A stretch of DNA of 64,000 bases, taken from Fictibacillus arsenicus. Its GTDB lineage: Bacteria; Bacillota; Bacilli; Bacillales; Fictibacillaceae. The position numbers were made by a program, and so were the translations under genes. Where the stretch lies: assembly GCF_001642935.1 (NCBI RefSeq), contig NZ_CP016761.1:248001-312000 (forward strand), written 5' to 3'. Of this stretch, positions 1 to 64,000 are shown piece by piece. A model generated the notes under the pieces. It searched no databases, was not told the DNA's origin, and saw only the letters and a program-made list of their open reading frames with translations. Positions within the stretch are counted from its first letter, which is position 1, and the number at the start of each line of letters is the position of its first letter.

Positions 1-1225
1 TCTTTTGCATCAGCGAAGACACGTTCAATCGTTTCTTTTCGCTGTGCATATATTTTTTTATTCTCCTCCGTATGACGAAGGTGATCGGCTTCCTCCAAGT
101 ACTCCTCCCAGATGTGCCGGTGGATCATCTTGATGTGCTGTTTACTCTGCGTACATTGAGAAAGCAAAGGACACTGTTTGCACTTCAAAGGATTGGAAGC
201 GTATTGACGATAGCCCTCGCGGGTCGTCGTTCTATAGGGTAACGTTTCGCCTTGCGGACATATGTATTGATCGTAATGTTCATCGTAAACATATTCGTAC
301 TTCTTCATGTATCCATCTTTGGTTTTCGGTCGTGTGTAAGGCATTACTGGGCGAATTTCCTGGTCCATCAAAAACTTGGCAATCGGCGGTGTTTTATATC
401 CTGCATCTACAGCTAAGGCGTTCGGTTTTCCTACGTTTTCTAACAACTGATTTACAAGTGGCTCGAGCATTCTACTGTCATGAACATTGGCTCCGGTGAC
501 GAGACTTCCAAGAATAAAACCTCTTGAATCACTGGCGGTGTGAAAAGAGTACGCAAACAGCTTTTCCCGTTCGTCCTTTACATAGTAGCCACTCTCCGGA
601 TCCGTAGTGCTCACTTTAACTTCTTTCGTATCTTCTTTTGTTTGAGGGGTTAGTGCTTTTTTCCGTGTGCCTCACGGTCGATATTGATTTCTTCTTCAAG
701 TTTGTTTTGATAGCTGCGCGTTTCCACACGTACTATCTTCTTATCAAACTTCTTCTTATTGGCATTGGCTTTCACATGCGTGGAATCGATAAAAGCAATA
801 GTGGGATCAACCAGACCATAATTCGTAGCTTCACGTAGAATCCGATAGAAGATCTGTTCGAAAAGATCACTATCATGGAAACGACGTGCGTAATTCTTCC
901 CGAACGTTGAAAAATGAGGTATCTTCTCGCTGAAGTCATAGCCTAAAAACCAACGATAAGCGACATTCGTTTCAATCTCTTTTATCGTTTGGCGCATTGA
1001 TCGAATACCAAATAAATATTGAAGGAGCACCATTTTGACTAAAACAACAGGGTCCACGCTCGGTCTGCCATTATCCAAAGAATATGTATGTTTTACGGCA
1101 TCATAAATAAAGTCAAAATCCATGACTTGATCAATTTTTCGTACCAAATGATCCTGAGGTACAAGCTCGTCAAGAGCTGCTAGAGTAACTTGGTGACGTC
1201 CTTCAGTAGAATGCTTAGATAACAT
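1..1225 (-). mobile_element. IS1182-type transposase, split at an A6G slippery run, partial at window edge
   Basis: DDE transposase of the IS1182 type. The ATG at 1225 follows GAGGGGAG and opens a 191-residue frame ending in REAHGKKH-stop at 650-652. The -1 frame then continues without a stop from KALTPQ to position 1: STTDPESGYYVKDE, then FHTASDSRGFILGS, a cysteine cluster (CPQGE, CKQC, CPLLSQC) and RKETIERVFADAKE, which carries the family's last acidic region. The frames meet at heptamer A AAA AAG (plus 656-662), correctly phased for -1 slippage (GGA AAA AAG). So this may be one protein made by programmed frameshifting, or a simple one-base loss. The 3' end and one terminal repeat lie outside the window. 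Family assignment is from recognised motifs; frameshifting is inference. Confidence 0.85.
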
Positions 1226-1269
1226 GTAAATTTCTCCCCTCAAACATTATCTAATTTAATTCTACAATA

Positions 1270-1375
1270 AAAAAAGCTTGTAGACATCTGACTTTGTCTA
1301 CAAGCTGAGTCTTTTCTCATTAGAGAAAAGGCTTTTTATTTGCGGAGAATTTCATATATAAGCCTTTTTAAAAAA
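1270..1375. repeat. Cluster of hairpins beside the transposase (possible IS end)
   Basis: Three inverted repeats lie head to tail upstream of the transposase: AGCTTGTAGAC/GTCTACAAGCT (about 1273-1306), CTTTTCTC/GAGAAAAG (about 1311-1329) and AAAGGCTT/AAGCCTTT (about 1326-1370). The first is perfect over 11 bp and preceded by seven A's, so it could stop transcription in either direction. Such structures next to a transposase often mark an IS terminus, but the other end is not in the window, so the terminal repeat cannot be confirmed. Confidence 0.45.
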
Positions 1376-1469
1376 TGATCTGTCTCCACCCAATCCTAAA
1401 TAAAAATGGATTATCCACCCTGGTTCAGGAGAAGTTAATTGTATAACGATATGGAAGCAGGTGCAGTAG

Positions 1470-1826
1470 ATGTCAAAGGATAAAGAGCAAAAGAAGAATC
1501 TGCCTGAAGTCGATTTGGATGAAACGATGCCGCATCAGATCAGTTCCCCAGACTTTAAAGAGACGGGTATGAAGATGCAGGCGCCATTCGTAAATGAACA
1601 TGGTGTTGTGATCGGAGACAGCTTTTACGATTCAGAAAATTCCCCTCTTAACAATTGGAGTACTGACACAGACCCTGAAGTGATGGCAGGAGATGAGTGG
1701 GTGCATCCAACAAATGATATCGGATGGAACACGAACATGAACCGGGATCTCATTGAAAAGAAAGCACCGCCGAAAGAAGGCATGCTTCGCCATCCAACAA
1801 AAGATTCAAGCTACGGAAAAGATTGA
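1470..1826 (+). CDS. Small acidic protein, DUF3905-like
   Basis: 118 residues, soluble, no signal or membrane segment. The N-terminal 20 residues are charged (MSKDKEQKKN) and the middle holds a pattern I associate with the Bacillaceae family DUF3905: PFVNEHGVVIGDSFYDSENSPLNNW, then TDPEVMAGDEWVHPTNDIGWN. Function unknown. The ATG is preceded by GCAGGTG. It stands alone between the IS and the YciI gene and has its own terminator, so it is a single-gene unit. Family name from memory and only moderately sure; that it is a real gene is well supported by the clean start, stop and terminator. Confidence 0.75.
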   Translation: MSKDKEQKKNLPEVDLDETMPHQISSPDFKETGMKMQAPFVNEHGVVIGDSFYDSENSPLNNWSTDTDPEVMAGDEWVHPTNDIGWNTNMNRDLIEKKAPPKEGMLRHPTKDSSYGKD

Positions 1827-1828
1827 TG

Positions 1829-1856
1829 CATCCGGATAACTCCGGGTGTTTTTCTT
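1829..1856 (+). terminator. Intrinsic terminator after the DUF3905-like gene
   Basis: Eight-pair stem CATCCGGA/TCCGGGTG with a TAAC loop, followed by TTTTTCTTTT. Confidence 0.7.
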
Positions 1857-1911
1857 TTGGTAACGATAAGGAGTATAGTAAGATATACGTATCAATAAGG
1901 AGGTTATTCAA

Positions 1912-2166
1912 ATGGCATTCTTCGCTGCAATTTTACATATGGAAAAACCAGAATTAAACCAAGAGTACCGCCAGGCTCACCTGGATTACCTGCAAGGACT
2001 AGTTGAACAGGATAAAGTGCATCTTAAAGGGCCTTTCGTCGATGGTTCAGGGGGTATGGTTGTTTATAAAGCTGATTCTCTAGAGGAAGCACAAACATTA
2101 GCACAAGAAGATCCTTACGTGAAGGAAGGCGTACGCCGTTTAGAACTCCATGAGTGGGGTATCTAA
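1912..2166 (+). CDS. YciI family protein
   Basis: 84 residues, the usual length of a stand-alone YCII domain (ferredoxin-like dimeric alpha/beta fold). It shows the family pattern: N-terminal strand FFAAILHMEKPE, a helix with RQAHLDYLQGLVEQDKVHLKGPF, a glycine-rich turn DGSGGMVVYKA, and the DPYVKEGVRRLELHEW ending. The histidine in the first helix and the Asp of the DPY segment correspond to the family's proposed active-site pair. Substrate unknown. AAGGAGGT lies seven bases before the ATG. Monocistronic, with a strong terminator after it. Confidence 0.88.
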   Translation: MAFFAAILHMEKPELNQEYRQAHLDYLQGLVEQDKVHLKGPFVDGSGGMVVYKADSLEEAQTLAQEDPYVKEGVRRLELHEWGI

Positions 2167-2173
2167 GGATAAG

Positions 2174-2208
2174 ACCGATTCAAAACATTTCGTTTTGAGT
2201 CGGTTTTT
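2174..2208 (+). terminator. Terminator after the YciI-family gene
   Basis: Stem ACCGATTCAAAAC/GTTTTGAGTCGGT with a five-base loop followed by TTTTT. Confidence 0.9.
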
Positions 2209-2226
2209 CATTTGTCGAGCTTTGTC

Positions 2227-2345
2227 AAAAGACCTATATTTTATAAAAAAGACTTAATGTACATCAATTTAGACTTAATTTTTTCAAATTAGACCTTATT
2301 GTACCCAAAAAAGACCTAATGCCTCCCTATTTAAACTTAATCACA
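2227..2345. repeat. Array A: six AGACyTwAT words at 20-21 bp pitch
   Basis: Copies of AGACCTATA, AGACTTAAT, AGACTTAAT, AGACCTTAT, AGACCTAAT and AAACTTAAT begin at 2230, 2250, 2271, 2291, 2312 and 2333, that is 20, 21, 20, 21 and 21 bp apart. The 11-12 bases between words are not conserved. The array fills the spacer between the terminator of the YciI-family gene and the gatC promoter region. Function unknown; see the matching arrays at 11241, 35600, 56352 and 59820. Confidence 0.8.
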
Positions 2346-2436
2346 CGAATCTTCTCTTCTCAAGTTGCCTATACACCAAGCTTTTTGTTATCATCAGAAT
2401 AATACTTTGGTATAAGAAGTCTTGGAGGTGTCAGGT

Positions 2437-2727
2437 TTGTCTCGAATTTCGAAAGATCAAGTGAAACACGTAGCGCATTTAGCCAGATTAGCCGTTACGG
2501 ATGAAGAAGCCGAATTGCTGACTGAGCAGTTAGATAAAATTATCGGGTTTGCTGAAGAGTTAAATGAACTCGACACAGATAACGTGGAGCCTACTACACA
2601 CGTACTGGAGCTGAAGAATATACTTCGTGAAGATGAGGTGCGAAATTCTGTTTCAGTTGATGAAGCAATGAAAAATGCACCAGCACAAAAGGATGGCCAG
2701 TTTAAAGTTCCGAACATTTTGGAGTAG
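2437..2727 (+). CDS. gatC: Aspartyl/glutamyl-tRNA amidotransferase subunit C
   Basis: Small subunit of the GatCAB complex that turns misacylated Glu-tRNA(Gln) (and Asp-tRNA(Asn)) into the correct aminoacyl-tRNA; it stabilises GatA on GatB. 96 residues from the TTG at 2437, preceded by GGAGGTG, giving [20 protein letters not shown], which matches the usual N-terminus; a longer reading from 2422 would translate the Shine-Dalgarno. Family signatures seen: [30 protein letters not shown] and the C-terminal FKVPNILE. First gene of gatCAB, 15 bp before gatA. Confidence 0.97.
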
Positions 2728-2742
2728 GAGGAAAGACCACGT

Positions 2743-4200
2743 ATGTCGATTTTAGATAAAAAAATCTCAGAACTGCATCAGTTATTACATACAAAAGAAT
2801 TGAGTGTAACTGATATTGTGGATGCTACATTTGACCGCATTCATCAAGTTGACGATAAAGTAAGAGCATTTTTAACATTAAATGAAGAATACAGCCGCAT
2901 TAAGGCAAAACAATTAGATGAGAAGTTAGTTTCCGGTGCTGACAGAGGACTGCTATTTGGCATGCCGATCGGGATTAAGGATAATATCGTCACAAAAGGA
3001 ATCCGCACGACTTGTGCATCAAGAATTCTAGAGAGTTTCGAACCGATCTATGATGCGACAGTTGTTGAACGTTTAACTAATGCAGACACGATCACAATCG
3101 GTAAATTAAACATGGACGAGTTTGCGATGGGGTCATCAAATGAAAACTCAGGATTCCACCCGACGCATAACCCGTGGGATCTTTCCTGTGTACCAGGCGG
3201 ATCATCAGGAGCGTCAGCTGCAGCCGTTTCTGCAGGGGAAGTCCTATTCTCGCTAGGCTCAGATACTGGCGGATCAATCAGACAGCCTGCTGCTTTCTGT
3301 GGTGTTGTAGGACTAAAACCTACATACGGTCTTGTATCACGCTACGGTCTGGTAGCATTTGCGTCATCTCTTGATCAGATTGGGCCAATTACTACAAGCG
3401 TTGAAGACAATGCATACTTGCTGCAGGCGATTGCCGGAAATGATCCAATGGATTCTACATCTGCAAAAGTAGATATCCCGGATTACCTGGCGTCACTCAC
3501 AGGCGAAGTAAAAGGATTGAAAATTGGAGTTCCAAAAGAATACCTTGGAGAAGGCGTCCAGCCTGACGTTAAAGAGCGCGTAATGGAAGCTCTGAAGGTG
3601 CTTGAAGGATTAGGCGCAACGTGGGAAGAAGTATCTCTTCCGCATTCACGCTATGCACTCGCAACATACTACCTGCTGTCTTCATCTGAAGCATCAGCAA
3701 ACCTGTCCCGTTTTGACGGGGTTCGTTACGGATTGCGTTCGGACAACAGCCACAACTTGATCGACATGTACAAGCAGTCCCGCAGTGAAGGGTTTGGTGA
3801 GGAAGTTAAACGCCGCATCATGCTTGGTACGTTTGCGTTAAGCTCAGGCTATTATGATGCTTATTATAAAAAAGCGCAAAAAGTCCGTACGCTGATTAAA
3901 GAAGACTTTACAAAAATCTTTGAAAAATATGATGTCATCATCGGGCCAACAACGCCATCTGCTTCATTTAAATGCGGAGCAATGACAAAAGATCCGTTAA
4001 CGATGTACATGAATGATATTTTGACGATTCCTGTTAACTTGGCGGGAGTACCAGCAATCTCCGTTCCATGCGGATTCTCTGAAGGGCTGCCGATCGGACT
4101 TCAGATTATCGGAAAGCATTTTGACGAGAGCACGATCTATAAGGTTGCACATGCGTTTGAACAGGCAACAGAACATCATAAAGCGAAGCCGAAGCTGTAG
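2743..4200 (+). CDS. gatA: Glutamyl-tRNA(Gln) amidotransferase subunit A
   Basis: Amidase-signature enzyme that hydrolyses glutamine and sends the ammonia to GatB. 485 residues, normal length. The catalytic Lys-Ser-Ser triad is visible: Lys in GIKDNI (about residue 79), the first Ser in [12 protein letters not shown], and the nucleophile in [11 protein letters not shown] (about 178). The C-terminal region [16 protein letters not shown] is typical of the family. GGAGGAAAG precedes the ATG. Central gene of the operon, with gatB starting 12 bp downstream. Confidence 0.98.
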
Positions 4201-4212
4201 GGGGTGCAGGAA

Positions 4213-5643
4213 ATGAGCGAATTTGAAACGATTATTGGACTTGAAGTACACGTAGAATTAAAAACAAACTCAAAGATTTTCTGCGGCTGTTCTACAAACT
4301 TTGGTGCGCCGCCGAACACGAATGTATGTCCGATCTGTTTAGGACATCCAGGAGTACTGCCTGTAGTGAACCATCAAGCAGTAGATTTTGCGATGCGAGC
4401 TGCACTGGCACTGAATTGTGAAATCAACCGTGAAACGAAATTTGACCGCAAAAACTACTTTTATCCGGATAACCCGAAAGCCTATCAAGTTTCACAGTTT
4501 GATAAGCCGATCGGTGAACATGGCTGGATCGAAATCGAAGTTGGCGGAAACAAAAAGAAAATAGGAATTACACGCATTCATATGGAAGAGGATGCAGGAA
4601 AACTTACGCATACGGCAGATGGCTCACTTGTAGATCTTAACCGCCAAGGAACACCGCTTGTCGAGATCGTGTCTGAGCCCGATATCCGTACGCCAGAAGA
4701 AGCATATTCGTATCTTGAAAAATTAAAAGCGATCATTCAATACACAGGTGTCTCAGACTGTAAGATGGAAGAAGGTTCATTGCGCTGTGACGCTAACATT
4801 TCCATCCGCCCAGTCGGCCAAGAGGAGTTTGGAACAAAAGCAGAGTTGAAGAACTTAAACTCATTCGCTTTCGTTCAAAAAGGACTTGAACATGAAGAGA
4901 AGCGCCAGCGTGAAGTCGTATCAGGAGGAGGAGAAATCCTTCAAGAAACCCGCCGTTATGATGAAGCTTCAAAGACTACACTTCTTATGCGAGTAAAGGA
5001 AGGGTCTGATGACTACCGCTACTTCCCGGAACCTGATCTTGTTTCCATCTTTATTGATGACGAGTGGATGGACCGGGTGAAGTCAGAAATTCCAGAGCTT
5101 CCGGATGCGCGCCAAGAACGTTATGTTGGCGAATTCGGACTTCCTGAATATGATGCAAAAGTTCTTACGATGACAAAAGAGATGGCTGATTTCTTTGAAG
5201 GCACGATCACAGCTGGTGCCGATGCAAAACAAGCATCCAACTGGATCATGGGTGAAGTGAGCGCCTACTTGAACAACGAAGGAAGAGAACTGCATCAAAC
5301 CGCTCTGACGGCAAAAGGTCTAGCTGGTATGATTAAACTTATTGGCAACGGAACGATTTCTAATAAAATCGCAAAGACCGTTTTCAAAGAGCTAATCGAA
5401 AACGGCGGCGATGCTGAAAAGATCGTAAAAGAAAAAGGTCTTGTGCAGATTTCTGACGAAAGTGCAATCCGTGAAATCGTAGTAAAGATTTTGGATGCCA
5501 ACGAGCAATCTGTAGCTGACTATAAAGACGGAAAAGAAAAAGCGGTAGGTTTCTTAGTCGGGCAAGTCATGAAAGAAACAAAAGGAAAAGCGAATCCGCC
5601 GCTTGTAAACAAGCTGATTGTGGAAGAACTGAAAAAGAGATAA
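4213..5643 (+). CDS. gatB: Aspartyl/glutamyl-tRNA amidotransferase subunit B
   Basis: GatB phosphorylates the misacylated tRNA's Glu/Asp side chain with ATP and receives ammonia from GatA. 476 residues from the ATG at 4213, which is eight bases after AGGGGG; an upstream in-frame GTG at 4204 overlaps that site and is less likely. Motifs: [19 protein letters not shown] with C-x-C and [12 protein letters not shown] supplying zinc ligands, the kinase-like core with [16 protein letters not shown] and MEEDAGKL, and the C-terminal YqeY-like tail domain. Terminator directly after the stop closes the operon. Confidence 0.98.
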
Positions 5644-5647
5644 AACA

Positions 5648-5677
5648 AAAATCCTCCTATAACGGGAGGATTTTTTT
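5648..5677 (+). terminator. Terminator of gatCAB
   Basis: Stem ATCCTCC/GGGAGGAT around TATAAC followed by seven T's. Confidence 0.9.
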
Positions 5678-5680
5678 ACT

Positions 5681-7051
5681 TTAATACAAAAAGAGCATGA
5701 GCACACTTGTAACTATACCAACCCAAATGCAAAGGATAAAACAGTATCCCATGATGTCTTTTATCTTTAATCCAAGTACACCTAAAAGAGGGAGGGCCCA
5801 GAATGGTTGAATTAAATTTGTCCATGCATCTCCCCACCCTACAGCCATAGCAATTGTCGCCGGGTCTACGCCAAGTTTTAAACCTGCAGGAACTTGCAGA
5901 GGACCTTGAAGTGCCCATTGACCACCACCAGAAGGAGCGAGCAAGTTCACTAATCCAGCTGACCAATATGTGAAAATATCAAAGGTTTCTGTAGATGCTA
6001 TGGATGCCATCCATTCAATAATACCTGCTCCTAAACCAGAACTACCGAGCACCGCAATTATCCCTGCATAAAAAGGGAACTGCAGTATAATTGGTGATAT
6101 TGATTGGGTTGCTTCTTTAAACCCCTGTGCAAAATTGTTTAGTGAACCATGTAAAAGTAAACCAAGTGATAAAAAGAAAATATTAATTATATTTAAGTCC
6201 AGGCTGCTGCCATTAATAAATTCAAATACGCAATAGAAAGTGCCAATTGAACCAAGGATAATACCTAGAAAAGGGGTCCATTCAAGTTTTTCAGCAAGTG
6301 TTAAGTTTTGTCTAGAAGGTTTATCAATTGTTTGATTTGTAAATTGATTTGGATTTAAACTTACAATGTTATTCTTGGGAGCAATAAGTACGATAACAAT
6401 AGGTAATGTGATTAGTAGTGATAGAAAAATAATGATGGTAGATGCACTGAATATTGTTTCAGAGGTAGGGATAACCCCCATAACATCAACAAGAAAATGA
6501 TCTTCTGTAGCTATCGTTAATCCGATTGAACTCGAAAGACCAGCACTATATAGAGCGGTAGGAGCATAGGCAGCAGCTACTAGAAGAGGGAAATGAGCTT
6601 TAGGATTCTTCATTGCAACTTCTTTAGCCATAATAGCACCTACAACAACAGCTAAACCCCAATTTATATAATAAGCTAGTGCACTGATCAGGAACGTTAG
6701 GATATATGCCTTTTGTGGGGAATTTGCTAATTTAGCGATGGATTGTAAAGCTCTATTCATGAAAGGAACACTTGCCAGAGTCATACCCGTAACCATTAAT
6801 AAAACCATCTGCATGGTAAAGGCTAAATAAGTCCAGAATCCATCTCCCCATGATTTAACAATCTCTTGAGGTTTGGTAGGATTCATGAAAAATGCTATAA
6901 GAAATACGAACAATGTAAGTAATACTGCAATAACAAAGGCGTCTGGTACATACTTATGAGACCAAGTAGATAAATAGTTAGCGCTTTTAGTAAGGAATGT
7001 TTCTCCTTGCCGAGACTTTTCTTTTTTAAAATTCAGTTCCGTGTTATTCAT
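5681..7051 (-). CDS. Short-chain fatty acid permease, AtoE family
   Basis: 456-residue inner membrane protein with about 12 hydrophobic segments, the normal size for AtoE-type short-chain fatty acid transporters. The family blocks are clear: FWTYLAFTMQMVLLMVTGMTLA near residue 72, INWGLAVVVGAIMAKEVA near 150, and the C-terminal loop LLAPSGGGQWALQGPLQ. Expected substrates are acetoacetate, butyrate and similar acids; the exact one cannot be read. It has no ato catabolic genes next to it. It ends tail to tail with gatCAB and starts downstream of the TetR gene's terminator, so it is probably transcribed alone. Confidence 0.9.
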   Translation of the reverse strand: MNNTELNFKKEKSRQGETFLTKSANYLSTWSHKYVPDAFVIAVLLTLFVFLIAFFMNPTKPQEIVKSWGDGFWTYLAFTMQMVLLMVTGMTLASVPFMNRALQSIAKLANSPQKAYILTFLISALAYYINWGLAVVVGAIMAKEVAMKNPKAHFPLLVAAAYAPTALYSAGLSSSIGLTIATEDHFLVDVMGVIPTSETIFSASTIIIFLSLLITLPIVIVLIAPKNNIVSLNPNQFTNQTIDKPSRQNLTLAEKLEWTPFLGIILGSIGTFYCVFEFINGSSLDLNIINIFFLSLGLLLHGSLNNFAQGFKEATQSISPIILQFPFYAGIIAVLGSSGLGAGIIEWMASIASTETFDIFTYWSAGLVNLLAPSGGGQWALQGPLQVPAGLKLGVDPATIAMAVGWGDAWTNLIQPFWALPLLGVLGLKIKDIMGYCFILCIWVGIVTSVLMLFLY

Positions 7052-7116
7052 AATAAACAGTCTCCTTTCAAATTTATAATATATAATTCTTCTTTTTACA
7101 AAATTATCCTTTTGAT

Positions 7117-7147
7117 TAAAAAAATCGCAGCGTTTTCGCTACGATTT
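7117..7147 (-). terminator. Terminator of the TetR gene
   Basis: On the minus strand, AAATCGTAGCG and CGCTGCGATTT form an 11-pair stem with one mismatch and a four-base loop, followed by a T run. Confidence 0.85.
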
Positions 7148-7180
7148 AAATTTGATATTAACTGCGGCCGAAAGTTTATC

Positions 7181-8014
7181 CTATAACTCCAGATAACTCC
7201 GAAGCAAATAAGATATCTGCTTACATTTCGAATGGTCTTTGAGATTTGAAAGCAACCCCTTTACTATCACAGGACTGAGACTTGGTTCTAGAATGTGCTG
7301 TTTCAGCAGAACTAAGGATTCATTCTCAGTAGACTCATCGACTTCTTCTATTTTTTGTTCAATGATTTCGATGATCTGCTCTTTTGTAACTTTATCATCC
7401 AGCGTTTCGTTAAACGTTTGGTAAAGGGCTTCTGAAATAAAGGTGGTCTCAGAATGTTTGGCGAGCAAATAGGTTTTTTCTGCAAGTGACTGACTTAATA
7501 AATCCAGATCTAAAGGTACGTTAAAGAACAAAAATAGTTGTGAATAGGTATGCATGAAGCCTTTAACACAATAAATCAGATCATATTTTGTATGTCTGAC
7601 TTCCTCACCATATAAACGTTCCAGCATCCCTAAAATGATCTTATCGATTAGTTTGTCATAATGATGCATTTTAGAAATGAGATCTTCGTTAACTGTTTGC
7701 GATTGCTCTTTTATAAAAATTTTGGCGAAATCAGAATGCTTTTGAAAGGAATGAAACGCTGCTTTATAAAATTCGTTTAATAGATTTTTATCATCAATAT
7801 GATTCTTGACTACGTGGTCAATATCTGAGATGAATTCCAGCATAAAATGATCGATCAGCCCAATGATCAATTCGTCTTTTGACTTGAAAGATAAGTAAAA
7901 AGCACCTTTGGAAATACCGGCGTGTTCGGTTATCTGCTGTACAGAAGTGGCTTCAAAACCTTGTTTTGCAAAAAGTTCTAAAGCACTTTCCATAATTAAT
8001 TGTTTTTTACTCAT
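7181..8014 (-). CDS. yerO: TetR/AcrR repressor, probable YerO orthologue
   Basis: 277 residues from the ATG at 8014 (TTAGGAGAGATGAAATG). The first 60 residues form a TetR HTH: ALELFAKQGFEATSVQQITEHAGISKGAFYLSFKSKDEL. The rest is a helical ligand-binding domain, longer than the common 190-residue members but like the YerO type. It is divergent from swrC, as in Bacillus subtilis, where YerO represses the pump. A palindrome in the shared spacer overlaps the swrC core promoter, so repression of swrC and autoregulation are likely. An upstream in-frame start at 8044 would read into the operator and is rejected. Confidence 0.9.
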   Translation of the reverse strand: MSKKQLIMESALELFAKQGFEATSVQQITEHAGISKGAFYLSFKSKDELIIGLIDHFMLEFISDIDHVVKNHIDDKNLLNEFYKAAFHSFQKHSDFAKIFIKEQSQTVNEDLISKMHHYDKLIDKIILGMLERLYGEEVRHTKYDLIYCVKGFMHTYSQLFLFFNVPLDLDLLSQSLAEKTYLLAKHSETTFISEALYQTFNETLDDKVTKEQIIEIIEQKIEEVDESTENESLVLLKQHILEPSLSPVIVKGLLSNLKDHSKCKQISYLLRSYLEL

Positions 8015-8037
8015 TTCATCTCTCCTAATATATTTCG

Positions 8038-8066
8038 TTGACAAATGACCAATCAGTCATTAGTAT
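8038..8066 (+). promoter_or_regulatory. swrC promoter with TetR-type operator in the spacer
   Basis: TTGACA at 8038-8043 and TAGTAT at 8061-8066 are 17 bp apart. The spacer is almost entirely one palindrome, AATGACCAATCAGTCATT (8044-8061), of the TGAC-N-GTCA form used by many TetR repressors. A dimer here would block RNA polymerase directly. The site is seen in the sequence; occupancy by the neighbouring regulator is inference. Confidence 0.8.
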
Positions 8067-8108
8067 AAGTAATTGAGTTTGATAAGTCAATTAGGGGTTG
8101 GTGGACTA

Positions 8109-11100
8109 ATGAAAAGTTTAGTTAATTTTGTCCTGATGAATAAATTAGCCGTATGGCTGCTTACCATTATTATAACAGTTTCAGGTATTTATTCAGGGAC
8201 ACGAATGAATATGGAAACGATTCCGGATGTATCGATTCCTTACTTAATGGTTATGGATGTTTATCCTGGAGCGACTCCAGAGAAAGTTATGGAAGATGTG
8301 TCCATGCCAATAGAAAAAGCAGTGGAAGGCCTTGAAGATATAAAAGCCGTTTATTCGAATTCATATTCTAATATGTCAAACATCCAAGTGGAATATGAAT
8401 ACGGTATAGACATGGATGAGGCAAAACGTGAATTGCAATCTGCACTGGATACGGTAAACCTGCCAGAAGCAGCACAAGAGCCGACAATTACAGCGATTAG
8501 CATGAACATGATGCCAGTTGCTGCACTTAGTGTCAGCAGTACGAAAGAAGATATCGTTGAATTAACTTCAACAGTAGAAGAGATTATTCTTCCAAAGATC
8601 GAAAAGATCGATGGTGTTGCATCAGCCAAAATTACAGGTCAGCATGTTGAAGAAGTAGACCTTACTTATAACAAAGCCAAAATGTCTGAGTTTGGTTTAA
8701 CCGAAGAAAAAGTAAAAGAAATGATCCAGGCCAGCAACATTGCAGTCTCATTAGGACTTTATGAGTTTGAAGAGGGTGAAGAAGCAGTCGCAGTAGATGG
8801 TAAGTTCATGACAGCAGATGAACTGAAGAATATGATGATTCCTGTAACACCATCTGCGCAAAACCCAACCCCTTTTGTAAAGCTTAGTGAAATTGCTGAA
8901 ATCAAAACGGTCGGGAAAGTAGAATCAGTCTCCCGTACAAATGGAGATGAAGCGATTGCGATCCAGATTGTCAAAGAACAGCAGGCAAACACAGTTGATG
9001 TTGTGGATAGTGTCAAAAAACTAATTAAAGAAGAAAAATCAAAAATCGATGGTCTTGTGATTGATGTATCTCTGGACCAAGGAAAACCAATTGAAGAATC
9101 AGTAACAACAATGATTGAAAAAGCAGTTTTCGGCGGATTGATCGCGGTAATGATTATCCTGTTATTCTTGCGTGATTTTAAATCAACGATTATTTCGATC
9201 ATTTCTATTCCAGTTTCGATTTTCATGGCTTTATTGTTGCTTAACTGGATGGATATTACCTTAAATATCATGACGCTTGGTGCGATCACGGTAGCGATCG
9301 GCCGTGTAATTGATGATTCCATCGTTGTAGTGGAAAATATTTATCGACGTTTGCATTTAAAAGATGAAAAATTAAATGGGCGTGCATTAATTCGCGAAGC
9401 AACAATCGAAATGTTTAAGCCAATTCTGTCATCCACACTGGTAACCGTTGCAGTATTCGCACCGCTTATCTTTGTAGGGGGAATGGTTGGAGAGCTATTT
9501 GCGCCATTCGCATTAACGATGACATTTGCACTAGGAGCTTCACTGATTGTTGCCATTACAATCGTACCTGCATTATCTCACTTCTTATTCAAAAAGAAAT
9601 TATATGGCGAGAAGACAGAAGGAAGCCATAAAGAGGCTGGTAAATTATCAAATTGGTACAAAGGAATCCTTAACAAATCTCTTAACCATAAAATTATCAC
9701 TTCACTATTTGCCGTAATTTTATTAGCAGGAAGCTTGGCATTAACGCCGATAATAGGCTTCAGCTTCATGGGCAGTGAAGAAGACAAAGTAATGTATTTA
9801 ACGTACACACCAGAAGCTGGCGAGCTTAAGGAAGAAACACTGGCTAACGTTGAAGAATTAGAAGAAGAAATGCTTAAGCGCGATTATATCGATATCGTTC
9901 AGATCTCTGTTACGGAAAACGCTGATCCGATGATGGCTATGGCGGGCAGCGGAGCAGGCGGTGCATTAATGTACCTGATCTTTGACCCGGAAATGGATAA
10001 CTTCCCTGAAGTACGTGAAGATATAGAAGATTATGTAGCAGATATTGGCCAATCCGGTGAGTGGAAGAGCCAAAACTTCTCGGCATCGTCAGGTCCTGCA
10101 AATGAAGTCAGCTATACGTTTTACAGTGAAGATTTAAATAAGCTCAATAAAGCGGTAAAAATGGCTGAAGACGTTATGGAGAAGAATGACCATTTAGAAG
10201 ACGTTTCATCAAGTGCTAAGGATGCGTTTGTAGAGCACACATTTAATGTTGATCAAAATGAACTGCTGAAATACGGACTGACAACGGGTCAAATCGTTAT
10301 GATGCTTAATCCTGCGAAAACGGATGATGTATTAACGACGATTGAAAAAGACGGTGATACGCTAGATGTTATTGTTCAGCAGGAGCAAACGAAACAGCCT
10401 AAATCAGTTGATGATATTTTAGCAAGACAAGTACCTACAGCGCTTGGTACGACAATGCCATTATCTGAGCTTGTAACGGTTGAAGAAGGAACAACACTTA
10501 ATACACTTGCCCGAAGCAAAGGGGAATACTACGCAACCGTTTCAGGTAAGGCAATAGGTGATGATATTTCAAAAGCAACATCAGAAGTCCAAAAAGATAT
10601 CGATAAGCTGGATATGCCAAAAGGCGTAACCGTTGGAGTAGCTGGTGTACAGGCAGATATGACGGAAACATTTACACAGCTTGGAGCAGCAATGCTTGCG
10701 GCAATTGCGATCGTATACTTCATTCTTGTTGTAACTTTCCGTGAAGGTGTCGCGCCATTTGCGATTCTGTTCTCACTCCCATTTGCAGTAATTGGTTCAT
10801 TTGTCGGATTATTAATTGCGGGTGAAACAATCTCTGTATCTGTCATGATGGGACTGTTAATGTTGATCGGTATCGTTGTTACGAACGCAATCGTTTTAGT
10901 AGACCGCATTATTCATATGGAACGTGAAGGTATGAGTATGCGTGAAGCGATTCTGGAGGCGGGAGCAACGCGTCTTCGTCCGATCCTTATGACAGCAATC
11001 GCAACAATCGGAGCTTTAATTCCGTTAGCAGTTGGCTCAGGCGGAGGCGGTCTAATCTCGAAAGGTCTTGGTATCACTGTAATTGGAGGATTAACAAGCT

Positions 11101-11192
11101 CAACGTTATTGACGCTGATTATCGTACCAATTGTGTATGAAGTATTGTCCAAGATCTTTAAGAAAAACCGTAAAGAAGTAGAAGAAAATTAA
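8109..11192 (+). CDS. swrC: RND efflux pump SwrC (YerP)
   Basis: 1027-residue hydrophobe/amphiphile efflux RND transporter. In B. subtilis SwrC exports surfactin and gives resistance to acriflavine-like compounds. Start ATG 8109 after GGGGTTGGTGG; the longer reading from 8073 is not needed. It has the RND plan: TM1, a large extracellular loop with PGATPEKVMEDVSMPIEKAVEGLE, TM2-6 holding the proton-relay pair in GRVIDDSIVVVENIYRRL, a second large loop and TM7-12 with GIVVTNAIVLVDRIIHMEREG. No periplasmic adaptor or outer membrane partner is present, as expected in a Gram-positive. Controlled by the divergent TetR protein; strong terminator at the end. Confidence 0.95.
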   Translation: MKSLVNFVLMNKLAVWLLTIIITVSGIYSGTRMNMETIPDVSIPYLMVMDVYPGATPEKVMEDVSMPIEKAVEGLEDIKAVYSNSYSNMSNIQVEYEYGIDMDEAKRELQSALDTVNLPEAAQEPTITAISMNMMPVAALSVSSTKEDIVELTSTVEEIILPKIEKIDGVASAKITGQHVEEVDLTYNKAKMSEFGLTEEKVKEMIQASNIAVSLGLYEFEEGEEAVAVDGKFMTADELKNMMIPVTPSAQNPTPFVKLSEIAEIKTVGKVESVSRTNGDEAIAIQIVKEQQANTVDVVDSVKKLIKEEKSKIDGLVIDVSLDQGKPIEESVTTMIEKAVFGGLIAVMIILLFLRDFKSTIISIISIPVSIFMALLLLNWMDITLNIMTLGAITVAIGRVIDDSIVVVENIYRRLHLKDEKLNGRALIREATIEMFKPILSSTLVTVAVFAPLIFVGGMVGELFAPFALTMTFALGASLIVAITIVPALSHFLFKKKLYGEKTEGSHKEAGKLSNWYKGILNKSLNHKIITSLFAVILLAGSLALTPIIGFSFMGSEEDKVMYLTYTPEAGELKEETLANVEELEEEMLKRDYIDIVQISVTENADPMMAMAGSGAGGALMYLIFDPEMDNFPEVREDIEDYVADIGQSGEWKSQNFSASSGPANEVSYTFYSEDLNKLNKAVKMAEDVMEKNDHLEDVSSSAKDAFVEHTFNVDQNELLKYGLTTGQIVMMLNPAKTDDVLTTIEKDGDTLDVIVQQEQTKQPKSVDDILARQVPTALGTTMPLSELVTVEEGTTLNTLARSKGEYYATVSGKAIGDDISKATSEVQKDIDKLDMPKGVTVGVAGVQADMTETFTQLGAAMLAAIAIVYFILVVTFREGVAPFAILFSLPFAVIGSFVGLLIAGETISVSVMMGLLMLIGIVVTNAIVLVDRIIHMEREGMSMREAILEAGATRLRPILMTAIATIGALIPLAVGSGGGGLISKGLGITVIGGLTSSTLLTLIIVPIVYEVLSKIFKKNRKEVEEN

Positions 11193-11198
11193 ATGGTT

Positions 11199-11242
11199 AA
11201 GCCCTGCAAGGTGATGTGTGTGTCATCCTGCAGGGCTTTTTA
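11199..11242 (+). terminator. Terminator of swrC
   Basis: Long stem AAGCCCTGCAAGGTGA / TCATCCTGCAGGGCTT followed by TTTT. Confidence 0.92.
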
Positions 11243-11335
11243 TAGGAAAAAAGGCTTTATAAGCTATAATTTTAATTTATAGGCTGTAATTTATGTTTCT
11301 AAGCCGTAACATTGCCTTTATATGCTTTTCGACAT
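11241..11335. repeat. Array B: AAGCTrTAAT words at exact 20 bp pitch
   Basis: AAGCTATAAT, AGGCTGTAAT and AAGCCGTAAC begin at 11261, 11281 and 11301, exactly 20 bp apart, with weaker flanking units at 11241 and 11321. It lies in the convergent spacer between the swrC terminator and the terminator of the peptide transporter operon. No coding capacity. Confidence 0.7.
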
Positions 11336-11349
11336 TGCGACAAAACCAA

Positions 11350-11380
11350 CAAAAAGAAAAGACTGGTGATGAGCCAGTCC
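11350..11380 (-). terminator. Terminator of the oligopeptide transporter operon
   Basis: Minus-strand stem GGACTGG/CCAGTC around a seven-base loop, then TTTTCTTTTTG. Confidence 0.85.
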
Positions 11381-11387
11381 TCCGATT

Positions 11388-12320
11388 TTAAATATAACTT
11401 ACTTGTTTTTTTGTACTTTCAATCTCAAAATCTTTTATATTGATCATATTGGCCGATACATAATGTTCGTTTCCGACATGCACCAGCTGTGGCGGATATA
11501 GCGGCTTTTCAGGAAGGATGATCGGCTCCCAATATGGATTACGCCGCTCTGGATCTGGGACAGGGATGGAAGATAACAGTGATTTTGTATATGGGTGTAT
11601 CGGGTTGCGATACAGCTCTTCTTTTGGGGCTAATTCGATTAAATGTCCCAGATACATAACCGCTACACGGTCACTCATGTAATGAACGACGCTTAAGTCA
11701 TGCGATATAAACAGACATGTTAGATTCATCTCGGCCTGAAGATCTTTTAATAGATTCAACACTTGAGCTTGAACGGAAACATCGAGCGCGGAAACGGGTT
11801 CATCTGCGATAACAAACTTCGGTTCTAGAATTAATGCACGTGCAATACCTATCCTTTGCCGCTGACCGCCCGAAAACTCGTGAATCTTTCTTTGATAAGA
11901 GTTTCGAGGGAGGCCGACCTTTTCAAGCATACCTAGTGCTTTATCCATCCGTTCTTTTTTCGTCCCTATTTTTTGAATATACAGCGGTTCTTCAAGAATT
12001 TCCCCAACAGTTAAACGCGGACTTAACGATTCATACGGATTTTGAAAAATCATTTGGATTTCTCTTCTATATGGTCTAAGTTTTCCGTCATTTAGCTTCG
12101 TTATTTCTTTTCCGTCAAACCAGATCTGTCCGTGTTCTGGCTTATATAAACGCATGATGGTACGTCCGAGAGTTGTTTTTCCTGACCCTGACTCCCCAAC
12201 AACTCCAAGTGTTTCCCCCTTGTGAATATTTAGGGATACACCATCAACTGCTTTATGAACACCAGAGCTGTCTGTAAAATATTTTGATAGATTCTGCGCT
12301 CTTACAAGCAGGTTATCCAA
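11388..12320 (-). CDS. Oligopeptide ABC transporter ATPase, OppF type
   Basis: About 310 residues. Walker A GESGSGKTT, Q-loop IFQNPYESLSPRLT, signature FSGGQRQRIGIARAL, Walker B FVIADEPVSALD and switch histidine in FISHDLSVV identify an ABC ATPase; the C-terminal HPYTKSLLSSIPVPDPERR region is the Opp/Dpp-specific domain. The TTG at 12320 lies six bases after AAGGTG and is the likely start; a TTG six bases earlier abuts that site. Its start overlaps the end of the OppD-type gene, so translation is coupled. Last gene of the operon. Confidence 0.93.
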   Translation of the reverse strand: MDNLLVRAQNLSKYFTDSSGVHKAVDGVSLNIHKGETLGVVGESGSGKTTLGRTIMRLYKPEHGQIWFDGKEITKLNDGKLRPYRREIQMIFQNPYESLSPRLTVGEILEEPLYIQKIGTKKERMDKALGMLEKVGLPRNSYQRKIHEFSGGQRQRIGIARALILEPKFVIADEPVSALDVSVQAQVLNLLKDLQAEMNLTCLFISHDLSVVHYMSDRVAVMYLGHLIELAPKEELYRNPIHPYTKSLLSSIPVPDPERRNPYWEPIILPEKPLYPPQLVHVGNEHYVSANMINIKDFEIESTKKQVSYI

Positions 12321-13296
12321 TTGCAATCACCTTCCTTTCGTCATCATAGAATCGTACATAATGCATCGGTTCTACTTCAACTAATGAAGAAGGAGCATGA
12401 AAAGCACTGCTTTCGTATGTGTACGTTTCTGGCGCGAATTTTCTGCCGTCATATCCGGTATCTTCAAACGTATAATCCTGAATGCTCTTTAAGCGCTCCT
12501 GTCCGTTTTCGGGATTAGGGATACTGCCGATCAAAGCTTTCGTATAAGGATGTACAGGATTTTTAAAGATCGTATAAACATCTGCCGACTCCACAATATG
12601 GCCGCCTAACATCACATAAACCCAGTCAGCATACTCCGCAACCACGCCAAAATCGTGTGTAATGAGAAGAACAGAGGCATCGAGATCAGATTTATAATGA
12701 TCGATTAAATCGAGTACTTGCCTCTGAATCGTAACATCTAATGCAGTAGTAGGTTCGTCAGCGATCAGGAGCTTTGGTTTGCACGAGATTGCCATAGCAA
12801 TTAAGATTCGCTGCTTCATCCCGCCTGAAAGCTGATCAGGATATTGATTATAGATATGCGCAGGATTTTTAAAACCCACCTGTTCCAACAATTGAAGTGC
12901 TTCTGCTTTAAGTTCTTCTTTTGGGATTAACTTATGGTATTTAAGTCCTTCTGTAATCTGTACGCCGACTTTCATGCCGGGATTAAGCGAGGCAATGGCG
13001 TCCTGAAAAATCATTGAGATTTCATTGCCTCTGATTTCACGCATCTCTTTTTCAGGCTTCTTAATAAGTTCTTTTCCATTAAAGGTGATAGAACCTTTCT
13101 CCACCTGGCCGTTTGAAGGGAGAAGCTGCAGGACAGAAAGAGAAGTAATACTTTTGCCTGAACCAGATTCTCCAATCAGAGCAACGGTTTGTCCTTTTTC
13201 AATTTGAAGACTTACATCATTAACTGCTGTAGTCTTTTGTTTATTTTTATTAAAAGAAACTCTTAAGTTTTTAATCTGTAAAATATGCTGATCCAT
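12313..13296 (-). CDS. Oligopeptide ABC transporter ATPase, OppD type
   Basis: 327 residues. Walker A LIGESGSGKS, signature LSGGMKQRILIAMAI, Walker B LLIADEPTTALD and LLITHDFGVVAEYADWVYVM. The C-terminal HPYTKALIGSIPNPENGQERL is the Opp/Dpp extension. The ATG at 13296 follows GGGAGGTG. Works as a heterodimer with the OppF-type protein encoded next to it. Lies 16 bp after the OppC-type permease gene. Confidence 0.93.
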   Translation of the reverse strand: MDQHILQIKNLRVSFNKNKQKTTAVNDVSLQIEKGQTVALIGESGSGKSITSLSVLQLLPSNGQVEKGSITFNGKELIKKPEKEMREIRGNEISMIFQDAIASLNPGMKVGVQITEGLKYHKLIPKEELKAEALQLLEQVGFKNPAHIYNQYPDQLSGGMKQRILIAMAISCKPKLLIADEPTTALDVTIQRQVLDLIDHYKSDLDASVLLITHDFGVVAEYADWVYVMLGGHIVESADVYTIFKNPVHPYTKALIGSIPNPENGQERLKSIQDYTFEDTGYDGRKFAPETYTYESSAFHAPSSLVEVEPMHYVRFYDDERKVIAIG

Positions 13297-13312
13297 CTTC
13301 TTGCACCTCCCT

Positions 13313-14248
13313 TTACGACTTGTTTGTTTCTAAACAGTTTTGGATTCCTTGGATAATTAAATTTAATGCAAAAATTAACACTGCAAAGAAACTCAGAGGA
13401 GTTAAAATAGCCCAAGGAGCAGCTTTTATTTTTGCGAAATTCATCCCAATAATACCGGCCCATTCACCTGCTAATGGAATTGCTACTGGCATTGGAGTGA
13501 AAATATCTCCCAAAACGACTATAGCTGAACCTCCAATGAAAATGGCAAGAACACCAAGGTGTGCCATGAGTATTAATGTCTGTACAACTTGCTGGGCAAA
13601 CAAAAGTACTAATTTTGTAGAAAGTTCAGGCAGTACATGTTTGTAATACACATAAACTTTCTTTGAACCTAATGCAAATGAATTTGTGATGTAATCTTTA
13701 TTTAAGATTGCTTTAATTTCACTTGAGAACGTTGAAATTAATGGCGGCACACCAACACCAATTAGTATAAGGCACTGGAGTACAATTAATTTTATAGTAC
13801 TCATGGGTTCCATAGATTGTTTCACTATTAATGAATTCATAAAAATAAACGTCAATATAGCTGTTGGGATATAAAGGGTTGCTTGAACAATATCGTTTAA
13901 GAAGGAAAAGCTGGATTTAGGGTTGATCAGAGTAATGCCAACCGAAAACAGAATTCTGAACAAAGCGATCCCCAGTGCGATCAGAATCGTATATTTTGCC
14001 CCATCAATTACCTGATAAAAAATGTGTTTGCCAAACATATCCGACCCTAAAGGCGGAACTTGTGATGGAGAATAGGGAGGAGCATCTATTATTCTTCCAT
14101 CATCATCATATAGAAAATCTTGCAGTTTTAGTGCTTCTGTTTTATTAACATCCAGCATGCTAGGCCAATAAAAACTAAAAACAAGTAAACATGTAATAAA
14201 AAGAAACCCTATTACAGCCTGCGGCTGCTTTAATAGTTTTATAATCAT
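13313..14248 (-). CDS. Oligopeptide ABC transporter permease, OppC type
   Basis: 311-residue membrane protein with about six hydrophobic segments. An OppC-like layout: TM1 near residue 20, an external loop ending PPLGSDMFGKHIFYQVIDGAKYTILIAL (the PLGTD-like block of OppC/DppC), then the transport domain with FALGSKKVYVYYKHVLPELSTKLV, matching the EAA cytoplasmic loop that contacts the ATPases. The EAA glycine is degenerate. Its start codon overlaps the stop of the upstream permease as ATGA. Confidence 0.82.
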   Translation of the reverse strand: MIIKLLKQPQAVIGFLFITCLLVFSFYWPSMLDVNKTEALKLQDFLYDDDGRIIDAPPYSPSQVPPLGSDMFGKHIFYQVIDGAKYTILIALGIALFRILFSVGITLINPKSSFSFLNDIVQATLYIPTAILTFIFMNSLIVKQSMEPMSTIKLIVLQCLILIGVGVPPLISTFSSEIKAILNKDYITNSFALGSKKVYVYYKHVLPELSTKLVLLFAQQVVQTLILMAHLGVLAIFIGGSAIVVLGDIFTPMPVAIPLAGEWAGIIGMNFAKIKAAPWAILTPLSFFAVLIFALNLIIQGIQNCLETNKS

Positions 14249-15066
14249 GCGGCTTCCTCCCCTTCTTGTTTATTTACCTTAATGGTATTGCTTTCCGCAA
14301 TTTCAAACAAAAGAGAAAAAGGGATTGCTATCATAAGTGCTGTTACCATAAAGGCTACACCCTTCGTATTCAGCAAAACATTCATTATTCCATTCAAATT
14401 GAACACATATTCTACAATAAACAGATTAGAAAGCATAAATACAAAGATCGTTTTGTAATACTGGACAAGACTCGTAATGATGTTTCTGAAAACGTGTACG
14501 ATCGTGATGTAAAATCGGCTGAGCCCCATCGCTCTGGCAACTGTTACATAAGGTTTATGCTGTTCATCTTTCATCAGCAGTAAAGCAATCTTAAACAACT
14601 GAATCGTAGGCAATACTGCGAGAGTAAGGATCGGCAGAAGATAGATCGGATTGTTGTAGACGTTCGAGATATTGGCTATTAGAACTCCCGTAGATTGATA
14701 GATGTAAATAACAGTAAACTGCAGGACAACTACAATAAATAAATCGGGCAGTGATTCCAAGAATGTTAATAATCCGTATACAATGCGCTGTAGAAATCTT
14801 GGCAGAAGCGTTGTAAAGAAAGTAAGAATTAGAGCAGCCGCTAAACCTGTAAGCAAAGCAGCAAAGAAAATAGTCATGGAATATTGGTACTTTTCAAAGA
14901 CGTCAGGAAAAAGCGGATATTTCAAGTTTTTAATTGAGTACTCCCATACGTTTTGTTCTAGCTGAGTATTGGTACCGAATAAAAGAGCAGGCAATATGCC
15001 AATTATTAAGATTCCCAGTATAGTAGACCTAAGTCTTTTTAAATAACTCCTCAATGAAAAATTCAT
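14245..15066 (-). CDS. Oligopeptide ABC transporter permease, OppB type
   Basis: 273 residues from the ATG at 15066, which follows GAGGTG. Six hydrophobic segments; the EAA-like loop is VARAMGLSRFYITIVHVFRNI. Shorter than typical OppB (about 305-320), with a reduced N-terminal part. First gene of a four-gene minus-strand operon (permease-permease-ATPase-ATPase). No substrate-binding lipoprotein is encoded with it, so the binding protein must be elsewhere or the system is not a classical importer. Confidence 0.8.
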   Translation of the reverse strand: MNFSLRSYLKRLRSTILGILIIGILPALLFGTNTQLEQNVWEYSIKNLKYPLFPDVFEKYQYSMTIFFAALLTGLAAALILTFFTTLLPRFLQRIVYGLLTFLESLPDLFIVVVLQFTVIYIYQSTGVLIANISNVYNNPIYLLPILTLAVLPTIQLFKIALLLMKDEQHKPYVTVARAMGLSRFYITIVHVFRNIITSLVQYYKTIFVFMLSNLFIVEYVFNLNGIMNVLLNTKGVAFMVTALMIAIPFSLLFEIAESNTIKVNKQEGEEAA

Positions 15067-15189
15067 AATACACCTCAATTCTTAAAGAATGGTTTGAAAT
15101 AATTGTAAACCAATTGGCATTTATTTGAAATGATTCTCCCTAAAAAAACATCTTTATTTAATTTGACGAGTAAGCCTCTTAAAATTCTT

Positions 15190-15222
15190 CAAAAAAAAAA
15201 TACTGGATTTTCTCCAGTATTT
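15190..15222 (-). terminator. Terminator of the CPBP protease gene
   Basis: Minus-strand AATACTGGA/TCCAGTATT stem with a five-base loop followed by nine or more T's. Confidence 0.9.
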
Positions 15223-15229
15223 TCAATAA

Positions 15230-16039
15230 TTATGAAACCAGCTTGATTATAGGCAGCAAGACTAGCTGTGTCACCACATGCAGCATCATATGCGCAATCA
15301 TCGCGTATTCCAGACCTTTTTTCCAAAAAAGATAGCCGAAGAAAATCGCGAGTACGCCATTTAATATAAATGAACGGGCTATGATTAAGGTATTAAGCTC
15401 TCCATATAAAACCTCAGTTGCTGGCAGATGTCCTGCTGAAAAGAGAAGGGCTGCCAGTATTATTCCGATCCAGTAAAAGGATAAAGGGATGGTTTCTCTG
15501 TATTTTTTAAATATGAAAGACAATAGCCAAACGATCAGTGCCATAAGGAAAAGCCGCATTAATACTTCTTCAACGATTCCTCCATACAATACTCCGGCAA
15601 GTGTTGCTTTCCACCATACGACACCTTCGCCATTTCCGAGCTTTGGCATGTGAGGCTGAAATAGGAATAGATCAGTTAGAATCATGAAAAAAGATCCGAT
15701 TGCGCCGCCTATAAGAGCGAGTTTTAAAGCAGACCGGTCGATGACAGGTTTCTTTTTTTCAGCAATCCACGTTCTAAGCAAGGGAAGTGTCAGGTCTGTG
15801 CGTTCGGTAAGCTTTAAACCAATCCAGCTTAAAATAGTAGTCAATATTCCAATTTGAAGTGAAGCTATGATAATCATGACTGGCAGCGGAAATGGAAAGG
15901 CATCCATCATTTTGGCATACTCAACTGCTGTTAGTGTGTTTTTTAACGATTCCAACTGAAAAGGAACTACAAAAGCTCCTGCAAGTAAACCTAATAAACC
16001 AAGAAATAAAGCAATCTTTAAATGTTTCAATTGTTGCAT
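15230..16039 (-). CDS. CPBP family intramembrane metalloprotease
   Basis: 269 residues, about seven to eight membrane segments. The three CPBP (Abi/CAAX protease-like) motifs are present: EEVLMR (EExxxR) at about 157-162, FSAGH (FxxxH) near 200 and HMMLH near 250. These ligand the metal of a membrane glutamic-type/metalloprotease-like site. Substrate unknown; members act on prenylated peptides, bacteriocin immunity or regulation. It starts just after the TIM-barrel gene and may be read with it. Confidence 0.88.
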   Translation of the reverse strand: MQQLKHLKIALFLGLLGLLAGAFVVPFQLESLKNTLTAVEYAKMMDAFPFPLPVMIIIASLQIGILTTILSWIGLKLTERTDLTLPLLRTWIAEKKKPVIDRSALKLALIGGAIGSFFMILTDLFLFQPHMPKLGNGEGVVWWKATLAGVLYGGIVEEVLMRLFLMALIVWLLSFIFKKYRETIPLSFYWIGIILAALLFSAGHLPATEVLYGELNTLIIARSFILNGVLAIFFGYLFWKKGLEYAMIAHMMLHVVTQLVLLPIIKLVS

Positions 16040-16051
16040 CCTCCATGTTCA

Positions 16052-16882
16052 CTATTCAATTTTTAAAATGTCTTTCTTTAACCACTGTATGCCTTCCTTG
16101 ACGAAATCTTTCTTCGGGCGTGAATGAGGCGTATGTTCTAAAACCCAATAAATATTGTTTCGTTTTGCAATGAAACTCAAAATCTCTTTAACCGGAAAAT
16201 AAACATCATCCTCCTCATGTGAAGGATGAATGGGGATCCAAATGTATTTCCCTTCAATGAATTCAATATTATGAAGATGAACAACTTTAATGTGCTCCTG
16301 CCATTTTTGGATTAACTCTGGTGGATTCACAGATAGCTCTGCAGCAGCCAGCAGGTAATCTCCAATATCAATGCAAAGCTTTAACCCATACTTCTTCCAA
16401 ACGGAGACAGGAAAATTATGAAGATATTCGATGCCTTTTGTGGATTTCCACATCCCTAGTTTTGGTTCACAGACAATCGGCAGATTATATTTTGTTTGAA
16501 GGAGGGATAACCTCTGCAATCCTTCTTCTATTAATGTGTTAGGATCTTTTGATTCATCTTGAAAATAAGGAAAATGAACAAGTATGTATGCTGCTCCAGC
16601 TTGAGCCATCCGCATTACTTCATTCTCAAACTGAATCCAAGCCTTATCGGGTTCAAATTGCACGAATTCGATAAGATCGTATTTGCTGTCTTTGCGAAAA
16701 AGGGGTGAATGAAGGCTGAAGCTTTTATTAGAGCTTTTAATCTTGCCTAGAAAGTGTTGGTAGGCATCTTCATTCTCGAATTCTCCTATTTCTATATGAC
16801 TCGTTTCATCTATAAAAAGTTCATGAAACAGGGAAGTATCAGACATGATCGTACTTCCAGATATCGCTATTTTGTGTGTCAT
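16052..16882 (-). CDS. TIM-barrel protein, sugar phosphate isomerase/AP endonuclease-2 type
   Basis: 276 residues with the xylose-isomerase-like TIM-barrel pattern. Metal ligands typical of the fold are seen: His in ILVHFPYF, Glu in IVCEPKLGMW, Asp in LCIDIGDYLL, His in VHLHNIEF and the C-terminal Glu in WVLEHTP. The exact reaction cannot be told. The ATG at 16882 overlaps the end of its GAAAGGAGCT site region normally. It is 12 bp upstream of the CPBP gene, suggesting an operon. Confidence 0.75.
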   Translation of the reverse strand: MTHKIAISGSTIMSDTSLFHELFIDETSHIEIGEFENEDAYQHFLGKIKSSNKSFSLHSPLFRKDSKYDLIEFVQFEPDKAWIQFENEVMRMAQAGAAYILVHFPYFQDESKDPNTLIEEGLQRLSLLQTKYNLPIVCEPKLGMWKSTKGIEYLHNFPVSVWKKYGLKLCIDIGDYLLAAAELSVNPPELIQKWQEHIKVVHLHNIEFIEGKYIWIPIHPSHEEDDVYFPVKEILSFIAKRNNIYWVLEHTPHSRPKKDFVKEGIQWLKKDILKIE

Positions 16883-16910
16883 GTGCAGCTCCTTTCAGTT
16901 TAAAAGCGTG

Positions 16911-16941
16911 AAAAAAGACAGGAATAAGATCCCGTCTTTTT
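16911..16941 (-). terminator. Terminator of the small membrane protein gene
   Basis: Minus-strand AAAGACGGGAT / ATTCCTGTCTTT imperfect stem ending in T6; it begins inside the gap before the TIM-barrel gene. Confidence 0.7.
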
Positions 16942-17152
16942 AAATCCCACCTGCGCCGCCACCGCCAGAATGGTGATTTTGCTGTGAAGCGTTCCAGGCA
17001 GCAGCATTGTTGATTTTGTTTTGATCACTGACATGTTCTTCAAGTTCATATTTTGCATTGTATCTTTTATACCTCTGTTTCGTTCTCCAATGTACAATTG
17101 CAAAAAGCAAGAGAACTGCGGCGAGTGGTGATAAAATAAAAACCCAAAACAT
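16940..17152 (-). CDS. Small membrane protein with Gly-rich tail
   Basis: 70 residues. One N-terminal membrane helix (FWVFILSPLAAVLLLFAIVHW), a basic stretch (RTKQRYKRY), then a polar tail ending HHSGGGGAGGI. The helix followed by positive residues predicts an outside N-terminus and cytoplasmic tail. AGGAGGTG precedes the ATG. No family recognised; the good ribosome site and terminator support a real gene. Confidence 0.65.
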   Translation of the reverse strand: MFWVFILSPLAAVLLLFAIVHWRTKQRYKRYNAKYELEEHVSDQNKINNAAAWNASQQNHHSGGGGAGGI

Positions 17153-17206
17153 TTAAAAACACCTCCTAGAGATCGTGGTGCACTAGTTAATCTATGAAGT
17201 TAGTTT

Positions 17207-17698
17207 TTAGATATGCTTATAAAAAAGAAGATCATCAACAAAGCGCCCGTTTAAGTAAAATTCCCCGACAAGTCTTCCTTGTACCTGGTAGCCGCATTTT
17301 TTGTAAAAGCGGATGGCTTTCTCATTTGTTGATAAGACGCGTAAAGACAGCTTGGTTTTGCCGTTGTCCCGTGCCAGCTCTTCAACTGCCCGCATAAGCT
17401 CAAATCCAATGTTCTGTCCATGATAATCAGGGTGAACAGCCATCGCTAGATCTGCTACATGCAGGTTAGAAGGGACTGGAAACACATCTTTATAAAAAAT
17501 GTAGCCGCAGACCTTTCCGTTGCATCGGGCGACAATTTGACTGCCGGCAGGAAACTGCTTGCCATAGTCCTCAGGTGATTCCCAGCGGATGTCTGGTGCA
17601 GGTGTTGTTTCTATGTTCCAAACGAGATGATCAATTTCAACAAGCCCGGGATAATCCGCAGGTGTTGATAAGGAAATTTCTAATGCAGCTTTCTCCAT
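17207..17698 (-). CDS. GNAT family N-acetyltransferase
   Basis: 163 residues from the ATG at 17698 (AAGGAGTGTGTAAG before it); a GTG at 17707 is inside the leader. GNAT motif A is DLAMAVHPDYHGQNIGFELMRAVEELARD, with the acetyl-CoA-binding Q/R-x-x-G-x-G/A loop in the form QNIGFE, and motif B is LRVLSTNEKAIRFYKKCGYQVQGRLVGEFYLNGRFVDDLLFYKHI, typical of RimI-like or phosphinothricin-type enzymes. Substrate unknown. Confidence 0.88.
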   Translation of the reverse strand: MEKAALEISLSTPADYPGLVEIDHLVWNIETTPAPDIRWESPEDYGKQFPAGSQIVARCNGKVCGYIFYKDVFPVPSNLHVADLAMAVHPDYHGQNIGFELMRAVEELARDNGKTKLSLRVLSTNEKAIRFYKKCGYQVQGRLVGEFYLNGRFVDDLLFYKHI

Positions 17699-17785
17699 CT
17701 TACACACTCCTTACCTAGAAAATTCCATAAAGAGACATGAAACTCCTTTATTTTCACATGAAGAATTGCGATAGAATTGTTTGAA

Positions 17786-17825
17786 AATTGTAAGGGGTCT
17801 GACCCGGGACAGACCCCTTACAATT
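17786..17825. repeat. Perfect 16-bp inverted repeat with GGGGTCTG core
   Basis: AATTGTAAGGGGTCTG and its exact complement flank the eight-base loop ACCCGGGA. It stands alone in the divergent spacer between the GNAT gene and dgkB and has no T-tract after it, so it is a poor terminator. A 25-bp version of the same core is inside recQ (63016-63040). Confidence 0.85.
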
Positions 17826-18002
17826 CAGACACAATTTCAACACATGCGAACGTACAAACAGCTTTGCTTTTTAGGACATGAATCACTATAATATAAGAGG
17901 AATCCTTAGAAGCAGTCCATGAACGGACTGTTTTTTGTGGTTATACAGCGAAAGATTTAAGTTAAAATTTTTAATAGAAGTCAAACAACGAAGGTGAAAG
18001 AT

Positions 18003-18908
18003 ATGAAACGTGCTAGACTAATATATAATCCAAGTTCAGGAAGAGAAACGGTAAAGAAACAGCTTCCTTATATTTTGGATAGACTTGAAAACGCAGGATA
18101 TGAAACATCATGTCATGCGACTACACCTGAAGATGGCTGCGCTACACGTGCGGCACGCCTTGCTGGAGAACGAGGTTTTGACCTTGTTATAGCAGCAGGT
18201 GGAGATGGAACAATCTACGAAGTAGTAAACGGACTTGCAGGCCTTGAGAATCGGCCGATGCTTGGTATCATTCCTGCGGGGACAACGAACGATTTTGCAC
18301 GTGCAGTAGGTGTACCGCGAACGATCGAAGGCGCTTGTGACGTTCTTTGCGGCGGTACCCACATGCCGGTTGATATCGGTAAAGTAAATGATAAATTCTT
18401 TATTAATATTGCAGGCGGCGGACGAATAACAGAACTTACTTATGAAGTGCCGAGCAAGCTCAAAACGATGATCGGTCAGCTGGCATACTTCCTAAAAGGA
18501 ATAGAGATGCTTCCATCGATTCGTCCGACATATGTTGAGATTGAATTCGATGACAAGGAAAAGTACGAAGGCGAGATCATGCTGTTTTTAGTAGCCAATA
18601 CAAACTCTGTTGGAGGGTTTGAAAAACTCGCTCCATCTTCTGAATTCCATGACGGCCTTTTCGATGTTGTCATCTTAAAGAAAACAAACCTTGCTGAGTT
18701 TGTCCGTATCGCATCCCTTGCGATCCGTGGTGAACACATTCATGATGATCATGTCATCTACAAAAAAGCGAAGCGTGTTAAAGTAACACCTCGCGAAAAG
18801 ATGCAGATCAACCTCGACGGTGAGCTGGGCGGCATTCTACCAGGTGAATTCGAGAACCTGCATCACCACTTCGAGTTGTTGGTGCCAAAAGAAAGAATCA
18901 AACCATAA
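18003..18908 (+). CDS. dgkB: Diacylglycerol kinase DgkB (YerQ)
   Basis: Soluble lipid kinase that phosphorylates diacylglycerol from lipoteichoic acid synthesis back to phosphatidic acid. 301 residues from the ATG at 18003 (GAAGGTGA before it). DAGK catalytic domain: N-terminal RLIYNPSSGRE, the nucleotide loop AAGGDGTIYEVVNGL, GIIPAGTTNDFARAVGVP and the second domain ending INLDGELGGILPGEF. Sequence and neighbourhood match B. subtilis YerQ; rlmCD follows two genes later. Confidence 0.96.
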   Translation: MKRARLIYNPSSGRETVKKQLPYILDRLENAGYETSCHATTPEDGCATRAARLAGERGFDLVIAAGGDGTIYEVVNGLAGLENRPMLGIIPAGTTNDFARAVGVPRTIEGACDVLCGGTHMPVDIGKVNDKFFINIAGGGRITELTYEVPSKLKTMIGQLAYFLKGIEMLPSIRPTYVEIEFDDKEKYEGEIMLFLVANTNSVGGFEKLAPSSEFHDGLFDVVILKKTNLAEFVRIASLAIRGEHIHDDHVIYKKAKRVKVTPREKMQINLDGELGGILPGEFENLHHHFELLVPKERIKP

Positions 18909-18925
18909 TATAAGCAAACGAGACT

Positions 18926-18966
18926 GAACACCTAAGCAAATAGCGATTAGGTGTTCTTTTTCTTTT
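18926..18966 (+). terminator. Terminator of dgkB
   Basis: GAACACCTAA/TTAGGTGTTC stem with an 11-base loop followed by a T-rich run. Confidence 0.88.
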
Positions 18967-18983
18967 AGGGAGAGTCATTAAAT

Positions 18984-19610
18984 ATGAAAAACAACTCAAA
19001 TATCCAAAAATATAAAAGACTTGCACCGTTCTACGATAAGTTTATGGGCAACCGTCTTTTTCGAAAAGCCCGTCAGCAAGCTTTTTCTGAAATTGAAGCT
19101 CGGCAAGGGGGCTCGCTTTTGTTAGTTGGAGTAGGGACAGGCGAGGACTTTCCATTTCTGCCAGCGGGTGCGTCTGTTACAGGAATCGATCTTTCGGAAG
19201 ATATGTTAAAGATTGCTGAGGGTAAAAAGAACAGCCGGGACATCACACTGCTGCAAATGGATGCTGAAGACATGGGGTTCGGAAATGAAAAGTTCGATAT
19301 TATCGTATTAAATTTAATTCTAAGTGTAGTAGAGCATCCTGAAAAAGTACTAGAGAAAAGCTTGAACTGTCTAAGCCCTGGCGGCACGTTATTGGTATTC
19401 GATAAATTTATAGAATCCAATCAGAAACCAAACGTAATAAGAAGGTTGCTGAACAAAATCACCTCAGCGATCGGAACAGATATTACCCGTGATTTTTACA
19501 AAATAAAGAGTGGCTTTCCGATTGAAATTACGAAAGAATACAAGACGATTAATGACCTTTATACTATTATCGTCGCACGTGAAAGCATATCAAACGATAT
19601 ATCAGTATAG
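18984..19610 (+). CDS. Class I SAM-dependent methyltransferase
   Basis: 208 residues. Motif I LLLVGVGTGEDFPFL, an acidic ribose-binding residue in VTGIDLSEDMLKIA, motif II LLQMDAEDMGF and FDIIVLNLILSVVEHPEKVL place it in the Methyltransf_11-type group (UbiE/PmtA-like). The N-terminal YKRLAPFYDKFMGNRLFRKAR resembles phospholipid or quinone methyltransferases, but the substrate is not determinable. It is inserted between dgkB and rlmCD relative to B. subtilis. Confidence 0.88.
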   Translation: MKNNSNIQKYKRLAPFYDKFMGNRLFRKARQQAFSEIEARQGGSLLLVGVGTGEDFPFLPAGASVTGIDLSEDMLKIAEGKKNSRDITLLQMDAEDMGFGNEKFDIIVLNLILSVVEHPEKVLEKSLNCLSPGGTLLVFDKFIESNQKPNVIRRLLNKITSAIGTDITRDFYKIKSGFPIEITKEYKTINDLYTIIVARESISNDISV

Positions 19611-19715
19611 TCCATTTACAGTAATGTGATTTATCCCCTTTGCATGATTGTCTCTTCCTTTATTATGTTAGAAAATTAAAACAATTCATAAAAAAGGAAG
19701 TGGAGGGGTTTGGTT

Positions 19716-21041
19716 ATGAAAAAGTTTCTTGCGTTGTGCTTAACAGTTATGATGGCTGCATGTTTTTTCCTGCCACAGCAAAATGCGAAGGCGGCTGCTG
19801 GTATAGAAGTAGACACTGAATTGACGAAAGTCCTTAGTGATCTTACATCTAATACACTGGTAGAAGCGGTGGTTACGTATGAATCATTGCCGAGTTCATC
19901 AGATGTAACAGCACTGCAGAATCTTGGTTTAGAAACAAAAACGTTTAGCAAGCTGCCGATGGTTGCTGTTAAAGGAACGAAGCTTGAAATCACATCACTG
20001 CTTTCAAGCAGTTTAGATGCAGTATCGGTATACCATAACAAAGACCTGAACTTTTTAATGAAAGACAGCCGCAAATTAATAGGGGCTGAGCGAGTATGGA
20101 ATGAGTTAGGATATACAGGCAAGGGTACAACTGTTGCCGTTATTGACAGCGGAATCGATGCTACACATCCTGATCTGCCGTTTGGCGAAGAAAAAGTTAT
20201 TCAAAACGTAAAATTCTTAGCGGGAGATTTGTTCTCGAACGAACCGCTTTACCTTGAAAATGTTCAAAACACTGATACTTCTTCTGGTCATGGAACTCAC
20301 GTTGCCGGAACAATCGCAGGACTTGGAACAGCAAGTGAAGGGTTATATACTGGCGTTGCACCAGATGCGAAGCTAGTAGGTCTTAGCACAGGTGAAGGAA
20401 TCAACATCTTTTGGGCGTTAGAAGCGTTTAATTATGCGATTGAAAATCAAGAAGAGTACGGCATTGATGTCATTTCAAACAGCTGGGGTACAACAGGTGA
20501 TTACTCAGCAAATGACCCGATCAATGTGGCAAGTAAAGAAGCACATGATGCTGGTATGGTTGTTACATTTGCAGCGGGTAATGAAGGACCGGACGACAAC
20601 ACGTTAAATCCATATTCTGCAGCTCCTTGGGTCATTTCAGTTGCTGCCGGAACAAAGGACAAGCAGCTTGCAGACTTCTCATCTCGAGGAGTTGAAGGAG
20701 ATAACTTGCTTCACCCGGACATTACAGCACCAGGCGTGGATATCGTATCTGCAAAATCAAAAACTGGCGTTGTCATGAACGTACTTGGCTCAGTGACAGA
20801 TGCAGAGTATATTGCGCCAGAGCACCTTGCAAACTACACAACAGCAAGCGGAACGAGCATGGCTACACCGCACATTTCGGGTGTTGCAGCATTAATGCTT
20901 GAAGCAAACCCGAACTTGCAGCCGGATCAAGTTCTTCAATTGCTGGAATCAACAGCTGATCCGATGGCAGGCTACAAGCTTCATGAAGTGGGAGCAGGAT
21001 ACGTGAATGCGTATGAAGCTGTAAAAGCAGCGGGTAATTAA
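19716..21041 (+). CDS. Secreted subtilisin-like serine protease (S8)
   Basis: 441 residues from the ATG at 19716, seven bases after GTGGAGGGG. Signal peptide with basic start and hydrophobic core (MKKFLALCLTVMMAACFFLP, likely cut after QNAKA), an inhibitor-I9-type propeptide to about residue 115, then the catalytic domain: Asp in VAVIDSGIDATHPD (about 143), His in SSGHGTHVAGT (about 190), oxyanion Asn in AAGNEGPD and Ser in SGTSMATPHISG (about 382). Presumably an extracellular protease. Single-gene unit with a strong terminator. Confidence 0.95.
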   Translation: MKKFLALCLTVMMAACFFLPQQNAKAAAGIEVDTELTKVLSDLTSNTLVEAVVTYESLPSSSDVTALQNLGLETKTFSKLPMVAVKGTKLEITSLLSSSLDAVSVYHNKDLNFLMKDSRKLIGAERVWNELGYTGKGTTVAVIDSGIDATHPDLPFGEEKVIQNVKFLAGDLFSNEPLYLENVQNTDTSSGHGTHVAGTIAGLGTASEGLYTGVAPDAKLVGLSTGEGINIFWALEAFNYAIENQEEYGIDVISNSWGTTGDYSANDPINVASKEAHDAGMVVTFAAGNEGPDDNTLNPYSAAPWVISVAAGTKDKQLADFSSRGVEGDNLLHPDITAPGVDIVSAKSKTGVVMNVLGSVTDAEYIAPEHLANYTTASGTSMATPHISGVAALMLEANPNLQPDQVLQLLESTADPMAGYKLHEVGAGYVNAYEAVKAAGN

Positions 21042-21049
21042 TGAACAGT

Positions 21050-21083
21050 GAACAGACCTGAACATTTAGGTCTGTTCTTTTTA
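21050..21083 (+). terminator. Terminator of the subtilase gene
   Basis: GAACAGACCT/AGGTCTGTTC stem, eight-base loop, TTTTT. Confidence 0.92.
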
Positions 21084-21152
21084 TCTTTTGCCATTTGGTG
21101 TCCATAAGCAGTTGTGCTACAATCAGAAAAGCATAATGGACAAAAAGGGACG

Positions 21153-22535
21153 ATGAAAATGACAAAGGCTGATTTGCCTGTTCATAAAAATGAGAGTTAT
21201 GAAGTTGATATAGTGGATTTAACCCATGAAGGCGCTGGAGTTGCGCGCGTTAATGGGTTTACTTTGTTTGTACCGAACACTTTGCCAGGAGAGCGTGCAA
21301 AGATAAAGGTTGTTGGCGTTAAAAGAGGATTCGGTTTCGGAAGATTAGAAGAACTTATAGAAGCGAGTCCTGAACGGGTTGAACCGCCATGCCCGATTTA
21401 CAAATGGTGCGGAGGCTGTCAGCTGCAGCATTTATCATACGAAGGACAGTTAGAATATAAACGCAAGCAGGTAGAAGATGTTCTAACACGGATCGGAAAG
21501 CTTGAGGGAGTGCCCGTATTGCCAACACTCGGTATGGGAGACGAGCCTTGGCGCTACCGAAATAAAGCACAAGTACCAGTTGGAGAGCGAGGCGGCCGAA
21601 TCATTACAGGTTTCTACCAAAAACGCAGCCACGAAATCGTAGAAATGGACAGCTGCATCATTACAGGCGATACGAACGATGACGCCGTTCAAGCTGTAAA
21701 AGAGATCGTAAACAAGTACAACATTACAGCCTATGATGAACAAAAACACAAAGGTATTCTCCGTCATATCATCGCACGTTACGGGAAGACCACTGGCGAT
21801 TTGATGATTGTCTTAGTGACAAACGGTAAGGATCTGCCGCAGCGTAAAAAAATCATCGAAGATATAACAGCAGCACTACCAGAGATTAAATCAATCGTGC
21901 AAAACATAAACTCTAAGCGTACGAACGTAATTTTTGGTGACGAAACACGAGTATTATGGGGTGCTGAATACATCCATGATTACATCGGTGACATTAAATT
22001 CGCCATTTCCGCGAGATCTTTCTATCAGATCAACCCAGATCAAACGAAAGTACTTTACGACCAAGCTTTAAAATATGCTGAACTAAACGGGGACGAAACC
22101 GTTATTGATGCGTATTGCGGAATCGGCACAATCTCACTTTTCCTCGCGCAAAAAGCGAAAAAAGTGTACGGAGTAGAAATTGTCCCAGAAGCAATTGAAG
22201 ATGCTAGACGAAACGCAGAGTTAAATAACATCACAAATGCAGAGTTCGCTGTAGGAAAGTCAGAAGATGTGATTCCTGAGTGGAAGAAACAAGGGATTAC
22301 ACCAGACGTAATTGTAGTCGATCCGCCGCGTAAAGGGTGCGACGAGGAACTATTAAAAACAATTATTGAGATGAAGCCTAAACGCGTTGTCTATGTAAGC
22401 TGTAATCCGGCAACATTGGCACGTGACCTCCGTGTTTTAGAAGATGGTGGATTTAATACGGTACAAGTCCAGCCGGTGGATATGTTTCCTCAGACAACAC
22501 ATGTTGAAGCAGTTGCGCTGCTTGGGCTTGAATAA
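21153..22535 (+). CDS. rlmCD: 23S rRNA (uracil-C5)-methyltransferase RlmCD
   Basis: 460 residues from the ATG at 21153; only a weak AAGGGAC precedes it, and an ATG six bases later is also possible. Architecture: TRAM RNA-binding domain (residues about 10-65: [16 protein letters not shown]), an iron-sulfur motif [14 protein letters not shown], a second RNA-binding part, and the SAM domain with [27 protein letters not shown] and the catalytic [16 protein letters not shown]. subtilis YefA methylates U747 and U1939. Conserved position after dgkB in that species. Confidence 0.96.
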
Positions 22536-22585
22536 TCCGTTTTTGTTTCATTATTGTAAATTCGAATGCAGAGGATTGTTGTTAT

Positions 22586-22783
22586 ATGGATGCAAATAAA
22601 AAATGGCTCTCTATTCCTAAAGAAATAAGAAGCCAACTTATAAAAAATGTTTTTTGTACGAATTGTAGAGATGTCGTAGCTATTGAGAGTTTTACGATTG
22701 AGGACGATAAACTTGGAATTGTCTTAAATGGGAAGTGTCAGCAGTGCGGACATGAAGTGGCAAGATTTATTGAATCTGAATAG
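22586..22783 (+). CDS. Small zinc-ribbon protein
   Basis: 65 residues with two CxxC pairs 29 residues apart (FCTNCRD and CQQCGHE), an obvious zinc ribbon. The N-terminal part KKWLSIPKEIRSQLIKNV may be a helix. No family recognised; these small ribbons often bind nucleic acid or act as accessory subunits. Preceded by AGAGGATTGTTGTT, an acceptable ribosome site. Alone between rlmCD and a repeat element. Confidence 0.75.
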   Translation: MDANKKWLSIPKEIRSQLIKNVFCTNCRDVVAIESFTIEDDKLGIVLNGKCQQCGHEVARFIESE

Positions 22784-22807
22784 TGTTAGATATTTCTTTT
22801 GAGTTGG

Positions 22808-22922
22808 GAAAGATGTTCCTGTCCCTTTGAACCAAGTTACAGGTTTTACAAAGGGGAAATAAATGGTGTTTGTCTCACAGTACTTTTGTTCATTATCGTA
22901 CTGGGGACAGGCACCTTTTTTA
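22808..22922. repeat. MITE-like element with GTCCC terminal inverted repeats
   Basis: The ends AAAGATGTTCCTGTCCCT and GGGGACAGGCACCTTTTTT are imperfect inverted repeats (about 16 bp). Inside, AGTAC/GTACT also pairs. About 115 bp, non-coding. It occupies much of the 309-bp gap between the zinc-ribbon gene and the Dus gene. The remaining 170 bp is AT-rich and probably holds the dus promoter; no other structure seen. Confidence 0.6.
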
Positions 22923-23113
22923 TTGAGATAAGAAGCAGTATAGTTGAATATTTAATCATCTAAGGGAACACTAATTTGATTACTATTAGTTTTCCATAAA
23001 TTATAAAATGTACAGTGATTGATAATAAGTTACTAAACATGATATAAGTGTAAAAGAATATTTTTTAAAGGGATTTTAAGGTTGTATCCATAGTGAGAGG
23101 ATTTGAACTTGAA

Positions 23114-24067
23114 ATGATAGATAATTTTTGGCGTGATTTACCGCGTCCATTTTTTGTACTTGCACCAATGGAAGATGTGACAGATGTAGTTTTTCGTCAT
23201 GTCGTAAGTGAAGCCGGTCGGCCGGATGTATTTTTCACAGAGTTTACAAACTCGGATAGCTATTGTCATCCGGAGGGCATGAAAAGTGTTCGCGGCCGTT
23301 TGACGTTTACGGAAGATGAACAGCCGATAGTGGCACATATTTGGGGCGATAATCCCGAATATTTCCGCCAAATGAGCATTGGCATGAAAGAGATGGGATT
23401 TAAAGGCATTGATATAAATATGGGCTGCCCTGTACCTAATGTCGCTTCCAGAGGGAAAGGGAGCGGCCTTATTCTGCGTCCGGATGTTGCGGCAGAACTT
23501 ATTCAAGCAGCAAAAGCGGGCGGACTTCCTGTCAGTGTAAAAACACGACTTGGCTTTAAAGAGGTAAATGAGTGGGAGGAGTGGCTAACGCATATTTTAA
23601 AACAGGATATTGCGAACCTTTCTATTCATTTACGTACAAGAGAGGAAATGAGCTTAGTAGATGCACATTGGGAGCTTATTCCGGAAATAAAAAAATTACG
23701 TGATCGAATCGCACCAGATACGCTGCTAACAATCAATGGAGACATCCCTGACCGTCAAGTCGGGCTGCAGCTTGCTGAGAAATACGGTATTGATGGTGTA
23801 ATGATCGGACGGGGGATTTTTAAAAATCCTTTTGCTTTTGAAAAAGAGCCAAGAGAGCACAGCAGCCAAGAATATCTTGATCTTTTAAGACTGCAGCTCG
23901 ACCTACAGGATAAATATGCAGAAGAAGTACCGCGTTCAATAACAGGGCTTCATCGTTTTTTCAAGATCTATGTCAAAGGATTCCCTGGAGCTGCTGAATT
24001 ACGAAATCAATTGATGAACACGAAATCAACAGATGAAGTGCGTGCATTGCTTGATAACTTAGACTGA
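23114..24067 (+). CDS. tRNA-dihydrouridine synthase family protein
   Basis: FMN enzyme reducing uridine in the tRNA D-loop or relatives. About 317 residues from the ATG at 23114 (a GTG at 23093 is also possible; ribosome sites for both are weak). Dus features: [15 protein letters not shown] at the N-terminus, the active-site cysteine loop in [41 protein letters not shown] and [18 protein letters not shown]. Substrate position not deducible; it resembles a third, less studied Dus type in Bacillaceae rather than DusB, which usually lies by the folate genes. Confidence 0.9.
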
Positions 24068-24098
24068 TGACTTATAAAAGCATATAGAAAATACAGTG

Positions 24099-24139
24099 AA
24101 AAACAGTATGGAAACTCATGGGTTACATACTGTTTTTGA
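24099..24139 (+). terminator. Terminator of the dus gene
   Basis: AAAAACAGTATG/CATACTGTTTTT perfect 12-pair stem with a 15-base loop. Confidence 0.88.
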
Positions 24140-24276
24140 TTATTTATTTTTCACATCTTTACTAGAGTTCGAGTCCTTTAAAAATGACTAAAAAGTTATA
24201 GGTTAGAGGAAGACGGAAGCCCTTGCAGAATAAAATATGCAATCAGAATATTGTAACGACAAGGAGGAGTTACGTT

Positions 24277-24948
24277 ATGAAATTGCTGCTTACATCTGCA
24301 GGCGTTAATAACAAAAGCATACACGACGCGCTAGTTGATATGCTGGACAAACCGATCGCCGATTCCACCGCACTGTGCATCCCCACTGCGATGTACGGAC
24401 ATCCTTGGGTCGGACCAGGCGTGAAAACTTGGGAATTCATCAGCGGGAAAGAAGAGAATCCCATGGTTAATTTAGGATGGAAGTCTGTCGGCGTGCTGGA
24501 GCTCACTGCACTGCCAAGCATTGACAAAGATCGCTGGGTACCTTTGGTCCGGGAGACGGACGTCCTGCTGGTGGCGGGAGGCGACGCCCTCTACCTGTGC
24601 CACTGGATGCGGCAATCCGGGCTGGCAGACCTCTTGCCGTCGTTGCGTTCAGTCTATGTGGGAATGAGTGCTGGGAGCATGGTGATGGCACCTAACATCG
24701 GGGAATTCTTTGTTGGCTGGACTCCGCCCAACGGTGGTGATAAAACACTAAGCCTGGTCGATTTTGCAATGTTCCCCCATGTGGATCACGAGATGCTACC
24801 GTATAACACGATGGCTGCTGCAGAGAAATGGGCAGCTGGGATGCAGGGGCCGGCGTATGCAATTGATGATCAAACCGCCATCAAAGTGATTGATGGAGCG
24901 GTCGAAGTTGTATCCGAAGGGCATTGGAAACTGTTTGCGCAAAGTTAG
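24277..24948 (+). CDS. Peptidase S51 family protein (dipeptidase E/cyanophycinase-like)
   Basis: 223 residues from the ATG at 24277 (AAGGAGGAG before it). Class-I-glutaminase-like fold; nucleophile Ser in GMSAGSMVMAP, with DVLLVAGGDALYLCHWMRQSG as the preceding strand-loop and FAMFPHVDHEM near the likely His. S51 dipeptidase E cuts Asp-X dipeptides; the true substrate is unknown. The first two thirds (about 24290-24700) are visibly richer in G+C than the neighbours, with codons such as CTG, GGC and CGG, suggesting transfer. Confidence 0.88.
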   Translation: MKLLLTSAGVNNKSIHDALVDMLDKPIADSTALCIPTAMYGHPWVGPGVKTWEFISGKEENPMVNLGWKSVGVLELTALPSIDKDRWVPLVRETDVLLVAGGDALYLCHWMRQSGLADLLPSLRSVYVGMSAGSMVMAPNIGEFFVGWTPPNGGDKTLSLVDFAMFPHVDHEMLPYNTMAAAEKWAAGMQGPAYAIDDQTAIKVIDGAVEVVSEGHWKLFAQS

Positions 24949-25018
24949 TTCTAAAGTAATATAGCTCATAATTCACACTTACTAAAACTAAAGTCAGAAT
25001 GAAGGTTCGAGATAAGTA

Positions 25019-25061
25019 GAAGGAGAAAGCAGGATAAAAACCTGCTAACTCCTTCTTTTTT
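25019..25061 (+). terminator. Terminator after the S51 peptidase gene
   Basis: GAAGGAGAAAGCAGG pairs with CCTGCTAACTCCTTC (one AA/AA bulge) and is followed by T6. Confidence 0.9.
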
Positions 25062-25271
25062 ATGGGTTAAGGGCTATTAAAAGGTTTTCTTTTATAAATT
25101 ACTGAGCAGTGATTTTCCCTTATACTTTTTGGTAGATTCTACCTACACAATCCTAATTTAATTAGCTATAATTTATATTTTTGTAAAATTAAGATAATTC
25201 TTATTGTTCATTCGAAACTTTTTCTTCTCCTCTATAATGAAGACTATCCAATTAATAGGAGGTATTACATA
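25062..25271 (+). promoter_or_regulatory. AT-rich upstream region of the M4 protease gene
   Basis: Non-coding. A TATAAT-like box lies about 35 bp before the GTG start and AGGAGGT 9 bases before it. A short GGTAGATTCTACC palindrome (about 25130) is a possible operator. No convincing -35 box seen. Together with the terminator this accounts for the 323-bp gap. Confidence 0.45.
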
Positions 25272-26939
25272 GTGAAGAAAAAGCTTTTAGCACCTGTACT
25301 TTTGTCGTCAGCGCTGTTGGTAGGTTCTATTCCGGTAAACGTCCTTGCACAACCTATTAACTCCAGTGAAGTTAGTAGTGTACAAGCTTCTAAAGAGTGG
25401 AATGAAAAAGCGAGTGTTCCTTTTTTTGTGAAGGAGCGTTCAGCAGAGAAGTTCTCTTCTAGCAGTTCTTCCAATGCCTTAAATTATTTGAAGAAAAATC
25501 AAGATAAGATCGGGATCAACAATCCTGACAAAAATCTAAAAGTGAAAAGTGTACAAAAGGATGAACTGGGTATGACGCATGTCCGCTTTACTCAGGCAAT
25601 CAATGGAATTCCTGTAGAAGGATCTGAAGTTATTGCACATTTTAATAAAAATAATGAAGTAGTATCTGTGAACGGCAGAACAAATCAGACTCTTGCCGTT
25701 GAGGCAGTGGATACAACTGCTTCTATCAGCAGTGAAGCAGCACTTCAAGCAGCATTATCGTCTGTTAACGCTCTAAATGAACTGACATATGACCCAACTT
25801 CTGAGCTTGTTGTCTACCCATTTGAAAAGAAAAATCATACCGCGTATAAAGTGAATGTTAACTTCATGGGTGAGGAGCCTGGAAACTGGTTTGTGTTTGT
25901 GGATGCAAAGTCAGGAAAAGTGATCGATAAGTTTAATGGCTTGATGCATGCGGATGAAAATAAAACGCAAACTGGCTCTGGAAAAGGTGTGCATGGTGAG
26001 CACAGGAAACTGCATATAACCCGCGTGAAGGAAGAAAATTCTGGAACGAGGTTTGCTTTAGCGGATTACTCACATGAAAATCTTGAAGGGATTTTCACGT
26101 ATGATGCTACAGCTGATTGGGACTCCAGCAATGACGCACTATATACAGGGAATTCTGCGTCCTTCATAAGTGACTATGACCGAGCTGCCGTTGATGCTCA
26201 TTATAATTCTGAGAAGGTTTATGAGTATTATCTAAACGAACATGGCCGTAATTCTCTAGATGGAGAAGGGATGGCTATTAATTCTTATGTACACATGGGT
26301 GTCGATTACAATAATGCATTCTGGAATGGACGTTATATGGCATATGGGGATGGCGACGGTGAGTTTTTCATCCCATTATCAGCCGGTCTTGACGTTGCAG
26401 CCCATGAAATGACTCATGGTGTGATCTCTCATACTGCTAACCTGGCATACCGGAATCAATCTGGAGCACTGAACGAATCATTCGCTGACGTTTTTGGTGC
26501 ACTCGTTGACGACAGTGATTGGGAAATGGGCGAGGACATTATGGCGCCAGCTGCAAAAGCTGATGGTGTAACAAGACTGCGCAGTTTAAGTGATCCAAAC
26601 AGCGTTGTCGTAAGTAACCCGCAAAGAGCAGCTTACGGCAGCGGAGTCTATCCAGCTCATATGGATGAATTTTATAACATGCCGCTTAATGTAGATAATG
26701 GCGGTGTGCATGTTAACTCTTCCATTACAAACCATGCAGCATACTTGATTGGCCAAGAGCTTGGAAGAGAAAAATTAGGGAAGATCTATTATCGTGCTTT
26801 ATCTGTTTATTTAACTTCAAATTCCAATTTTAGCGACGCTCGCCAGGCTCTCGTTCAGTCAGCAAGCGACCTTTATGGGGAAGGAAGTGCGGAAGAGACT
26901 GCTGTTAACGCAGGATTTGATGCGGTGGGAATTTACTAG
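25272..26939 (+). CDS. Secreted thermolysin-family neutral protease (M4, bacillolysin)
   Basis: 555-residue preproenzyme. Signal peptide KKKLLAPVLLSSALLVGSIPVNVLA (cut near residue 27), FTP and PepSY propeptide to about 245, then the mature zinc protease. Zinc site HEMTH at about 377-381 with the third ligand Glu in GALNESFADVFGALVD; catalytic His in NGGVHVNSSITNHAAYLIG. GTG start after AGGAGGT. Extracellular bulk protein degradation is the known family role. Its own terminator follows. Confidence 0.96.
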   Translation: MKKKLLAPVLLSSALLVGSIPVNVLAQPINSSEVSSVQASKEWNEKASVPFFVKERSAEKFSSSSSSNALNYLKKNQDKIGINNPDKNLKVKSVQKDELGMTHVRFTQAINGIPVEGSEVIAHFNKNNEVVSVNGRTNQTLAVEAVDTTASISSEAALQAALSSVNALNELTYDPTSELVVYPFEKKNHTAYKVNVNFMGEEPGNWFVFVDAKSGKVIDKFNGLMHADENKTQTGSGKGVHGEHRKLHITRVKEENSGTRFALADYSHENLEGIFTYDATADWDSSNDALYTGNSASFISDYDRAAVDAHYNSEKVYEYYLNEHGRNSLDGEGMAINSYVHMGVDYNNAFWNGRYMAYGDGDGEFFIPLSAGLDVAAHEMTHGVISHTANLAYRNQSGALNESFADVFGALVDDSDWEMGEDIMAPAAKADGVTRLRSLSDPNSVVVSNPQRAAYGSGVYPAHMDEFYNMPLNVDNGGVHVNSSITNHAAYLIGQELGREKLGKIYYRALSVYLTSNSNFSDARQALVQSASDLYGEGSAEETAVNAGFDAVGIY

Positions 26940-26975
26940 AAACATTTAAAACTAATAATTCTATTCTTACTGAAG

Positions 26976-27005
26976 CACCTCAGGAGAACTCCTTGAGGTG
27001 TTTTT
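26976..27005 (+). terminator. Terminator of the M4 protease gene
   Basis: CACCTCAGGAG/CTCCTTGAGGTG stem followed by TTTTT. Confidence 0.9.
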
Positions 27006-27218
27006 AAAATATTCAAATAATTACAACTTTTATAAATAAATTGTAATCTATCAAAATACCCACTATAATACTATTTATTAGGAAGACAGTTGTATTTTTC
27101 AGGTGGAATATATTAGGCGTACATTCATTTATTGCGCCCTTGTAAAAGACTTTATTTTATTGCAGGTTTTTGAGAATAAACAGCTTTACAATTCTAACTT
27201 AGATTGGTGATGACATCT

Positions 27219-28457
27219 ATGAAAAGTATACTGAAAAAGTGGAATCAGTTGAGTCTTGTTAAACAGATCATTATAGGTTTGATTGTTGGTATTATCCTAG
27301 CAGTAATGATTCCGCAAGCAGCAAAACCTGTTGTTATTTTTGGCTCTTTATTTGTAGGTGCATTGAAAGCTATTGCACCTGTGTTGGTATTATTCCTGGT
27401 TATGTCGGCTATCGCTCAACACAAGACAGGCCACCAAACGAACATGAAATCCATTATCTTTTTATACCTTTTAGGAACATTTTTGGCAGGATTAACAGCC
27501 GTTCTTGCAAGTTTTCTTTTTCCTGTAGGTTTAACACTTGGAAAGGGAGCAGAAGGTGTAACGCCTCCTGGAGGTGTTGTCGAGGTCCTCAAAACGTTGT
27601 TGATGAACGTTGTTGATAATCCTGTTAACGCCCTTGTTAATGCTAACTATATTGGTATTTTGGCGTGGGCAGTATTACTGGGTCTGGCATTAAGAAAGGC
27701 ACAGGATACGACTAAAACAATGATCTCCAATGTTTCAGACGCTGTTTCTAAAATCGTTACTTGGGTGATTAAGTTCGCTCCGTTAGGAATCATGGGCTTA
27801 GTATTTGAATCCATTACGGCAAACGGTATAGATTCATTATTGAGTTATGGGAAGTTGCTAGCTGTATTGATCGGTTGCATGGTTTTCGTAGCGCTGATCG
27901 TGAATCCAGCCATCGTGTTCCTAACGATAAAACAAAACCCATATCCGCTTGTTTTTAAATGTTTAAAGGAAAGCGGGATCACAGCTTTCTTTACACGCAG
28001 CTCAGCTTCCAATATTCCGGTAAACATGAAGCTATGTGAGAAGCTTGGTTTGAATAAGGATAGTTATTCCGTGTCCATTCCATTAGGTGCAACCATCAAT
28101 ATGGCGGGTGCTGCAGTTACCATTTCAGTTTTAACGCTTGCCGCGGTTCATACAATAGGCATTGAAGTGGATCTTCCTACGGCAGTTCTCCTTAGCGTAC
28201 TATCAGCTATTTGTGCTTGTGGTGCTTCAGGGGTCGCTGGCGGTTCACTATTGCTGATTCCTCTCGCCTGCAGCTTATTTGGAATTCCAGGTGATGTGGC
28301 TATGCAGGTAGTTGGAGTAGGATTTATCATTGGTGTCTTACAAGACTCTTTTGAAACGGCTCTGAACTCATCTACAGACGTTCTTTTTACTGCAGCAGCT
28401 GAATATAAAGAGTGGCGTAAAGAAGGAAAAGAAATAAATATACAAAAAGCAGCATAA
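27219..28457 (+). CDS. sstT: Serine/threonine:sodium symporter SstT
   Basis: 412 residues from the ATG at 27219 after GGTGATG; upstream in-frame starts overlap that site. Dicarboxylate/amino acid:cation symporter (DAACS) fold with eight TM helices and two hairpins. Motifs match Sst[39 protein letters not shown] and [29 protein letters not shown], then [25 protein letters not shown]. Imports serine and threonine with sodium. Monocistronic. Confidence 0.95.
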
Positions 28458-28484
28458 GGCGAAATTTTCTTGTACTGCAAAATG

Positions 28485-28524
28485 AAAGGCACCCCAACAA
28501 TTTTAGCGTTGGTGGTGCCTTTTA
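28485..28524 (+). terminator. Terminator of sstT
   Basis: AAAGGCACCCCAAC / GTTGGTGGTGCCTTTT stem. Confidence 0.9.
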
Positions 28525-28623
28525 ATATGCCTTATTCTCATTCATTAGGAGGAATATTAGGAAGTACATGGAATGAGTTAAGTGATGATTGTGGATTATT
28601 ATTGAAAAAACAGGAGGTAACTT

Positions 28624-29019
28624 ATGGGAAGATTAGTGCATTTCGAAATCCATGTGGATGACATGGAACGGGCTATGAAGTTTTATGGAGAGGTATTCGG
28701 CTGGTCGTTTCAAGACTGGAGTGAATACGCGGGATTGCCTTACTATGGGGCAGTAACAGGAGACGAGAGTACACCAGGGATAAATGGAGCGTTAATGAAG
28801 CGGCAAAGCGCACCGCCAGAACCCAATCAAGCTATAAATGGCTTTACTTGTACAATGGGCGTGGAAAATTACGACCAAACAGAGGCTAAAATTCTTGAGC
28901 ATGGCGGCAAGGTCGCTATGCCTAAATATGCACTTCCAGGAATGGCGTGGCAAGGATATTACATAGATACAGAAGGTAATATTTTCGGAATCCATCAGCC
29001 TGATGAGAATGCAAAATAG
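28624..29019 (+). CDS. VOC family (glyoxalase-like) protein
   Basis: 131 residues, two beta-alpha-beta-beta-beta units. N-terminal LVHFEIHVDDMERAMKFYGEVFGWSF gives the first metal-ligand strand (His) and the second half ends YYIDTEGNIFGIHQPD with the usual Asp/Glu position; GYYIDTEGNIFGI is typical of the YdhR/CFP30-like subfamily. Substrate unknown. CAGGAGGTAACTT precedes the ATG. Confidence 0.9.
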   Translation: MGRLVHFEIHVDDMERAMKFYGEVFGWSFQDWSEYAGLPYYGAVTGDESTPGINGALMKRQSAPPEPNQAINGFTCTMGVENYDQTEAKILEHGGKVAMPKYALPGMAWQGYYIDTEGNIFGIHQPDENAK

Positions 29020-29030
29020 AATAATTAAAG

Positions 29031-29064
29031 AAGGCAACTCCCAATCTTGGGGTGTTGCCTTTTT
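29031..29064 (+). terminator. Terminator of the VOC gene
   Basis: AAGGCAACTCCCAA / TTGGGGTGTTGCC followed by TTTTT. Confidence 0.88.
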
Positions 29065-29082
29065 ATATTTTTAAACAAAGTA

Positions 29083-29292
29083 TCAGTCTGAATGATGTCC
29101 ATTAGGATCTGAGGAATTTGATTGATGAGTAAAATCACAAGGCAGGATTGTTAATGGTCTCATCATGTCATGATCTTCGTGTTCTAAACGGTGACAGTGC
29201 CATACATAATCTCCGCAATAAGGCAGGAACTTCATTATGATTCGAACCGTTTGACCGCCTGCTAATTTTTGATCATTAAGTCTTTCATACTT
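29083..29292 (-). pseudogene. C-terminal remnant of a multicopper oxidase (CotA/bilirubin-oxidase type)
   Basis: The minus strand reads KYERLNDQKLAGGQTVRIIMKFLPYCGDYVWHCHRLEHEDHDMMRPLTI and ends at a stop at 29083-29085. The block VWHCHRLEHEDHDMMRP carries the type 1/type 3 copper ligands (HCHxxxHxxxxM) of the last cupredoxin domain. An in-frame stop at 29293-29295 cuts the frame upstream and no start exists, so only about 70 of some 500 residues are left. It fills most of the 333-bp gap between the VOC and MDR genes. Confidence 0.88.
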
Positions 29293-29352
29293 TTAAATGA
29301 ATATCTTTAATTAATGGGTCTTTAGTTGTCTTTATTAATTAGGGGGAATGTT

Positions 29353-30321
29353 ATGAAAGCTGTAGTTTGTAACAAATATGGTTCACCTGATGTACTTCAA
29401 TTTGAAGAAATAGAAAAGCCTATTCCAAAGGGCAATCAAGTACTAGTGAAGGTTCATGCATCATCCTTAAATTATGGCAATCTGGTCCTTTTAAAAGGAG
29501 AACCGTTCTTGGCCCGCTTTGCTTTCGGTCTCACAAAACCAAAATACCCAATACCCGGAGGTGACATAGCCGGGCGGGTGGAAGCTGTCGGAAAAGATGT
29601 AAAGCAGTTTCAGCCGGGTGATGAGGTGTTCGGTGATCTTTCAAGTTGTGGGTGGGGTGGTTATGCAGAATATGTATCTGCAGCCGAAAGTGCATTAGCA
29701 AAGAAACCAGCAAATCTAACTTTCGAAGAAGCCGCTGCAGTACCGATGGCGGCAGTTACTGCACTTCAAAGTCTGCGGGATAAAGGTAAGATCCAGACCG
29801 GGCAAAAAGTTTTGATTTATGGTGCCTCTGGCGGTGTGGGGACATTCGCTGTTCAAATTGCAAAATTTTTTGGAGCAGAGGTAACGGCTTTATGCAGTTC
29901 GAGAAATTTAGGCATTGCGCGATCAAATGGTGCAGACAATACAATAGATTATACGAAAGAGGAATTTCCTAAAAAAATTGACCATTATGATCTTATTCTT
30001 GGTGTTAATGGATCTCAGCCAATTTCAGTTTATAAAAGAGCTTTAAAACCTAATGGAATTTTTGTGAATGTAGGAGGTTCAGGCTCTCAATTGTCCCAAG
30101 CCATGTTTCTAGGTCCGTGGATTTCAATGACTGGGAGTAAGAAGATAAGTACCTTTTTACAAAGGCAAAACCAAAAGGATCTAATTTTTGTGAAAGAACT
30201 TCTTGAGACCGGCAAAGTAAAACCTGTTATTGATAAATGTTACAAATTGAGTGAAGTATCCGAGGCTTTTAGGTACTTTGAAGAAGGACACGCTCAAGGA
30301 AAAGTAGTTATCACGATATGA
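29353..30321 (+). CDS. Zinc-independent MDR alcohol dehydrogenase/quinone oxidoreductase
   Basis: 322 residues from the ATG at 29353, after AGGGGGAATGTT. Medium-chain dehydrogenase/reductase: GroES-like N-terminal domain with YPIPGGDIAGRVEAVG, then a Rossmann domain with QKVLIYGASGGVGTFAVQIAKFFGAEV. The catalytic-zinc Cys/His set of true alcohol dehydrogenases is missing, so an NADPH quinone or enone reductase is more likely. Substrate unknown. Single gene with a terminator. Confidence 0.88.
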   Translation: MKAVVCNKYGSPDVLQFEEIEKPIPKGNQVLVKVHASSLNYGNLVLLKGEPFLARFAFGLTKPKYPIPGGDIAGRVEAVGKDVKQFQPGDEVFGDLSSCGWGGYAEYVSAAESALAKKPANLTFEEAAAVPMAAVTALQSLRDKGKIQTGQKVLIYGASGGVGTFAVQIAKFFGAEVTALCSSRNLGIARSNGADNTIDYTKEEFPKKIDHYDLILGVNGSQPISVYKRALKPNGIFVNVGGSGSQLSQAMFLGPWISMTGSKKISTFLQRQNQKDLIFVKELLETGKVKPVIDKCYKLSEVSEAFRYFEEGHAQGKVVITI

Positions 30322-30363
30322 AGAATGAATGGTGATTTCTCTTATAATCGAAACAGTTTTAAG

Positions 30364-30395
30364 AAGGAGCTCACAGTATAGAGTTCCTTTTTTTC
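30364..30395 (+). terminator. Terminator of the MDR gene
   Basis: AAGGAGCTC / GAGTTCCTT stem with an eight-base loop and a T7 run. Confidence 0.85.
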
Positions 30396-30516
30396 ATTGT
30401 GTTAAATCAGAAGCAATCTCATTCAAATGGTATAATTTTATACAATAAGGTTATTTTGTTAGATTCTTTAATAATCTGGCTAAACTATTTTTAGAAATAA
30501 AATGGGGGTGTTGGCA

Positions 30517-31590
30517 TTGAAAAGGTTTTTCTTCATTCTGGTTTCGGTTTTATTACTTCCTGGATGCTTCAATGATGACAAAAATACATCCGAAAACAGC
30601 GAGAAGGATGCAGTAGAAGTTTTTGCAAGACAAACTGAGGTGATCGCAACAGATTTAGAAATACCTTGGAATATTACGAAACAGGATAACACCTTTTATT
30701 TAAGCCAACGGCCAGGCTATATTGTTAAAGTTGATGGTGATAGCGGAAGAAAAACGGTTCAGAATTTGGAAGTTACAAAGAAAATTCTGCACAGTGGAGA
30801 GGGAGGATTGCTAGGTTTCATTCTAGCTCCTGACTTTAATACTTCTCAAGAAGCAATCGCATACCATACCTATAGAGAGGATGGTGCTGTTTTTAACCGC
30901 ATTATCGCACTGAAATTGACCGGTAATACATGGACTGAAAAATGGATTATACTCGAGGGAATCCCTGGAGGAAGAATCCATAACGGCGGACGAATTCAAA
31001 TTGGCCCAGATGGGAAATTGTATGCTACCGCGGGTGAAGCAGGAAATCCGGATAATGCACAAAACCTTCAAACGTTAGCTGGGAAGATCTTACGCATGGA
31101 ATTGGATGGATCGATTCCGGACGATAACCCATTTAATAATTCTTATGTGTATTCATATGGCCATCGCAATCCGCAAGGCCTAGCTTGGGACCAGAACGGA
31201 AATCTTTATAGCTCTGAGCATGGACAGTCTGCACATGATGAAATTAATTTAGTCGAGCCTGGAAAAAACTACGGTTGGCCGGTTATTGAAGGTGATGAAC
31301 AAGAATCTGGCATGGTTCCTCCGATTTTTCATTCAGGGAATGTCACGTGGGCTCCTTCAGGAATGACCATTACAGATAACAAAATTTATGTATCGAATTT
31401 ACGGGGCGAACAAATTTTAGTGTTTGATTTGACTGAAAAGACCGTCGATACTTTTTTTGAAGGCGCTGGGAGAATGCGAGATGTGCTGATTGAAGATAAC
31501 GCATTATATACGATTACGAATAACCGGGACGGAAGAGGAAATCCACGAGAAGATGATGATAAATTAATCAAACTTCCTTTAGGGGAGTAG
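30517..31590 (+). CDS. PQQ-type glucose/sorbosone dehydrogenase lipoprotein
   Basis: About 357 residues. A TTG at 30517, six bases after GGGGGTG, gives (M)KRFFFILVSVLLLPGC, a lipoprotein signal with lipobox LPGC; the ATG at 30502 would include the ribosome site. A six-bladed soluble-GDH propeller follows: IPWNIT, GEGGLLGFILAPDF, RIHNGGRIQIGPDGKLYATAGEAG, YSYGHRNPQGLAWD and APSGMTI. The GH-RNPQG block with the PQQ/calcium-site residues is intact. Membrane-anchored outside; the actual electron acceptor and sugar are unknown, and no PQQ biosynthesis genes are in the window. Confidence 0.88.
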   Translation: MKRFFFILVSVLLLPGCFNDDKNTSENSEKDAVEVFARQTEVIATDLEIPWNITKQDNTFYLSQRPGYIVKVDGDSGRKTVQNLEVTKKILHSGEGGLLGFILAPDFNTSQEAIAYHTYREDGAVFNRIIALKLTGNTWTEKWIILEGIPGGRIHNGGRIQIGPDGKLYATAGEAGNPDNAQNLQTLAGKILRMELDGSIPDDNPFNNSYVYSYGHRNPQGLAWDQNGNLYSSEHGQSAHDEINLVEPGKNYGWPVIEGDEQESGMVPPIFHSGNVTWAPSGMTITDNKIYVSNLRGEQILVFDLTEKTVDTFFEGAGRMRDVLIEDNALYTITNNRDGRGNPREDDDKLIKLPLGE

Positions 31591-31670
31591 TCAGGTAACC
31601 TGTGATCGTTTTTATTTGTTGAAACAAAAACACCCATACATCATAAGATATAAAGAATTTTTAAAAGTGG

Positions 31671-32117
31671 GTGAAGGTGTTGAATTCTTATATATTTAGA
31701 CAGGATTGGACCGCTGTTTTACAACTTTTAAATCAAAGCCTTTATGCTGAGGAAATGGTTTGTTCCATGAGTACACAACTATTTGTCATTCCCGCAACAG
31801 CAGACCTAAAAGGAAATGCAGAAATGCATAACAGTCTTGTTCCAGCTTCTTATCATCGAGTTACAGCTGTAGGAAGTGCAATACGTTTGCAAAATGGTGA
31901 AACTCATGAATCAATCATTCGTATTTTGGTTTCATGTGTAAACAATGGACTTAAAAGAGATCAAGAAGTAACAAAATGGCTGCCTATAATGAGAGACGAT
32001 GCCCCTGAAGAATATAAACCGTTTCTTCAAAACATAATCAGCTGGCAGCAGCAAGCTGAACAAAGTTTAACCTCAGCTAAACAGCTTTTAAAACAAATGG
32101 GGTATGAATCTCAATAA
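31671..32117 (+). CDS. Unrecognised soluble protein
   Basis: 148 residues, no signal or membrane helix, mixed helix content with a long C-terminal helix (PFLQNIISWQQQAEQSLTSAKQLLKQMGYES). Start uncertain between the GTG at 31671 and a TTG at 31680; GTGGGTGAAGGTG covers both. I do not recognise the family. It has its own terminator. Confidence 0.65.
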   Translation: MKVLNSYIFRQDWTAVLQLLNQSLYAEEMVCSMSTQLFVIPATADLKGNAEMHNSLVPASYHRVTAVGSAIRLQNGETHESIIRILVSCVNNGLKRDQEVTKWLPIMRDDAPEEYKPFLQNIISWQQQAEQSLTSAKQLLKQMGYESQ

Positions 32118-32139
32118 GTTTAGGAATTTGCTATTTAGG

Positions 32140-32167
32140 AAGGTCAACATTTTGTGTTGGCTTTTTA
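32140..32167 (+). terminator. Terminator after the 31671 gene
   Basis: AAGGTCAACA/TGTTGGCTTT stem with a TTTTG loop and T-run. A longer upstream reading of the next frame would cross this hairpin, which argues for the internal start at 32215. Confidence 0.75.
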
Positions 32168-32214
32168 TTATTTCTCTATTAAGCTTAGATTGTTCCAAAG
32201 GAAGAAGGAGATGG

Positions 32215-32556
32215 ATGATGAATAATTTGAAGAGTATTTTTACAAAAAATGATTTTAAGCTAACAAAGGAAACAAGCAAGGCGATTGAATTTGAAAATAT
32301 ACATACTAAGGATGTCATTTATCTGCTGCCAAATAAGGAGATTAGTATAGTTTTACATCCTCAAATAGTGGAAGAGAATAAAGGATTACAACATAAAAGT
32401 CACGGAATTTATAATAGTACAGCACTAAGCCTGTTTCCTAAAAGAGTTAATACAGGTCAGACACCTATAACATATGGGTATTCATATAAATTAAAGTCAG
32501 AAAGTGAACTAGATCAATTTCTAACCGCTGTTAATCTTATTATTTTTCATACATAA
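32215..32556 (+). CDS. Unrecognised small protein
   Basis: 113 residues from the ATG at 32215 (or 32218), after GAAGGAGATGG. Sequence MMNNLKSIFTKNDFKLTKETSKAIEFENIHTKDVIYLLPNKEISIVLHP resembles a small alpha/beta protein; no motif recognised and no signal or membrane segment. Lies between two other uncharacterised genes. Confidence 0.65.
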   Translation: MMNNLKSIFTKNDFKLTKETSKAIEFENIHTKDVIYLLPNKEISIVLHPQIVEENKGLQHKSHGIYNSTALSLFPKRVNTGQTPITYGYSYKLKSESELDQFLTAVNLIIFHT

Positions 32557-32647
32557 CTTCTTGTTGTTTCATAAATTTTACATAGTAACAATTCTCCATA
32601 CTGCCCATAGGATATGTATAAAGTCTAGTTAGGCAAGGAGCTTTTCT

Positions 32648-33352
32648 ATGTATAACTATTCTAGAGTAGATCCAAGTATTGTTTCTTTTGCCAGAGGAGA
32701 TGTCACGGGAGACAAGATTCCTGACAATGTGTACTTAACGGGAACCAAAACGCCTGATAGTCCATTTATTCAAAATATTACGCTTGTCGTACAGGACGGA
32801 AGAACAGGCGAAACCAGAAGTGTACAATTAAATGAAAATGCTGGTTATAATCCCACATTATTTTTAGGAGATTTTACCGGGAACGGTGTGGACGATATTT
32901 TAATACGCATTGACTCCGGGGGAAGCGGTGCATTCACATATAATTACGTTTATTCTTTCGTGAATAATAACCCGCAGCTGCTATTCGATTTTAATGTATA
33001 TAACGAGCAATTCCAATATGATGTTAATTACCAAGACAACTATAAAGTGAAAGTGGTCAGTAAGATTAATAATCTAACGTATTTAATAGATATTTCTTTA
33101 AGAGATCCAGAGTACTTGAGTGAAATTTATGATGCGAACGGAAAGTTGAAAAGTCCCATTGAGGGCTTTGTTAATCCATTAAGCGGGTTATATCCAGTAG
33201 ATTTTGATTCTAATGGAGTCTATGAGCTATTAGCCTATCAAAAGATCGCAGGCAGATATAATGCAGATGCTTTAGGGTATGTTTTGAATACTTTAGTGTG
33301 GAACAACGCTCGCTTTGTTTTGCAAAACCAATATGTAGCTATTTCTGGTTAG
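32648..33352 (+). CDS. FG-GAP/VCBS-like calcium-binding repeat protein
   Basis: 234 residues without a signal peptide. Three Asp-rich loops of integrin-type FG-GAP repeats are seen: ARGDVTGDKIPDNVYL (about 15-30), LGDFTGNGVDDILIRI (about 78-92) and VDFDSNGVYELLAY (about 185-198), each DxxGDxxxD-like and likely to hold calcium. A partial propeller is expected. Similar proteins are common in spore formers and may act at the spore or cell surface, but that is inference. AAGGAGCTTTTCT precedes the ATG. Confidence 0.75.
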   Translation: MYNYSRVDPSIVSFARGDVTGDKIPDNVYLTGTKTPDSPFIQNITLVVQDGRTGETRSVQLNENAGYNPTLFLGDFTGNGVDDILIRIDSGGSGAFTYNYVYSFVNNNPQLLFDFNVYNEQFQYDVNYQDNYKVKVVSKINNLTYLIDISLRDPEYLSEIYDANGKLKSPIEGFVNPLSGLYPVDFDSNGVYELLAYQKIAGRYNADALGYVLNTLVWNNARFVLQNQYVAISG

Positions 33353-33379
33353 TATTAACCAAGATGATATGTGAACCTA

Positions 33380-33412
33380 GTGCTCCCTGTTATAGGGGGC
33401 ATTCATTTTTAA
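33380..33412 (+). terminator. Terminator after the FG-GAP gene
   Basis: GTGCTCCCT/AGGGGGCAT imperfect stem followed by TTTTT. Confidence 0.65.
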
Positions 33413-33482
33413 TATTAATAATAAAATAGGTACAGTATAATTTGAATTAATTGGTAAATATCGATTTTAAGGGAGTTAATGT

Positions 33483-34348
33483 ATGATTATTGATTGCCAT
33501 TTTCATGTGGATGAAACGATGCTGTCACTAGAAAAAATGATAGATGGGATGGATGCAATTGGTGTTGATAAAACTGTATTGATTCCCCCTATGAACGAAA
33601 CTATGTTTGAAGTAGATAGCATTTATCAGCATAACCTACAGCGTTTATTCCGTTTCTTAATATTAAATGCACCAAAGTTAGGGTTTAAGATTTATGAAAG
33701 TCTAGTTAATGATAATTGTTTAAAGCTTTATGGAAATTCATATAAAATTTTTCCTAAGCCTAACAATGATATAGTAGCTTCTGCGATTAATAGATTCCCA
33801 GACAGATTTCTTGGTTGGGCAGCAGTAAATCCAATGCTCCCTGAATCAATAGAAGAAGTTGAAAGCTTTCTAAATAAACAAAATTTTATTGGAGTAAAAG
33901 CACATCCTTTCATGCATGGGTATAGTATAAATGCACTTGATCAAGTTGCAGCAATTTGTGAGGCATTAGAAAAGCCTATGATCATCCATCTGTCATCAGA
34001 AAAAGATTCCTATAAATATCTGCCAGAGAAATATTCAAAGCTCAATTAATATATGCACATGCTGGCCTGCCTTTTTGGAAGGAGTTATGGAGATACGCTA
34101 AGCACCAACCGAATGTATATGTGGATACTTCAAGTGATTATTTAAATCAATCTATAGTAAAGATGGCAGTTGGTTATTTAGGATATCGCAAAGTACTTTA
34201 TGGATGCGATGGTCCATATGGAATGAAAGAATATAATAAGTATGATTACTCGGAAAAAAAATCTTGGGTAGATTCACTTGAAATTCCAGATGATCAAAAG
34301 GAATATATACTTGGGAAAAACTTTTTAGAATTAGTTAAAGAACTTTAG
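33483..34348 (+). pseudogene. Amidohydrolase-2 type protein, frameshifted
   Basis: An amidohydrolase broken by a one-base loss. Frame 1 (33483-34049) begins MIIDCHFHVDETM (HxH metal ligands) and has FIGVKAHPFMHGYS and MIIHLSSEKDSY. Near 34038-34043 the frame should pass from YSK to AQLIYAHAGLPFWKELW, but the run TATTCAAAGC is one base short, so it stops at KLN. The other frame then reads without a break through YGCDGPYG (the catalytic-Asp region) to the stop at 34348. Together about 288 residues, the normal size. Sequence error or recent inactivation. Confidence 0.85.
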
Positions 34349-34407
34349 ATAGGTTAGACTTATCTATAAGAAGATTAATTTCAATAAAATTAAAGGTGTT
34401 TTTTAAT

Positions 34408-35529
34408 ATGCTAAAAATCATTGTTATTGGAGCGGGAATTCTAGGTGCATCAACCGCCTACCACCTAGTAAAAGCAGGAGCAGACGTTACCTTAGTGGAT
34501 CGGCAAGATAAAGGACAAGCTACAGATGCTGCAGCTGGGATTGTGTGTCCTTGGCTGTCACAGCGCCGGAACAAAGCCTGGTATCAGCTAGTAAAAGGCG
34601 GTGCCCGTTATTATCCGGAATTGATTGCCCAATTGGAAGCTGACGGTGAAACGGAAACGGGATATAAACGGGTAGGTGCGATAAGTCTTCATTCAGACCC
34701 CGAAAAGCTGAAGAAGATGGCGGAAAGAGCAATAAAACGGAGAGAAGAAGCTCCTGAAATTGGTGAGGTCACTATCCTGTCCCCTGCTGAAACAAAACGA
34801 TTATTTCCTCCTATTTCTGATGAGTACGGATCTGTTGTTGTGAGCGGTGGAGCACGTGTGAATGGGAGGGCACTGCGAAATGCTTTAGTCAGTGCTTCCG
34901 TAAAGAACGGAGCTAGTCTATTAAACGGTGACGCATCAATTGTTCATGAAAACAACAGAGCGCTCGGGATAAAACTAGAGGGAAAAACTCTGATGACAGA
35001 CAAGGTAATCGTTACGGCAGGAGCATGGTCACAAGAATTACTGGAGCCACTAGGTGTTAACTTCAAAGTAACACCGCAAAAGGCTCAAATTGTTCATCTG
35101 AAATTGCCTCAAACGGATACAGGCTCTTGGCCAGTTGTGATGCCTCCAACTAATCAATATATACTCACATTCGAAGATGGCAGAGTAATTGTCGGTGCAA
35201 CACATGAGGATGAAGCGGGGTTTGATAACCGAATCACGGCAGGTGGAGTCAATGAAATTTTAAACAAGTCATTAGCTGTTGCGCCTGGTTTAGCAGACAG
35301 TACAATAATCGAAACCCGAGTTGGGTTCCGACCGTTTACTCCTGGATTCTTGCCGGTGATCGGTGCTTTACCTCAATATGAAAACATTCTCCTAGCTAAT
35401 GGTTTAGGAGCATCAGGGCTTACAAGCGGTCCGTACCTTGGTGCGGAGCTTGCAAAACTAGCGCTAAACCAAGAAACAGAGATTGATATCAATAACTATG
35501 ATGTAGCAGGAGCTCTTGAATATTTTTAA
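34408..35529 (+). CDS. FAD-dependent amino acid oxidase (DAO/DadA type)
   Basis: 373 residues from the ATG at 34408; AAGGTG lies nine bases before it. N-terminal dinucleotide fold LKIIVIGAGILGASTAYHLVKAGADVTLVDR (GxGxxG then an Asp/Arg end), the DAO middle region, and the C-terminal FAD block RVGFRPFTPGFLPVIGALPQYENILLANGLGASGLTSGPYLGAELA. Glycine/D-amino acid oxidase-like; substrate unknown. Single gene with terminator. Confidence 0.9.
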   Translation: MLKIIVIGAGILGASTAYHLVKAGADVTLVDRQDKGQATDAAAGIVCPWLSQRRNKAWYQLVKGGARYYPELIAQLEADGETETGYKRVGAISLHSDPEKLKKMAERAIKRREEAPEIGEVTILSPAETKRLFPPISDEYGSVVVSGGARVNGRALRNALVSASVKNGASLLNGDASIVHENNRALGIKLEGKTLMTDKVIVTAGAWSQELLEPLGVNFKVTPQKAQIVHLKLPQTDTGSWPVVMPPTNQYILTFEDGRVIVGATHEDEAGFDNRITAGGVNEILNKSLAVAPGLADSTIIETRVGFRPFTPGFLPVIGALPQYENILLANGLGASGLTSGPYLGAELAKLALNQETEIDINNYDVAGALEYF

Positions 35530-35539
35530 TAGAAGATGA

Positions 35540-35566
35540 AAAGACAACTGTAGGGTTGTCTTTTTT
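35540..35566 (+). terminator. Terminator of the FAD oxidase gene
   Basis: AAAAGACAAC/GTTGTCTTTT stem followed by TT. Confidence 0.88.
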
Positions 35567-35599
35567 CGTTAAAGTAAGGGGTATGCTAAGTGCGAAACT

Positions 35600-35735
35600 T
35601 GTCGTGAAATGTCGACTCGTGGTTATTTTCAAAATAACGTGGGATTATAGTGCTCTAACATGGGAAAAAATCAATTAACGTGTGATTATACCCATCTATC
35701 GTGCGATTTTTATCATAATATACCGGCGTGGGTAT
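35600..35735. repeat. Array C: CGTGnGATTAT words at 20-21 bp pitch
   Basis: CGTGGTTATT, CGTGGGATTA, CATGGGAAAA, CGTGTGATTA and CGTGCGATTT begin at 35618, 35638, 35659, 35679 and 35700: spacing 20, 21, 20, 21 bp. Weaker relatives lie at about 35603 and 35727. It is in the convergent spacer between the FAD oxidase terminator and the HTH gene. Confidence 0.8.
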
Positions 35736-35774
35736 TCTGTGTCATACCGATCATACCCTTAAAATTCCTATATC

Positions 35775-36266
35775 CTACACTAATGTCTTCTGGCTGAAGT
35801 AATCTAAATACTCATTAACTTGAATGACATCATAAATCTTCTTTTCTAAACAGAATTTGATAACCAAATCAGCGGTTTCGCTATCGGAAAGTGAATAGCC
35901 GCCTGAATCGAGCAGTTGTTCGAAATTCTCCTCACTTAACTCAAGGGCTAAACCGAGTGCTATGATTGTATTCTTTCTCGGACGGTATTCTGAGAGAGAT
36001 CGTATTTTTGAAAAAAGCTTACGGTCTATTCCAGCTTTTTTATACACATATGAATATTTAAGCTTTTTTTGATCGATAAAACGAAAAAGCATTTCTTGAA
36101 GAGATGGTTTGCGATTATCTTCTACAAAAGCACCTATTTCGATATGAATACTATCAAGTATAAGTTCTTGTTCTATACATTCGGAGTACTTCATTGAACT
36201 CGATTCAAAAATTAAATGTTGTTCAATATACTCCTGTAATTCCTTTAATACCTTTTGATCCAGCAT
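35775..36266 (-). CDS. HTH-like protein paired with a VWA protein
   Basis: 163 residues from the ATG at 36266, eight bases after GGAGG. The middle resembles a lambda-repressor-like HTH (YVYKKAGIDRKLFSKIRS...YRPRKNTIIALGLALELSEENFEQLLDSGGYSLS), followed by the C-terminal LVIKFCLEKKIYDVIQVNEYL. This protein type is commonly encoded beside VWA-domain genes, as here where it is divergent from one with a 97-bp spacer. Role unknown: regulator or adaptor. The 60 N-terminal residues are a helical extension. Confidence 0.75.
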   Translation of the reverse strand: MLDQKVLKELQEYIEQHLIFESSSMKYSECIEQELILDSIHIEIGAFVEDNRKPSLQEMLFRFIDQKKLKYSYVYKKAGIDRKLFSKIRSLSEYRPRKNTIIALGLALELSEENFEQLLDSGGYSLSDSETADLVIKFCLEKKIYDVIQVNEYLDYFSQKTLV

Positions 36267-36363
36267 AAGATCAGCCTCCAAAATGTCGCTTTACAGGCGA
36301 CCAAATTATGGATAAGTGCAGCTATTATTATAGCATGACAAACAAATTTGGAGGATGATTAAG

Positions 36364-36948
36364 ATGAATAAGAATTTAACGGAGATTATTTTTTTGCTGG
36401 ATAGAAGCGGGTCAATGTCAGGTTTAGAAAATGATACAATCGGTGGTTTTAATGCTTTTGTTGAGAGGCAATGCCAGCTGGAGGGAGACACGCTGCTCAC
36501 CACAGTTCTTTTTGATGACCAATATGAAGTGTTGTGGAATGGAAAAGATGCGACAAAAGTGAAATTAACATCTAAGGAGTATTACGTAAGAGGGACTACA
36601 GCATTATTGGATGCAGTAGGTAAAACCATTTTAGATGTTGGACACCGATTATCAAAAACACCAGAGGAGCAAAGACCAGGTAGCGTCATTTTTGTAATCA
36701 CAACAGATGGAATGGAGAATGTGAGCCGTGAGTTCACCTATGAAAAGGTAAAAGAACTCATCAAGCATCAGCAAGAAAGATACAGCTGGGAATTTATTTT
36801 TATGGGAGCAAACATTAACGCAGTTGAAGAAGCTGATAGCTTGGGGATTAGTAAAGACAATGCTTTCGACTTTGAGGCATCAGAGGTTGGTGTTGAGAAG
36901 ATGTACAATGTGATGTGTGAGGCAGTAACTTTTAAAAGACAAGGGTAG
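36364..36948 (+). CDS. VWA-domain protein (TerY/BatA-like, soluble)
   Basis: 194 residues from the ATG at 36364; the earlier ATG abuts GGAGGATG. A complete MIDAS set is visible: DRSGSMSG (DxSxS, about 14-18), Thr in RGTTALLDAVG and Asp in ITTDGMENVS. No membrane segment, so a cytosolic metal-dependent protein-binding module. Lies back to back with the HTH-like gene, suggesting shared regulation. Function unknown; in other genomes such pairs can be near macro-domain genes, none here. Confidence 0.88.
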   Translation: MNKNLTEIIFLLDRSGSMSGLENDTIGGFNAFVERQCQLEGDTLLTTVLFDDQYEVLWNGKDATKVKLTSKEYYVRGTTALLDAVGKTILDVGHRLSKTPEEQRPGSVIFVITTDGMENVSREFTYEKVKELIKHQQERYSWEFIFMGANINAVEEADSLGISKDNAFDFEASEVGVEKMYNVMCEAVTFKRQG

Positions 36949-36963
36949 TAGACAAAATAAAAG

Positions 36964-36999
36964 AAGACTGATCCTTTCATTCTGGATCAGTCTTTTTTT
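36964..36999. terminator. Terminator after the VWA gene
   Basis: AAGACTGATCC/GGATCAGTCTT stem with an eight-base loop and T8. Confidence 0.9.
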
Positions 37000-37008
37000 C
37001 TTAATCTT

Positions 37009-37083
37009 AGTTATTCTCTGGATCTGTATCATCATTATAAGTTCCTGGTGCCTGTTTCGTATTAAATGTCCAAGCAACAGCAT
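37009..37083 (-). pseudogene. Short C-terminal gene fragment
   Basis: The minus strand reads TNAVAWTFNTKQAPGTYNDDTDPENN and a stop, with an in-frame stop immediately upstream and no start. It is placed correctly before a hairpin that could terminate it, so it looks like the end of a lost gene. Family not recognised; protein-like composition is the main support. Confidence 0.4.
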
Positions 37084-37347
37084 TTGTTTAACCTTCTCAT
37101 ATATAAGATCAAGAATCAGTATGACCTGTATTATGATTATTTAGAAGGAACAGGTCTTCCATTCTTTTTATCAAACAATCAATTTACGATGATCGATAAG
37201 TTTGGGAAACAATTATATCAACAATTTATGGATTCAAAAAAATATGAAAAAGCTGCTCAAGTTTCGAGTTTATTTAGAGTTTTTTTACTGACAAAGAGTT
37301 TTTTAATTCTTTGTCTTTTTTTGTGTCAAAAAATAAAATTTGTATAA
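37066..37347 (+). pseudogene. Probable gene remnant reading into a terminator
   Basis: An open frame with protein-like composition (FNLLIYKIKNQYDLYYDYLEGTGLPFFLSNNQFTMIDKF...) has no ribosome site, overlaps the 5' part of the opposite-strand fragment at 37009-37083, and runs through a hairpin (ACAAAGA/TCTTTGT, 37291-37316, then T7). At TTTTTTT (about 37281-37287) removing one T would give a stop at once, just before the hairpin. Most likely the 3' end of a deleted gene. Together these remnants account for the 463-bp gap before the GntR gene. Confidence 0.5.
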
Positions 37348-37412
37348 TATGGTAATATATAGTACATTACAAGAGTAATGTACTAATGTGGTGTGTCGGA
37401 GGTGATTTGCGC

Positions 37413-37799
37413 TTGATTTTAAATTCTGACAGTATGAAACCGATTTATGTTCAGATCTCAGAATGGCTGGAAACAGAAATTCTTAATGAAACTATTAAAT
37501 GTGATGAAAAAATTTATTCACAGTACCAATTAGCAGAAATGTTTAATATCAATCCAGCGACGGCTGCAAAGGGAATTAACATATTAGCTGATGAAAATGT
37601 CCTTTATAAAAAGCGGGGGTTAGGAATGTTTGTTGCAACGGATGCAAGAGAAATCCTTCTAGGAAAAAGAAAGAATACTAAGCTGAGTGCGATGGTCACA
37701 GATTTAGCGAAAGAAGCCATCCAGCTAAATGTTGATGAAGAAGAACTTGTGAAAATGATTCGAAGCATGCATCAAAAGATGAAAGGAGATCCGAAATGA
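37413..37799 (+). CDS. GntR family regulator, YtrA/YhcF type
   Basis: 128 residues from the TTG at 37413, eight bases after GGAGGTG. Short GntR protein: N-terminal winged helix (SMKPIYVQISEWLETEILNETI..EKIYSQYQLAEMFNINPATAAKGINILADENVLYKKRGLGMFVA) plus a 40-residue tail, as in the YtrA subfamily, which lacks a large effector domain. These repress the ABC operon they head, in response to cell-wall-active compounds or similar. Its stop overlaps the next start (ATGA). Confidence 0.92.
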   Translation: MILNSDSMKPIYVQISEWLETEILNETIKCDEKIYSQYQLAEMFNINPATAAKGINILADENVLYKKRGLGMFVATDAREILLGKRKNTKLSAMVTDLAKEAIQLNVDEEELVKMIRSMHQKMKGDPK

Positions 37800-38692
37800 A
37801 GGTAGTTGAATGCAAAGAACTTACAAAGCAGTATGGCAAGGCGAATGCAATAAATAACTTGTCATTTGAGTTAACCGAAAATAAAATAACTGGCCTGATC
37901 GGAAGAAACGGAGCAGGCAAGACCACGCTATTAAAAATGATTGCGGGCTATCTTCATCATACATCTGGTGACATCCAAGTATTTTCGGAGAATCCCTTTA
38001 ACAATCTTAAGGTGTCGGCTAACTCTATATTTATCGATAATGGGATGAGTTTCTCCCCTTCACTAACCCTGGAAGAACTTCTTGAAACATCAGGGAGATT
38101 TTATCCTAACTGGGATCATAGACTTGCTAAGCGTTTATTTGACTACTTTTCGTTCAATCCATTGCAAAGCCATGTAAACCTTTCAAAGGGGATGAAAAGT
38201 ACGTTCAATATGATAATCGGTCTGGCTGCCCGCTGTCCACTTACAATATTTGATGAGCCGACAAGCGGTATGGATGCTGGAACGAGAAAAGATTTTTACA
38301 GAGCACTATTAAAGGATTATATCGCACATCCGAGGACTATTATTCTATCAAGCCACCTTCTGGGTGAAGTTGAAGATATTTTAGAAGAAATCCTCCTGAT
38401 CAAACATGGAGAAAAACTGCTTCATATGCCTGTTGAAAATCTGAAGGAATATGCGATTGGAATCAGCGGAAAAGCTGCTGCAGTTAGTGAATGGATTGAA
38501 AACAAAGAGCCGATCTTTACACAAAGTATCGGTGTGGATGGGTCATATGCGGTTATTAAGAATGATTGCTCGCTGCAAGATCTTGAGATTGCAAGAGAGA
38601 TAGGTTTAGAGCTTTTGTCTGTTTCTGCAGAAGACGTCTGTACGTATTTGACGTGTAAAACAAAGGGTGGGATTGATCATGTCTTTAGCTGA
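37796..38692 (+). CDS. ABC transporter ATPase (YtrB/YhcG-like)
   Basis: 298 residues. Walker A GLIGRNGAGKTT, Walker B LTIFDEPTSGMD, switch His in LSSHLLGEVED. The signature is unusual, LSKGMKS instead of LSGGQ, as is common in this subfamily. A C-terminal domain of about 90 residues follows. Coupled to the GntR gene by ATGA overlap; the following permease starts inside its last codons. Confidence 0.9.
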   Translation: MKVVECKELTKQYGKANAINNLSFELTENKITGLIGRNGAGKTTLLKMIAGYLHHTSGDIQVFSENPFNNLKVSANSIFIDNGMSFSPSLTLEELLETSGRFYPNWDHRLAKRLFDYFSFNPLQSHVNLSKGMKSTFNMIIGLAARCPLTIFDEPTSGMDAGTRKDFYRALLKDYIAHPRTIILSSHLLGEVEDILEEILLIKHGEKLLHMPVENLKEYAIGISGKAAAVSEWIENKEPIFTQSIGVDGSYAVIKNDCSLQDLEIAREIGLELLSVSAEDVCTYLTCKTKGGIDHVFS

Positions 38693-39422
38693 AGTAACTA
38701 CTTGGAATATTACAAAGAAACAATATCGATATAAATTAAAGTCTTATTTTGGTGTATTTTCTTCTTTAGTAGCTATTCAGTTACTGGCCATATTATTTTC
38801 GCTGAATGGAACTGGAATGAGCGGGGGGTCATCAGGTACTTTTTCATACGATGTAAATTATTATACAGGCGATATCATTCAAGTTTTAGTAATGATCTGG
38901 GCTTTTATTACGGCCATCATTATTACGACGAAAGCTTATCGTTATGATGACTACTCTTTTGTAACAAACCGTCTCATTAGCCATTACTCAAATATTTTAT
39001 TTCTTATTTCAGCCAGTATTCTTGCTGGAATCATGGTGTTTTTTTCAGGTCATCTATTTCGTCTAATCACCATATTTCTTAAGAACGCCGATTCAATTAT
39101 GGTCAGTGAATTAACGTTATTAGACACCCTAAAAGTAATAACCGCTTCAATACTTTACATCTTTCTTTGTGCAAGTATCGGCTATTTTGTCGGAATTCTA
39201 ATTCAGCTTAATCGATTATTCAGCTTTTTATTACCAGTGTTGTTTGTAGGAGCGTTGTTTGTTGATGGGCTGAATAACGATCCAACATTGTTTCCATCTA
39301 TCATCTTTTTCTTTGGATCTGAGAAATTTCTATTATTGTTAATCTTAAAAATTATACTAGCATCGGCACTGTTCTACATGTTAGCGATATCATTTTCTAA
39401 TCGGATGGAGGTGCGGCCATAA
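38679..39422 (+). CDS. ABC transporter membrane subunit
   Basis: 247 residues, six predicted membrane helices (for example LVAIQLLAILFSL, VLVMIWAFITAIIITT, LILKIILASALFYMLAISF). The ATG at 38679 follows AAGGGTGGG and overlaps the ATPase gene. It fits the ABC-2-like permease expected after a YtrA/YtrB pair; the substrate is unknown. Confidence 0.82.
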   Translation: MSLAEVTTWNITKKQYRYKLKSYFGVFSSLVAIQLLAILFSLNGTGMSGGSSGTFSYDVNYYTGDIIQVLVMIWAFITAIIITTKAYRYDDYSFVTNRLISHYSNILFLISASILAGIMVFFSGHLFRLITIFLKNADSIMVSELTLLDTLKVITASILYIFLCASIGYFVGILIQLNRLFSFLLPVLFVGALFVDGLNNDPTLFPSIIFFFGSEKFLLLLILKIILASALFYMLAISFSNRMEVRP

Positions 39423-40135
39423 TGGTTTTAGTTTCACTTTTGCCGATCCTCATCGTTATCCTGCTGGTAGCGGTGATAGGAACGTATGCTTTCAAATCTA
39501 ATAAAAAGCGGCATCGCACTCCTAAGAAAATGAAATGGGTGGTCGGAGGGTATTTTATAATAACTCTTGTTGCCGCAGTACTTTCTTATACCGTTTTTCC
39601 GGCTGAAAAAACTGAAAGCAAAGTAATTAGTAAAGAAAAAACGAGTCAGCATGATGAAGCTCAAAGTAAGATAATTAATTCAGCAATCAATGGCAAACTA
39701 CCTAATCTAGATGGCGTATTCACTGAAAAAGAGTCTTGGAACTTTTCTTTTAACGGTAAAGATTTAAAAATTTCCAATAAAGATGAACAAGACTATTATG
39801 CTAACGTATTTGTCATTAGTAAGCCTACAGATGATGGCGTAATTGAAGCTGCTCATTATACGGGGAAAATTATTATTGATGGAGTAGACTTTACAGAGAG
39901 AAAAGGTTCACCGCACATTTACGTTGATGAGTACACGTTTAGAATAAAGGCTCCAGAACATGTTTATGTTAATTTCACCAGATTTAGCGAAGGATTTGCG
40001 TATGATCAATTTACAGGCAGGCAAAGTATGTTCTCACGTAGTTATTTTTCTGTTCACGGAAATGAGTTCATACTGTTGAAGGTTCCAAAAAGTGTGAGAG
40101 TCAATGGAGATTTTAATTATGTAAATGCTGAATAG
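39422..40135 (+). CDS. Two-TM protein with extracytoplasmic domain, last gene of the GntR-ABC operon
   Basis: 237 residues. Two N-terminal membrane helices (LVSLLPILIVILLVAVIGTYAF and WVVGGYFIITLVAAVLSYTVF) then about 170 residues outside the membrane, rich in beta strands (VHAPEHVYVNFTRF-like blocks). Starts on the base where the permease ends. No family recognised. Being encoded with the ABC subunits, it may sense or capture the exported/imported compound; this is inference. Confidence 0.75.
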   Translation: MVLVSLLPILIVILLVAVIGTYAFKSNKKRHRTPKKMKWVVGGYFIITLVAAVLSYTVFPAEKTESKVISKEKTSQHDEAQSKIINSAINGKLPNLDGVFTEKESWNFSFNGKDLKISNKDEQDYYANVFVISKPTDDGVIEAAHYTGKIIIDGVDFTERKGSPHIYVDEYTFRIKAPEHVYVNFTRFSEGFAYDQFTGRQSMFSRSYFSVHGNEFILLKVPKSVRVNGDFNYVNAE

Positions 40136-40140
40136 TTTAA

Positions 40141-40171
40141 GACAGAGAGCCTAACATCTCTCTGTTTTTTA
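40141..40171 (+). terminator. Terminator of the GntR-ABC operon
   Basis: ACAGAGAG / CTCTCTGT stem followed by TTTTTT. Confidence 0.88.
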
Positions 40172-40283
40172 TGTTTTTATACAAAGTTATATTCTTTATA
40201 CCAATGGGTGCAATACCTAGGCATGTATTTCGGGTTATTTATCAAAATAACCATCGGAACAAATTTGAGAGGGGATATTCATC

Positions 40284-40562
40284 ATGTATTTTAAATTATT
40301 CTTTGATGAACAGCTTGCACATATGTCATATCTTATCGGCTGCCAGAAGACTGGAGAAGCCATTGTGATTGATCCTGCGAGGGATGAAGATCAGCTCGAT
40401 GAAATACCAAAGGATAAAAAAATCATCACTCACTGTAAGTCTGGAGCACGTTCTGCAATCGGCACCAGCTTGCTTCAAGCAAAAGGATTTAAAGATGTTC
40501 TTAACTTAGAAGGCGGTTTTTCAGCTTGGCAAAAAGAAGGATTACCGGTTAAAAAGGATTAA
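40284..40562 (+). CDS. Internally deleted persulfide dioxygenase-rhodanese, now a 92-residue mini-rhodanese
   Basis: Residues 1-34 (MYFKLFFDEQLAHMSYLIGC...IVIDPARD) are the start of an ETHE1/CstB-like metallo-beta-lactamase-fold persulfide dioxygenase. Residues from about 42 (IPKDKKIITHCKSGARSAIG...GGFSAWQKEGLPV) are the end of a rhodanese domain with its active loop CKSGAR. About 370 residues in between (metal-site HxHxDH region and most rhodanese sequence) are gone, but the frame is kept. GAGAGGGG precedes the ATG and a terminator follows. May still transfer sulfur, but the rhodanese domain is itself incomplete. Confidence 0.85.
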   Translation: MYFKLFFDEQLAHMSYLIGCQKTGEAIVIDPARDEDQLDEIPKDKKIITHCKSGARSAIGTSLLQAKGFKDVLNLEGGFSAWQKEGLPVKKD

Positions 40563-40566
40563 ATGT

Positions 40567-40592
40567 AAGCCCCTGTTGAAGCAGGGGCTTTG
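40567..40592 (+). terminator. Terminator of the rhodanese gene
   Basis: AAGCCCCTG/CAGGGGCTT perfect stem; T-run short. Confidence 0.8.
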
Positions 40593-40652
40593 ATCATCCT
40601 GTGTAATTTTTTCCTTTTTGGGGAACATAAACAATCATAGGAGGGATGAACC

Positions 40653-40862
40653 ATGAAAGAAAATGAAGAAAAAGTGAATCAAGAAACTTCTGATGGATTA
40701 AACCAGCTTGTTGAAATTATTAATGCTAAAGGCGATACAGAAGAATTAAAAGAAATCGTCAATAAGTACGAAGATAAAAAAGAACATTCCCCTTTGTGCA
40801 ACGACGACTTTTTCTACACAGATTTAAGAGCGATTGCAGAAGACGGGGCGAAAGAAGATTAA
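40653..40862 (+). CDS. Small acidic protein
   Basis: 69 residues, highly charged, probably helical (LNQLVEIINAKGDTEELKEIVNKYEDKK), with a single Cys in SPLCNDDFFYTDLRAIAED. AGGAGGGATGAACC precedes the ATG and a terminator follows, so a real gene. Family not recognised. Confidence 0.7.
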   Translation: MKENEEKVNQETSDGLNQLVEIINAKGDTEELKEIVNKYEDKKEHSPLCNDDFFYTDLRAIAEDGAKED

Positions 40863-40897
40863 AAAAGACAGAGCGCAACCGCGTCTCTGTCTTTTTA
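40863..40897 (+). terminator. Terminator of the small acidic protein gene
   Basis: AAAGACAGAG...CTCTGTCTTTTT, arms of ten bases with a loop of about eleven. Confidence 0.85.
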
Positions 40898-40942
40898 ATT
40901 TGCCTATTCTCTAAAAGATTGTTGCTTTTGATTCATTCTCTA

Positions 40943-41095
40943 CATTGACTAGTTGATTGGAACGGAAGATGCGAGACTCCTGCGGGACGAGTGGGACAGG
41001 TGAGACTCCTAATGGCGCAAAGCGCAAGGAGGCTCGCCGCCCGCCCCGCGGAAAGCGAGCAGCTGGAGCGGAAATCAACCCCTTCCACGAGCATC
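40943..41095. repeat. GC-rich interspersed repeat, long copy 1
   Basis: About 150 bp, far richer in G+C than its surroundings. Begins ACATTGACTAGTTGATTGGAA, contains GAGACTCCTGCGGGA, AGGTGAGACTCC, GCGCAAAGCGCAAGGAGGCT, CCGCCCGCCCCGCGGAAAGC, and ends GGAGCGGAAATCAACCCCTT. The ends TTGATTGGAACGG and CGGAAATCAA are inverted relatives. Sits between two convergent genes. The same element is at 60866-61128 and, reduced to its ends, at 55224-55305. Similar GC-rich repeats are widespread in Bacillaceae. Confidence 0.88.
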
Positions 41096-41105
41096 ATTGT
41101 GTAAT

Positions 41106-42446
41106 TTAAACCAATATCACCCACAAAATCATAGTGAAGACAATCGTTACAATACCTTGCAGCAATGTAGCCATCGTTTGTGCTTTATAGGCATCTGTTA
41201 CTTTCATTCCAGTGAACTCTGTCACTACCCAGTAGAAGCTGTCGTTCACATGGCTTACTGTCATTGCTCCTGCTCCAATTGCCATAACAACAAGTGCCAA
41301 CGGAACGGCTCCTTCAATTCCGATGCCAGGAAGCATCGGTGCGATAAGTGAAGATGTAATCACGAGTGCAGCAGTCGAAGATCCTTGTGCTGTTTTTAGA
41401 GCAGCTGCAATCAGGAACGGGATAAGCAGGAATAGTGCTCCGCTGAAAATATCCCCAAGTGACCAGCTTTGAATGATATCTGCAATGCCTGTATTTTTAA
41501 TAACTCCTCCAAATGCTCCGCCAGCTCCAGTGATTAATAGAATAGGAGCGGCATCTAACAGCGCTTCTCCAACCCATTTCGTCATCGTCTCTTCGTTGTA
41601 TTTCGGCAGCAAAAAGAATGCCGCAATGACACCTGCTAATAAAGCCACAAGTGGACTTCCTAGGAATAGAAAGAAGTTTGCGATGTCTCCTTTTGCACCT
41701 TGATAGGTCACAACAGAACCTATACCAATTAATACAATCGGAAGCACAATCGGTAAAAAGGATAAAAATGTGGAAGGCATTTTACCAAATGAAGAGACGA
41801 TTTCATCATAATTCAATTCTTCACCGTCATCTTCAACTTCAATTTTATCGGCCACTTTTACAGCCCATAAATAGCCAGCAATGGTAGCGGGAATGGCAAC
41901 AATCAGCCCGATGATAATAATCGTTCCTAAAAATCCATTTGCGCCAATATTACCTGCGGCTGCAATAGGACCAGGAGTTGGCGGGACGAGCGTGTGTGTA
42001 GCGTACAAACCGGTAGCTAGAGCGACAGACATAGAAGCCACAGCCACTTTTGCCCGTTTTGCAAGTGCTTTTCTTAAAGAAGACAAAATGACGAATCCAG
42101 AATCACAGAAAACAGGAATAGAAACAATGTAACCGATCATACTCATGGCCAGCTGAGGTCTTTTCGGTCCGACAACCCGAAGAACCACCTCTGCCATACG
42201 AAGGGCGGCTCCGGATTTCTCAAGAATGGTACCGATGATTGTTCCAAAAACGATAACGAGCCCGATTCCGCCCATTAGACCGCCAAAACCAGTGTTAACG
42301 TTTTCAACAATCTTCATTAAAGGCATGCCGGAAGCGATTCCGACGAAGAAGGTTCCTAGAATCAAAGATAAAAAGGGATGAAGCTTAAATTTCGTGGTAG
42401 CGATTACAACTAACAGTACACCGATTAATAAAATGAAAAATAACAT
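41106..42446 (-). CDS. GntP family gluconate/organic acid:proton symporter
   Basis: 446 residues, about 12 membrane helices, standard length for GntP. N-terminal LIGVLLVVIATTKFKLHPFLSLILGTFFVGIASGMP, FGTIIGTILEKSGAALRMAEVVLR, CDSGFVILSSLRKALAKRA, HTLVPPTPGPIAAA and the C-terminal HVNDSFYWVVTEFTGMKVTDAYK are diagnostic. Substrate may be gluconate, glycerate or related acids. No gnt catabolic genes or regulator adjacent, so the substrate is open. The ATG at 42446 follows GGAGGG. Confidence 0.93.
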   Translation of the reverse strand: MLFFILLIGVLLVVIATTKFKLHPFLSLILGTFFVGIASGMPLMKIVENVNTGFGGLMGGIGLVIVFGTIIGTILEKSGAALRMAEVVLRVVGPKRPQLAMSMIGYIVSIPVFCDSGFVILSSLRKALAKRAKVAVASMSVALATGLYATHTLVPPTPGPIAAAGNIGANGFLGTIIIIGLIVAIPATIAGYLWAVKVADKIEVEDDGEELNYDEIVSSFGKMPSTFLSFLPIVLPIVLIGIGSVVTYQGAKGDIANFFLFLGSPLVALLAGVIAAFFLLPKYNEETMTKWVGEALLDAAPILLITGAGGAFGGVIKNTGIADIIQSWSLGDIFSGALFLLIPFLIAAALKTAQGSSTAALVITSSLIAPMLPGIGIEGAVPLALVVMAIGAGAMTVSHVNDSFYWVVTEFTGMKVTDAYKAQTMATLLQGIVTIVFTMILWVILV

Positions 42447-42642
42447 GATGTGCCCTCCAATTCTATTTTTGTTAGCGTTCCTAAAAGTAAGGAGAGATTC
42501 TTAAACTTTCTACAAGTGTAGTACAAAGTCCAGCAATGTCAATTCATCTTTTTCGGTAGTTTAATAATCATCATTTGGGTTACAAATGTTTCCATTATGG
42601 ATAAACTAATCTAAACTAGACTGTGAGATAGGAGGGTGAAAG

Positions 42643-42966
42643 GTGGACAGTGTTATTCTTTGGTCATATTTCATCGTTATTCTACTGCTGAATTATGCGG
42701 CTGTAAAATTTCACAGAATCGGGAAGCTTAAGCTATTTTATTCAGGACTTATCTTGATGATTTCAGCTCCGATCATTGCTTTTATTACAGGAGGACTGCT
42801 GCTTAAATTAGTAGCTGATATTGGCGAAGGTGCTGGATATGGCGGATTCTTCTTTGGATTTGTAACGCTGGTAAACGGATTCGTGATGCTTGCGGCAGGT
42901 TTTTTCATCGGCCTTAAGAAATACTTTAAGAGTAACAAGCAAAATGATTTGCAGGAAAAGCCATAA
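42643..42966 (+). CDS. Small membrane protein, three TM helices
   Basis: 107 residues from a GTG preceded by AGGAGGGTGAAAG. Three hydrophobic segments (VILWSYFIVILLLNYAAV, FYSGLILMISAPIIAFITGGLLL, GFVTLVNGFVMLAAGFFIGL) and a short charged tail. Family not recognised. Stands alone between gntP and a methyltransferase gene. Confidence 0.72.
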   Translation: MDSVILWSYFIVILLLNYAAVKFHRIGKLKLFYSGLILMISAPIIAFITGGLLLKLVADIGEGAGYGGFFFGFVTLVNGFVMLAAGFFIGLKKYFKSNKQNDLQEKP

Positions 42967-43064
42967 ATATATATGCAGAGGAACACAAATAAATGCTTTG
43001 AGTAAGTGTGAGAGGATTTTTGTTATTATAGGAATAGACGTATAAATAATAGGAGTCTTCCAAC

Positions 43065-43691
43065 ATGAAAGAACAATATTATGATCAATTGCTCAACATT
43101 CATACACATGGTAATCAAAAGGGATTCCATCCTTCGATGCATTATAACCGTTACGAACCTACTCCTTATGAAGCTCTGGAAACACTGTTTGAACACTATG
43201 TATTAAAGAGCAGTGACCGAATAGTGGATTTTGGATGCGGAAAAGGGCGGCTAAACTTCTTCGTTCACCACTTATTTCAGGCATCCGCTGCAGGAATTGA
43301 AATGGATGAAACATTTTATGAAGAGGCACTCGAAAACAAAAAGAATTATATAAAGAAACATAGAAAAGGAATGGAAAGCATTCATTTTCAATGCTGCTTA
43401 GCAGAAGAATACAAAATCGATTCTAAAGATAATCGGTTTTATTTTTTTAATCCATTTTCTCTGCAGATCTTCATGAGAACAATCAATAACATCTTGCGTT
43501 CTGTTGAGAAAAAACCGAGGGAAATTGAATTAATTTTATATTATGCACCAGAGGAATATATCTACTTTCTAGAAAATCAAACAGCATTTGAATTGAAAGA
43601 GGAAATCGTATTGCCAGAACTGTACGAGAATAACCCATATGAAAAGTTTTTGATTTATCGTTTGGTATATGGAAAGGAGTGGTCTGCATGA
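43065..43691 (+). CDS. SAM-dependent methyltransferase-like protein
   Basis: 208 residues. Motif I is VDFGCGKGRLNFFVHHLF (about 54-71) with the acidic residue in AAGIEMDETFYEEAL; downstream FYFFNPFSLQIFMRTINNIL replaces the usual catalytic motif. The N-terminal HPSMHYNRYEPTPYEALETL is typical of a Bacillus group of predicted methyltransferases of unknown target. The next gene starts inside its last codons. Confidence 0.85.
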   Translation: MKEQYYDQLLNIHTHGNQKGFHPSMHYNRYEPTPYEALETLFEHYVLKSSDRIVDFGCGKGRLNFFVHHLFQASAAGIEMDETFYEEALENKKNYIKKHRKGMESIHFQCCLAEEYKIDSKDNRFYFFNPFSLQIFMRTINNILRSVEKKPREIELILYYAPEEYIYFLENQTAFELKEEIVLPELYENNPYEKFLIYRLVYGKEWSA

Positions 43692-44791
43692 ATCAAGAGA
43701 ACCCATTGTTAGAGGCGTTTAAGGAGACAGAATATCAAATTCCTGGCCATGGTAAACGGGATATTTCAGTGTTAAAAGAAGCTTTGGAAACAATAGATGG
43801 ACAGCTTGAAAGTGATGTTTACGGGAATGGAAAAGTCATTGAAGATTTTCAGGAAAAAATAGCAAAGTACTTAGGAAAAGAATCATCTGTCTTTTTTCCG
43901 AGCGGTACAATGGCGCAGCAGATCGCATTAAGAATCTGGTGTGATCAAAAGAGTTTACAAAAGGTAGCTTATCATCCCCTATGCCATCTGGAGATTCATG
44001 AAGAAGACGGCTTGAAAAAATTGCACGGGATAGAGCCTATTCTTCTAGCAGACAAGGAAAGAGTAATAACTCTTAAGGATGTTGTAAACATGAAAGAGGA
44101 GATCTCCTGTTTGCTGCTGGAACTTCCTCAGCGCGAAATTGGAGGTCAGCTTCCTGAATATGAGGAACTTGCGGCTATTTCAAACTATTGCCGTGATAAA
44201 GGAATTAAACTTCATTTGGATGGGGCAAGATTGTTTGAAATTCTTCCTTTCTACCAGAAGACAGCAGAGGAGATTTGTTCTCTTTTTGATAGTGTTTATG
44301 TTTCTTTCTATAAAGGAATTGGAGGTATAGCAGGAGCTATTCTTGCGGGTCCAAAGGATTTTACTGATGAATCAAAGGTATGGAAAAGACGCCACGGCGG
44401 TGACTTGATCTCTCTTTATCCGTACATTATCAGTGCAAATTATTACTTTGACCAGAGAGTTAATAAGATGGAGCAATATTATGAAGAAGCGAAAGAGCTC
44501 GCAGCGCTTTATAATCAGTGCTATTGTGTTAAAACTGTTCCGTTAGAACCTGTCTCAAATATGTTCCATGTTTATTTTACAGTACCAAAAAATGAGCTTG
44601 AGCCTATCCTCCGAGAACTGTATAACGAAACAGGTATCGGTTTAACGGGATCTTTAAGAGAAGTTAGTAATTCTGAATGTTATTTTGAAGTTAACATAGG
44701 CGACCAATATACTAAAATACCTAGTGAAAGGCTAAAGAAAGTATTCTTCAGCTTAGATAAAAGATTGCGAGAAAGTAGAATTCAAGTATAA
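43688..44791 (+). CDS. Threonine aldolase-like PLP enzyme
   Basis: 367 residues from the ATG at 43688, which overlaps the stop of the upstream gene (ATGA) and follows GGAGTGG. Fold-type I beta-eliminating lyase family: SVFFPSGTMAQQIALRI for cofactor phosphate, LHLDGARLFE (Asp to the pyridine N) and VYVSFYKGIGGIAGAILAG with the Schiff-base Lys. Low-specificity L-threonine aldolases have VSFCLSKGLG-like sequence here, so the YK form is a divergent variant. Coupled translation with a methyltransferase is notable. Confidence 0.88.
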   Translation: MNQENPLLEAFKETEYQIPGHGKRDISVLKEALETIDGQLESDVYGNGKVIEDFQEKIAKYLGKESSVFFPSGTMAQQIALRIWCDQKSLQKVAYHPLCHLEIHEEDGLKKLHGIEPILLADKERVITLKDVVNMKEEISCLLLELPQREIGGQLPEYEELAAISNYCRDKGIKLHLDGARLFEILPFYQKTAEEICSLFDSVYVSFYKGIGGIAGAILAGPKDFTDESKVWKRRHGGDLISLYPYIISANYYFDQRVNKMEQYYEEAKELAALYNQCYCVKTVPLEPVSNMFHVYFTVPKNELEPILRELYNETGIGLTGSLREVSNSECYFEVNIGDQYTKIPSERLKKVFFSLDKRLRESRIQV

Positions 44792-44820
44792 CTAAATTCA
44801 AATTAGAATAACATAATCTG

Positions 44821-44856
44821 TAAAAAGTTCTTGATTCGCTCAAGGGCTTTTTTGTT
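44821..44856 (+). terminator. Terminator of the methyltransferase-aldolase operon
   Basis: AGTTCTTGA/TCAAGGGCT imperfect stem followed by T6. Confidence 0.7.
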
Positions 44857-44963
44857 GTTTTAGCGGTTTTTTTTACAATTCTTTATTCTTCTGTAACGGA
44901 GAATTTATTTTCATTACATAGAATCTAAATTGTTATACAAGAAAAGTATTAAAGGAGTGGGTT

Positions 44964-47309
44964 ATGTTGGGTTTTGAGAAATGGTTAAAAGAGTTTAATC
45001 TTGAAAAAATGAATCGCAGAAACTTCCTTAAAACGACAGGTAAATCTGCTGCGGCAACTGCAATCGGACTATCTATTCCTGCAATTAATCAAACTGAAGA
45101 GATTGAAGCTGTTCCAGTTTTTACAGGCAATCCATTTACCCTAGGTGTTGCTTCTGGGGATCCTCTTCCTGACAGCGTAGTACTCTGGACAAGGCTCGCT
45201 CCGAATCCTCTTGCAGAGGATGGAAAAGGCGGAATGAAGAACAGGTATGTTTCCGTTCAGTGGGAACTATCCTACGATGAATCGTTCAATAATATTGTTC
45301 TTTCTGGAAAGGAGATTGCAGCGCCTGAGCTTGGACATTCCGTTCATGCAGAAGTGTATGGGTTAAAACCAGGAAAAGAGTACTATTATCGGTTCAAGGC
45401 AGGTAATGAAATCAGTCCAGTAGGAAGAACAAAAACAGCACCTCAGCGTGATGCAGATATTAAGAGTCTAACGTTTGGCATTGCATCGTGCCAGGCTTGG
45501 ACGGGTGGCCGTTTTGCTGCGTATCATAATATGGTTGAAGAGGACCTTGATTTTGTATTCCATTTAGGAGATTACATATATGAAAAAGGAGATACAGAAA
45601 CACTTACCGATTATAGACTGCTTCATGCACAATATAAAACATCTCAGGATTTACAGGCTGCACATGCCAACTTCCCTTTTATTGTTACATTTGATGACCA
45701 CGAAGTAGACAATGATTGGTCTGATGATATTTCTGATCCGAATTATCCGGAAGGTGAGCGTGAACGATTCCTCGCTGTTCGCGCAGCAGCTTTTCAAGCG
45801 TATTATGAACACATGCCGCTAAGACGAAGATCAAAGCCGAACGGTCCAGATATGCTTCTTTACCGTAAGTTTACGTTTGGCAGCTTAATAGAATTTAGTA
45901 TTTTAGATACGAGGCAATACAGGGATAATCAAGTAGGAAGCGGGTTTCCTGGTGGACCTCTTGATCCTGAAGCGTCAAATACTAACCGAACGCTTGTTGG
46001 ATCTGAACAAGCAGAGTGGCTCTTGAAAAATCTTCGGGATTCACGTTCTAGATGGAACGTAATCGCTCAGCAGACCATGATGGCACAGTACGATTATGAC
46101 CCAGGTGAAGGAATTAGCGTTAATCACGACCAATGGGATGGCTATTCTGCAGATCGAGACCGTCTATTTTCTTTTATTAAAAAATATGAGCCTTCTAATC
46201 CGGTCGTTCTGAGCGGTGACTGGCACTCAAGCTGGGTAAACGATCTGAAGGAAGATTTTAACGACTCAAGCTCTAAAACATTGGCAACAGAATTTGTCGG
46301 AACGTCAATAAGTTCAGGATGTGGATGGAAAAATCAAATAGAAGCAGCACTTTCCGTTAATCAGCATGTTAAATTCTTTGATGGGGATTATCGCGGGTAT
46401 GTGAAATGCCATGTCACACATAAGTCGTGGGAATCTGATTATCGAGTTGTGTCTTCTCCAAGTAATCCAGACGCAGTTGCAGTAACGCTGGCTTCTTTTA
46501 CAGTGAAAAATGGAAAAGCAGGAGCAGTCAGAATCGGTGGGGTAGACATTACTCGTATTGCAGCTGACACCATGATGGCAGGTCAGCCAAGCCCTGTTAA
46601 AGTAACATTAAGTAATGGTACAGCAAAGCAAGTAGAAGTGAGCGTGAACATTCCTGTTCCAACTGGATGGAAGAGCGAGAACGTCACAAAAGTACTTGAA
46701 CCATCAGACGAGGCTGTATTTGATGTGTTGGTAACTCCTCCTGCAGAAATGCCCGCAGCAGAAAGGCTTCGTGTAGAAGTGGATGCTGGAGAAACGGCCG
46801 TATATGGTCCGCCGCGGGACATTCAAGTGGTATCAGCATTATCAGGTGAAAATGTTCAGCTTGCTTTAGACGGCGGAAGCAGCACAACGCCAATTTTTCC
46901 GACATACAAGAGATTGGTTCCTGAAGATACATGGGAAGTTTCAAACGGATACGGATGGGTTGGTACAGCACCATTTGCTAGAGATAGAGGTAATGCTGAT
47001 GCATTGCAACGTGATTTAATAGCATCACGAGAAGAGCTTACTATTTTTAGAGTAAACGTACCTGCTGGAATCCACAAAGTTTACTTCCTGACTGGTGATT
47101 CCGTTTATGGATCTGCAAACACCATCATACGATCAGACAACAAACTATTAGCCGAGGCTGGCTATGCTTTGGATCCAGGTCAATTTAAATGGCTTAGCTT
47201 TGAATTGGATGGAGGAAGTACAGGAAAGGAAATTGATCTTGAAATATCTAGCGAACTAGGTGATGGGGCATGGCGCTTGGTAGCGTTTGTAATGAAGGGA
47301 CTGAAATAA
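44964..47309 (+). CDS. phoD: Alkaline phosphatase/phosphodiesterase D with C-terminal extension
   Basis: 781 residues. A Tat signal, NRRNFLKTTGKSAAATAIG (about 17-35), sends the folded enzyme across the membrane. Then the PhoD N-terminal domain (FTLGVASGDPLPDSVVLWTRLAP) and metallophosphatase core with IASCQAWTGG, HLGDYIYE, TFDDHEVDNDW and VLSGDWHSSW. Known PhoD is about 580 residues; here residues from about 540 add a beta-rich part (VKVTLSNGTAKQVEVSVNIPVPTGW, NPCBM/NEW3-like) and a final domain of about 150 residues. Possibly a surface- or glycan-binding tail. ATG after AAAGGAGTGGGTT. Confidence 0.93.
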   Translation: MLGFEKWLKEFNLEKMNRRNFLKTTGKSAAATAIGLSIPAINQTEEIEAVPVFTGNPFTLGVASGDPLPDSVVLWTRLAPNPLAEDGKGGMKNRYVSVQWELSYDESFNNIVLSGKEIAAPELGHSVHAEVYGLKPGKEYYYRFKAGNEISPVGRTKTAPQRDADIKSLTFGIASCQAWTGGRFAAYHNMVEEDLDFVFHLGDYIYEKGDTETLTDYRLLHAQYKTSQDLQAAHANFPFIVTFDDHEVDNDWSDDISDPNYPEGERERFLAVRAAAFQAYYEHMPLRRRSKPNGPDMLLYRKFTFGSLIEFSILDTRQYRDNQVGSGFPGGPLDPEASNTNRTLVGSEQAEWLLKNLRDSRSRWNVIAQQTMMAQYDYDPGEGISVNHDQWDGYSADRDRLFSFIKKYEPSNPVVLSGDWHSSWVNDLKEDFNDSSSKTLATEFVGTSISSGCGWKNQIEAALSVNQHVKFFDGDYRGYVKCHVTHKSWESDYRVVSSPSNPDAVAVTLASFTVKNGKAGAVRIGGVDITRIAADTMMAGQPSPVKVTLSNGTAKQVEVSVNIPVPTGWKSENVTKVLEPSDEAVFDVLVTPPAEMPAAERLRVEVDAGETAVYGPPRDIQVVSALSGENVQLALDGGSSTTPIFPTYKRLVPEDTWEVSNGYGWVGTAPFARDRGNADALQRDLIASREELTIFRVNVPAGIHKVYFLTGDSVYGSANTIIRSDNKLLAEAGYALDPGQFKWLSFELDGGSTGKEIDLEISSELGDGAWRLVAFVMKGLK

Positions 47310-47336
47310 AGAGGAAGATCATTTAATAGAACGCAG

Positions 47337-47372
47337 AAAAAACTCAAGCTGAAACATGCTTGAGTTTTTTTG
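47337..47372. terminator. Bidirectional terminator between phoD and the YfhP-like gene
   Basis: AAAACTCAAGC/GCTTGAGTTTT with an eight-base loop, A-run on one side and T-run on the other. The stop codon of the minus-strand gene is inside the stem. Confidence 0.88.
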
Positions 47373-48372
47373 TAGATTGCTCATTTTCTGTTGTGCAGTT
47401 TCTTTCTAATTCCCGTAACACTTTCTTATAGTTTTTTAACGAATAGATCTTATCTATATAAGTACTTTTGAACTTATAATCGTAAGTTATATACATAATG
47501 GCATGGTAGGGAAAGTAGGTTTTGCTTTCTCGAAACCGCAGGTCCCTCCACATAACAAAGAAACCGCTTTTTGTCTTTTTTACAAAAGGGTATGCAAACT
47601 CTGTAGAGGAAAGAAAATCTGAAACCTTTTGTTCTTTTTTACTTTTCTCAATTAAGCCAGGGTTGTCGATTTGTTTAGGAAATTTGTGTTCAATTTTAAT
47701 CCTTCTTGCCGTATAAGTACCAAATATAAATTGATCTTCATTATCGATTAAAAAGTCCCACGTTAGCAAATCTGGTCTTGGTATTAGCTTGATTCGGATG
47801 GCTTCCGAAAAGTATAACCCCAAATGTTTTTTGATTCGTCTAGCATAAAAAGTCCGATATACAATGTGCAAAAGTATAATCAAATAAATAAAAGCGAAAA
47901 TAATTCCGGGTTCAAAGAAAGGGATTAATGCAAAGCCGATTGCATGCAATCCTAATATAAACAGGTCGACTAATGGAATGGAGTCAAAGGAGATCCACTT
48001 GGATGAGATAGGTCTTGCAGCTTGTGTCCCATATACATTAAAAAGATCAAATACCACATGAAGAATTACAGCAAGAAACGTCCACATAAATAGATGCAGG
48101 AATGAGGAATCATCGAAAAAAGGATGAATGATCCCCGAAACGGCAAGCCCCCATAGTGGCAATGCAGGTAAAGAGTGTGACCATGCGCGGTGATTTCGGA
48201 AGTAGCTCCCTTTTCCTCTAAGCTTATATACACAGTCTGCATCTGGTGCGTTTGATCCGATAACAGTTCCTAAGATAACGGCTTGAGACAATGAACTTCC
48301 TGTCACAACGGGATCCATTTGAGCAAGAGCGCCTAATCCTAACCCAATGACAATATGCGAAGTAGTATCCAT
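47344..48372 (-). CDS. Metal-dependent membrane hydrolase, YfhP/YdjM family
   Basis: 342 residues. N-terminal half has the YdjM-like pattern: MDTTSHIVIGLGLGALA, GSNAPDADCVYKL, FRNHRAWSHSLPALPLWGL and VILHVVFDLFNVYGTQA, with His/Asp residues in a membrane metal site, and about five membrane helices. The C-terminal half is soluble, as in B. subtilis YfhP. Role unknown. AAGGAGGAATCAAA precedes the ATG; downstream of and probably co-transcribed with the glycosyltransferase gene, 12 bp away. Confidence 0.85.
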   Translation of the reverse strand: MDTTSHIVIGLGLGALAQMDPVVTGSSLSQAVILGTVIGSNAPDADCVYKLRGKGSYFRNHRAWSHSLPALPLWGLAVSGIIHPFFDDSSFLHLFMWTFLAVILHVVFDLFNVYGTQAARPISSKWISFDSIPLVDLFILGLHAIGFALIPFFEPGIIFAFIYLIILLHIVYRTFYARRIKKHLGLYFSEAIRIKLIPRPDLLTWDFLIDNEDQFIFGTYTARRIKIEHKFPKQIDNPGLIEKSKKEQKVSDFLSSTEFAYPFVKKTKSGFFVMWRDLRFRESKTYFPYHAIMYITYDYKFKSTYIDKIYSLKNYKKVLRELERNCTTENEQSTKKLKHVSA

Positions 48373-48384
48373 TTTGATTCCTCC

Positions 48385-49512
48385 TTAGGGTAATAGTAAC
48401 GATTGCTCTTCGGATTGGCTGATTGCATAATCTGTAATCACTTTTGCAGAGTAGTTTTTGTGAATATGCCGAAGTTGCTCTCTCATATTTTTCATAAGTT
48501 GCTCATTATCAAAAAGCTCCTGAACACTTTCAGCAATTTCACTGGCGGTATGAGTTATTATCGCGGCACCTTGCTGGCTGAAATATCGAGCATTCTCAGC
48601 TTCTTGGCCCGGTACTGGCTTGTAAAAAACTAAAGGAAGCTGCAAGGCTGCTGCCTCTGTGATCGTAATGCCTCCGGGTTTTGTAATGAGACAATGAGAA
48701 ATCCGAAAAATTTCATGGATCTCATCAACATATCCGAATAACCGAAAAGACCTTGGATACTGAATGGCAACTGGCAAAAGTTTTTCATAAAGTGCTCTGT
48801 TTTTACCGCAAACAACAATGATTTGAAATGAAGGGTTCTTTAGCAAGAGCTGTGCCAGATCCTTTACATTTTTCAATACACATTGTGCACCAGCTAGTAT
48901 CGTCACAACTCTGTTACTTGGAGTTATTTGATATTTTTTAAATATCGATTGTTTATCTGCTGTAGAATAAAATTCAGAACCGATTGGGATACCGCTTACG
49001 GTAACTCGTTTTTCATTAACGTTATGTTTTTTCAACCCATACTTTACAATGTCAGCTGCTACAAAATATTGGACTACTAATGGGTTAATCCAAAATGGAT
49101 GTGCGCAATAGTCCGTGATTACGGTATATGTCGGTATGGAGTATCTTTCTTTTTTTATCAAAAATGGTGCTGAATTAAGAGGGAAAGTAGAAATAATAAA
49201 CTGAGGACGGTGTATTGTAATAAGTTCTTGCAGCCTTTTTCGGCCTAGATAACGGGAAAACTGGGCAATTCCTTTAGTGTTTAATTTATTCGTTCCGTAA
49301 TACCACCATTTATAGAATGAGGCACCATACGAAAAGCTTTTAAGGAATATAGATTGAGTAATTTGAGACATAAGTGGATATGATTCACCAAATAAATCAG
49401 ATATGATTGGCTCATATCCATTGTTACGCAGTTCAGTTGCTAAAGCATTTGCTGCCTGGATATGACCGCTTCCGTAACGTGCTGTTAGAATCAAAGCTGT
49501 TGGACGCTTCAT
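48385..49512 (-). CDS. MGDG synthase/UgtP-type glycosyltransferase
   Basis: 375 residues from the ATG at 49512, eight bases after GAGGAGG. GT-B fold family 28-like: N-terminal LILTARYGSGHIQAANALATELRNNG (MGDG-synthase domain), middle FIISTFPLNSAPFLI and YTVITDYCAHPFWI, C-terminal donor site FGYVDEIHEIFRISHCLITKPGGITITEAAALQLPLVFYKPVPGQEAENA. Probably glycosylates diacylglycerol or a related lipid; B. subtilis UgtP and YkoN-type paralogues share this plan. Works in an operon with a membrane hydrolase of the YfhP type. Confidence 0.88.
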   Translation of the reverse strand: MKRPTALILTARYGSGHIQAANALATELRNNGYEPIISDLFGESYPLMSQITQSIFLKSFSYGASFYKWWYYGTNKLNTKGIAQFSRYLGRKRLQELITIHRPQFIISTFPLNSAPFLIKKERYSIPTYTVITDYCAHPFWINPLVVQYFVAADIVKYGLKKHNVNEKRVTVSGIPIGSEFYSTADKQSIFKKYQITPSNRVVTILAGAQCVLKNVKDLAQLLLKNPSFQIIVVCGKNRALYEKLLPVAIQYPRSFRLFGYVDEIHEIFRISHCLITKPGGITITEAAALQLPLVFYKPVPGQEAENARYFSQQGAAIITHTASEIAESVQELFDNEQLMKNMREQLRHIHKNYSAKVITDYAISQSEEQSLLLP

Positions 49513-49671
49513 AAAAATAACCTCCTCAAGTCTTTTTTTCAGCATATCACGGGAATTTAAAGCCAATATGAAGGTACAACCCTTATTTGTTAAGGATTTG
49601 ATAAGAATTATTGAGGATATAAATTCGCTGTAGTTGTCACTGATCTAACAGCAACCTATAATAAAATAGAA

Positions 49672-49875
49672 GTTCATATTCATCCGGTAATCATGGTGTC
49701 TGTTATAGACTTAATAGGGAATCTGGTGAGAATCCAGAGCTGTACCCGCAACTGTATGTGCTGACGAAATAAGCAAAACCACTGTCTAAAGATGGGAAGG
49801 GCTTAGAGTAGAGTAAAGCCTGAGTCAGGAGACCTGCCATGTTTATAGTGTTGATCTTCTTCGGGAGTTGGGAAG
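49672..49875 (+). ncRNA. Cobalamin (AdoCbl) riboswitch
   Basis: Plus-strand cobalamin aptamer. Conserved blocks in order: AATAGGGAATCTGGTGAGAATCC, CTGTACCCGCAACTGT, ACCACTGTC and the B12 box GAGTCAGGAGACCTGCC (about 49821-49838). A possible expression platform follows: hairpin GCCCATC/GATGGGT (49925-49941) with a U-rich tail, overlapped by sequences that could pair upstream. B12 riboswitches turn off transport or synthesis genes at high coenzyme, but the gene 140 nt downstream is a thioesterase. This, with the terminator, fills most of the 500-bp gap. Confidence 0.93.
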
Positions 49876-49924
49876 ATAGGACGAGGATATTTTAATAGAT
49901 TGTTTCTATTAGGTATTCAATCCT

Positions 49925-49951
49925 GCCCATCCTTTGTGATGGGTATTTATT
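49925..49951 (+). terminator. Riboswitch-linked hairpin terminator
   Basis: GCCCATC / GATGGGT stem, CTTTGT loop, then ATTTATTTTG. Likely the expression-platform terminator; the T-run is broken, so strength is uncertain. Confidence 0.6.
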
Positions 49952-50012
49952 TTGTCGTTCCAATTCCCGCCACTAAAAACAGGAGCATGAGAGCTCGGGA
50001 AAGAGGAATAGT

Positions 50013-50489
50013 ATGGTACAGCAATTATCATCAAATGTCTCAAGAACGATTCAAACGAAACTTGTTTTGCCTCCGGATACAAATCATATGGGAACGATCT
50101 TTGGAGGAACGGTATTATCATATATCGATGAAATCGCCGCGATCTCTGCAATGAAACACAGCGGAAAGGTTGTCGTTACGGCTTCCATTGATAATGTGAA
50201 TTTTTTATCCTCTGCAAAAGTTGGGGATATTTTAATCCTTGAAGGGTTTGTCATTTCAACAGGCAGGACCTCAATGGAAGTGTACGTGAAAGTTGAGTGC
50301 CAAAACTTAGAGACGGGGAACAGAACATTAAACACGACATCTATTCTTACGATGGTTGCGAATGATAAAGATGGAAAACCAACTCCTGTACCTAGTGTTA
50401 TTCCGGAAACAGAAGAGGAAATATCATTTTTTGAAAATGCCCCGTTGAGAAAAGAAAGGCGCCTGCTATATAAAAACGTGAATCAATAG
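50013..50489 (+). CDS. Acyl-CoA thioesterase (hotdog fold)
   Basis: 158 residues. Hotdog domain of the acyl-CoA hydrolase family: PPDTNHMGTIFGGTVLSYIDEIAAISAMKHSGKVVVTASIDNVNF holds the catalytic Asn/Asp pair on the hotdog helix, followed by GRTSMEVYVKVECQNLETGNRTLN. The length and tail PSVIPETEEE match YkhA-type proteins. Start ATG after AGAGGAATAGT. It is the first gene after the cobalamin riboswitch. A paralogue lies at 51325-51861 on the other strand. Confidence 0.9.
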   Translation: MVQQLSSNVSRTIQTKLVLPPDTNHMGTIFGGTVLSYIDEIAAISAMKHSGKVVVTASIDNVNFLSSAKVGDILILEGFVISTGRTSMEVYVKVECQNLETGNRTLNTTSILTMVANDKDGKPTPVPSVIPETEEEISFFENAPLRKERRLLYKNVNQ

Positions 50490-50544
50490 CCATACATGAA
50501 TAAAGAAGGTAAGATAGTTAGAGATGAAAGGAGTGAGAATCTCA

Positions 50545-50910
50545 GTGAAAATCAAGAATATGCTTTATGTGTCCCTGGGATTCTTATTTCTTGGTTTAGG
50601 AATTGTAGGTATCATTTTGCCGCTTATCCCGACAACACCTTTACTTCTTCTAGCATCTTATTTCTTTGTAAAAGGTTCTAAAAAGTTTGAACGATGGTTC
50701 AAAGGAACATCGATATACAAAAATCATTTAGAAGAATTCATAAAAGAAAAATCCATGACGAGAAAAAAGAAAATCACGATTAATCTGTTTGCAGATGCCA
50801 TGATAGCGGTGGCTTTTATAATGGCGGATAGTACGATTGTGAGGGTAGTGCTGCTGCTTATTGTTGCGTACAAATACTATTATTTTATTACCAAAATTAA
50901 GACCATATAA
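50545..50910 (+). CDS. YbaN family (DUF454) membrane protein
   Basis: 121 residues from a GTG at 50545, 11 bases after AAAGGAG; alternative in-frame starts at 50524 or 50533 are too near that site. Family block: FLFLGLGIVGIILPLIPTTPLLLLASYFFVKGSKKFERWF with the PLIPTTPLLL signature, then two C-terminal helices. Membrane protein, function unknown. Confidence 0.88.
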   Translation: MKIKNMLYVSLGFLFLGLGIVGIILPLIPTTPLLLLASYFFVKGSKKFERWFKGTSIYKNHLEEFIKEKSMTRKKKITINLFADAMIAVAFIMADSTIVRVVLLLIVAYKYYYFITKIKTI

Positions 50911-50911
50911 A

Positions 50912-50947
50912 AAAACCTGAGTGCGATAAATTTGTACTCAGGTTTTC
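50912..50947. terminator. Bidirectional terminator between the YbaN gene and the minus-strand pair
   Basis: AAAACCTGAGT/ACTCAGGTTTT with a 13-base loop and A/T runs both sides. Confidence 0.85.
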
Positions 50948-50953
50948 TTATGT

Positions 50954-51328
50954 TTATTGAATAATTGCTGAGCTGCCTGCTAACGATTCAGGTGCTTTTC
51001 CTAGAGCAAGCTGGCTAAGTCTAGAATAACCAGTATGTTTATATTCTAAGAAGACTTTTCTTAACTCTTCAATATCCTTGTCGCTTGTTAATCTTTGCAT
51101 TTCTTTTTTATACAATCGAATAACAGACCCAATAACAAATTGAGGTTTGGCGTTTCCCGGTTCCTCATTCATAATTAAGCATCCCATGTACTGATATTTT
51201 AGCTGCATAGCACGGGTAAGGTTAATAACATCGATTAGCTTTTCGAAAAGTTCAGGATAGGATTGCTCTAATTTATTGAGTGCAGCTTGTGCCGATTTTA
51301 GTTCGTTTTGACTGCATAAAGTGATCAT
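50954..51328 (-). CDS. Unrecognised helical protein coupled to a thioesterase
   Basis: 124 residues from the ATG at 51328, seven bases after AGGAGG; this ATG overlaps the thioesterase stop (ATGA). Mostly helical, with LKSAQAALNKLEQSYPELFEKLIDVINLTRAMQLKYQYMGCLIM and QRLTSDKDIEELRKVFLEYKHTGYSRL. Family not recognised; tight coupling suggests a joint function with the thioesterase. Confidence 0.7.
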   Translation of the reverse strand: MITLCSQNELKSAQAALNKLEQSYPELFEKLIDVINLTRAMQLKYQYMGCLIMNEEPGNAKPQFVIGSVIRLYKKEMQRLTSDKDIEELRKVFLEYKHTGYSRLSQLALGKAPESLAGSSAIIQ

Positions 51329-51861
51329 GCGTATACCTCCTCTTTTAGATCCCAAGGTTTATCCAGAGAGATGACAGCTGCTAATTCTTTACTTTTCATA
51401 CGTCTCAGCTTTCGGACTTCTGCTCTTTCTTTAGCTGTATCATATAAGAACTTCTCTTCTTCTGTCTCAGGAATCACCTGCGGAACATCAACGGGCTTTT
51501 TATCTTCACCTAAAGCTACAAAAGTTAAGAAGGCTGTTGCTGCTATTCTTCGTTCACCTGTTATCATGTCTTCAGCAATCACTTTGCAAAAGATCTCCAT
51601 AGAGCTTTTCCCGGTATATGAAACAAACGATTCTATACAGACAGAGTCTGTTTGGTGGATTGGGTGTAAAAAGTCGATTGAATCGGTTGAAGCTGTTACA
51701 CATTCTTTTACTCGAGCGTGTCTGCGTGCAGATAAGGTTGCATTGTTATCAAGCTTTCTCATCAAGACGCCGCCGAATAACGTATTATAATTATTTAAAT
51801 CCAGGGACATAACCTGGTCAGTATTAATGATGCGGCTTTCTCGCGCTTTCTTTTTATTCAT
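51325..51861 (-). CDS. Acyl-CoA thioesterase, second copy (hotdog fold)
   Basis: 178 residues from the ATG at 51861 (AAGGACTGATTCAT before it, a weak site). Same family as the 50013 gene: DLNNYNTLFGGVLMRKLDNNATLSARRHARVKECVTASTDSIDFLHP, GKSSMEIFCKVIAEDMITGERRIAATAFLTF and PQVIPETEEE. A C-terminal basic extension (RAEVRKLRRMKSKELAAVI) distinguishes it. Operon with the unrecognised 124-residue protein. Confidence 0.9.
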   Translation of the reverse strand: MNKKKARESRIINTDQVMSLDLNNYNTLFGGVLMRKLDNNATLSARRHARVKECVTASTDSIDFLHPIHQTDSVCIESFVSYTGKSSMEIFCKVIAEDMITGERRIAATAFLTFVALGEDKKPVDVPQVIPETEEEKFLYDTAKERAEVRKLRRMKSKELAAVISLDKPWDLKEEVYA

Positions 51862-52007
51862 ATGAATCAGTCCTTCCCGAATGGAAATTTCCATTTACAA
51901 GGTAAGTGTACGCCGTAATTAACATGGTGTAAAATGGTTATTTTTCATTTAGAGCATAGCCTTTATCTATGTAAATGCTTACAGCTATGCCATGACTGCA
52001 TAAAAAA

Positions 52008-52032
52008 AGATGATTCTTTGTGGAATCATCTT
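52008..52032 (-). terminator. Terminator of the LysR gene
   Basis: Minus-strand AAGATGATTC/GAATCATCTT stem, five-base loop, T7. Confidence 0.9.
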
Positions 52033-52041
52033 GGATATAGA

Positions 52042-52920
52042 TTAAAGCTGTTCTTTTGCAAAGCGCAGCCATTCTTTTGCTGCAAAAGATAAATATTGAT
52101 CTTTTCCCCATATAAGCGCGAGTTCCCAACCGATTGATGGGTTCACAACTTTGATGGTTTTCACTTTTGTCGTAAGATGCCGGCAAATACTTTCAGGCAA
52201 TAAAGAAACTCCTAGTTTACAGGCGACCATTTCTTCGATGAACGACCATTGTGAGCTTTCGGAGATAACATGTGGATTGAAGCCTGCGTGGTTACAAGAA
52301 GAAATGATGCGATCATGCAAAACAAAATCCTTATTGAACAGTATAAAAGACTCACTGCTGAGATCAGATAGGTTAACCTCTTCATGCGTGGCAATGGGGT
52401 GATCGGGATGGATGATAAGCTGCAAATCTTCTTTCATAAAAGAAAAGTACTGAAAAATATCGTGGTTTGTTGGGAGTACAACAACCCCAATATCTAAGTT
52501 GTGATTGGCTACTTCTTCTTCGATTTTCTTTGATCCATCTTCCATTAATTCAAACGTTATAGCTGGATATTTCTCATGAAAACTTCCAACCAGCTTTGGA
52601 AAGAGCCGAGAATCAAAAATAGGAGGTAATCCAATACGAACATGTCCTTTTTGAAGTCCCAGCAGATTATCCATTTCAGATTCTAAGTTGTTAAATGCTT
52701 GATCAACGAGTTTGGCTTGTTCATAAATAACTCGTCCTGCATCGGTTAAAATCAGCTTCTTTCTGCTGGAGCGGTCAAATAGAACCAATCCTAGTTCATC
52801 TTCTAAATTCTTGATCATTTTACTTATCGTTGGCTGAGTGATGAACAGTTCCTCAGCAGCACGGGTAAAACTATTATATTTTGCAACCTCAATAAAATAT
52901 TGCAATTGTTTAATATCCAT
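52042..52920 (-). CDS. LysR family transcriptional regulator
   Basis: 292 residues from the ATG at 52920. N-terminal HTH MDIKQLQYFIEVAKYNSFTRAAEELFITQPTISKMIKNLEDELGLVLFDRSSRKKLILTDAG, then the two-lobe effector domain (GLPPIFDSRLFPKLVGSFHEKYPAITFELMEDG). Similar to CidR/YwbI-type LysR proteins, which control holin or acetate genes, but no such target is next to it. The downstream neighbour on this strand is absent, so the target gene is unknown. Confidence 0.88.
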   Translation of the reverse strand: MDIKQLQYFIEVAKYNSFTRAAEELFITQPTISKMIKNLEDELGLVLFDRSSRKKLILTDAGRVIYEQAKLVDQAFNNLESEMDNLLGLQKGHVRIGLPPIFDSRLFPKLVGSFHEKYPAITFELMEDGSKKIEEEVANHNLDIGVVVLPTNHDIFQYFSFMKEDLQLIIHPDHPIATHEEVNLSDLSSESFILFNKDFVLHDRIISSCNHAGFNPHVISESSQWSFIEEMVACKLGVSLLPESICRHLTTKVKTIKVVNPSIGWELALIWGKDQYLSFAAKEWLRFAKEQL

Positions 52921-53017
52921 TTTCACACCTGATTTCTTTGAGAAAGCTTCTGATAAGTTTAGTATGTAGCTTATCAAATTAATTTACCAAATACTATATT
53001 GTGAACTGCAAAAAAAA

Positions 53018-53040
53018 GAACAGCCTTTAATTAGGCTGCC
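53018..53040 (-). terminator. Terminator at the end of the peroxiredoxin remnant
   Basis: Minus-strand CAGCCT/AGGCTG stem followed by TTCTTTTTTTT; it lies exactly where the intact peroxiredoxin gene would have ended. Confidence 0.8.
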
Positions 53041-53047
53041 TCTACAT

Positions 53048-53264
53048 ATTATTTAGCGGCTTTGTACACATCCACCAGTCATAGCATTGAATTTCTCCTG
53101 CTTGCGCTTGTTCTGCACGTTTTTTCGCTTCTTGAACTAAATAATACAAACCAATGACCTTGATAGCTTGTTGGCAGGACAAGTTCCCCAAGGGTGGTAT
53201 GAACCGTCATCTCCGGGAATTGATCTCCAATGAATGGCTTTGTATATTCCTGTGCTTGCTCCAT
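53048..53264 (-). pseudogene. Peroxiredoxin (Prx6-like) with its middle deleted
   Basis: From the ATG at 53264: MEQAQEYTKPFIGDQFPEMTVHTTLGELVLPTSYQGHWFVLFS, the N-terminus of an AhpC/TSA peroxiredoxin, stopping short of the catalytic PVCTTEF. Directly after, in another frame, comes LVQEAKKRAEQAQAGEIQCYDWWMCTKPLNN, which I read as that protein's C-terminal tail (CYDWWxC). About 130 central residues, including the peroxidatic Cys, are lost and the join is out of frame, so it cannot be active. Ribosome site and terminator survive. Confidence 0.82.
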
Positions 53265-53276
53265 ATCTCTCCTCCT

Positions 53277-54050
53277 CTATCTGATTCTGTGCTGGTTTCC
53301 CAACATCTTGCTCTTTTTTAACAATTGAGATTCACCCGTTTTCTCCCATTTTTCAACAAGTTCGATCGCTTCTTCAGGTGAAAAGCCTTGACCGACTAAT
53401 ACGCCTGACAGAATAAATTCCTGGAATAGATGTGTAAGGTTAATACCTTCTTCTGATTCTTCCAAAGCTCTTTTTACTAATGGATCAATATACATTACCC
53501 ACTGGTCTGCTGTACTTAGTGGCTGAGTTTGTGGTTGTGCTTGAGTTTGGGTCTGTACTTGCGTTTCGATATCTGGACTGCGGGATGAGCCTGGCTTGCT
53601 ATTAAGCGTAAATAAGTAATTGTATTTTGCACTGTGTTTAATTTCATCCGTTATGATGTTGAACAAGATGTCCCGATAATACCTGTTAGGAAGACCTTGC
53701 CGAATCACCCGGTATTTTTCAACTGCCGCCAATTCGCCAAAAAGTGCTTTTACAAGACCGTCTTTATACGTTTTTGGCCGTTGAAATTCTTCACCAGCTG
53801 TTTGTGGTACCTCTTGTCCCGTAAGGTCTTTATATATTTTTCTGAACAGCCGGTTATGCCTTTTTTCATCATCACGAATCGAGGCGATAATTAATTTTTC
53901 TTCATTTGTTGGTGCTATGGAAATTAAGTATTCATAAAACAATTGATCTTCTCGTTCTCCTGCAACCGCTTCTCTAATAAGCTGCAAAGAAAGCTGGAGT
54001 GCTTGCTGCTGTCCGCTGGTTTGCTGCTCCTGTGGATTCATATAGCTCAT
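53277..54050 (-). CDS. Ferritin-like (rubrerythrin-type) protein
   Basis: 257 residues. A ferritin-like di-iron helical bundle in the first 150: EREDQLFYEYLISIAP, RDDEKRHNRLFRKIY, GELAAVEKYRVIRQ and DEIKHSAKYNYLF supply the ExxH-type ligands. Residues about 160-180 are a Q/T-rich linker (QVQTQTQAQPQTQP), then a helical C-terminal domain with SPEEAIELVEKWEKTG. Similar proteins in Bacillus are of unknown function, perhaps iron or oxidative-stress related; a broken peroxiredoxin lies just downstream, consistent with a former stress operon. Confidence 0.85.
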   Translation of the reverse strand: MSYMNPQEQQTSGQQQALQLSLQLIREAVAGEREDQLFYEYLISIAPTNEEKLIIASIRDDEKRHNRLFRKIYKDLTGQEVPQTAGEEFQRPKTYKDGLVKALFGELAAVEKYRVIRQGLPNRYYRDILFNIITDEIKHSAKYNYLFTLNSKPGSSRSPDIETQVQTQTQAQPQTQPLSTADQWVMYIDPLVKRALEESEEGINLTHLFQEFILSGVLVGQGFSPEEAIELVEKWEKTGESQLLKKSKMLGNQHRIR

Positions 54051-54204
54051 AAGTGTACCTCCAAAACATAAAGTCGAAATAGTCTATGCAAACGCCTAAC
54101 TTTTGCGCCTGACTTTTTTCACTGTCCCTGCTTTTAAACACCACTTGTCCCTTGCGTGAATATGAATGAAACTATAGCTTGTTTTTATATTAAGGAGTGT
54201 TCAC

Positions 54205-55185
54205 ATGAATGAACTGTTTTGGCTAGCCTTAGGTGCAGCAGCCGTTCTTTTCACTGAGGCAGCCGGCTGGTTTTATTGGCGTTACTTTGGAAAAGGATCG
54301 ATTAAAAGTTATATGAATGAAGATCAAAAACCAGAGGGGGATTTTCGGGTTATTCGCAAAATAAATACACCTACACAAAAGATCGCACTAGTTGATGTGG
54401 ATGGTGAAATGTGGATCTACAGCAATGGGGATGTGATGTTCAGCACGACACGGGATGAGGATGAGTACGCTGATGTTATTGTTCACGTTCCGATGGCCGC
54501 AGCAAAAAATGTAAAAAGTGTCTTGATTATTGGCGGCGGAGGCGGAATTACCACACGTGAGGCATTGCGTTATGAGGATGTTGAAAAGATAACCACAATC
54601 GATATTGATGATGTAATGATAGACTTTGGGAAAAACTTAGATCGATTAGTAGAATTCAACAAAGGGGCCTTGAATCACTCTAAAGTAGAAACCGTTATTG
54701 GGGATGGAAGAAACTTTGTTGAGAATAGCACAGAAACATGGGATGTCATCATCGTAGATATCCCGGAGCCAACCTCTAAATGCCCAATTCTATCAAGATT
54801 ATTTACTTTGGAATTTTACAATCAGTTAAAAGACCACTTAAATCCAGAAGGTGCGATCTCGATTGCCTGCTCCACTTCGAGCTGGATGCCCGAATACATG
54901 TGGAGCATTGAAACCACATTGCAAGAAGCTGGATTTTTTACTGTACCGTTCCACAACTTCTCGACAAAAGAAGGAGAAGATTGGGGCTATATTTTAGCCT
55001 CAACTCTTCCAGTCGATGCAAAAGATATTAAGTTAAAAGTTACATCTGACTTTCTGACGGAGGAGCGGCTGCAAGATGTTCTTCACCTTCCATACTACTT
55101 AGTAAATTGGGATAAAAAAGGAAAAGTTCAAACCGATCGAAACACCGTACTGCTGGATATTGTAAAAGAAGCATTCGGTTATTAA
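54205..55185 (+). CDS. Spermidine synthase-like protein with N-terminal membrane helix
   Basis: 326 residues. One N-terminal helix (LFWLALGAAAVLFTEAAGWFYWRYF), then a polyamine-synthase-like domain: an N-terminal beta part (TPTQKIALVDVDGEMWIYSNGDVMFSTTRDEDEYADVIVHVPMAAA) and Rossmann part SVLIIGGGGGITTREALRYEDVEKITTIDIDD, VIGDGRNFVE and DVIIVDIPEPT. The putrescine-synthase DE-Y-H block is retained (DEDEYADVIVH), while the catalytic DSTDP loop is changed to DIPEP. Likely a membrane-bound aminopropyltransferase relative with altered substrate. Confidence 0.85.
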   Translation: MNELFWLALGAAAVLFTEAAGWFYWRYFGKGSIKSYMNEDQKPEGDFRVIRKINTPTQKIALVDVDGEMWIYSNGDVMFSTTRDEDEYADVIVHVPMAAAKNVKSVLIIGGGGGITTREALRYEDVEKITTIDIDDVMIDFGKNLDRLVEFNKGALNHSKVETVIGDGRNFVENSTETWDVIIVDIPEPTSKCPILSRLFTLEFYNQLKDHLNPEGAISIACSTSSWMPEYMWSIETTLQEAGFFTVPFHNFSTKEGEDWGYILASTLPVDAKDIKLKVTSDFLTEERLQDVLHLPYYLVNWDKKGKVQTDRNTVLLDIVKEAFGY

Positions 55186-55223
55186 TACTGGAGCACTTGC
55201 TGAATAAGCAGGTGTTTTTCATT

Positions 55224-55305
55224 TAAAGGCTGTTTTCGTAAACAAGTTGCTCTTGGAAGTGGTTGATCTCGGTTGATCTCCGTTCCAATCAACTTGTCAA
55301 TGCAG
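55224..55305. repeat. GC-rich interspersed repeat reduced to its two ends
   Basis: Read on the minus strand: TTGACAAGTTGATTGGAACGG is joined directly to AGATCAACC, a second GAGATCAACC, then ACTTCCAAGAGCA and CGAAAACAGCCTTT. These are the left and right ends of the long copy at 60866-61128 with the GC-rich core missing, about 80 bp in total. A small direct duplication (GATCAACC) marks the junction. Confidence 0.82.
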
Positions 55306-55455
55306 ATTTAGTAAAGAGCATATTTCAAAGTTGAAAAAATGCAACTTAGGAGCTGCTTTTTGCAGGTTGGTTGAAAGCGGATTTACGGAGAGGTTTTGCT
55401 GACATATACTGGTGACACAAGCTTAACAGTCCTTAAAACGAAAGGAGGACGAGAG

Positions 55456-55893
55456 ATGAAGTTAACCATTCATGAAAGTAACGATCAAGATGAATTGGAG
55501 ATTATCGTAAAGTGCAAAGAGATGAACGAGGAAGTCATTAAAGTACTAACGTCTATAAGGTCTCTGGAAAGAAAAGTGCTGGGAACGTTAGATGGGAAAA
55601 TCCATCTGCTGCTGCCGAGCGATATATTTTATTTTGAGTCTGTTGATAAAAAGAACTTTGCTTACACGAAGCAATCCGTTTATGAAGTTTCGCTGCGGCT
55701 TTATCAGATTGAGGAGCTGTTTGGTGATGGGAATTTCTTTCGGGCAACAAAGGCGACAATCCTGAATCTCGATAAAATTAAAACGATAACGCCTCGACTT
55801 GGAGGAAGAGTAGAGGTGACGCTTGATAACGGCGAAAACATGATCGTTTCCCGTCAGTATGTCTCTGGTTTAAAAGAAAAGATCGGTTTTTAA
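55456..55893 (+). CDS. LytTR family DNA-binding regulator
   Basis: 145 residues from the ATG at 55456, after AAAGGAGGACGAGAG. Residues about 45-145 form a LytTR domain: GKIHLLLPSDIFYFESVDKKNFAYTKQSVYEVSLRLYQIEELFGDGNFFRATKATILNLDKIKTITPRLGGRVEVTLDNGENMIVSRQYVSGLKEKI. No receiver domain is attached; such proteins pair with DUF3021 membrane proteins, as here, 14 bp downstream. Confidence 0.93.
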   Translation: MKLTIHESNDQDELEIIVKCKEMNEEVIKVLTSIRSLERKVLGTLDGKIHLLLPSDIFYFESVDKKNFAYTKQSVYEVSLRLYQIEELFGDGNFFRATKATILNLDKIKTITPRLGGRVEVTLDNGENMIVSRQYVSGLKEKIGF

Positions 55894-55907
55894 AAGGAGG
55901 ATTTGAG

Positions 55908-56351
55908 ATGTGGAATAAAATAATGGAGTTTACCCTTGTTTTTAAAACGATGGCTGGATTGTTTTTCTCAGCAGGAATCATTATTTATGTAGTATTCGGC
56001 TTCATGCTTGGCGCTCGTGAAATTTCATTTGAGATGGTAGTTCAGATTTTCTTTTTGAGCATTTTTGTAACGGGACTTCAGTATCTGTTCTGGGATGATG
56101 AGAGTAAAGTGAAGTTATCAGCTGTCGGCAAACTGGTGATTCAGTATCTAATATTAGGTGCGGTACTCTTTGGAATGTCACAGCTGTTCGATTGGTTCGT
56201 GATCGGCACAAAAACGTTCTATAACATGCTGATTTTGTATCATGTAATCTATCTAGGCGGTATTTTTGGCTTTTCAATTTACTTTAAAGTAATCGGCATG
56301 CGTTTTAATCAGAAAATGATTCATTACAGAGAGCAAAATCAGGACCGGTAG
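55908..56351 (+). CDS. DUF3021 membrane protein
   Basis: 147 residues, four membrane helices (TLVFKTMAGLFFSAGIIIYVVFGF, VVQIFFLSIFVTGLQYLFW, LVIQYLILGAVLFGMSQLF, ILYHVIYLGGIFGFSIYF). DUF3021 is the usual partner of stand-alone LytTR regulators and is thought to hold or inhibit them at the membrane. AAAGGAGGATTTGAG precedes the ATG. Probably autoregulated with the LytTR gene. Confidence 0.92.
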   Translation: MWNKIMEFTLVFKTMAGLFFSAGIIIYVVFGFMLGAREISFEMVVQIFFLSIFVTGLQYLFWDDESKVKLSAVGKLVIQYLILGAVLFGMSQLFDWFVIGTKTFYNMLILYHVIYLGGIFGFSIYFKVIGMRFNQKMIHYREQNQDR

Positions 56352-56425
56352 AGATCGAATTTGTGTTTATGGGGCTTCAAAAAATTTTAAGAGCCTTCAA
56401 AATTTTTTATGATCCCCGAAAATAT
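56352..56425. repeat. Array E: TTCAAAAwTTTT units at about 20 bp pitch
   Basis: Units beginning TCGAATTT, TTCAAAAAATTTT, TTCAAAATTTTTT and CCGAAAATAT have their third-position C at 56357, 56378, 56398 and 56417: spacing 21, 20 and 19 bp. Lies right after the DUF3021 stop and before the shared terminator, in a convergent spacer. Weaker than arrays A-D because of AT bias. Confidence 0.55.
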
Positions 56426-56428
56426 ATA

Positions 56429-56460
56429 AAAGAGGATGACCATCAAAAGTCATCCTCTTT
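56429..56460. terminator. Bidirectional terminator
   Basis: Perfect AAAGAGGATGAC/GTCATCCTCTTT 12-pair stem between convergent genes. Confidence 0.9.
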
Positions 56461-56465
56461 CCAAT

Positions 56466-57968
56466 TTACGCGCCTTTACGTACTAAATCTACTTCCTTAG
56501 ACTTTCCTCCAAACAAGTAATCTTTCACAGCGTTTGTAGAGAACTTCGCTTTTTTAACAAACAGCGGATTCAAGACCACGATCGCAGCAAAGTTAGCCAT
56601 CAGTCCCCAGAAACCTTCGTAAATTCCAAGTGATGTTCCAGTTGAATAAACCGTGAATGTTACCGCAAGTCCAACAAGCAAACCGATGATTGTTGCTTCT
56701 CTTGTTTGATTTCTCCAGAACAAGCTTACCACGATAGCCGGGAAGATCTGTACCATGCCGGATACACCCAACAATTGAAGTGATACAAGTGCTTGCGGGA
56801 ATACAAGTCCGAACAGTAAAGCCAGTCCGATTACAACGAACACCATGCCGCGCGTAATCATTGTCAATTTTGCGCCTTTTACTTTTGGATTGATTAAATC
56901 GCGATAGATGTTGTTCGCGAAAAGATTTGATGCACCGATCGCCATGATTGAACATGGAATAAGCGATGCAAGTGCAATTGTTGAATAAGCCAATCCTTGT
57001 CCGATACCGCCATATGACGTTTGGATCAAAGCCAGTAATGCAAATCGAGGGTCTGTTCCATCAGGAAGTACCAAAAATGCAATAAAGCCTAAAAATACAA
57101 CAAGAATTAAAACAATATTGTAAAGCGGCAGATACAAAGCATTTTTACGGATAGCATCAGCACTTTTTGCTGTGAACACACCAGTAGCAGCGTGAGCCCA
57201 CATGAACAAAGCAAGAGCTGAAACGAATGATGCCGTGATAAACCATGGGATACCTTTTGGCCCTTCAGTAGGAATCGTCAGAAGCTGAGGTGCTTCGGTT
57301 ACGATCTTATCCACCATCGGGTTCCAGCCGCCGAAGTGCATGATTGGAAGAGAGACGACCATAAACAGCATGATTGCCCAAACGAGCACATCTTTAATGA
57401 TTGCTGTATAAGTTGGTCCTTTGATTCCGCTGAAAAACGTATAAAGAGCAACAAGAAAGAATGATGTGATCACGACCACTTTTACATTGATAAAGCCTGT
57501 CCCAGCTACCTGTAATGTATCTTGAATACCGCTTAGCTGCAGGCAGATATATGGAATGAGCATAAGTACGCCAACGATAGCGATTAGAGACGAAAGAAGC
57601 TTAGAATCAAAACGCTCACGGGCGTAATCAGCCAGCGTAGTGAGTTTATGATGATTGGCTACTTTCCATAGTTTCGGAAGGAAAAAGTAAGAGATAAAAT
57701 ACGCAAGAACAGAGTATGGAATCGCGAAGAAAGCAAGACTTCCTGCTGTATATGCAGTACTCGTTAATCCGAGAAACGTATAGGCTGTATAAAGGTCAGC
57801 CCCGACTAAAAACCAGACAAGAAGACCTCCGAATCGGCGTCCGCCGACAGACCATTCCTCTACAGAACTGCGGGTAGCTTTGTCTCTGCCGGCAAGAAAA
57901 CCGATAAGAACAACGGTTAAAATAATACAAATTGTGATTGAAAGTGCTGTAAGATTTCCCTGCTGCAT
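56466..57968 (-). CDS. Sodium:solute symporter family permease (YhjB-like)
   Basis: 500 residues, about 13 membrane helices, SSS family. Blocks seen: SVEEWSVGGRRFGGLLVWFLVGADLYTAYTFLG near the N-terminus, FFSGIKGPTYTAIIKDVLVWAIMLFM, and SIMAIGASNLFANNIYRDLINPK. It most resembles the monocarboxylate/PanF-like branch; the substrate is open. The ATG at 57968 follows directly on the stop of the DUF3311 gene, so the two are translationally coupled. Confidence 0.9.
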   Translation of the reverse strand: MQQGNLTALSITICIILTVVLIGFLAGRDKATRSSVEEWSVGGRRFGGLLVWFLVGADLYTAYTFLGLTSTAYTAGSLAFFAIPYSVLAYFISYFFLPKLWKVANHHKLTTLADYARERFDSKLLSSLIAIVGVLMLIPYICLQLSGIQDTLQVAGTGFINVKVVVITSFFLVALYTFFSGIKGPTYTAIIKDVLVWAIMLFMVVSLPIMHFGGWNPMVDKIVTEAPQLLTIPTEGPKGIPWFITASFVSALALFMWAHAATGVFTAKSADAIRKNALYLPLYNIVLILVVFLGFIAFLVLPDGTDPRFALLALIQTSYGGIGQGLAYSTIALASLIPCSIMAIGASNLFANNIYRDLINPKVKGAKLTMITRGMVFVVIGLALLFGLVFPQALVSLQLLGVSGMVQIFPAIVVSLFWRNQTREATIIGLLVGLAVTFTVYSTGTSLGIYEGFWGLMANFAAIVVLNPLFVKKAKFSTNAVKDYLFGGKSKEVDLVRKGA

Positions 57969-58169
57969 TTAATCCAAGCCTCCTTGTGATTTCTGAAGTT
58001 GATAGATGCCAAAGGTGCAAAAAGGAGTTAAAACAATCCATAAAAACAACCAGAATTGAAGAAACGGCAATCCTAAAATAATGGGGTCAATCCTGTTAAC
58101 GAAAGGCAAGACGACCAGCTGAGCTAAAAATGGCAAAACAATTAATAAGACCAAAATAAATTTTTTCAT
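57969..58169 (-). CDS. DUF3311 small membrane protein (YhjC-like)
   Basis: 66 residues from the ATG at 58169 (AAGGAGCGCAGCGTC before it). Two helices with the family's PFxNRIDPxxxGxPFxxFW pattern (PFVNRIDPIILGLPFLQFWLFLWIVLTP). DUF3311 proteins are small partners of SSS symporters, here directly upstream of the permease, as in the B. subtilis yhjC-yhjB order. Confidence 0.93.
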   Translation of the reverse strand: MKKFILVLLIVLPFLAQLVVLPFVNRIDPIILGLPFLQFWLFLWIVLTPFCTFGIYQLQKSQGGLD

Positions 58170-58357
58170 GACGCTGCGCTCCTTCTTAGGTGTTTTTAGA
58201 AATATAATGTTCACAATCATAACAGCTTTAAAAGTGCGTAACAAGAGGAATTATATAAATTTTTAAAATATTTACGCTAATTTGAAAATGAAAGGGTTTA
58301 CATGTTTTTGGATGTAGTATAATCATACAAAAACAACCAATGAGCGGGGTGTAGGTC

Positions 58358-59275
58358 ATGAAAATGGTCGTTGCAACATGCCAGTTTCCTGTTTCGTCTG
58401 ATATTAAGGAAAATCAAAAGTACATCATAAAGCAAATGAAAGAAGCGAAAGAAAAGGGAGCAGCCGTTGCCCATTTTCCTGAAACTGCACTTTCTGGTTA
58501 TGCAGGGACTGACATGCCTACATTAGAGGGATTTGATTGGGTGCTGCTTAAGAAATGTACAGAAGAAATCTTGGATATTGCTCGTGAACTGCGCATTTGG
58601 GTTGTCTTAGGAACCACACACCCATTGAGCGGAAATCATAAACCGCACAATAGTTTGTATATCATAAATGCTGACGGAAAACTGGTAGATCGATACGATA
58701 AGATGTTTTGTGCAGGGGATGAGAAAGAACAAACTGGCGATCTCGCTCACTATACTTCTGGCGATTATTTTTGCACGTTTGAAATCAATGGTGTGAAGTG
58801 CGGAACACAGATTTGTCATGATTATCGCTATCCTGAACTTTACCGTGTATATAAGAAAAAAGGTGTACAGGTAATGTTCCATTCGTATCATGCGGCAAAC
58901 ATGGAGCCGGAAAGATTAGAGGCTATAAAATCTGCTGTGGGGAAAGAAAATTTAAAGTATAACCACGGCTTGACGTATCCGGAGATTACCATGCCAGCAA
59001 CGATGACAAGTTATGCAGCAAACAATTTTATCTGGATCAGCGCAAGCAACAGTTCAGCAAAAGAAAGCTGCTGGCCGGCTTTTTTTGTTAGAGCGGATGG
59101 AGTAACGGTAGGAAGGCTGCGCCGAAATGTCGCTGGTATATTAATAACAGAGGTAGATACAGCTAGAGATTTTTACGATTCAACGGTTGCATGGCGCGAC
59201 CGGTCCATGAATGGCGTTTATTATAGCGGGACCCTCGTGGAGGATCCGCGTTCAACGGATAGAATGAGTTTCTAA
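58358..59275 (+). CDS. Carbon-nitrogen hydrolase (nitrilase superfamily)
   Basis: 305 residues. The catalytic triad is visible: Glu in FPETALSGYAG (about 43), Lys in YDKMFCAGDE (about 114) and Cys in GTQICHDYRYPELYR (about 154). Acts on an amide or nitrile; the product class cannot be told. GAGCGGGGTGTAG precedes the ATG. Stands alone between two minus-strand genes. Confidence 0.92.
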   Translation: MKMVVATCQFPVSSDIKENQKYIIKQMKEAKEKGAAVAHFPETALSGYAGTDMPTLEGFDWVLLKKCTEEILDIARELRIWVVLGTTHPLSGNHKPHNSLYIINADGKLVDRYDKMFCAGDEKEQTGDLAHYTSGDYFCTFEINGVKCGTQICHDYRYPELYRVYKKKGVQVMFHSYHAANMEPERLEAIKSAVGKENLKYNHGLTYPEITMPATMTSYAANNFIWISASNSSAKESCWPAFFVRADGVTVGRLRRNVAGILITEVDTARDFYDSTVAWRDRSMNGVYYSGTLVEDPRSTDRMSF

Positions 59276-59276
59276 T

Positions 59277-59711
59277 TTACCAATCTTCAGGCTGAAAATG
59301 TTTAGGCTTACTATTTTCCGGTTCGCTGACGAGCACAGCATAACCTTTTTGTTTGATGTTGTCCGCGTCTTTAATAAAATATGTATAAAACCAGCCTTTC
59401 TCGTTCTCGAATTCTACATCTAAATGATGAGGGTTATATTGTCTGCCTGCCTTTCTTTTAATCTTCCACTCTTCACCAGGATACTTTTTCTCTAAATAAG
59501 CATGCAGCTGTTCTGTTTTAATGGAAACTTGGTAATTAATCCAGTGGGGACGAATAAGAAAAAAGGCAAGTACGATTATCGTAATTGAACTAGCGACGTA
59601 TAAACTGATTTTTCTTTTGGTTTTCGGAATAAGCATGGCAATAATGAATAAAGCGCCAAGAAAAATGACGGTAAAAGTGATTTCGATTACTGTTATTGGG
59701 TGCAGTTGCAT
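59277..59711 (-). CDS. Two-TM protein, unrecognised
   Basis: 144 residues. Two N-terminal helices (VIEITFTVIFLGALFIIAMLI and KISLYVASSITIIVLAFFLI) with a basic loop KTKRK between them, then about 90 soluble residues (LHAYLEKKYPGEEWKIKRKAGRQYNPHHLDVEFENEKGWFYTYFIKD) that look like the small lipoprotein/DUF3139-type module. Converges with the nitrilase gene, one base apart, so a shared terminator is missing. Confidence 0.7.
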   Translation of the reverse strand: MQLHPITVIEITFTVIFLGALFIIAMLIPKTKRKISLYVASSITIIVLAFFLIRPHWINYQVSIKTEQLHAYLEKKYPGEEWKIKRKAGRQYNPHHLDVEFENEKGWFYTYFIKDADNIKQKGYAVLVSEPENSKPKHFQPEDW

Positions 59712-59819
59712 GACGGGTTGTCTCCAATCCTTATATAGAACTTATTGCTATATCTATTCTACATATAGAGGGAGATTCTTTTTTCAAAAGAATACACTTT
59801 TTCAAAAAGACACTCATAA

Positions 59820-59925
59820 CAGTTAATCCAAAAAAACAGCGTTGAATCCAGAAAAAAGCACCCTCAATCCAAAAATTTTGACGTTCAATCCACAAATTTC
59901 AAACCTCAATCCACAAATTCAATAA
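59820..59925. repeat. Array D: tCAATCCAnAAA words at 20-21 bp pitch
   Basis: AATCCA starts at 59825, 59845, 59866, 59887 and 59908, giving spacing 20, 21, 21 and 21 bp. Each is preceded by T/C-rich and followed by A-rich bases (AATCCAAAAA, AATCCAGAAA, AATCCAAAAA, AATCCACAAA, AATCCACAAA). Lies between a minus-strand gene's start and the next terminator. Confidence 0.82.
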
Positions 59926-59967
59926 TGTGTCTCTCTGACACGGACATGCCTGCACTAACCATAAAAA

Positions 59968-59991
59968 AAGCTGACCATAATCGGTCAGCTT
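59968..59991 (-). terminator. Terminator of the DUF2269-like gene
   Basis: Minus-strand AAGCTGACC/GGTCAGCTT stem, six-base loop, T7. Confidence 0.9.
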
Positions 59992-60000
59992 CCATTCTAT

Positions 60001-60441
60001 CTACCACAAATACGGCTTCACTACCATAAACCACAACATGATCATCAGCAAAATGAGGTAGATCCAAACTGCTTTTTTCAATTTGTCTGCTAAAGCATTT
60101 TGATCACTGCCTTCTTCTTCAAACTTGCGAAGAGTCGGCGAAAAGGCACGCGCCAAAAAGAACAGCGAGCAAAATAAAATAATCAGCGTCACTAAAACCC
60201 ATGGTGTACTCCACGTCCAGGGTCCTAGAAGCAATAGAAGAACTCCTGATCCTACTAGGACATGACCTGCGTGTTTGGCGAGCCACACGATAAAGCGAAA
60301 TGTACCAAGGTGGGCGTTGATTTCAGCACCTTCAGCTGTCCGAAGTTTTTTTATGATCGGAAACAGGATAAAGAAGGGGCCGATAGAAACAATAACGCTG
60401 AGAATATGAATATAAAGTAAACCCCTATACAGCAAATCCAT
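60001..60441 (-). CDS. DUF2269-like membrane protein
   Basis: 146 residues, four membrane helices: LLYIHILSVIVSIGPFFILFP, AKHAGHVLVGSGVLLLLLGPW, PWVLVTLIILFCSLFFLARAF and VWIYLILLMIMLWFMVVKPYLW. The His in YIHILSVIVSIGP and the H..G pattern match DUF2269. Function unknown. Starts 11 bp after the ASCH gene, so likely an operon. Confidence 0.8.
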   Translation of the reverse strand: MDLLYRGLLYIHILSVIVSIGPFFILFPIIKKLRTAEGAEINAHLGTFRFIVWLAKHAGHVLVGSGVLLLLLGPWTWSTPWVLVTLIILFCSLFFLARAFSPTLRKFEEEGSDQNALADKLKKAVWIYLILLMIMLWFMVVKPYLW

Positions 60442-60452
60442 CCCAGAGTGTA

Positions 60453-60800
60453 TTAACCTTTAACAGGACTGAATTCGTGCACCCATACTCTCATGTGAGG
60501 AAGCCAAGGCATTCCTGGGTGGTAAGATAAAATCGCTTCTTTATATGCCTCTACTGTTTCGAAACCTTCATCTTGTGCATGATTGTCTGTTAATTCACCT
60601 AATGACTGTGAGTAAACATTGTCCACGACAAACTTGTGGCCTTGCAATTCCATAATTTCGCCTACATCAGCATATCTTCCGTTACGGCGAGTAGCAGTCT
60701 TTTTGCCCGCGATTACCATTTCAACATCTGAAGGCATTGTTACAAGTCTTTCGATCGAACAAGTTTTTGGCGGCAAATTGTTGTTTTCATGATTTGTCAT
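60453..60800 (-). CDS. ASCH-domain protein
   Basis: 115 residues from the ATG at 60800 after GGGAGTTTTTACAT. ASCH fold (PUA-like): IERLVTMPSDVEMVIAGKKTATRRNGRYADVGEIMELQGHKFVVDNVYSQSLGELTDNHAQDEGFETVEAYKE and the C-terminal MRVWVHEF. ASCH proteins bind or modify RNA or nucleosides; this one's substrate is unknown. Confidence 0.85.
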   Translation of the reverse strand: MTNHENNNLPPKTCSIERLVTMPSDVEMVIAGKKTATRRNGRYADVGEIMELQGHKFVVDNVYSQSLGELTDNHAQDEGFETVEAYKEAILSYHPGMPWLPHMRVWVHEFSPVKG

Positions 60801-60865
60801 ATGTAAAAACTCCCTTTCTATTTTCTCCATTTTCTAATGTATCACATTTTATAAATAAAGATGTC

Positions 60866-61128
60866 CTTCTTTGACAAGTTGATTGGAGTGTAAGGTGCGT
60901 GCCTACCACATGAGAATCTTCTCGATAGGCATGCGACGAGGAAGCTCTCTACGGTAGCATTAACTTGAAGACGCAGGAGCAAGGTACTTCTTTAAAGCGT
61001 GACAGGTGAGACCCCGCCAGTGCAAAGCGATAGGGAGGCTCACCGCACGCTCCGCGGAAAGCGAGCACCCTGGAACGGAAATCAACTCCTTTCAAGAGCA
61101 GCCAAGTATTCGAAAACAGCCTTTTAAA
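60866..61128. repeat. GC-rich interspersed repeat, long copy 2 with extra insert
   Basis: Left end TTTGACAAGTTGATTGGAGTG, right end GGAACGGAAATCAACTCCTTTCAAG and CGAAAACAGCCTTTT. The core AGGTGAGACCCCGCCAGTGC, GGGAGGCTCACCGC, CTCCGCGGAAAGCGAGC matches copy 1. About 100 bp near 60895-61000 (including CTACCACATGAGAATCTTCTCG) is absent from copy 1. An open frame at 61006-61317 runs through it but has no gene features. Makes up most of the 419-bp gap before recQ. Confidence 0.85.
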
Positions 61129-61219
61129 TCAACTAAAACGGTAAGATGTGTCTTTGCTATGTTAGGGATGTACCTTTATAATCAAGAGATGACTCTACCT
61201 GAGGGGGGCAAGAAAAGTT

Positions 61220-63367
61220 TTGATACAAAAAGCAAAGCAAATGCTAGAGTTGCATTACGGTTATTCTTCATTCCGGAATGGACAAGAGCAAGCGATACAA
61301 TCGGTTTTAGCAGGTGAAGATACTCTTTGTGTCATGCCGACAGGCGGAGGTAAATCGATCTGCTATCAGATTCCTGCCCTTGTTTTTGAAGGAACAACGA
61401 TTGTTATTTCTCCTTTAATTTCATTGATGAAAGATCAGGTTGATACATTATTGCAGTTAGGAATTTCCGCAGCCTTCATTAATAGTTCGATAACAGCGGC
61501 AGAAACGAGAGATCGAATCGAAAAGGCAAAGCGCGGAGAATATAAACTTCTATATATTGCACCAGAAAGACTAGAATCCTATGACTTTATGGATCATTTA
61601 AGACAAATCGATATTCCTTTAGTGGCAGTAGACGAGGCTCATTGTATCTCGCAATGGGGTCATGATTTCCGGCCGAGCTATCAGCGTATTCAGAGAATGA
61701 TAGGGAACTTGCCGAAGCGTCCTGTTGTGCTCGCGCTAACGGCAACTGCTACACCAAGAGTTCGTCAGGATATTTGCTGGTCGCTTGATATCGATGAAAA
61801 CAAAACCGTTTTAACAGGATTTGAGCGGGAGAATCTTTCTTTCTCAGTGATTAAAGGGCAAGATCGTCTCTCTTTTCTAAAAGATTTTATTAAAAAGAAC
61901 GAAAAAGAAGCGGGAATCATTTATGCGGCTACACGAAAGACTGTCGATCAGCTGTATGAGCACCTGAAAAAGAGCGGTATCCATGTTTCGCGCTACCATG
62001 CCGGGATGAACGACCACGAAAGAATGGAGCAACAGGAGCAATTTCTGCAAGATGAATCTTCTGTAATGGTTGCAACATCTGCGTTTGGTATGGGGATCGA
62101 TAAGTCGAACATCCGATACGTCATTCATTTTCAGCTGCCGAAAAATATGGAAAGCTATTATCAGGAAGCAGGCCGTGCTGGCCGAGACGGATTACCGAGT
62201 GAATGTATTCTTCTTTATTCGTCTCAGGACGTTCAAGTTCAGCGGTTCTTGATCGATCAGTCAAGTGAATCTGACCGCATTTCGCAGGAACTTGAAAAAC
62301 TGCAGCTTATGGTGGATTACTGTCATACAGAAAGCTGTCTGCAAAAAATGATAGTGCGCTACTTCAGTGACGAAGAAATACCGCCATGCGGACGCTGCGG
62401 CAATTGTACGGATTCACGGGAAAGCATTGAGGTAACAAGGGAAGCTCAAATCGTTCTTTCCTGTATCGTGCGAATGGGGCAGAAAAGATTCGGTAAAACA
62501 ATCATCGCCCAGGTGCTGACAGGATCCAAAAATAAAAAAGTGCAGGAGCTGAAATTTCAGAAGCTGCCAACATACGGCATGATGAAAGAAAAAAGCATAA
62601 AAGAAGTCACCGACTTTATTGAATTCTTTATCTCACAAGAACTGATTGCGGTAGAGCATGGCTCTTTTCCGACTCTTTACATAAAAGAAAAAGGAAAAGA
62701 TGTTCTGTTAGGAAAAGAAACCGTGATGCGAAAAGAAGCAGTTCAGACAAAGCAGGTTTCAAACGACGATCCATTGTTCGAAGAACTTCGAATGGTCCGA
62801 AAGGCCATCGCAGAAAAAGAAAACGTACCGCCGTTTGTTATTTTTGCTGATACGGCGCTGAAAGATATGTGCGTAAAGCTGCCTGAAACAAAAGAAGAGT
62901 TTTTAACAGTCACAGGAGTTGGTCAAAATAAACTAGAGAAGTATGGTGAACAGTTTATCGAGGCAATTCTGGAGTTTTTAGTACAAAACCCCGAACGCAA
63001 GGAGAATGCAGTGAAGGGGTCTGTCCCGGGGACAGACCCCAATAAGAAAAAAGCGACACCAAATTCTCACCTTGAAACATACACGTTTTATAAAGAGGAA
63101 ATGTCTGTTGAAGAAATAGCAGAACATCGTGATCTGGCAGTGAGTACAGTGGAAAGCCACCTTATTCAATGCATGCAGGAAGGGATGGACGTTCATATGG
63201 AAGACCTCATTCCAGATGAATATATCGCTGAGATCGAAAACGCCATCCAGCAGGCTGGCGGAGAAAAGTTAAAGCCGATCAAAGAATTGCTTCCTGATGA
63301 AGTAAGCTATTTTATGATTAAAGTGTTTTTGCTTCAAAATGAGAATGGGAAACGGGTGACATTATGA
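61220..63367 (+). CDS. recQ: ATP-dependent DNA helicase RecQ
   Basis: 715 residues from the TTG at 61220, ten bases after GAGGGGGG. Order: helicase core (Walker A VMPTGGGKS at 38-46, DEAHCISQWGHDF, TATATPRV, motif VI QEAGRAGRDG), zinc-binding domain (CHTESC...CGRCGNC), winged helix, HRDC (about 525-595), then a C-terminal HTH_40-like domain (ETYTFYKEEMSVEEIAEHRDLAVSTVESHLIQCM). Longer than the ~590-residue B. subtilis RecQ because of this tail. A GGGGTCTG palindrome supplies the linker residues KGSVPGTDP. Overlaps the next gene by ATGA. Confidence 0.96.
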   Translation: MIQKAKQMLELHYGYSSFRNGQEQAIQSVLAGEDTLCVMPTGGGKSICYQIPALVFEGTTIVISPLISLMKDQVDTLLQLGISAAFINSSITAAETRDRIEKAKRGEYKLLYIAPERLESYDFMDHLRQIDIPLVAVDEAHCISQWGHDFRPSYQRIQRMIGNLPKRPVVLALTATATPRVRQDICWSLDIDENKTVLTGFERENLSFSVIKGQDRLSFLKDFIKKNEKEAGIIYAATRKTVDQLYEHLKKSGIHVSRYHAGMNDHERMEQQEQFLQDESSVMVATSAFGMGIDKSNIRYVIHFQLPKNMESYYQEAGRAGRDGLPSECILLYSSQDVQVQRFLIDQSSESDRISQELEKLQLMVDYCHTESCLQKMIVRYFSDEEIPPCGRCGNCTDSRESIEVTREAQIVLSCIVRMGQKRFGKTIIAQVLTGSKNKKVQELKFQKLPTYGMMKEKSIKEVTDFIEFFISQELIAVEHGSFPTLYIKEKGKDVLLGKETVMRKEAVQTKQVSNDDPLFEELRMVRKAIAEKENVPPFVIFADTALKDMCVKLPETKEEFLTVTGVGQNKLEKYGEQFIEAILEFLVQNPERKENAVKGSVPGTDPNKKKATPNSHLETYTFYKEEMSVEEIAEHRDLAVSTVESHLIQCMQEGMDVHMEDLIPDEYIAEIENAIQQAGGEKLKPIKELLPDEVSYFMIKVFLLQNENGKRVTL
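63016..63040. repeat. GGGGTCTGTCCC palindrome inside recQ
   Basis: A perfect 12-bp inverted repeat around a single central base, GGGGTCTGTCCC-G-GGGACAGACCCC, read in frame as GSVPGTDP between the HRDC and HTH_40-like domains. Same core as the intergenic palindrome at 17786-17825. Confidence 0.88.
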
Positions 63368-64000
63368 AAAAGAACGTCCGGTTAAAAGTGAAATCTTCAT
63401 ATGTGAAGGGCTTAAAAGCAGGCTATCCTCTCATTACAGAGGATGCTGTTCAAAATATCAGCAATGTAAAAGAAGAAGGTACAATCATCGAGCTGTTTGA
63501 TGAGAAAAATGTGTTTCTTGGAAAAGGATACTATGGCAAGCAGAACAAAGGCCGGGGATGGGTCCTGACTCAAAATTCCCAAGAAGTTATCGATCAAAGT
63601 TTTTTTGAAAAGAAAATAAAGAAAGCAGTCGATCATCGAGAAGCACTTTACAACGATTATGAAACGACGGCATTCCGTGTTTTTAACGGCGAAGGAGACG
63701 GAATCGGCGGACTGACAATTGATCATTATAACGGCTATTACGTCCTTACTTGGTACAGTGAAGGAATCTATGCGTTTAAAGATGAAGTGATCGAGTCTCT
63801 TAAAAACATCGTTAAGGTAAAAGGGCTGTACGAGAAGAAGCGTTTTGCCGTAAAAGGAAAGTACATCGATGATGATGATTTTGTGGAAGGTGAACAAGCT
63901 CCAAGTCCTTTAATCGTTCGGGAAAATGGTATCCACTTTGCGGTTTATTTAAATGATGGCGCAATGGTCGGCATTTTCTTAGATCAGCGAGACGTTCGAA
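63364..64000 (+). CDS. 23S rRNA (cytosine-C5)-methyltransferase, RlmI type (partial)
   Basis: Starts at ATG 63364 overlapping the recQ stop and runs to the window edge (at least 212 residues of an expected ~390). N-terminal PUA domain: KKNVRLKVKSSYVKGLKAGYPLITEDAVQN, IIELFDEKNVFLGKGYYGKQNKGRGWVL; then FRVFNGEGDGIGGLTIDHYNGYYVLTWYSEGIY and ENGIHFAVYLNDGAMVGIFLDQRDVR, the start of the SAM domain as in the RlmI family (B. subtilis YwbD relative). Coupled to recQ. The catalytic Cys region is beyond the window. Confidence 0.92.
   Translation, partial: MKKNVRLKVKSSYVKGLKAGYPLITEDAVQNISNVKEEGTIIELFDEKNVFLGKGYYGKQNKGRGWVLTQNSQEVIDQSFFEKKIKKAVDHREALYNDYETTAFRVFNGEGDGIGGLTIDHYNGYYVLTWYSEGIYAFKDEVIESLKNIVKVKGLYEKKRFAVKGKYIDDDDFVEGEQAPSPLIVRENGIHFAVYLNDGAMVGIFLDQRDVR

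What the first reader, a model, noticed from the sequence alone, without database searches (positions are those of the whole stretch)
2227..2345. Array A and a five-locus pattern: short words phased at about 20.5 bp in spacers
Seen directly: six AGACyTwAT-like words start at 2230, 2250, 2271, 2291, 2312, 2333. Four other spacers in the window (11241-11335, 35600-35735, 56352-56425, 59820-59925) have different words but the same 20-21 bp pitch, which is two DNA turns. Distinct words with a shared pitch suggests a common mechanism: a protein contacting one DNA face, RNA wrapped around a ring protein, or a replication/repair process that creates and homogenises units locally. All sit at the 3' side of a transcription unit. 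I know of no named element with this architecture.
Basis: partly seen in the sequence, partly recalled or inferred. Interest (0 to 1): 0.85.

Follow-up and report, generated by a model that had tools for sequence, protein, structure and literature searches.

The report
Evenly phased word arrays between genes
This bacterium carries roughly two hundred short arrays between its genes, each repeating one of about a dozen different DNA words every 20 or 21 base pairs (two turns of the helix) and mostly pointing along the direction of DNA replication; they look like lined-up docking sites for proteins that remain to be identified.

Summary
Real, and larger than stated. The six words start exactly as given. 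In 263 spacers (window plus 20 own-genome stretches, 464 kb) 21 score at least 20; shuffles and 12 other pitches give none. Estimate: about 200 arrays in the 4.06 Mb chromosome; the 70 examined include 13 word families. Steps are 20 or 21 bp, the preference differing by family. Words are better conserved than linkers (159/164 v 107/135). At orthologous spacers word, unit number and orientation change while pitch persists. Arrays tend to run with replication: 42 of 49 type-I leaders, 55 of 65 arrays, 14 of 14 AGACTCAAT arrays in G017; gene direction is a partial confounder. They favour convergent spacers; 7 of 63 lie between divergent genes. RNA folding is unremarkable. Best reading: DNA-level, same-face rows of protein sites, polar with respect to replication. 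No protein was found; LytTR does not fit, and RAYT evidence is inconclusive to negative. Seen in this genus, two of three sister genera sampled and five named or MAG Bacillales loci; not in 24 other families of the order, thinly sampled.

The parts
2212..2236 (+). cap of array A (TTGTCGAGCTTTGTCAAAAGACC; TTTGTCGAAAGAC-like in other arrays of the family)
2230..2341 (+). array A, six AGACYTWAT-like units, steps 20,21,20,21,21
2171..2207 (+). terminator-like hairpin between the upstream gene and array A
   Evidence: consensus scan
11250..11345 (-). array B (TTACAGCTTATAA-like family on the minus strand), cap TTTTGTCGCAATGTCGAAAAGC at its high-coordinate end; convergent spacer, with a terminator-like hairpin of the right-hand gene called at 11357-11383
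35598..35725 (+). array C (TTAACGTGGGATTA-like family) with cap TTGTCGTGAAATGTCGACTCGTGG, convergent spacer
56365..56421 (+). array D, apparently a shrunken array of the TTTATGAGCCTTCAAA family (six units in G002)
59820..59917 (-). array E (TTTGTGGATTGA-like family on the minus strand), five units

Best explanation
Each array is a row of about four to six binding sites for a sequence-specific DNA-binding protein, set 20 or 21 bp apart so that every site faces the same side of the helix and bound molecules can touch. Word families would be read by different proteins or by different specificities of one protein class, and the cap or leader would be the end where assembly begins. About 200 such 100-130 bp nucleoprotein tracts, in gaps that tend to avoid promoters and mostly aligned with replication, would act on chromosome structure, fork passage or segregation rather than on single genes. 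Units are gained and lost by duplication and deletion; linkers then drift while words are kept. Shown: pitch, families, word conservation, polarity, turnover. Inferred: that protein binds, that DNA rather than RNA is read, and the role.
For: Only 20/21-bp steps exceed chance; 12 other pitches give nothing at 20 or more; with 17-24 allowed, 270 of 301 steps are 20 or 21. The preferred step differs by family (chi-square p=2e-14, small cells). Words hold at 159/164 v linkers 107/135 between G000 and G002 (arrays A, C, E). Word profiles resemble protein sites (roughly 9-13 bp with a near-invariant core; variants 166 transitions, 230 transversions). RNA folding is unremarkable. Orientation follows replication for type-I leaders (42 of 49, p=4e-7), for 13 families taken together (55 of 65, permutation p=1e-5) and for AGACTCAAT arrays of G017 (14 of 14); 24 of 31 arrays between convergent, divergent or lagging-strand tandem genes also follow it.
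Against: No binding protein was found: clustering 1071 ORFs from about 21% of the genome showed no obvious family, but that test is weak, since about three of a dozen paralogues would be expected there and clusters were not annotated. A dozen specificities for one architecture is costly to explain. Orientation agrees with gene strand nearly as often as with replication between tandem genes (27 v 29 of 31), and convergent spacers alone are marginal (16 of 22, p=0.05); each family's reference strand was its majority strand, which the permutation allows for but the 24 of 31 does not. Arrays are lost and replaced between species, so array A at least is dispensable.
Confidence: 0.48

Rival explanations
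1. Arrays are selfish, non-autonomous repeats spread by a transposase that works on single-stranded DNA of the lagging-strand template (RAYT/Y1 or similar); words are the enzyme's sites and polarity records how they insert.
For: Polarity with replication. A shared type-I leader with an inverted ACGTGT/ACACGT pair, 49 copies in G000, reversed-pattern control 0. Whole arrays copied between loci: a subset of GAGCG arrays share linkers and flanks. At least one unbroken Y1_Tnp frame in 18 of 18 genus genomes; also in array-bearing G226, G227, G228, G230, G028 and G030.
Against: Many arrays of a family have unrelated linkers, so they are not recent copies. Words outlive linkers. No array or leader in the 3.0 kb around the Y1 gene of G000; a chain scoring 28.5 near the G017 gene lies inside an ORF. 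Y1 frames of 178-311 aa also occur where no array was seen (G037, G043, G053, G056, G058); array-bearing G018 shows only two strong IS200-like matches, each with a stop, and G231 none. Empty sites were not analysed systematically.
Confidence: 0.25
2. Arrays are boundary or roadblock elements against transcription read-through, bound by protein but acting on RNA polymerase at gene ends.
For: Convergent spacers 23 of 63 v 28 of 243 background (p=1e-5), divergent 7 of 63 v 57 of 243 (p=0.04) (20 of the 41 stretches were chosen for leaders). Arrays lie nearer to 3' ends (median 93 bp, n=79) than to 5' ends (144 bp, n=47).
Against: All 5 classified divergent cases and 16 of 22 convergent cases follow replication. 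A 3' bias may only mean that promoters exclude arrays. A terminator-like hairpin already precedes array A.
Confidence: 0.12
3. Arrays act as RNA: transcripts whose words are bound by a ring protein or by small RNAs.
For: Arrays are polar, and some have a conserved leader that could be a start site. One of 12 strands folds better than most shuffles (z -1.96, 6 of 200 shuffles as good).
Against: The other 11 strands lie between z -1.04 and +1.33. No Rfam match over the window's arrays. Word variants are not wobble-like.
Confidence: 0.07
4. Ordinary slippage minisatellites that decay, with no function.
For: G006 has 14 near-identical 20-bp units; D differs by about three units from its G002 counterpart.
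Against: Neutral decay would not spare words over linkers (p=1e-6), keep a pitch of 20-21 across unrelated words or give polarity.
Confidence: 0.06
5. A CRISPR-like memory array (leader, repeats, unique spacers).
For: Leader plus constant-length units with differing linkers.
Against: Linkers of about 7-12 bp are very short for memories and are inherited between related species; about 200 dispersed loci.
Confidence: 0.01

Closest known systems
REP/BIME/REPIN elements with RAYT transposases
   Same: short dispersed intergenic repeats, many copies per genome; a Y1 gene in every genome of the genus
   Different: rows of non-palindromic words at fixed pitch; no array at the Y1 gene of G000; Y1 distribution does not clearly track arrays
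Iterons and plasmid centromeres such as parC of pSK41 (20-bp direct repeats bound by ParR; recalled)
   Same: direct repeats of about 20 bp that can be read on one helix face
   Different: about 200 chromosomal loci and 13 word families; no replicon or partition gene seen by eye beside three arrays
LytTR (AgrA/ComE) direct-repeat operators, about 21-bp pitch (recalled)
   Same: short words two turns apart
   Different: mostly four to six units; one LytTR gene in G000 and none in G006, which has arrays
KOPS/SRS and Chi (polar sites; recalled)
   Same: orientation with replication
   Different: single words rather than phased arrays; type-I leaders are sparse near the terminus
CRISPR arrays
   Same: leader, conserved words, constant unit length
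   Different: linkers of about 7-12 bp, inherited; no link to viral DNA tested or shown

Membership tests
REP/RAYT | palindromic unit with a GTAG tag | tested here: not met
   profiles of 13 families are direct, non-palindromic words; definition from passages of PMC3733652
REP/RAYT | the repeats flank the transposase gene | tested here: not met
   no intergenic array and no type-I leader in 3.0 kb (G000) and 2.5 kb (G017) around the Y1 gene; GTAG palindromes or inverted repeats there were not searched
REP/RAYT | RAYT gene present where the repeats are | tested here: inconclusive
   18 of 18 genus genomes have a Y1 frame; among other array-bearing genomes G018 has only IS200-like matches with a stop and G231 none, and Y1 frames also occur where no array was seen
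LytTR operators | LytTR protein present | tested here: not met
   G006 has no LytTR match but has five arrays in 60 kb
CRISPR | spacers of about 25-40 bp (recalled length) | tested here: not met
   pitch 20/21 and words of 9-13 bp leave about 7-12 bp
CRISPR | spacers match foreign DNA | not tested
   linkers were not compared with phage DNA one by one
Iteron/centromere | adjacent replication or partition gene | tested here: inconclusive
   ORFs beside three arrays of other genomes were read by eye only; other arrays were not annotated
KOPS/Chi-like polar sites | strand bias with replication | tested here: met
   42 of 49 leaders, 55 of 65 arrays, 14 of 14 in G017
Known structured RNA | Rfam match | tested here: not met
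   the one match in the window is the cobalamin riboswitch at 49677-49855, not an array

The most novel reading that the evidence does not exclude
A genome-wide DNA addressing system: about 200 polar nucleoprotein arrays, each labelled by one of a dozen words but built on one two-turn pitch, that report or set direction along the replichores (a bacterial counterpart of oriented CTCF sites), with word families replacing one another at the same spacers over evolution.
Probability: 0.2. Interest if true: 0.95.

Novelty: categorically new. Interest (0 to 1): 0.83.

Why it matters
I found nothing named that combines many words, one pitch, replication polarity and about 200 intergenic copies. If protein-bound, the arrays are ready-made handles on how bacilli organise or orient their chromosome, and the word families offer a natural series of specificities; if mobile, they are an unusual class of dispersed repeat. 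Either way a pull-down with one array is a direct test.

Tried and rejected
RAYT as the mover: no array at the gene and an unclear distribution; kept as a rival. A paralogous DNA-binding family among 1071 ORFs: none obvious, in a weak test. Phage or plasmid origin: one type-I element was searched and gave no match; the viral-contig pattern was too loose and is not used. RNA structure: unremarkable. Wobble pairing: 166 transitions to 230 transversions. My earlier reading that G017 had changed its word species-wide was wrong: besides 31 GACTCAAT pairs it has 44 GACYTAAT pairs (their places were not listed, so their strands by replichore are unchecked). Two sister families coexist there, and locus A may have switched family. 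The genus was named by no tool; Halobacillus is a guess from recall. Literature: six searches on such arrays and two on RAYT were seen as listings; passages of two papers were read (PMC6006769, PMC3733652). None of this describes the arrays; most subscription papers are not held.

Full report
Observation. The window lies at 248001-312000 of a one-contig 4.06 Mb genome. Array A is as described: six AGACYTWAT-like words with steps 20, 21, 20, 21, 21. I wrote a chain detector (8-bp words, steps 20/21) and ran it on 263 spacers from the window and twenty 20-kb stretches of the same genome. Eighteen stretches were picked by position; two (L018, L023) were placed to cover arrays already known. It found 25 spacers at 15 or more (0.05 expected from 20 shuffles each) and 21 at 20 or more (0 from shuffles); 12 other step pairs from 14/15 to 33/34 gave none at 20 or more. 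The 6-mer lag count shows the same peak with harmonics in spacers, not in coding sequence. With up to three arrays per spacer allowed, these stretches hold 27 arrays at 15 or more. Leaving out the window and the two placed stretches, 19 arrays in 360 kb remain, or about 200 per genome; one or two of these may be other repeats (for example a two-unit hit at 3002103).

Families. With twenty more stretches, chosen because they hold type-I leaders, 70 arrays were found; 65 fall into 13 word families and 5 were left unassigned (one misassigned array was corrected). Of the 70, 57 have four to six units. Whether the step is 20 or 21 depends on the family: GCGTGAA, TCACATAA and GTCAAATTA use 21 only, AAGGATCATA and TTTACGAGCGATT mostly 20 (p=2e-14, with small cells and some related copies). 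Profiles are roughly 9-13 bp wide with a near-invariant core, such as TTGAGCG over 110 units.

Leader and cap. Arrays of the GAGCG, GGGYGAA and GCGTGAA families, one GGATT array, and the CAGGTGG arrays of other species share a 35-bp leader, TACGGTACGTGTTNTTNNNTNTATTNCACGTTCGC. With two mismatches allowed it occurs 49 times in G000 and in 16 of 34 genomes of the family, all of this genus; the pattern read backwards gave none (words). Several other families share a cap built on TGTCGA.

Polarity. GC skew of the sampled stretches is positive up to 2.02 Mb and negative from 2.2 Mb. Type-I leaders lie on the minus strand before the switch and on the plus strand after it in 42 of 49 cases. Taking each family's majority strand, 55 of 65 arrays agree with replication against 43.3 expected by permutation (p=1e-5). 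In G017 all 6 AGACTCAAT arrays up to 1.71 Mb are plus and all 8 from 2.68 Mb are minus. Sampled skew puts the G017 terminus between 0.92 and 1.90 Mb, so the fit requires it to lie beyond 1.71. Genes confound this: of 31 arrays between tandem genes, 27 agree with gene strand and 29 with replication. Between convergent, divergent or lagging-strand tandem genes, 24 of 31 arrays follow replication (16 of 22, 5 of 5, 3 of 4); here the majority strand per family was used without correction. Type-I leaders are sparse around the terminus: 4 v 12.1 expected in 1.6-2.6 Mb (p=0.005, interval chosen after seeing the list).

Context. With both neighbours called, 23 of 63 arrays are convergent, 33 tandem and 7 divergent; sampled spacers give 28, 158 and 57 of 243. 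Arrays thus tend to avoid promoters but are not confined to 3' sides; the array of L002 lies between two divergent genes that look, by eye, like drug/metabolite transporters.

Evolution. In the gatC-upstream spacer of 17 genus genomes the AGACYTAAT array is present in G000, G002 and G014 and has four units in G013. GACTTAAT-like units stand in G003 and AGACTCAAT units in G017. A different array (CAGGTGG-like, leader at the other end) stands in G004, G005, G008, G009, G010, G012 and G016. None is detected in G006, G011 and G015, and in G007 only remnants remain beside another repeat. At the D spacer the TTTATGAGCC family of G002 is matched by a GAGCG array in G013 and by GTCTTCAAG-like words in G003; near E, G003 has TCACGGAAAA words instead of the GGATT family. 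Between G000 and G002 words of A, C and E agree at 159/164 and linkers at 107/135; G014 gives 50/54 v 49/58 for A and 57/60 v 26/34 for C. The more distant A comparisons point the same way (47/54 v 33/55 with G003, 44/54 v 31/54 with G017), but gaps and family change blur them. GACTCAAT pairs occur in 3 of 18 genus genomes and GACYTAAT pairs in 16 of 18, G017 having both.

Distribution. For GACYYAAT pairs, 17 of 199 genomes of the order match: 5 of this genus with 4-31 matches, and 12 others with one match each, no more than the backward control gives. Other words at the same pitch occur in sister genera g2 and g4; none was seen in g3 (110 kb). Of 80 loci fetched with GatA (1.48 Mb, many phyla), five hold hits of 25 or more, all Bacillales by title: Bacillus sp. 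BHET2 (two arrays), B. ectoiniformans, Bacillus sp. ISL-41, Salipaludibacillus keqinensis and a Bacillales MAG. Two further hits lie between 20 and 25, one in the ISL-41 locus and one, a three-unit GGGTTTCGGGTT-like repeat, in a Desulfobacteraceae MAG; seven other pitches gave one hit at 20.7. Twenty other families of the order, one stretch each (327 kb, four of them under 7 kb), gave none at 20 or more. Four more families gave none at 14 or 15, while control pitches gave single hits at 15 or more in G034 (two), G037 and G002. So the spread looks patchy, and one stretch per genome can miss sparse arrays.

Mechanism. The two-turn pitch, the spared words, the profile shape and the lack of RNA fold (one of 12 strands at z -1.96) favour DNA-level binding by proteins on one helix face. 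Polarity suggests either that direction along the replichore matters or that arrays enter through single-stranded DNA at the fork. Searches for a reader or mover were negative or inconclusive: LytTR, Y1 transposases, paralogous families in a fifth of the genome. Expansion is suggested by the 14 units in G006 and contraction by locus D.

Verdict. Real, genome-wide as far as sampled, strange, and with no counterpart found in six searches of an open-access library. I rate it categorically new as a kind of genomic feature, with the mechanism open.

Noticed in passing
window 49677-49855: Cobalamin riboswitch, 116.8 bits.
   Followed up: no
window 55396-55893: The one LytTR match found in the genome (window 55597-55884) lies beside a spacer that holds an array in G002 and about 0.5 kb from array D.
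   Followed up: partly
L041 (G007), L165, L170 and the G002 counterpart of spacer B: A second dispersed repeat (GTTGATTTCCGCTCCAGG ... GCGGGGCGTG) stands in the array A spacer of G007; a subset of GAGCG arrays is followed by the same motif on the other strand and shares upstream flanks, as if carried inside a larger repeat.
   Followed up: partly
L412:4208 (G006): Fourteen near-perfect 20-bp units TCGTTTWGCGATCATAAATT, an array apparently caught in expansion.
   Followed up: partly
L414:9724 and 9813 (G018): Two adjacent arrays of the same word, GGACAATAAA, in opposite orientation.
   Followed up: no
G004, G005, G008, G009 contig starts, e.g. G005:C32:298, G008:C5:266: AGACTTAAT arrays with similar linkers recur about 60-580 bp from contig starts, as if flanking a repeated operon such as rRNA (listed part).
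   Followed up: no
G000:C1:3685349-3685681 (L449): Single Y1/RAYT-like gene, about 190 aa; every genome of the genus has at least one unbroken Y1 frame, while B. subtilis did not ring in the tool's control set.
   Followed up: partly
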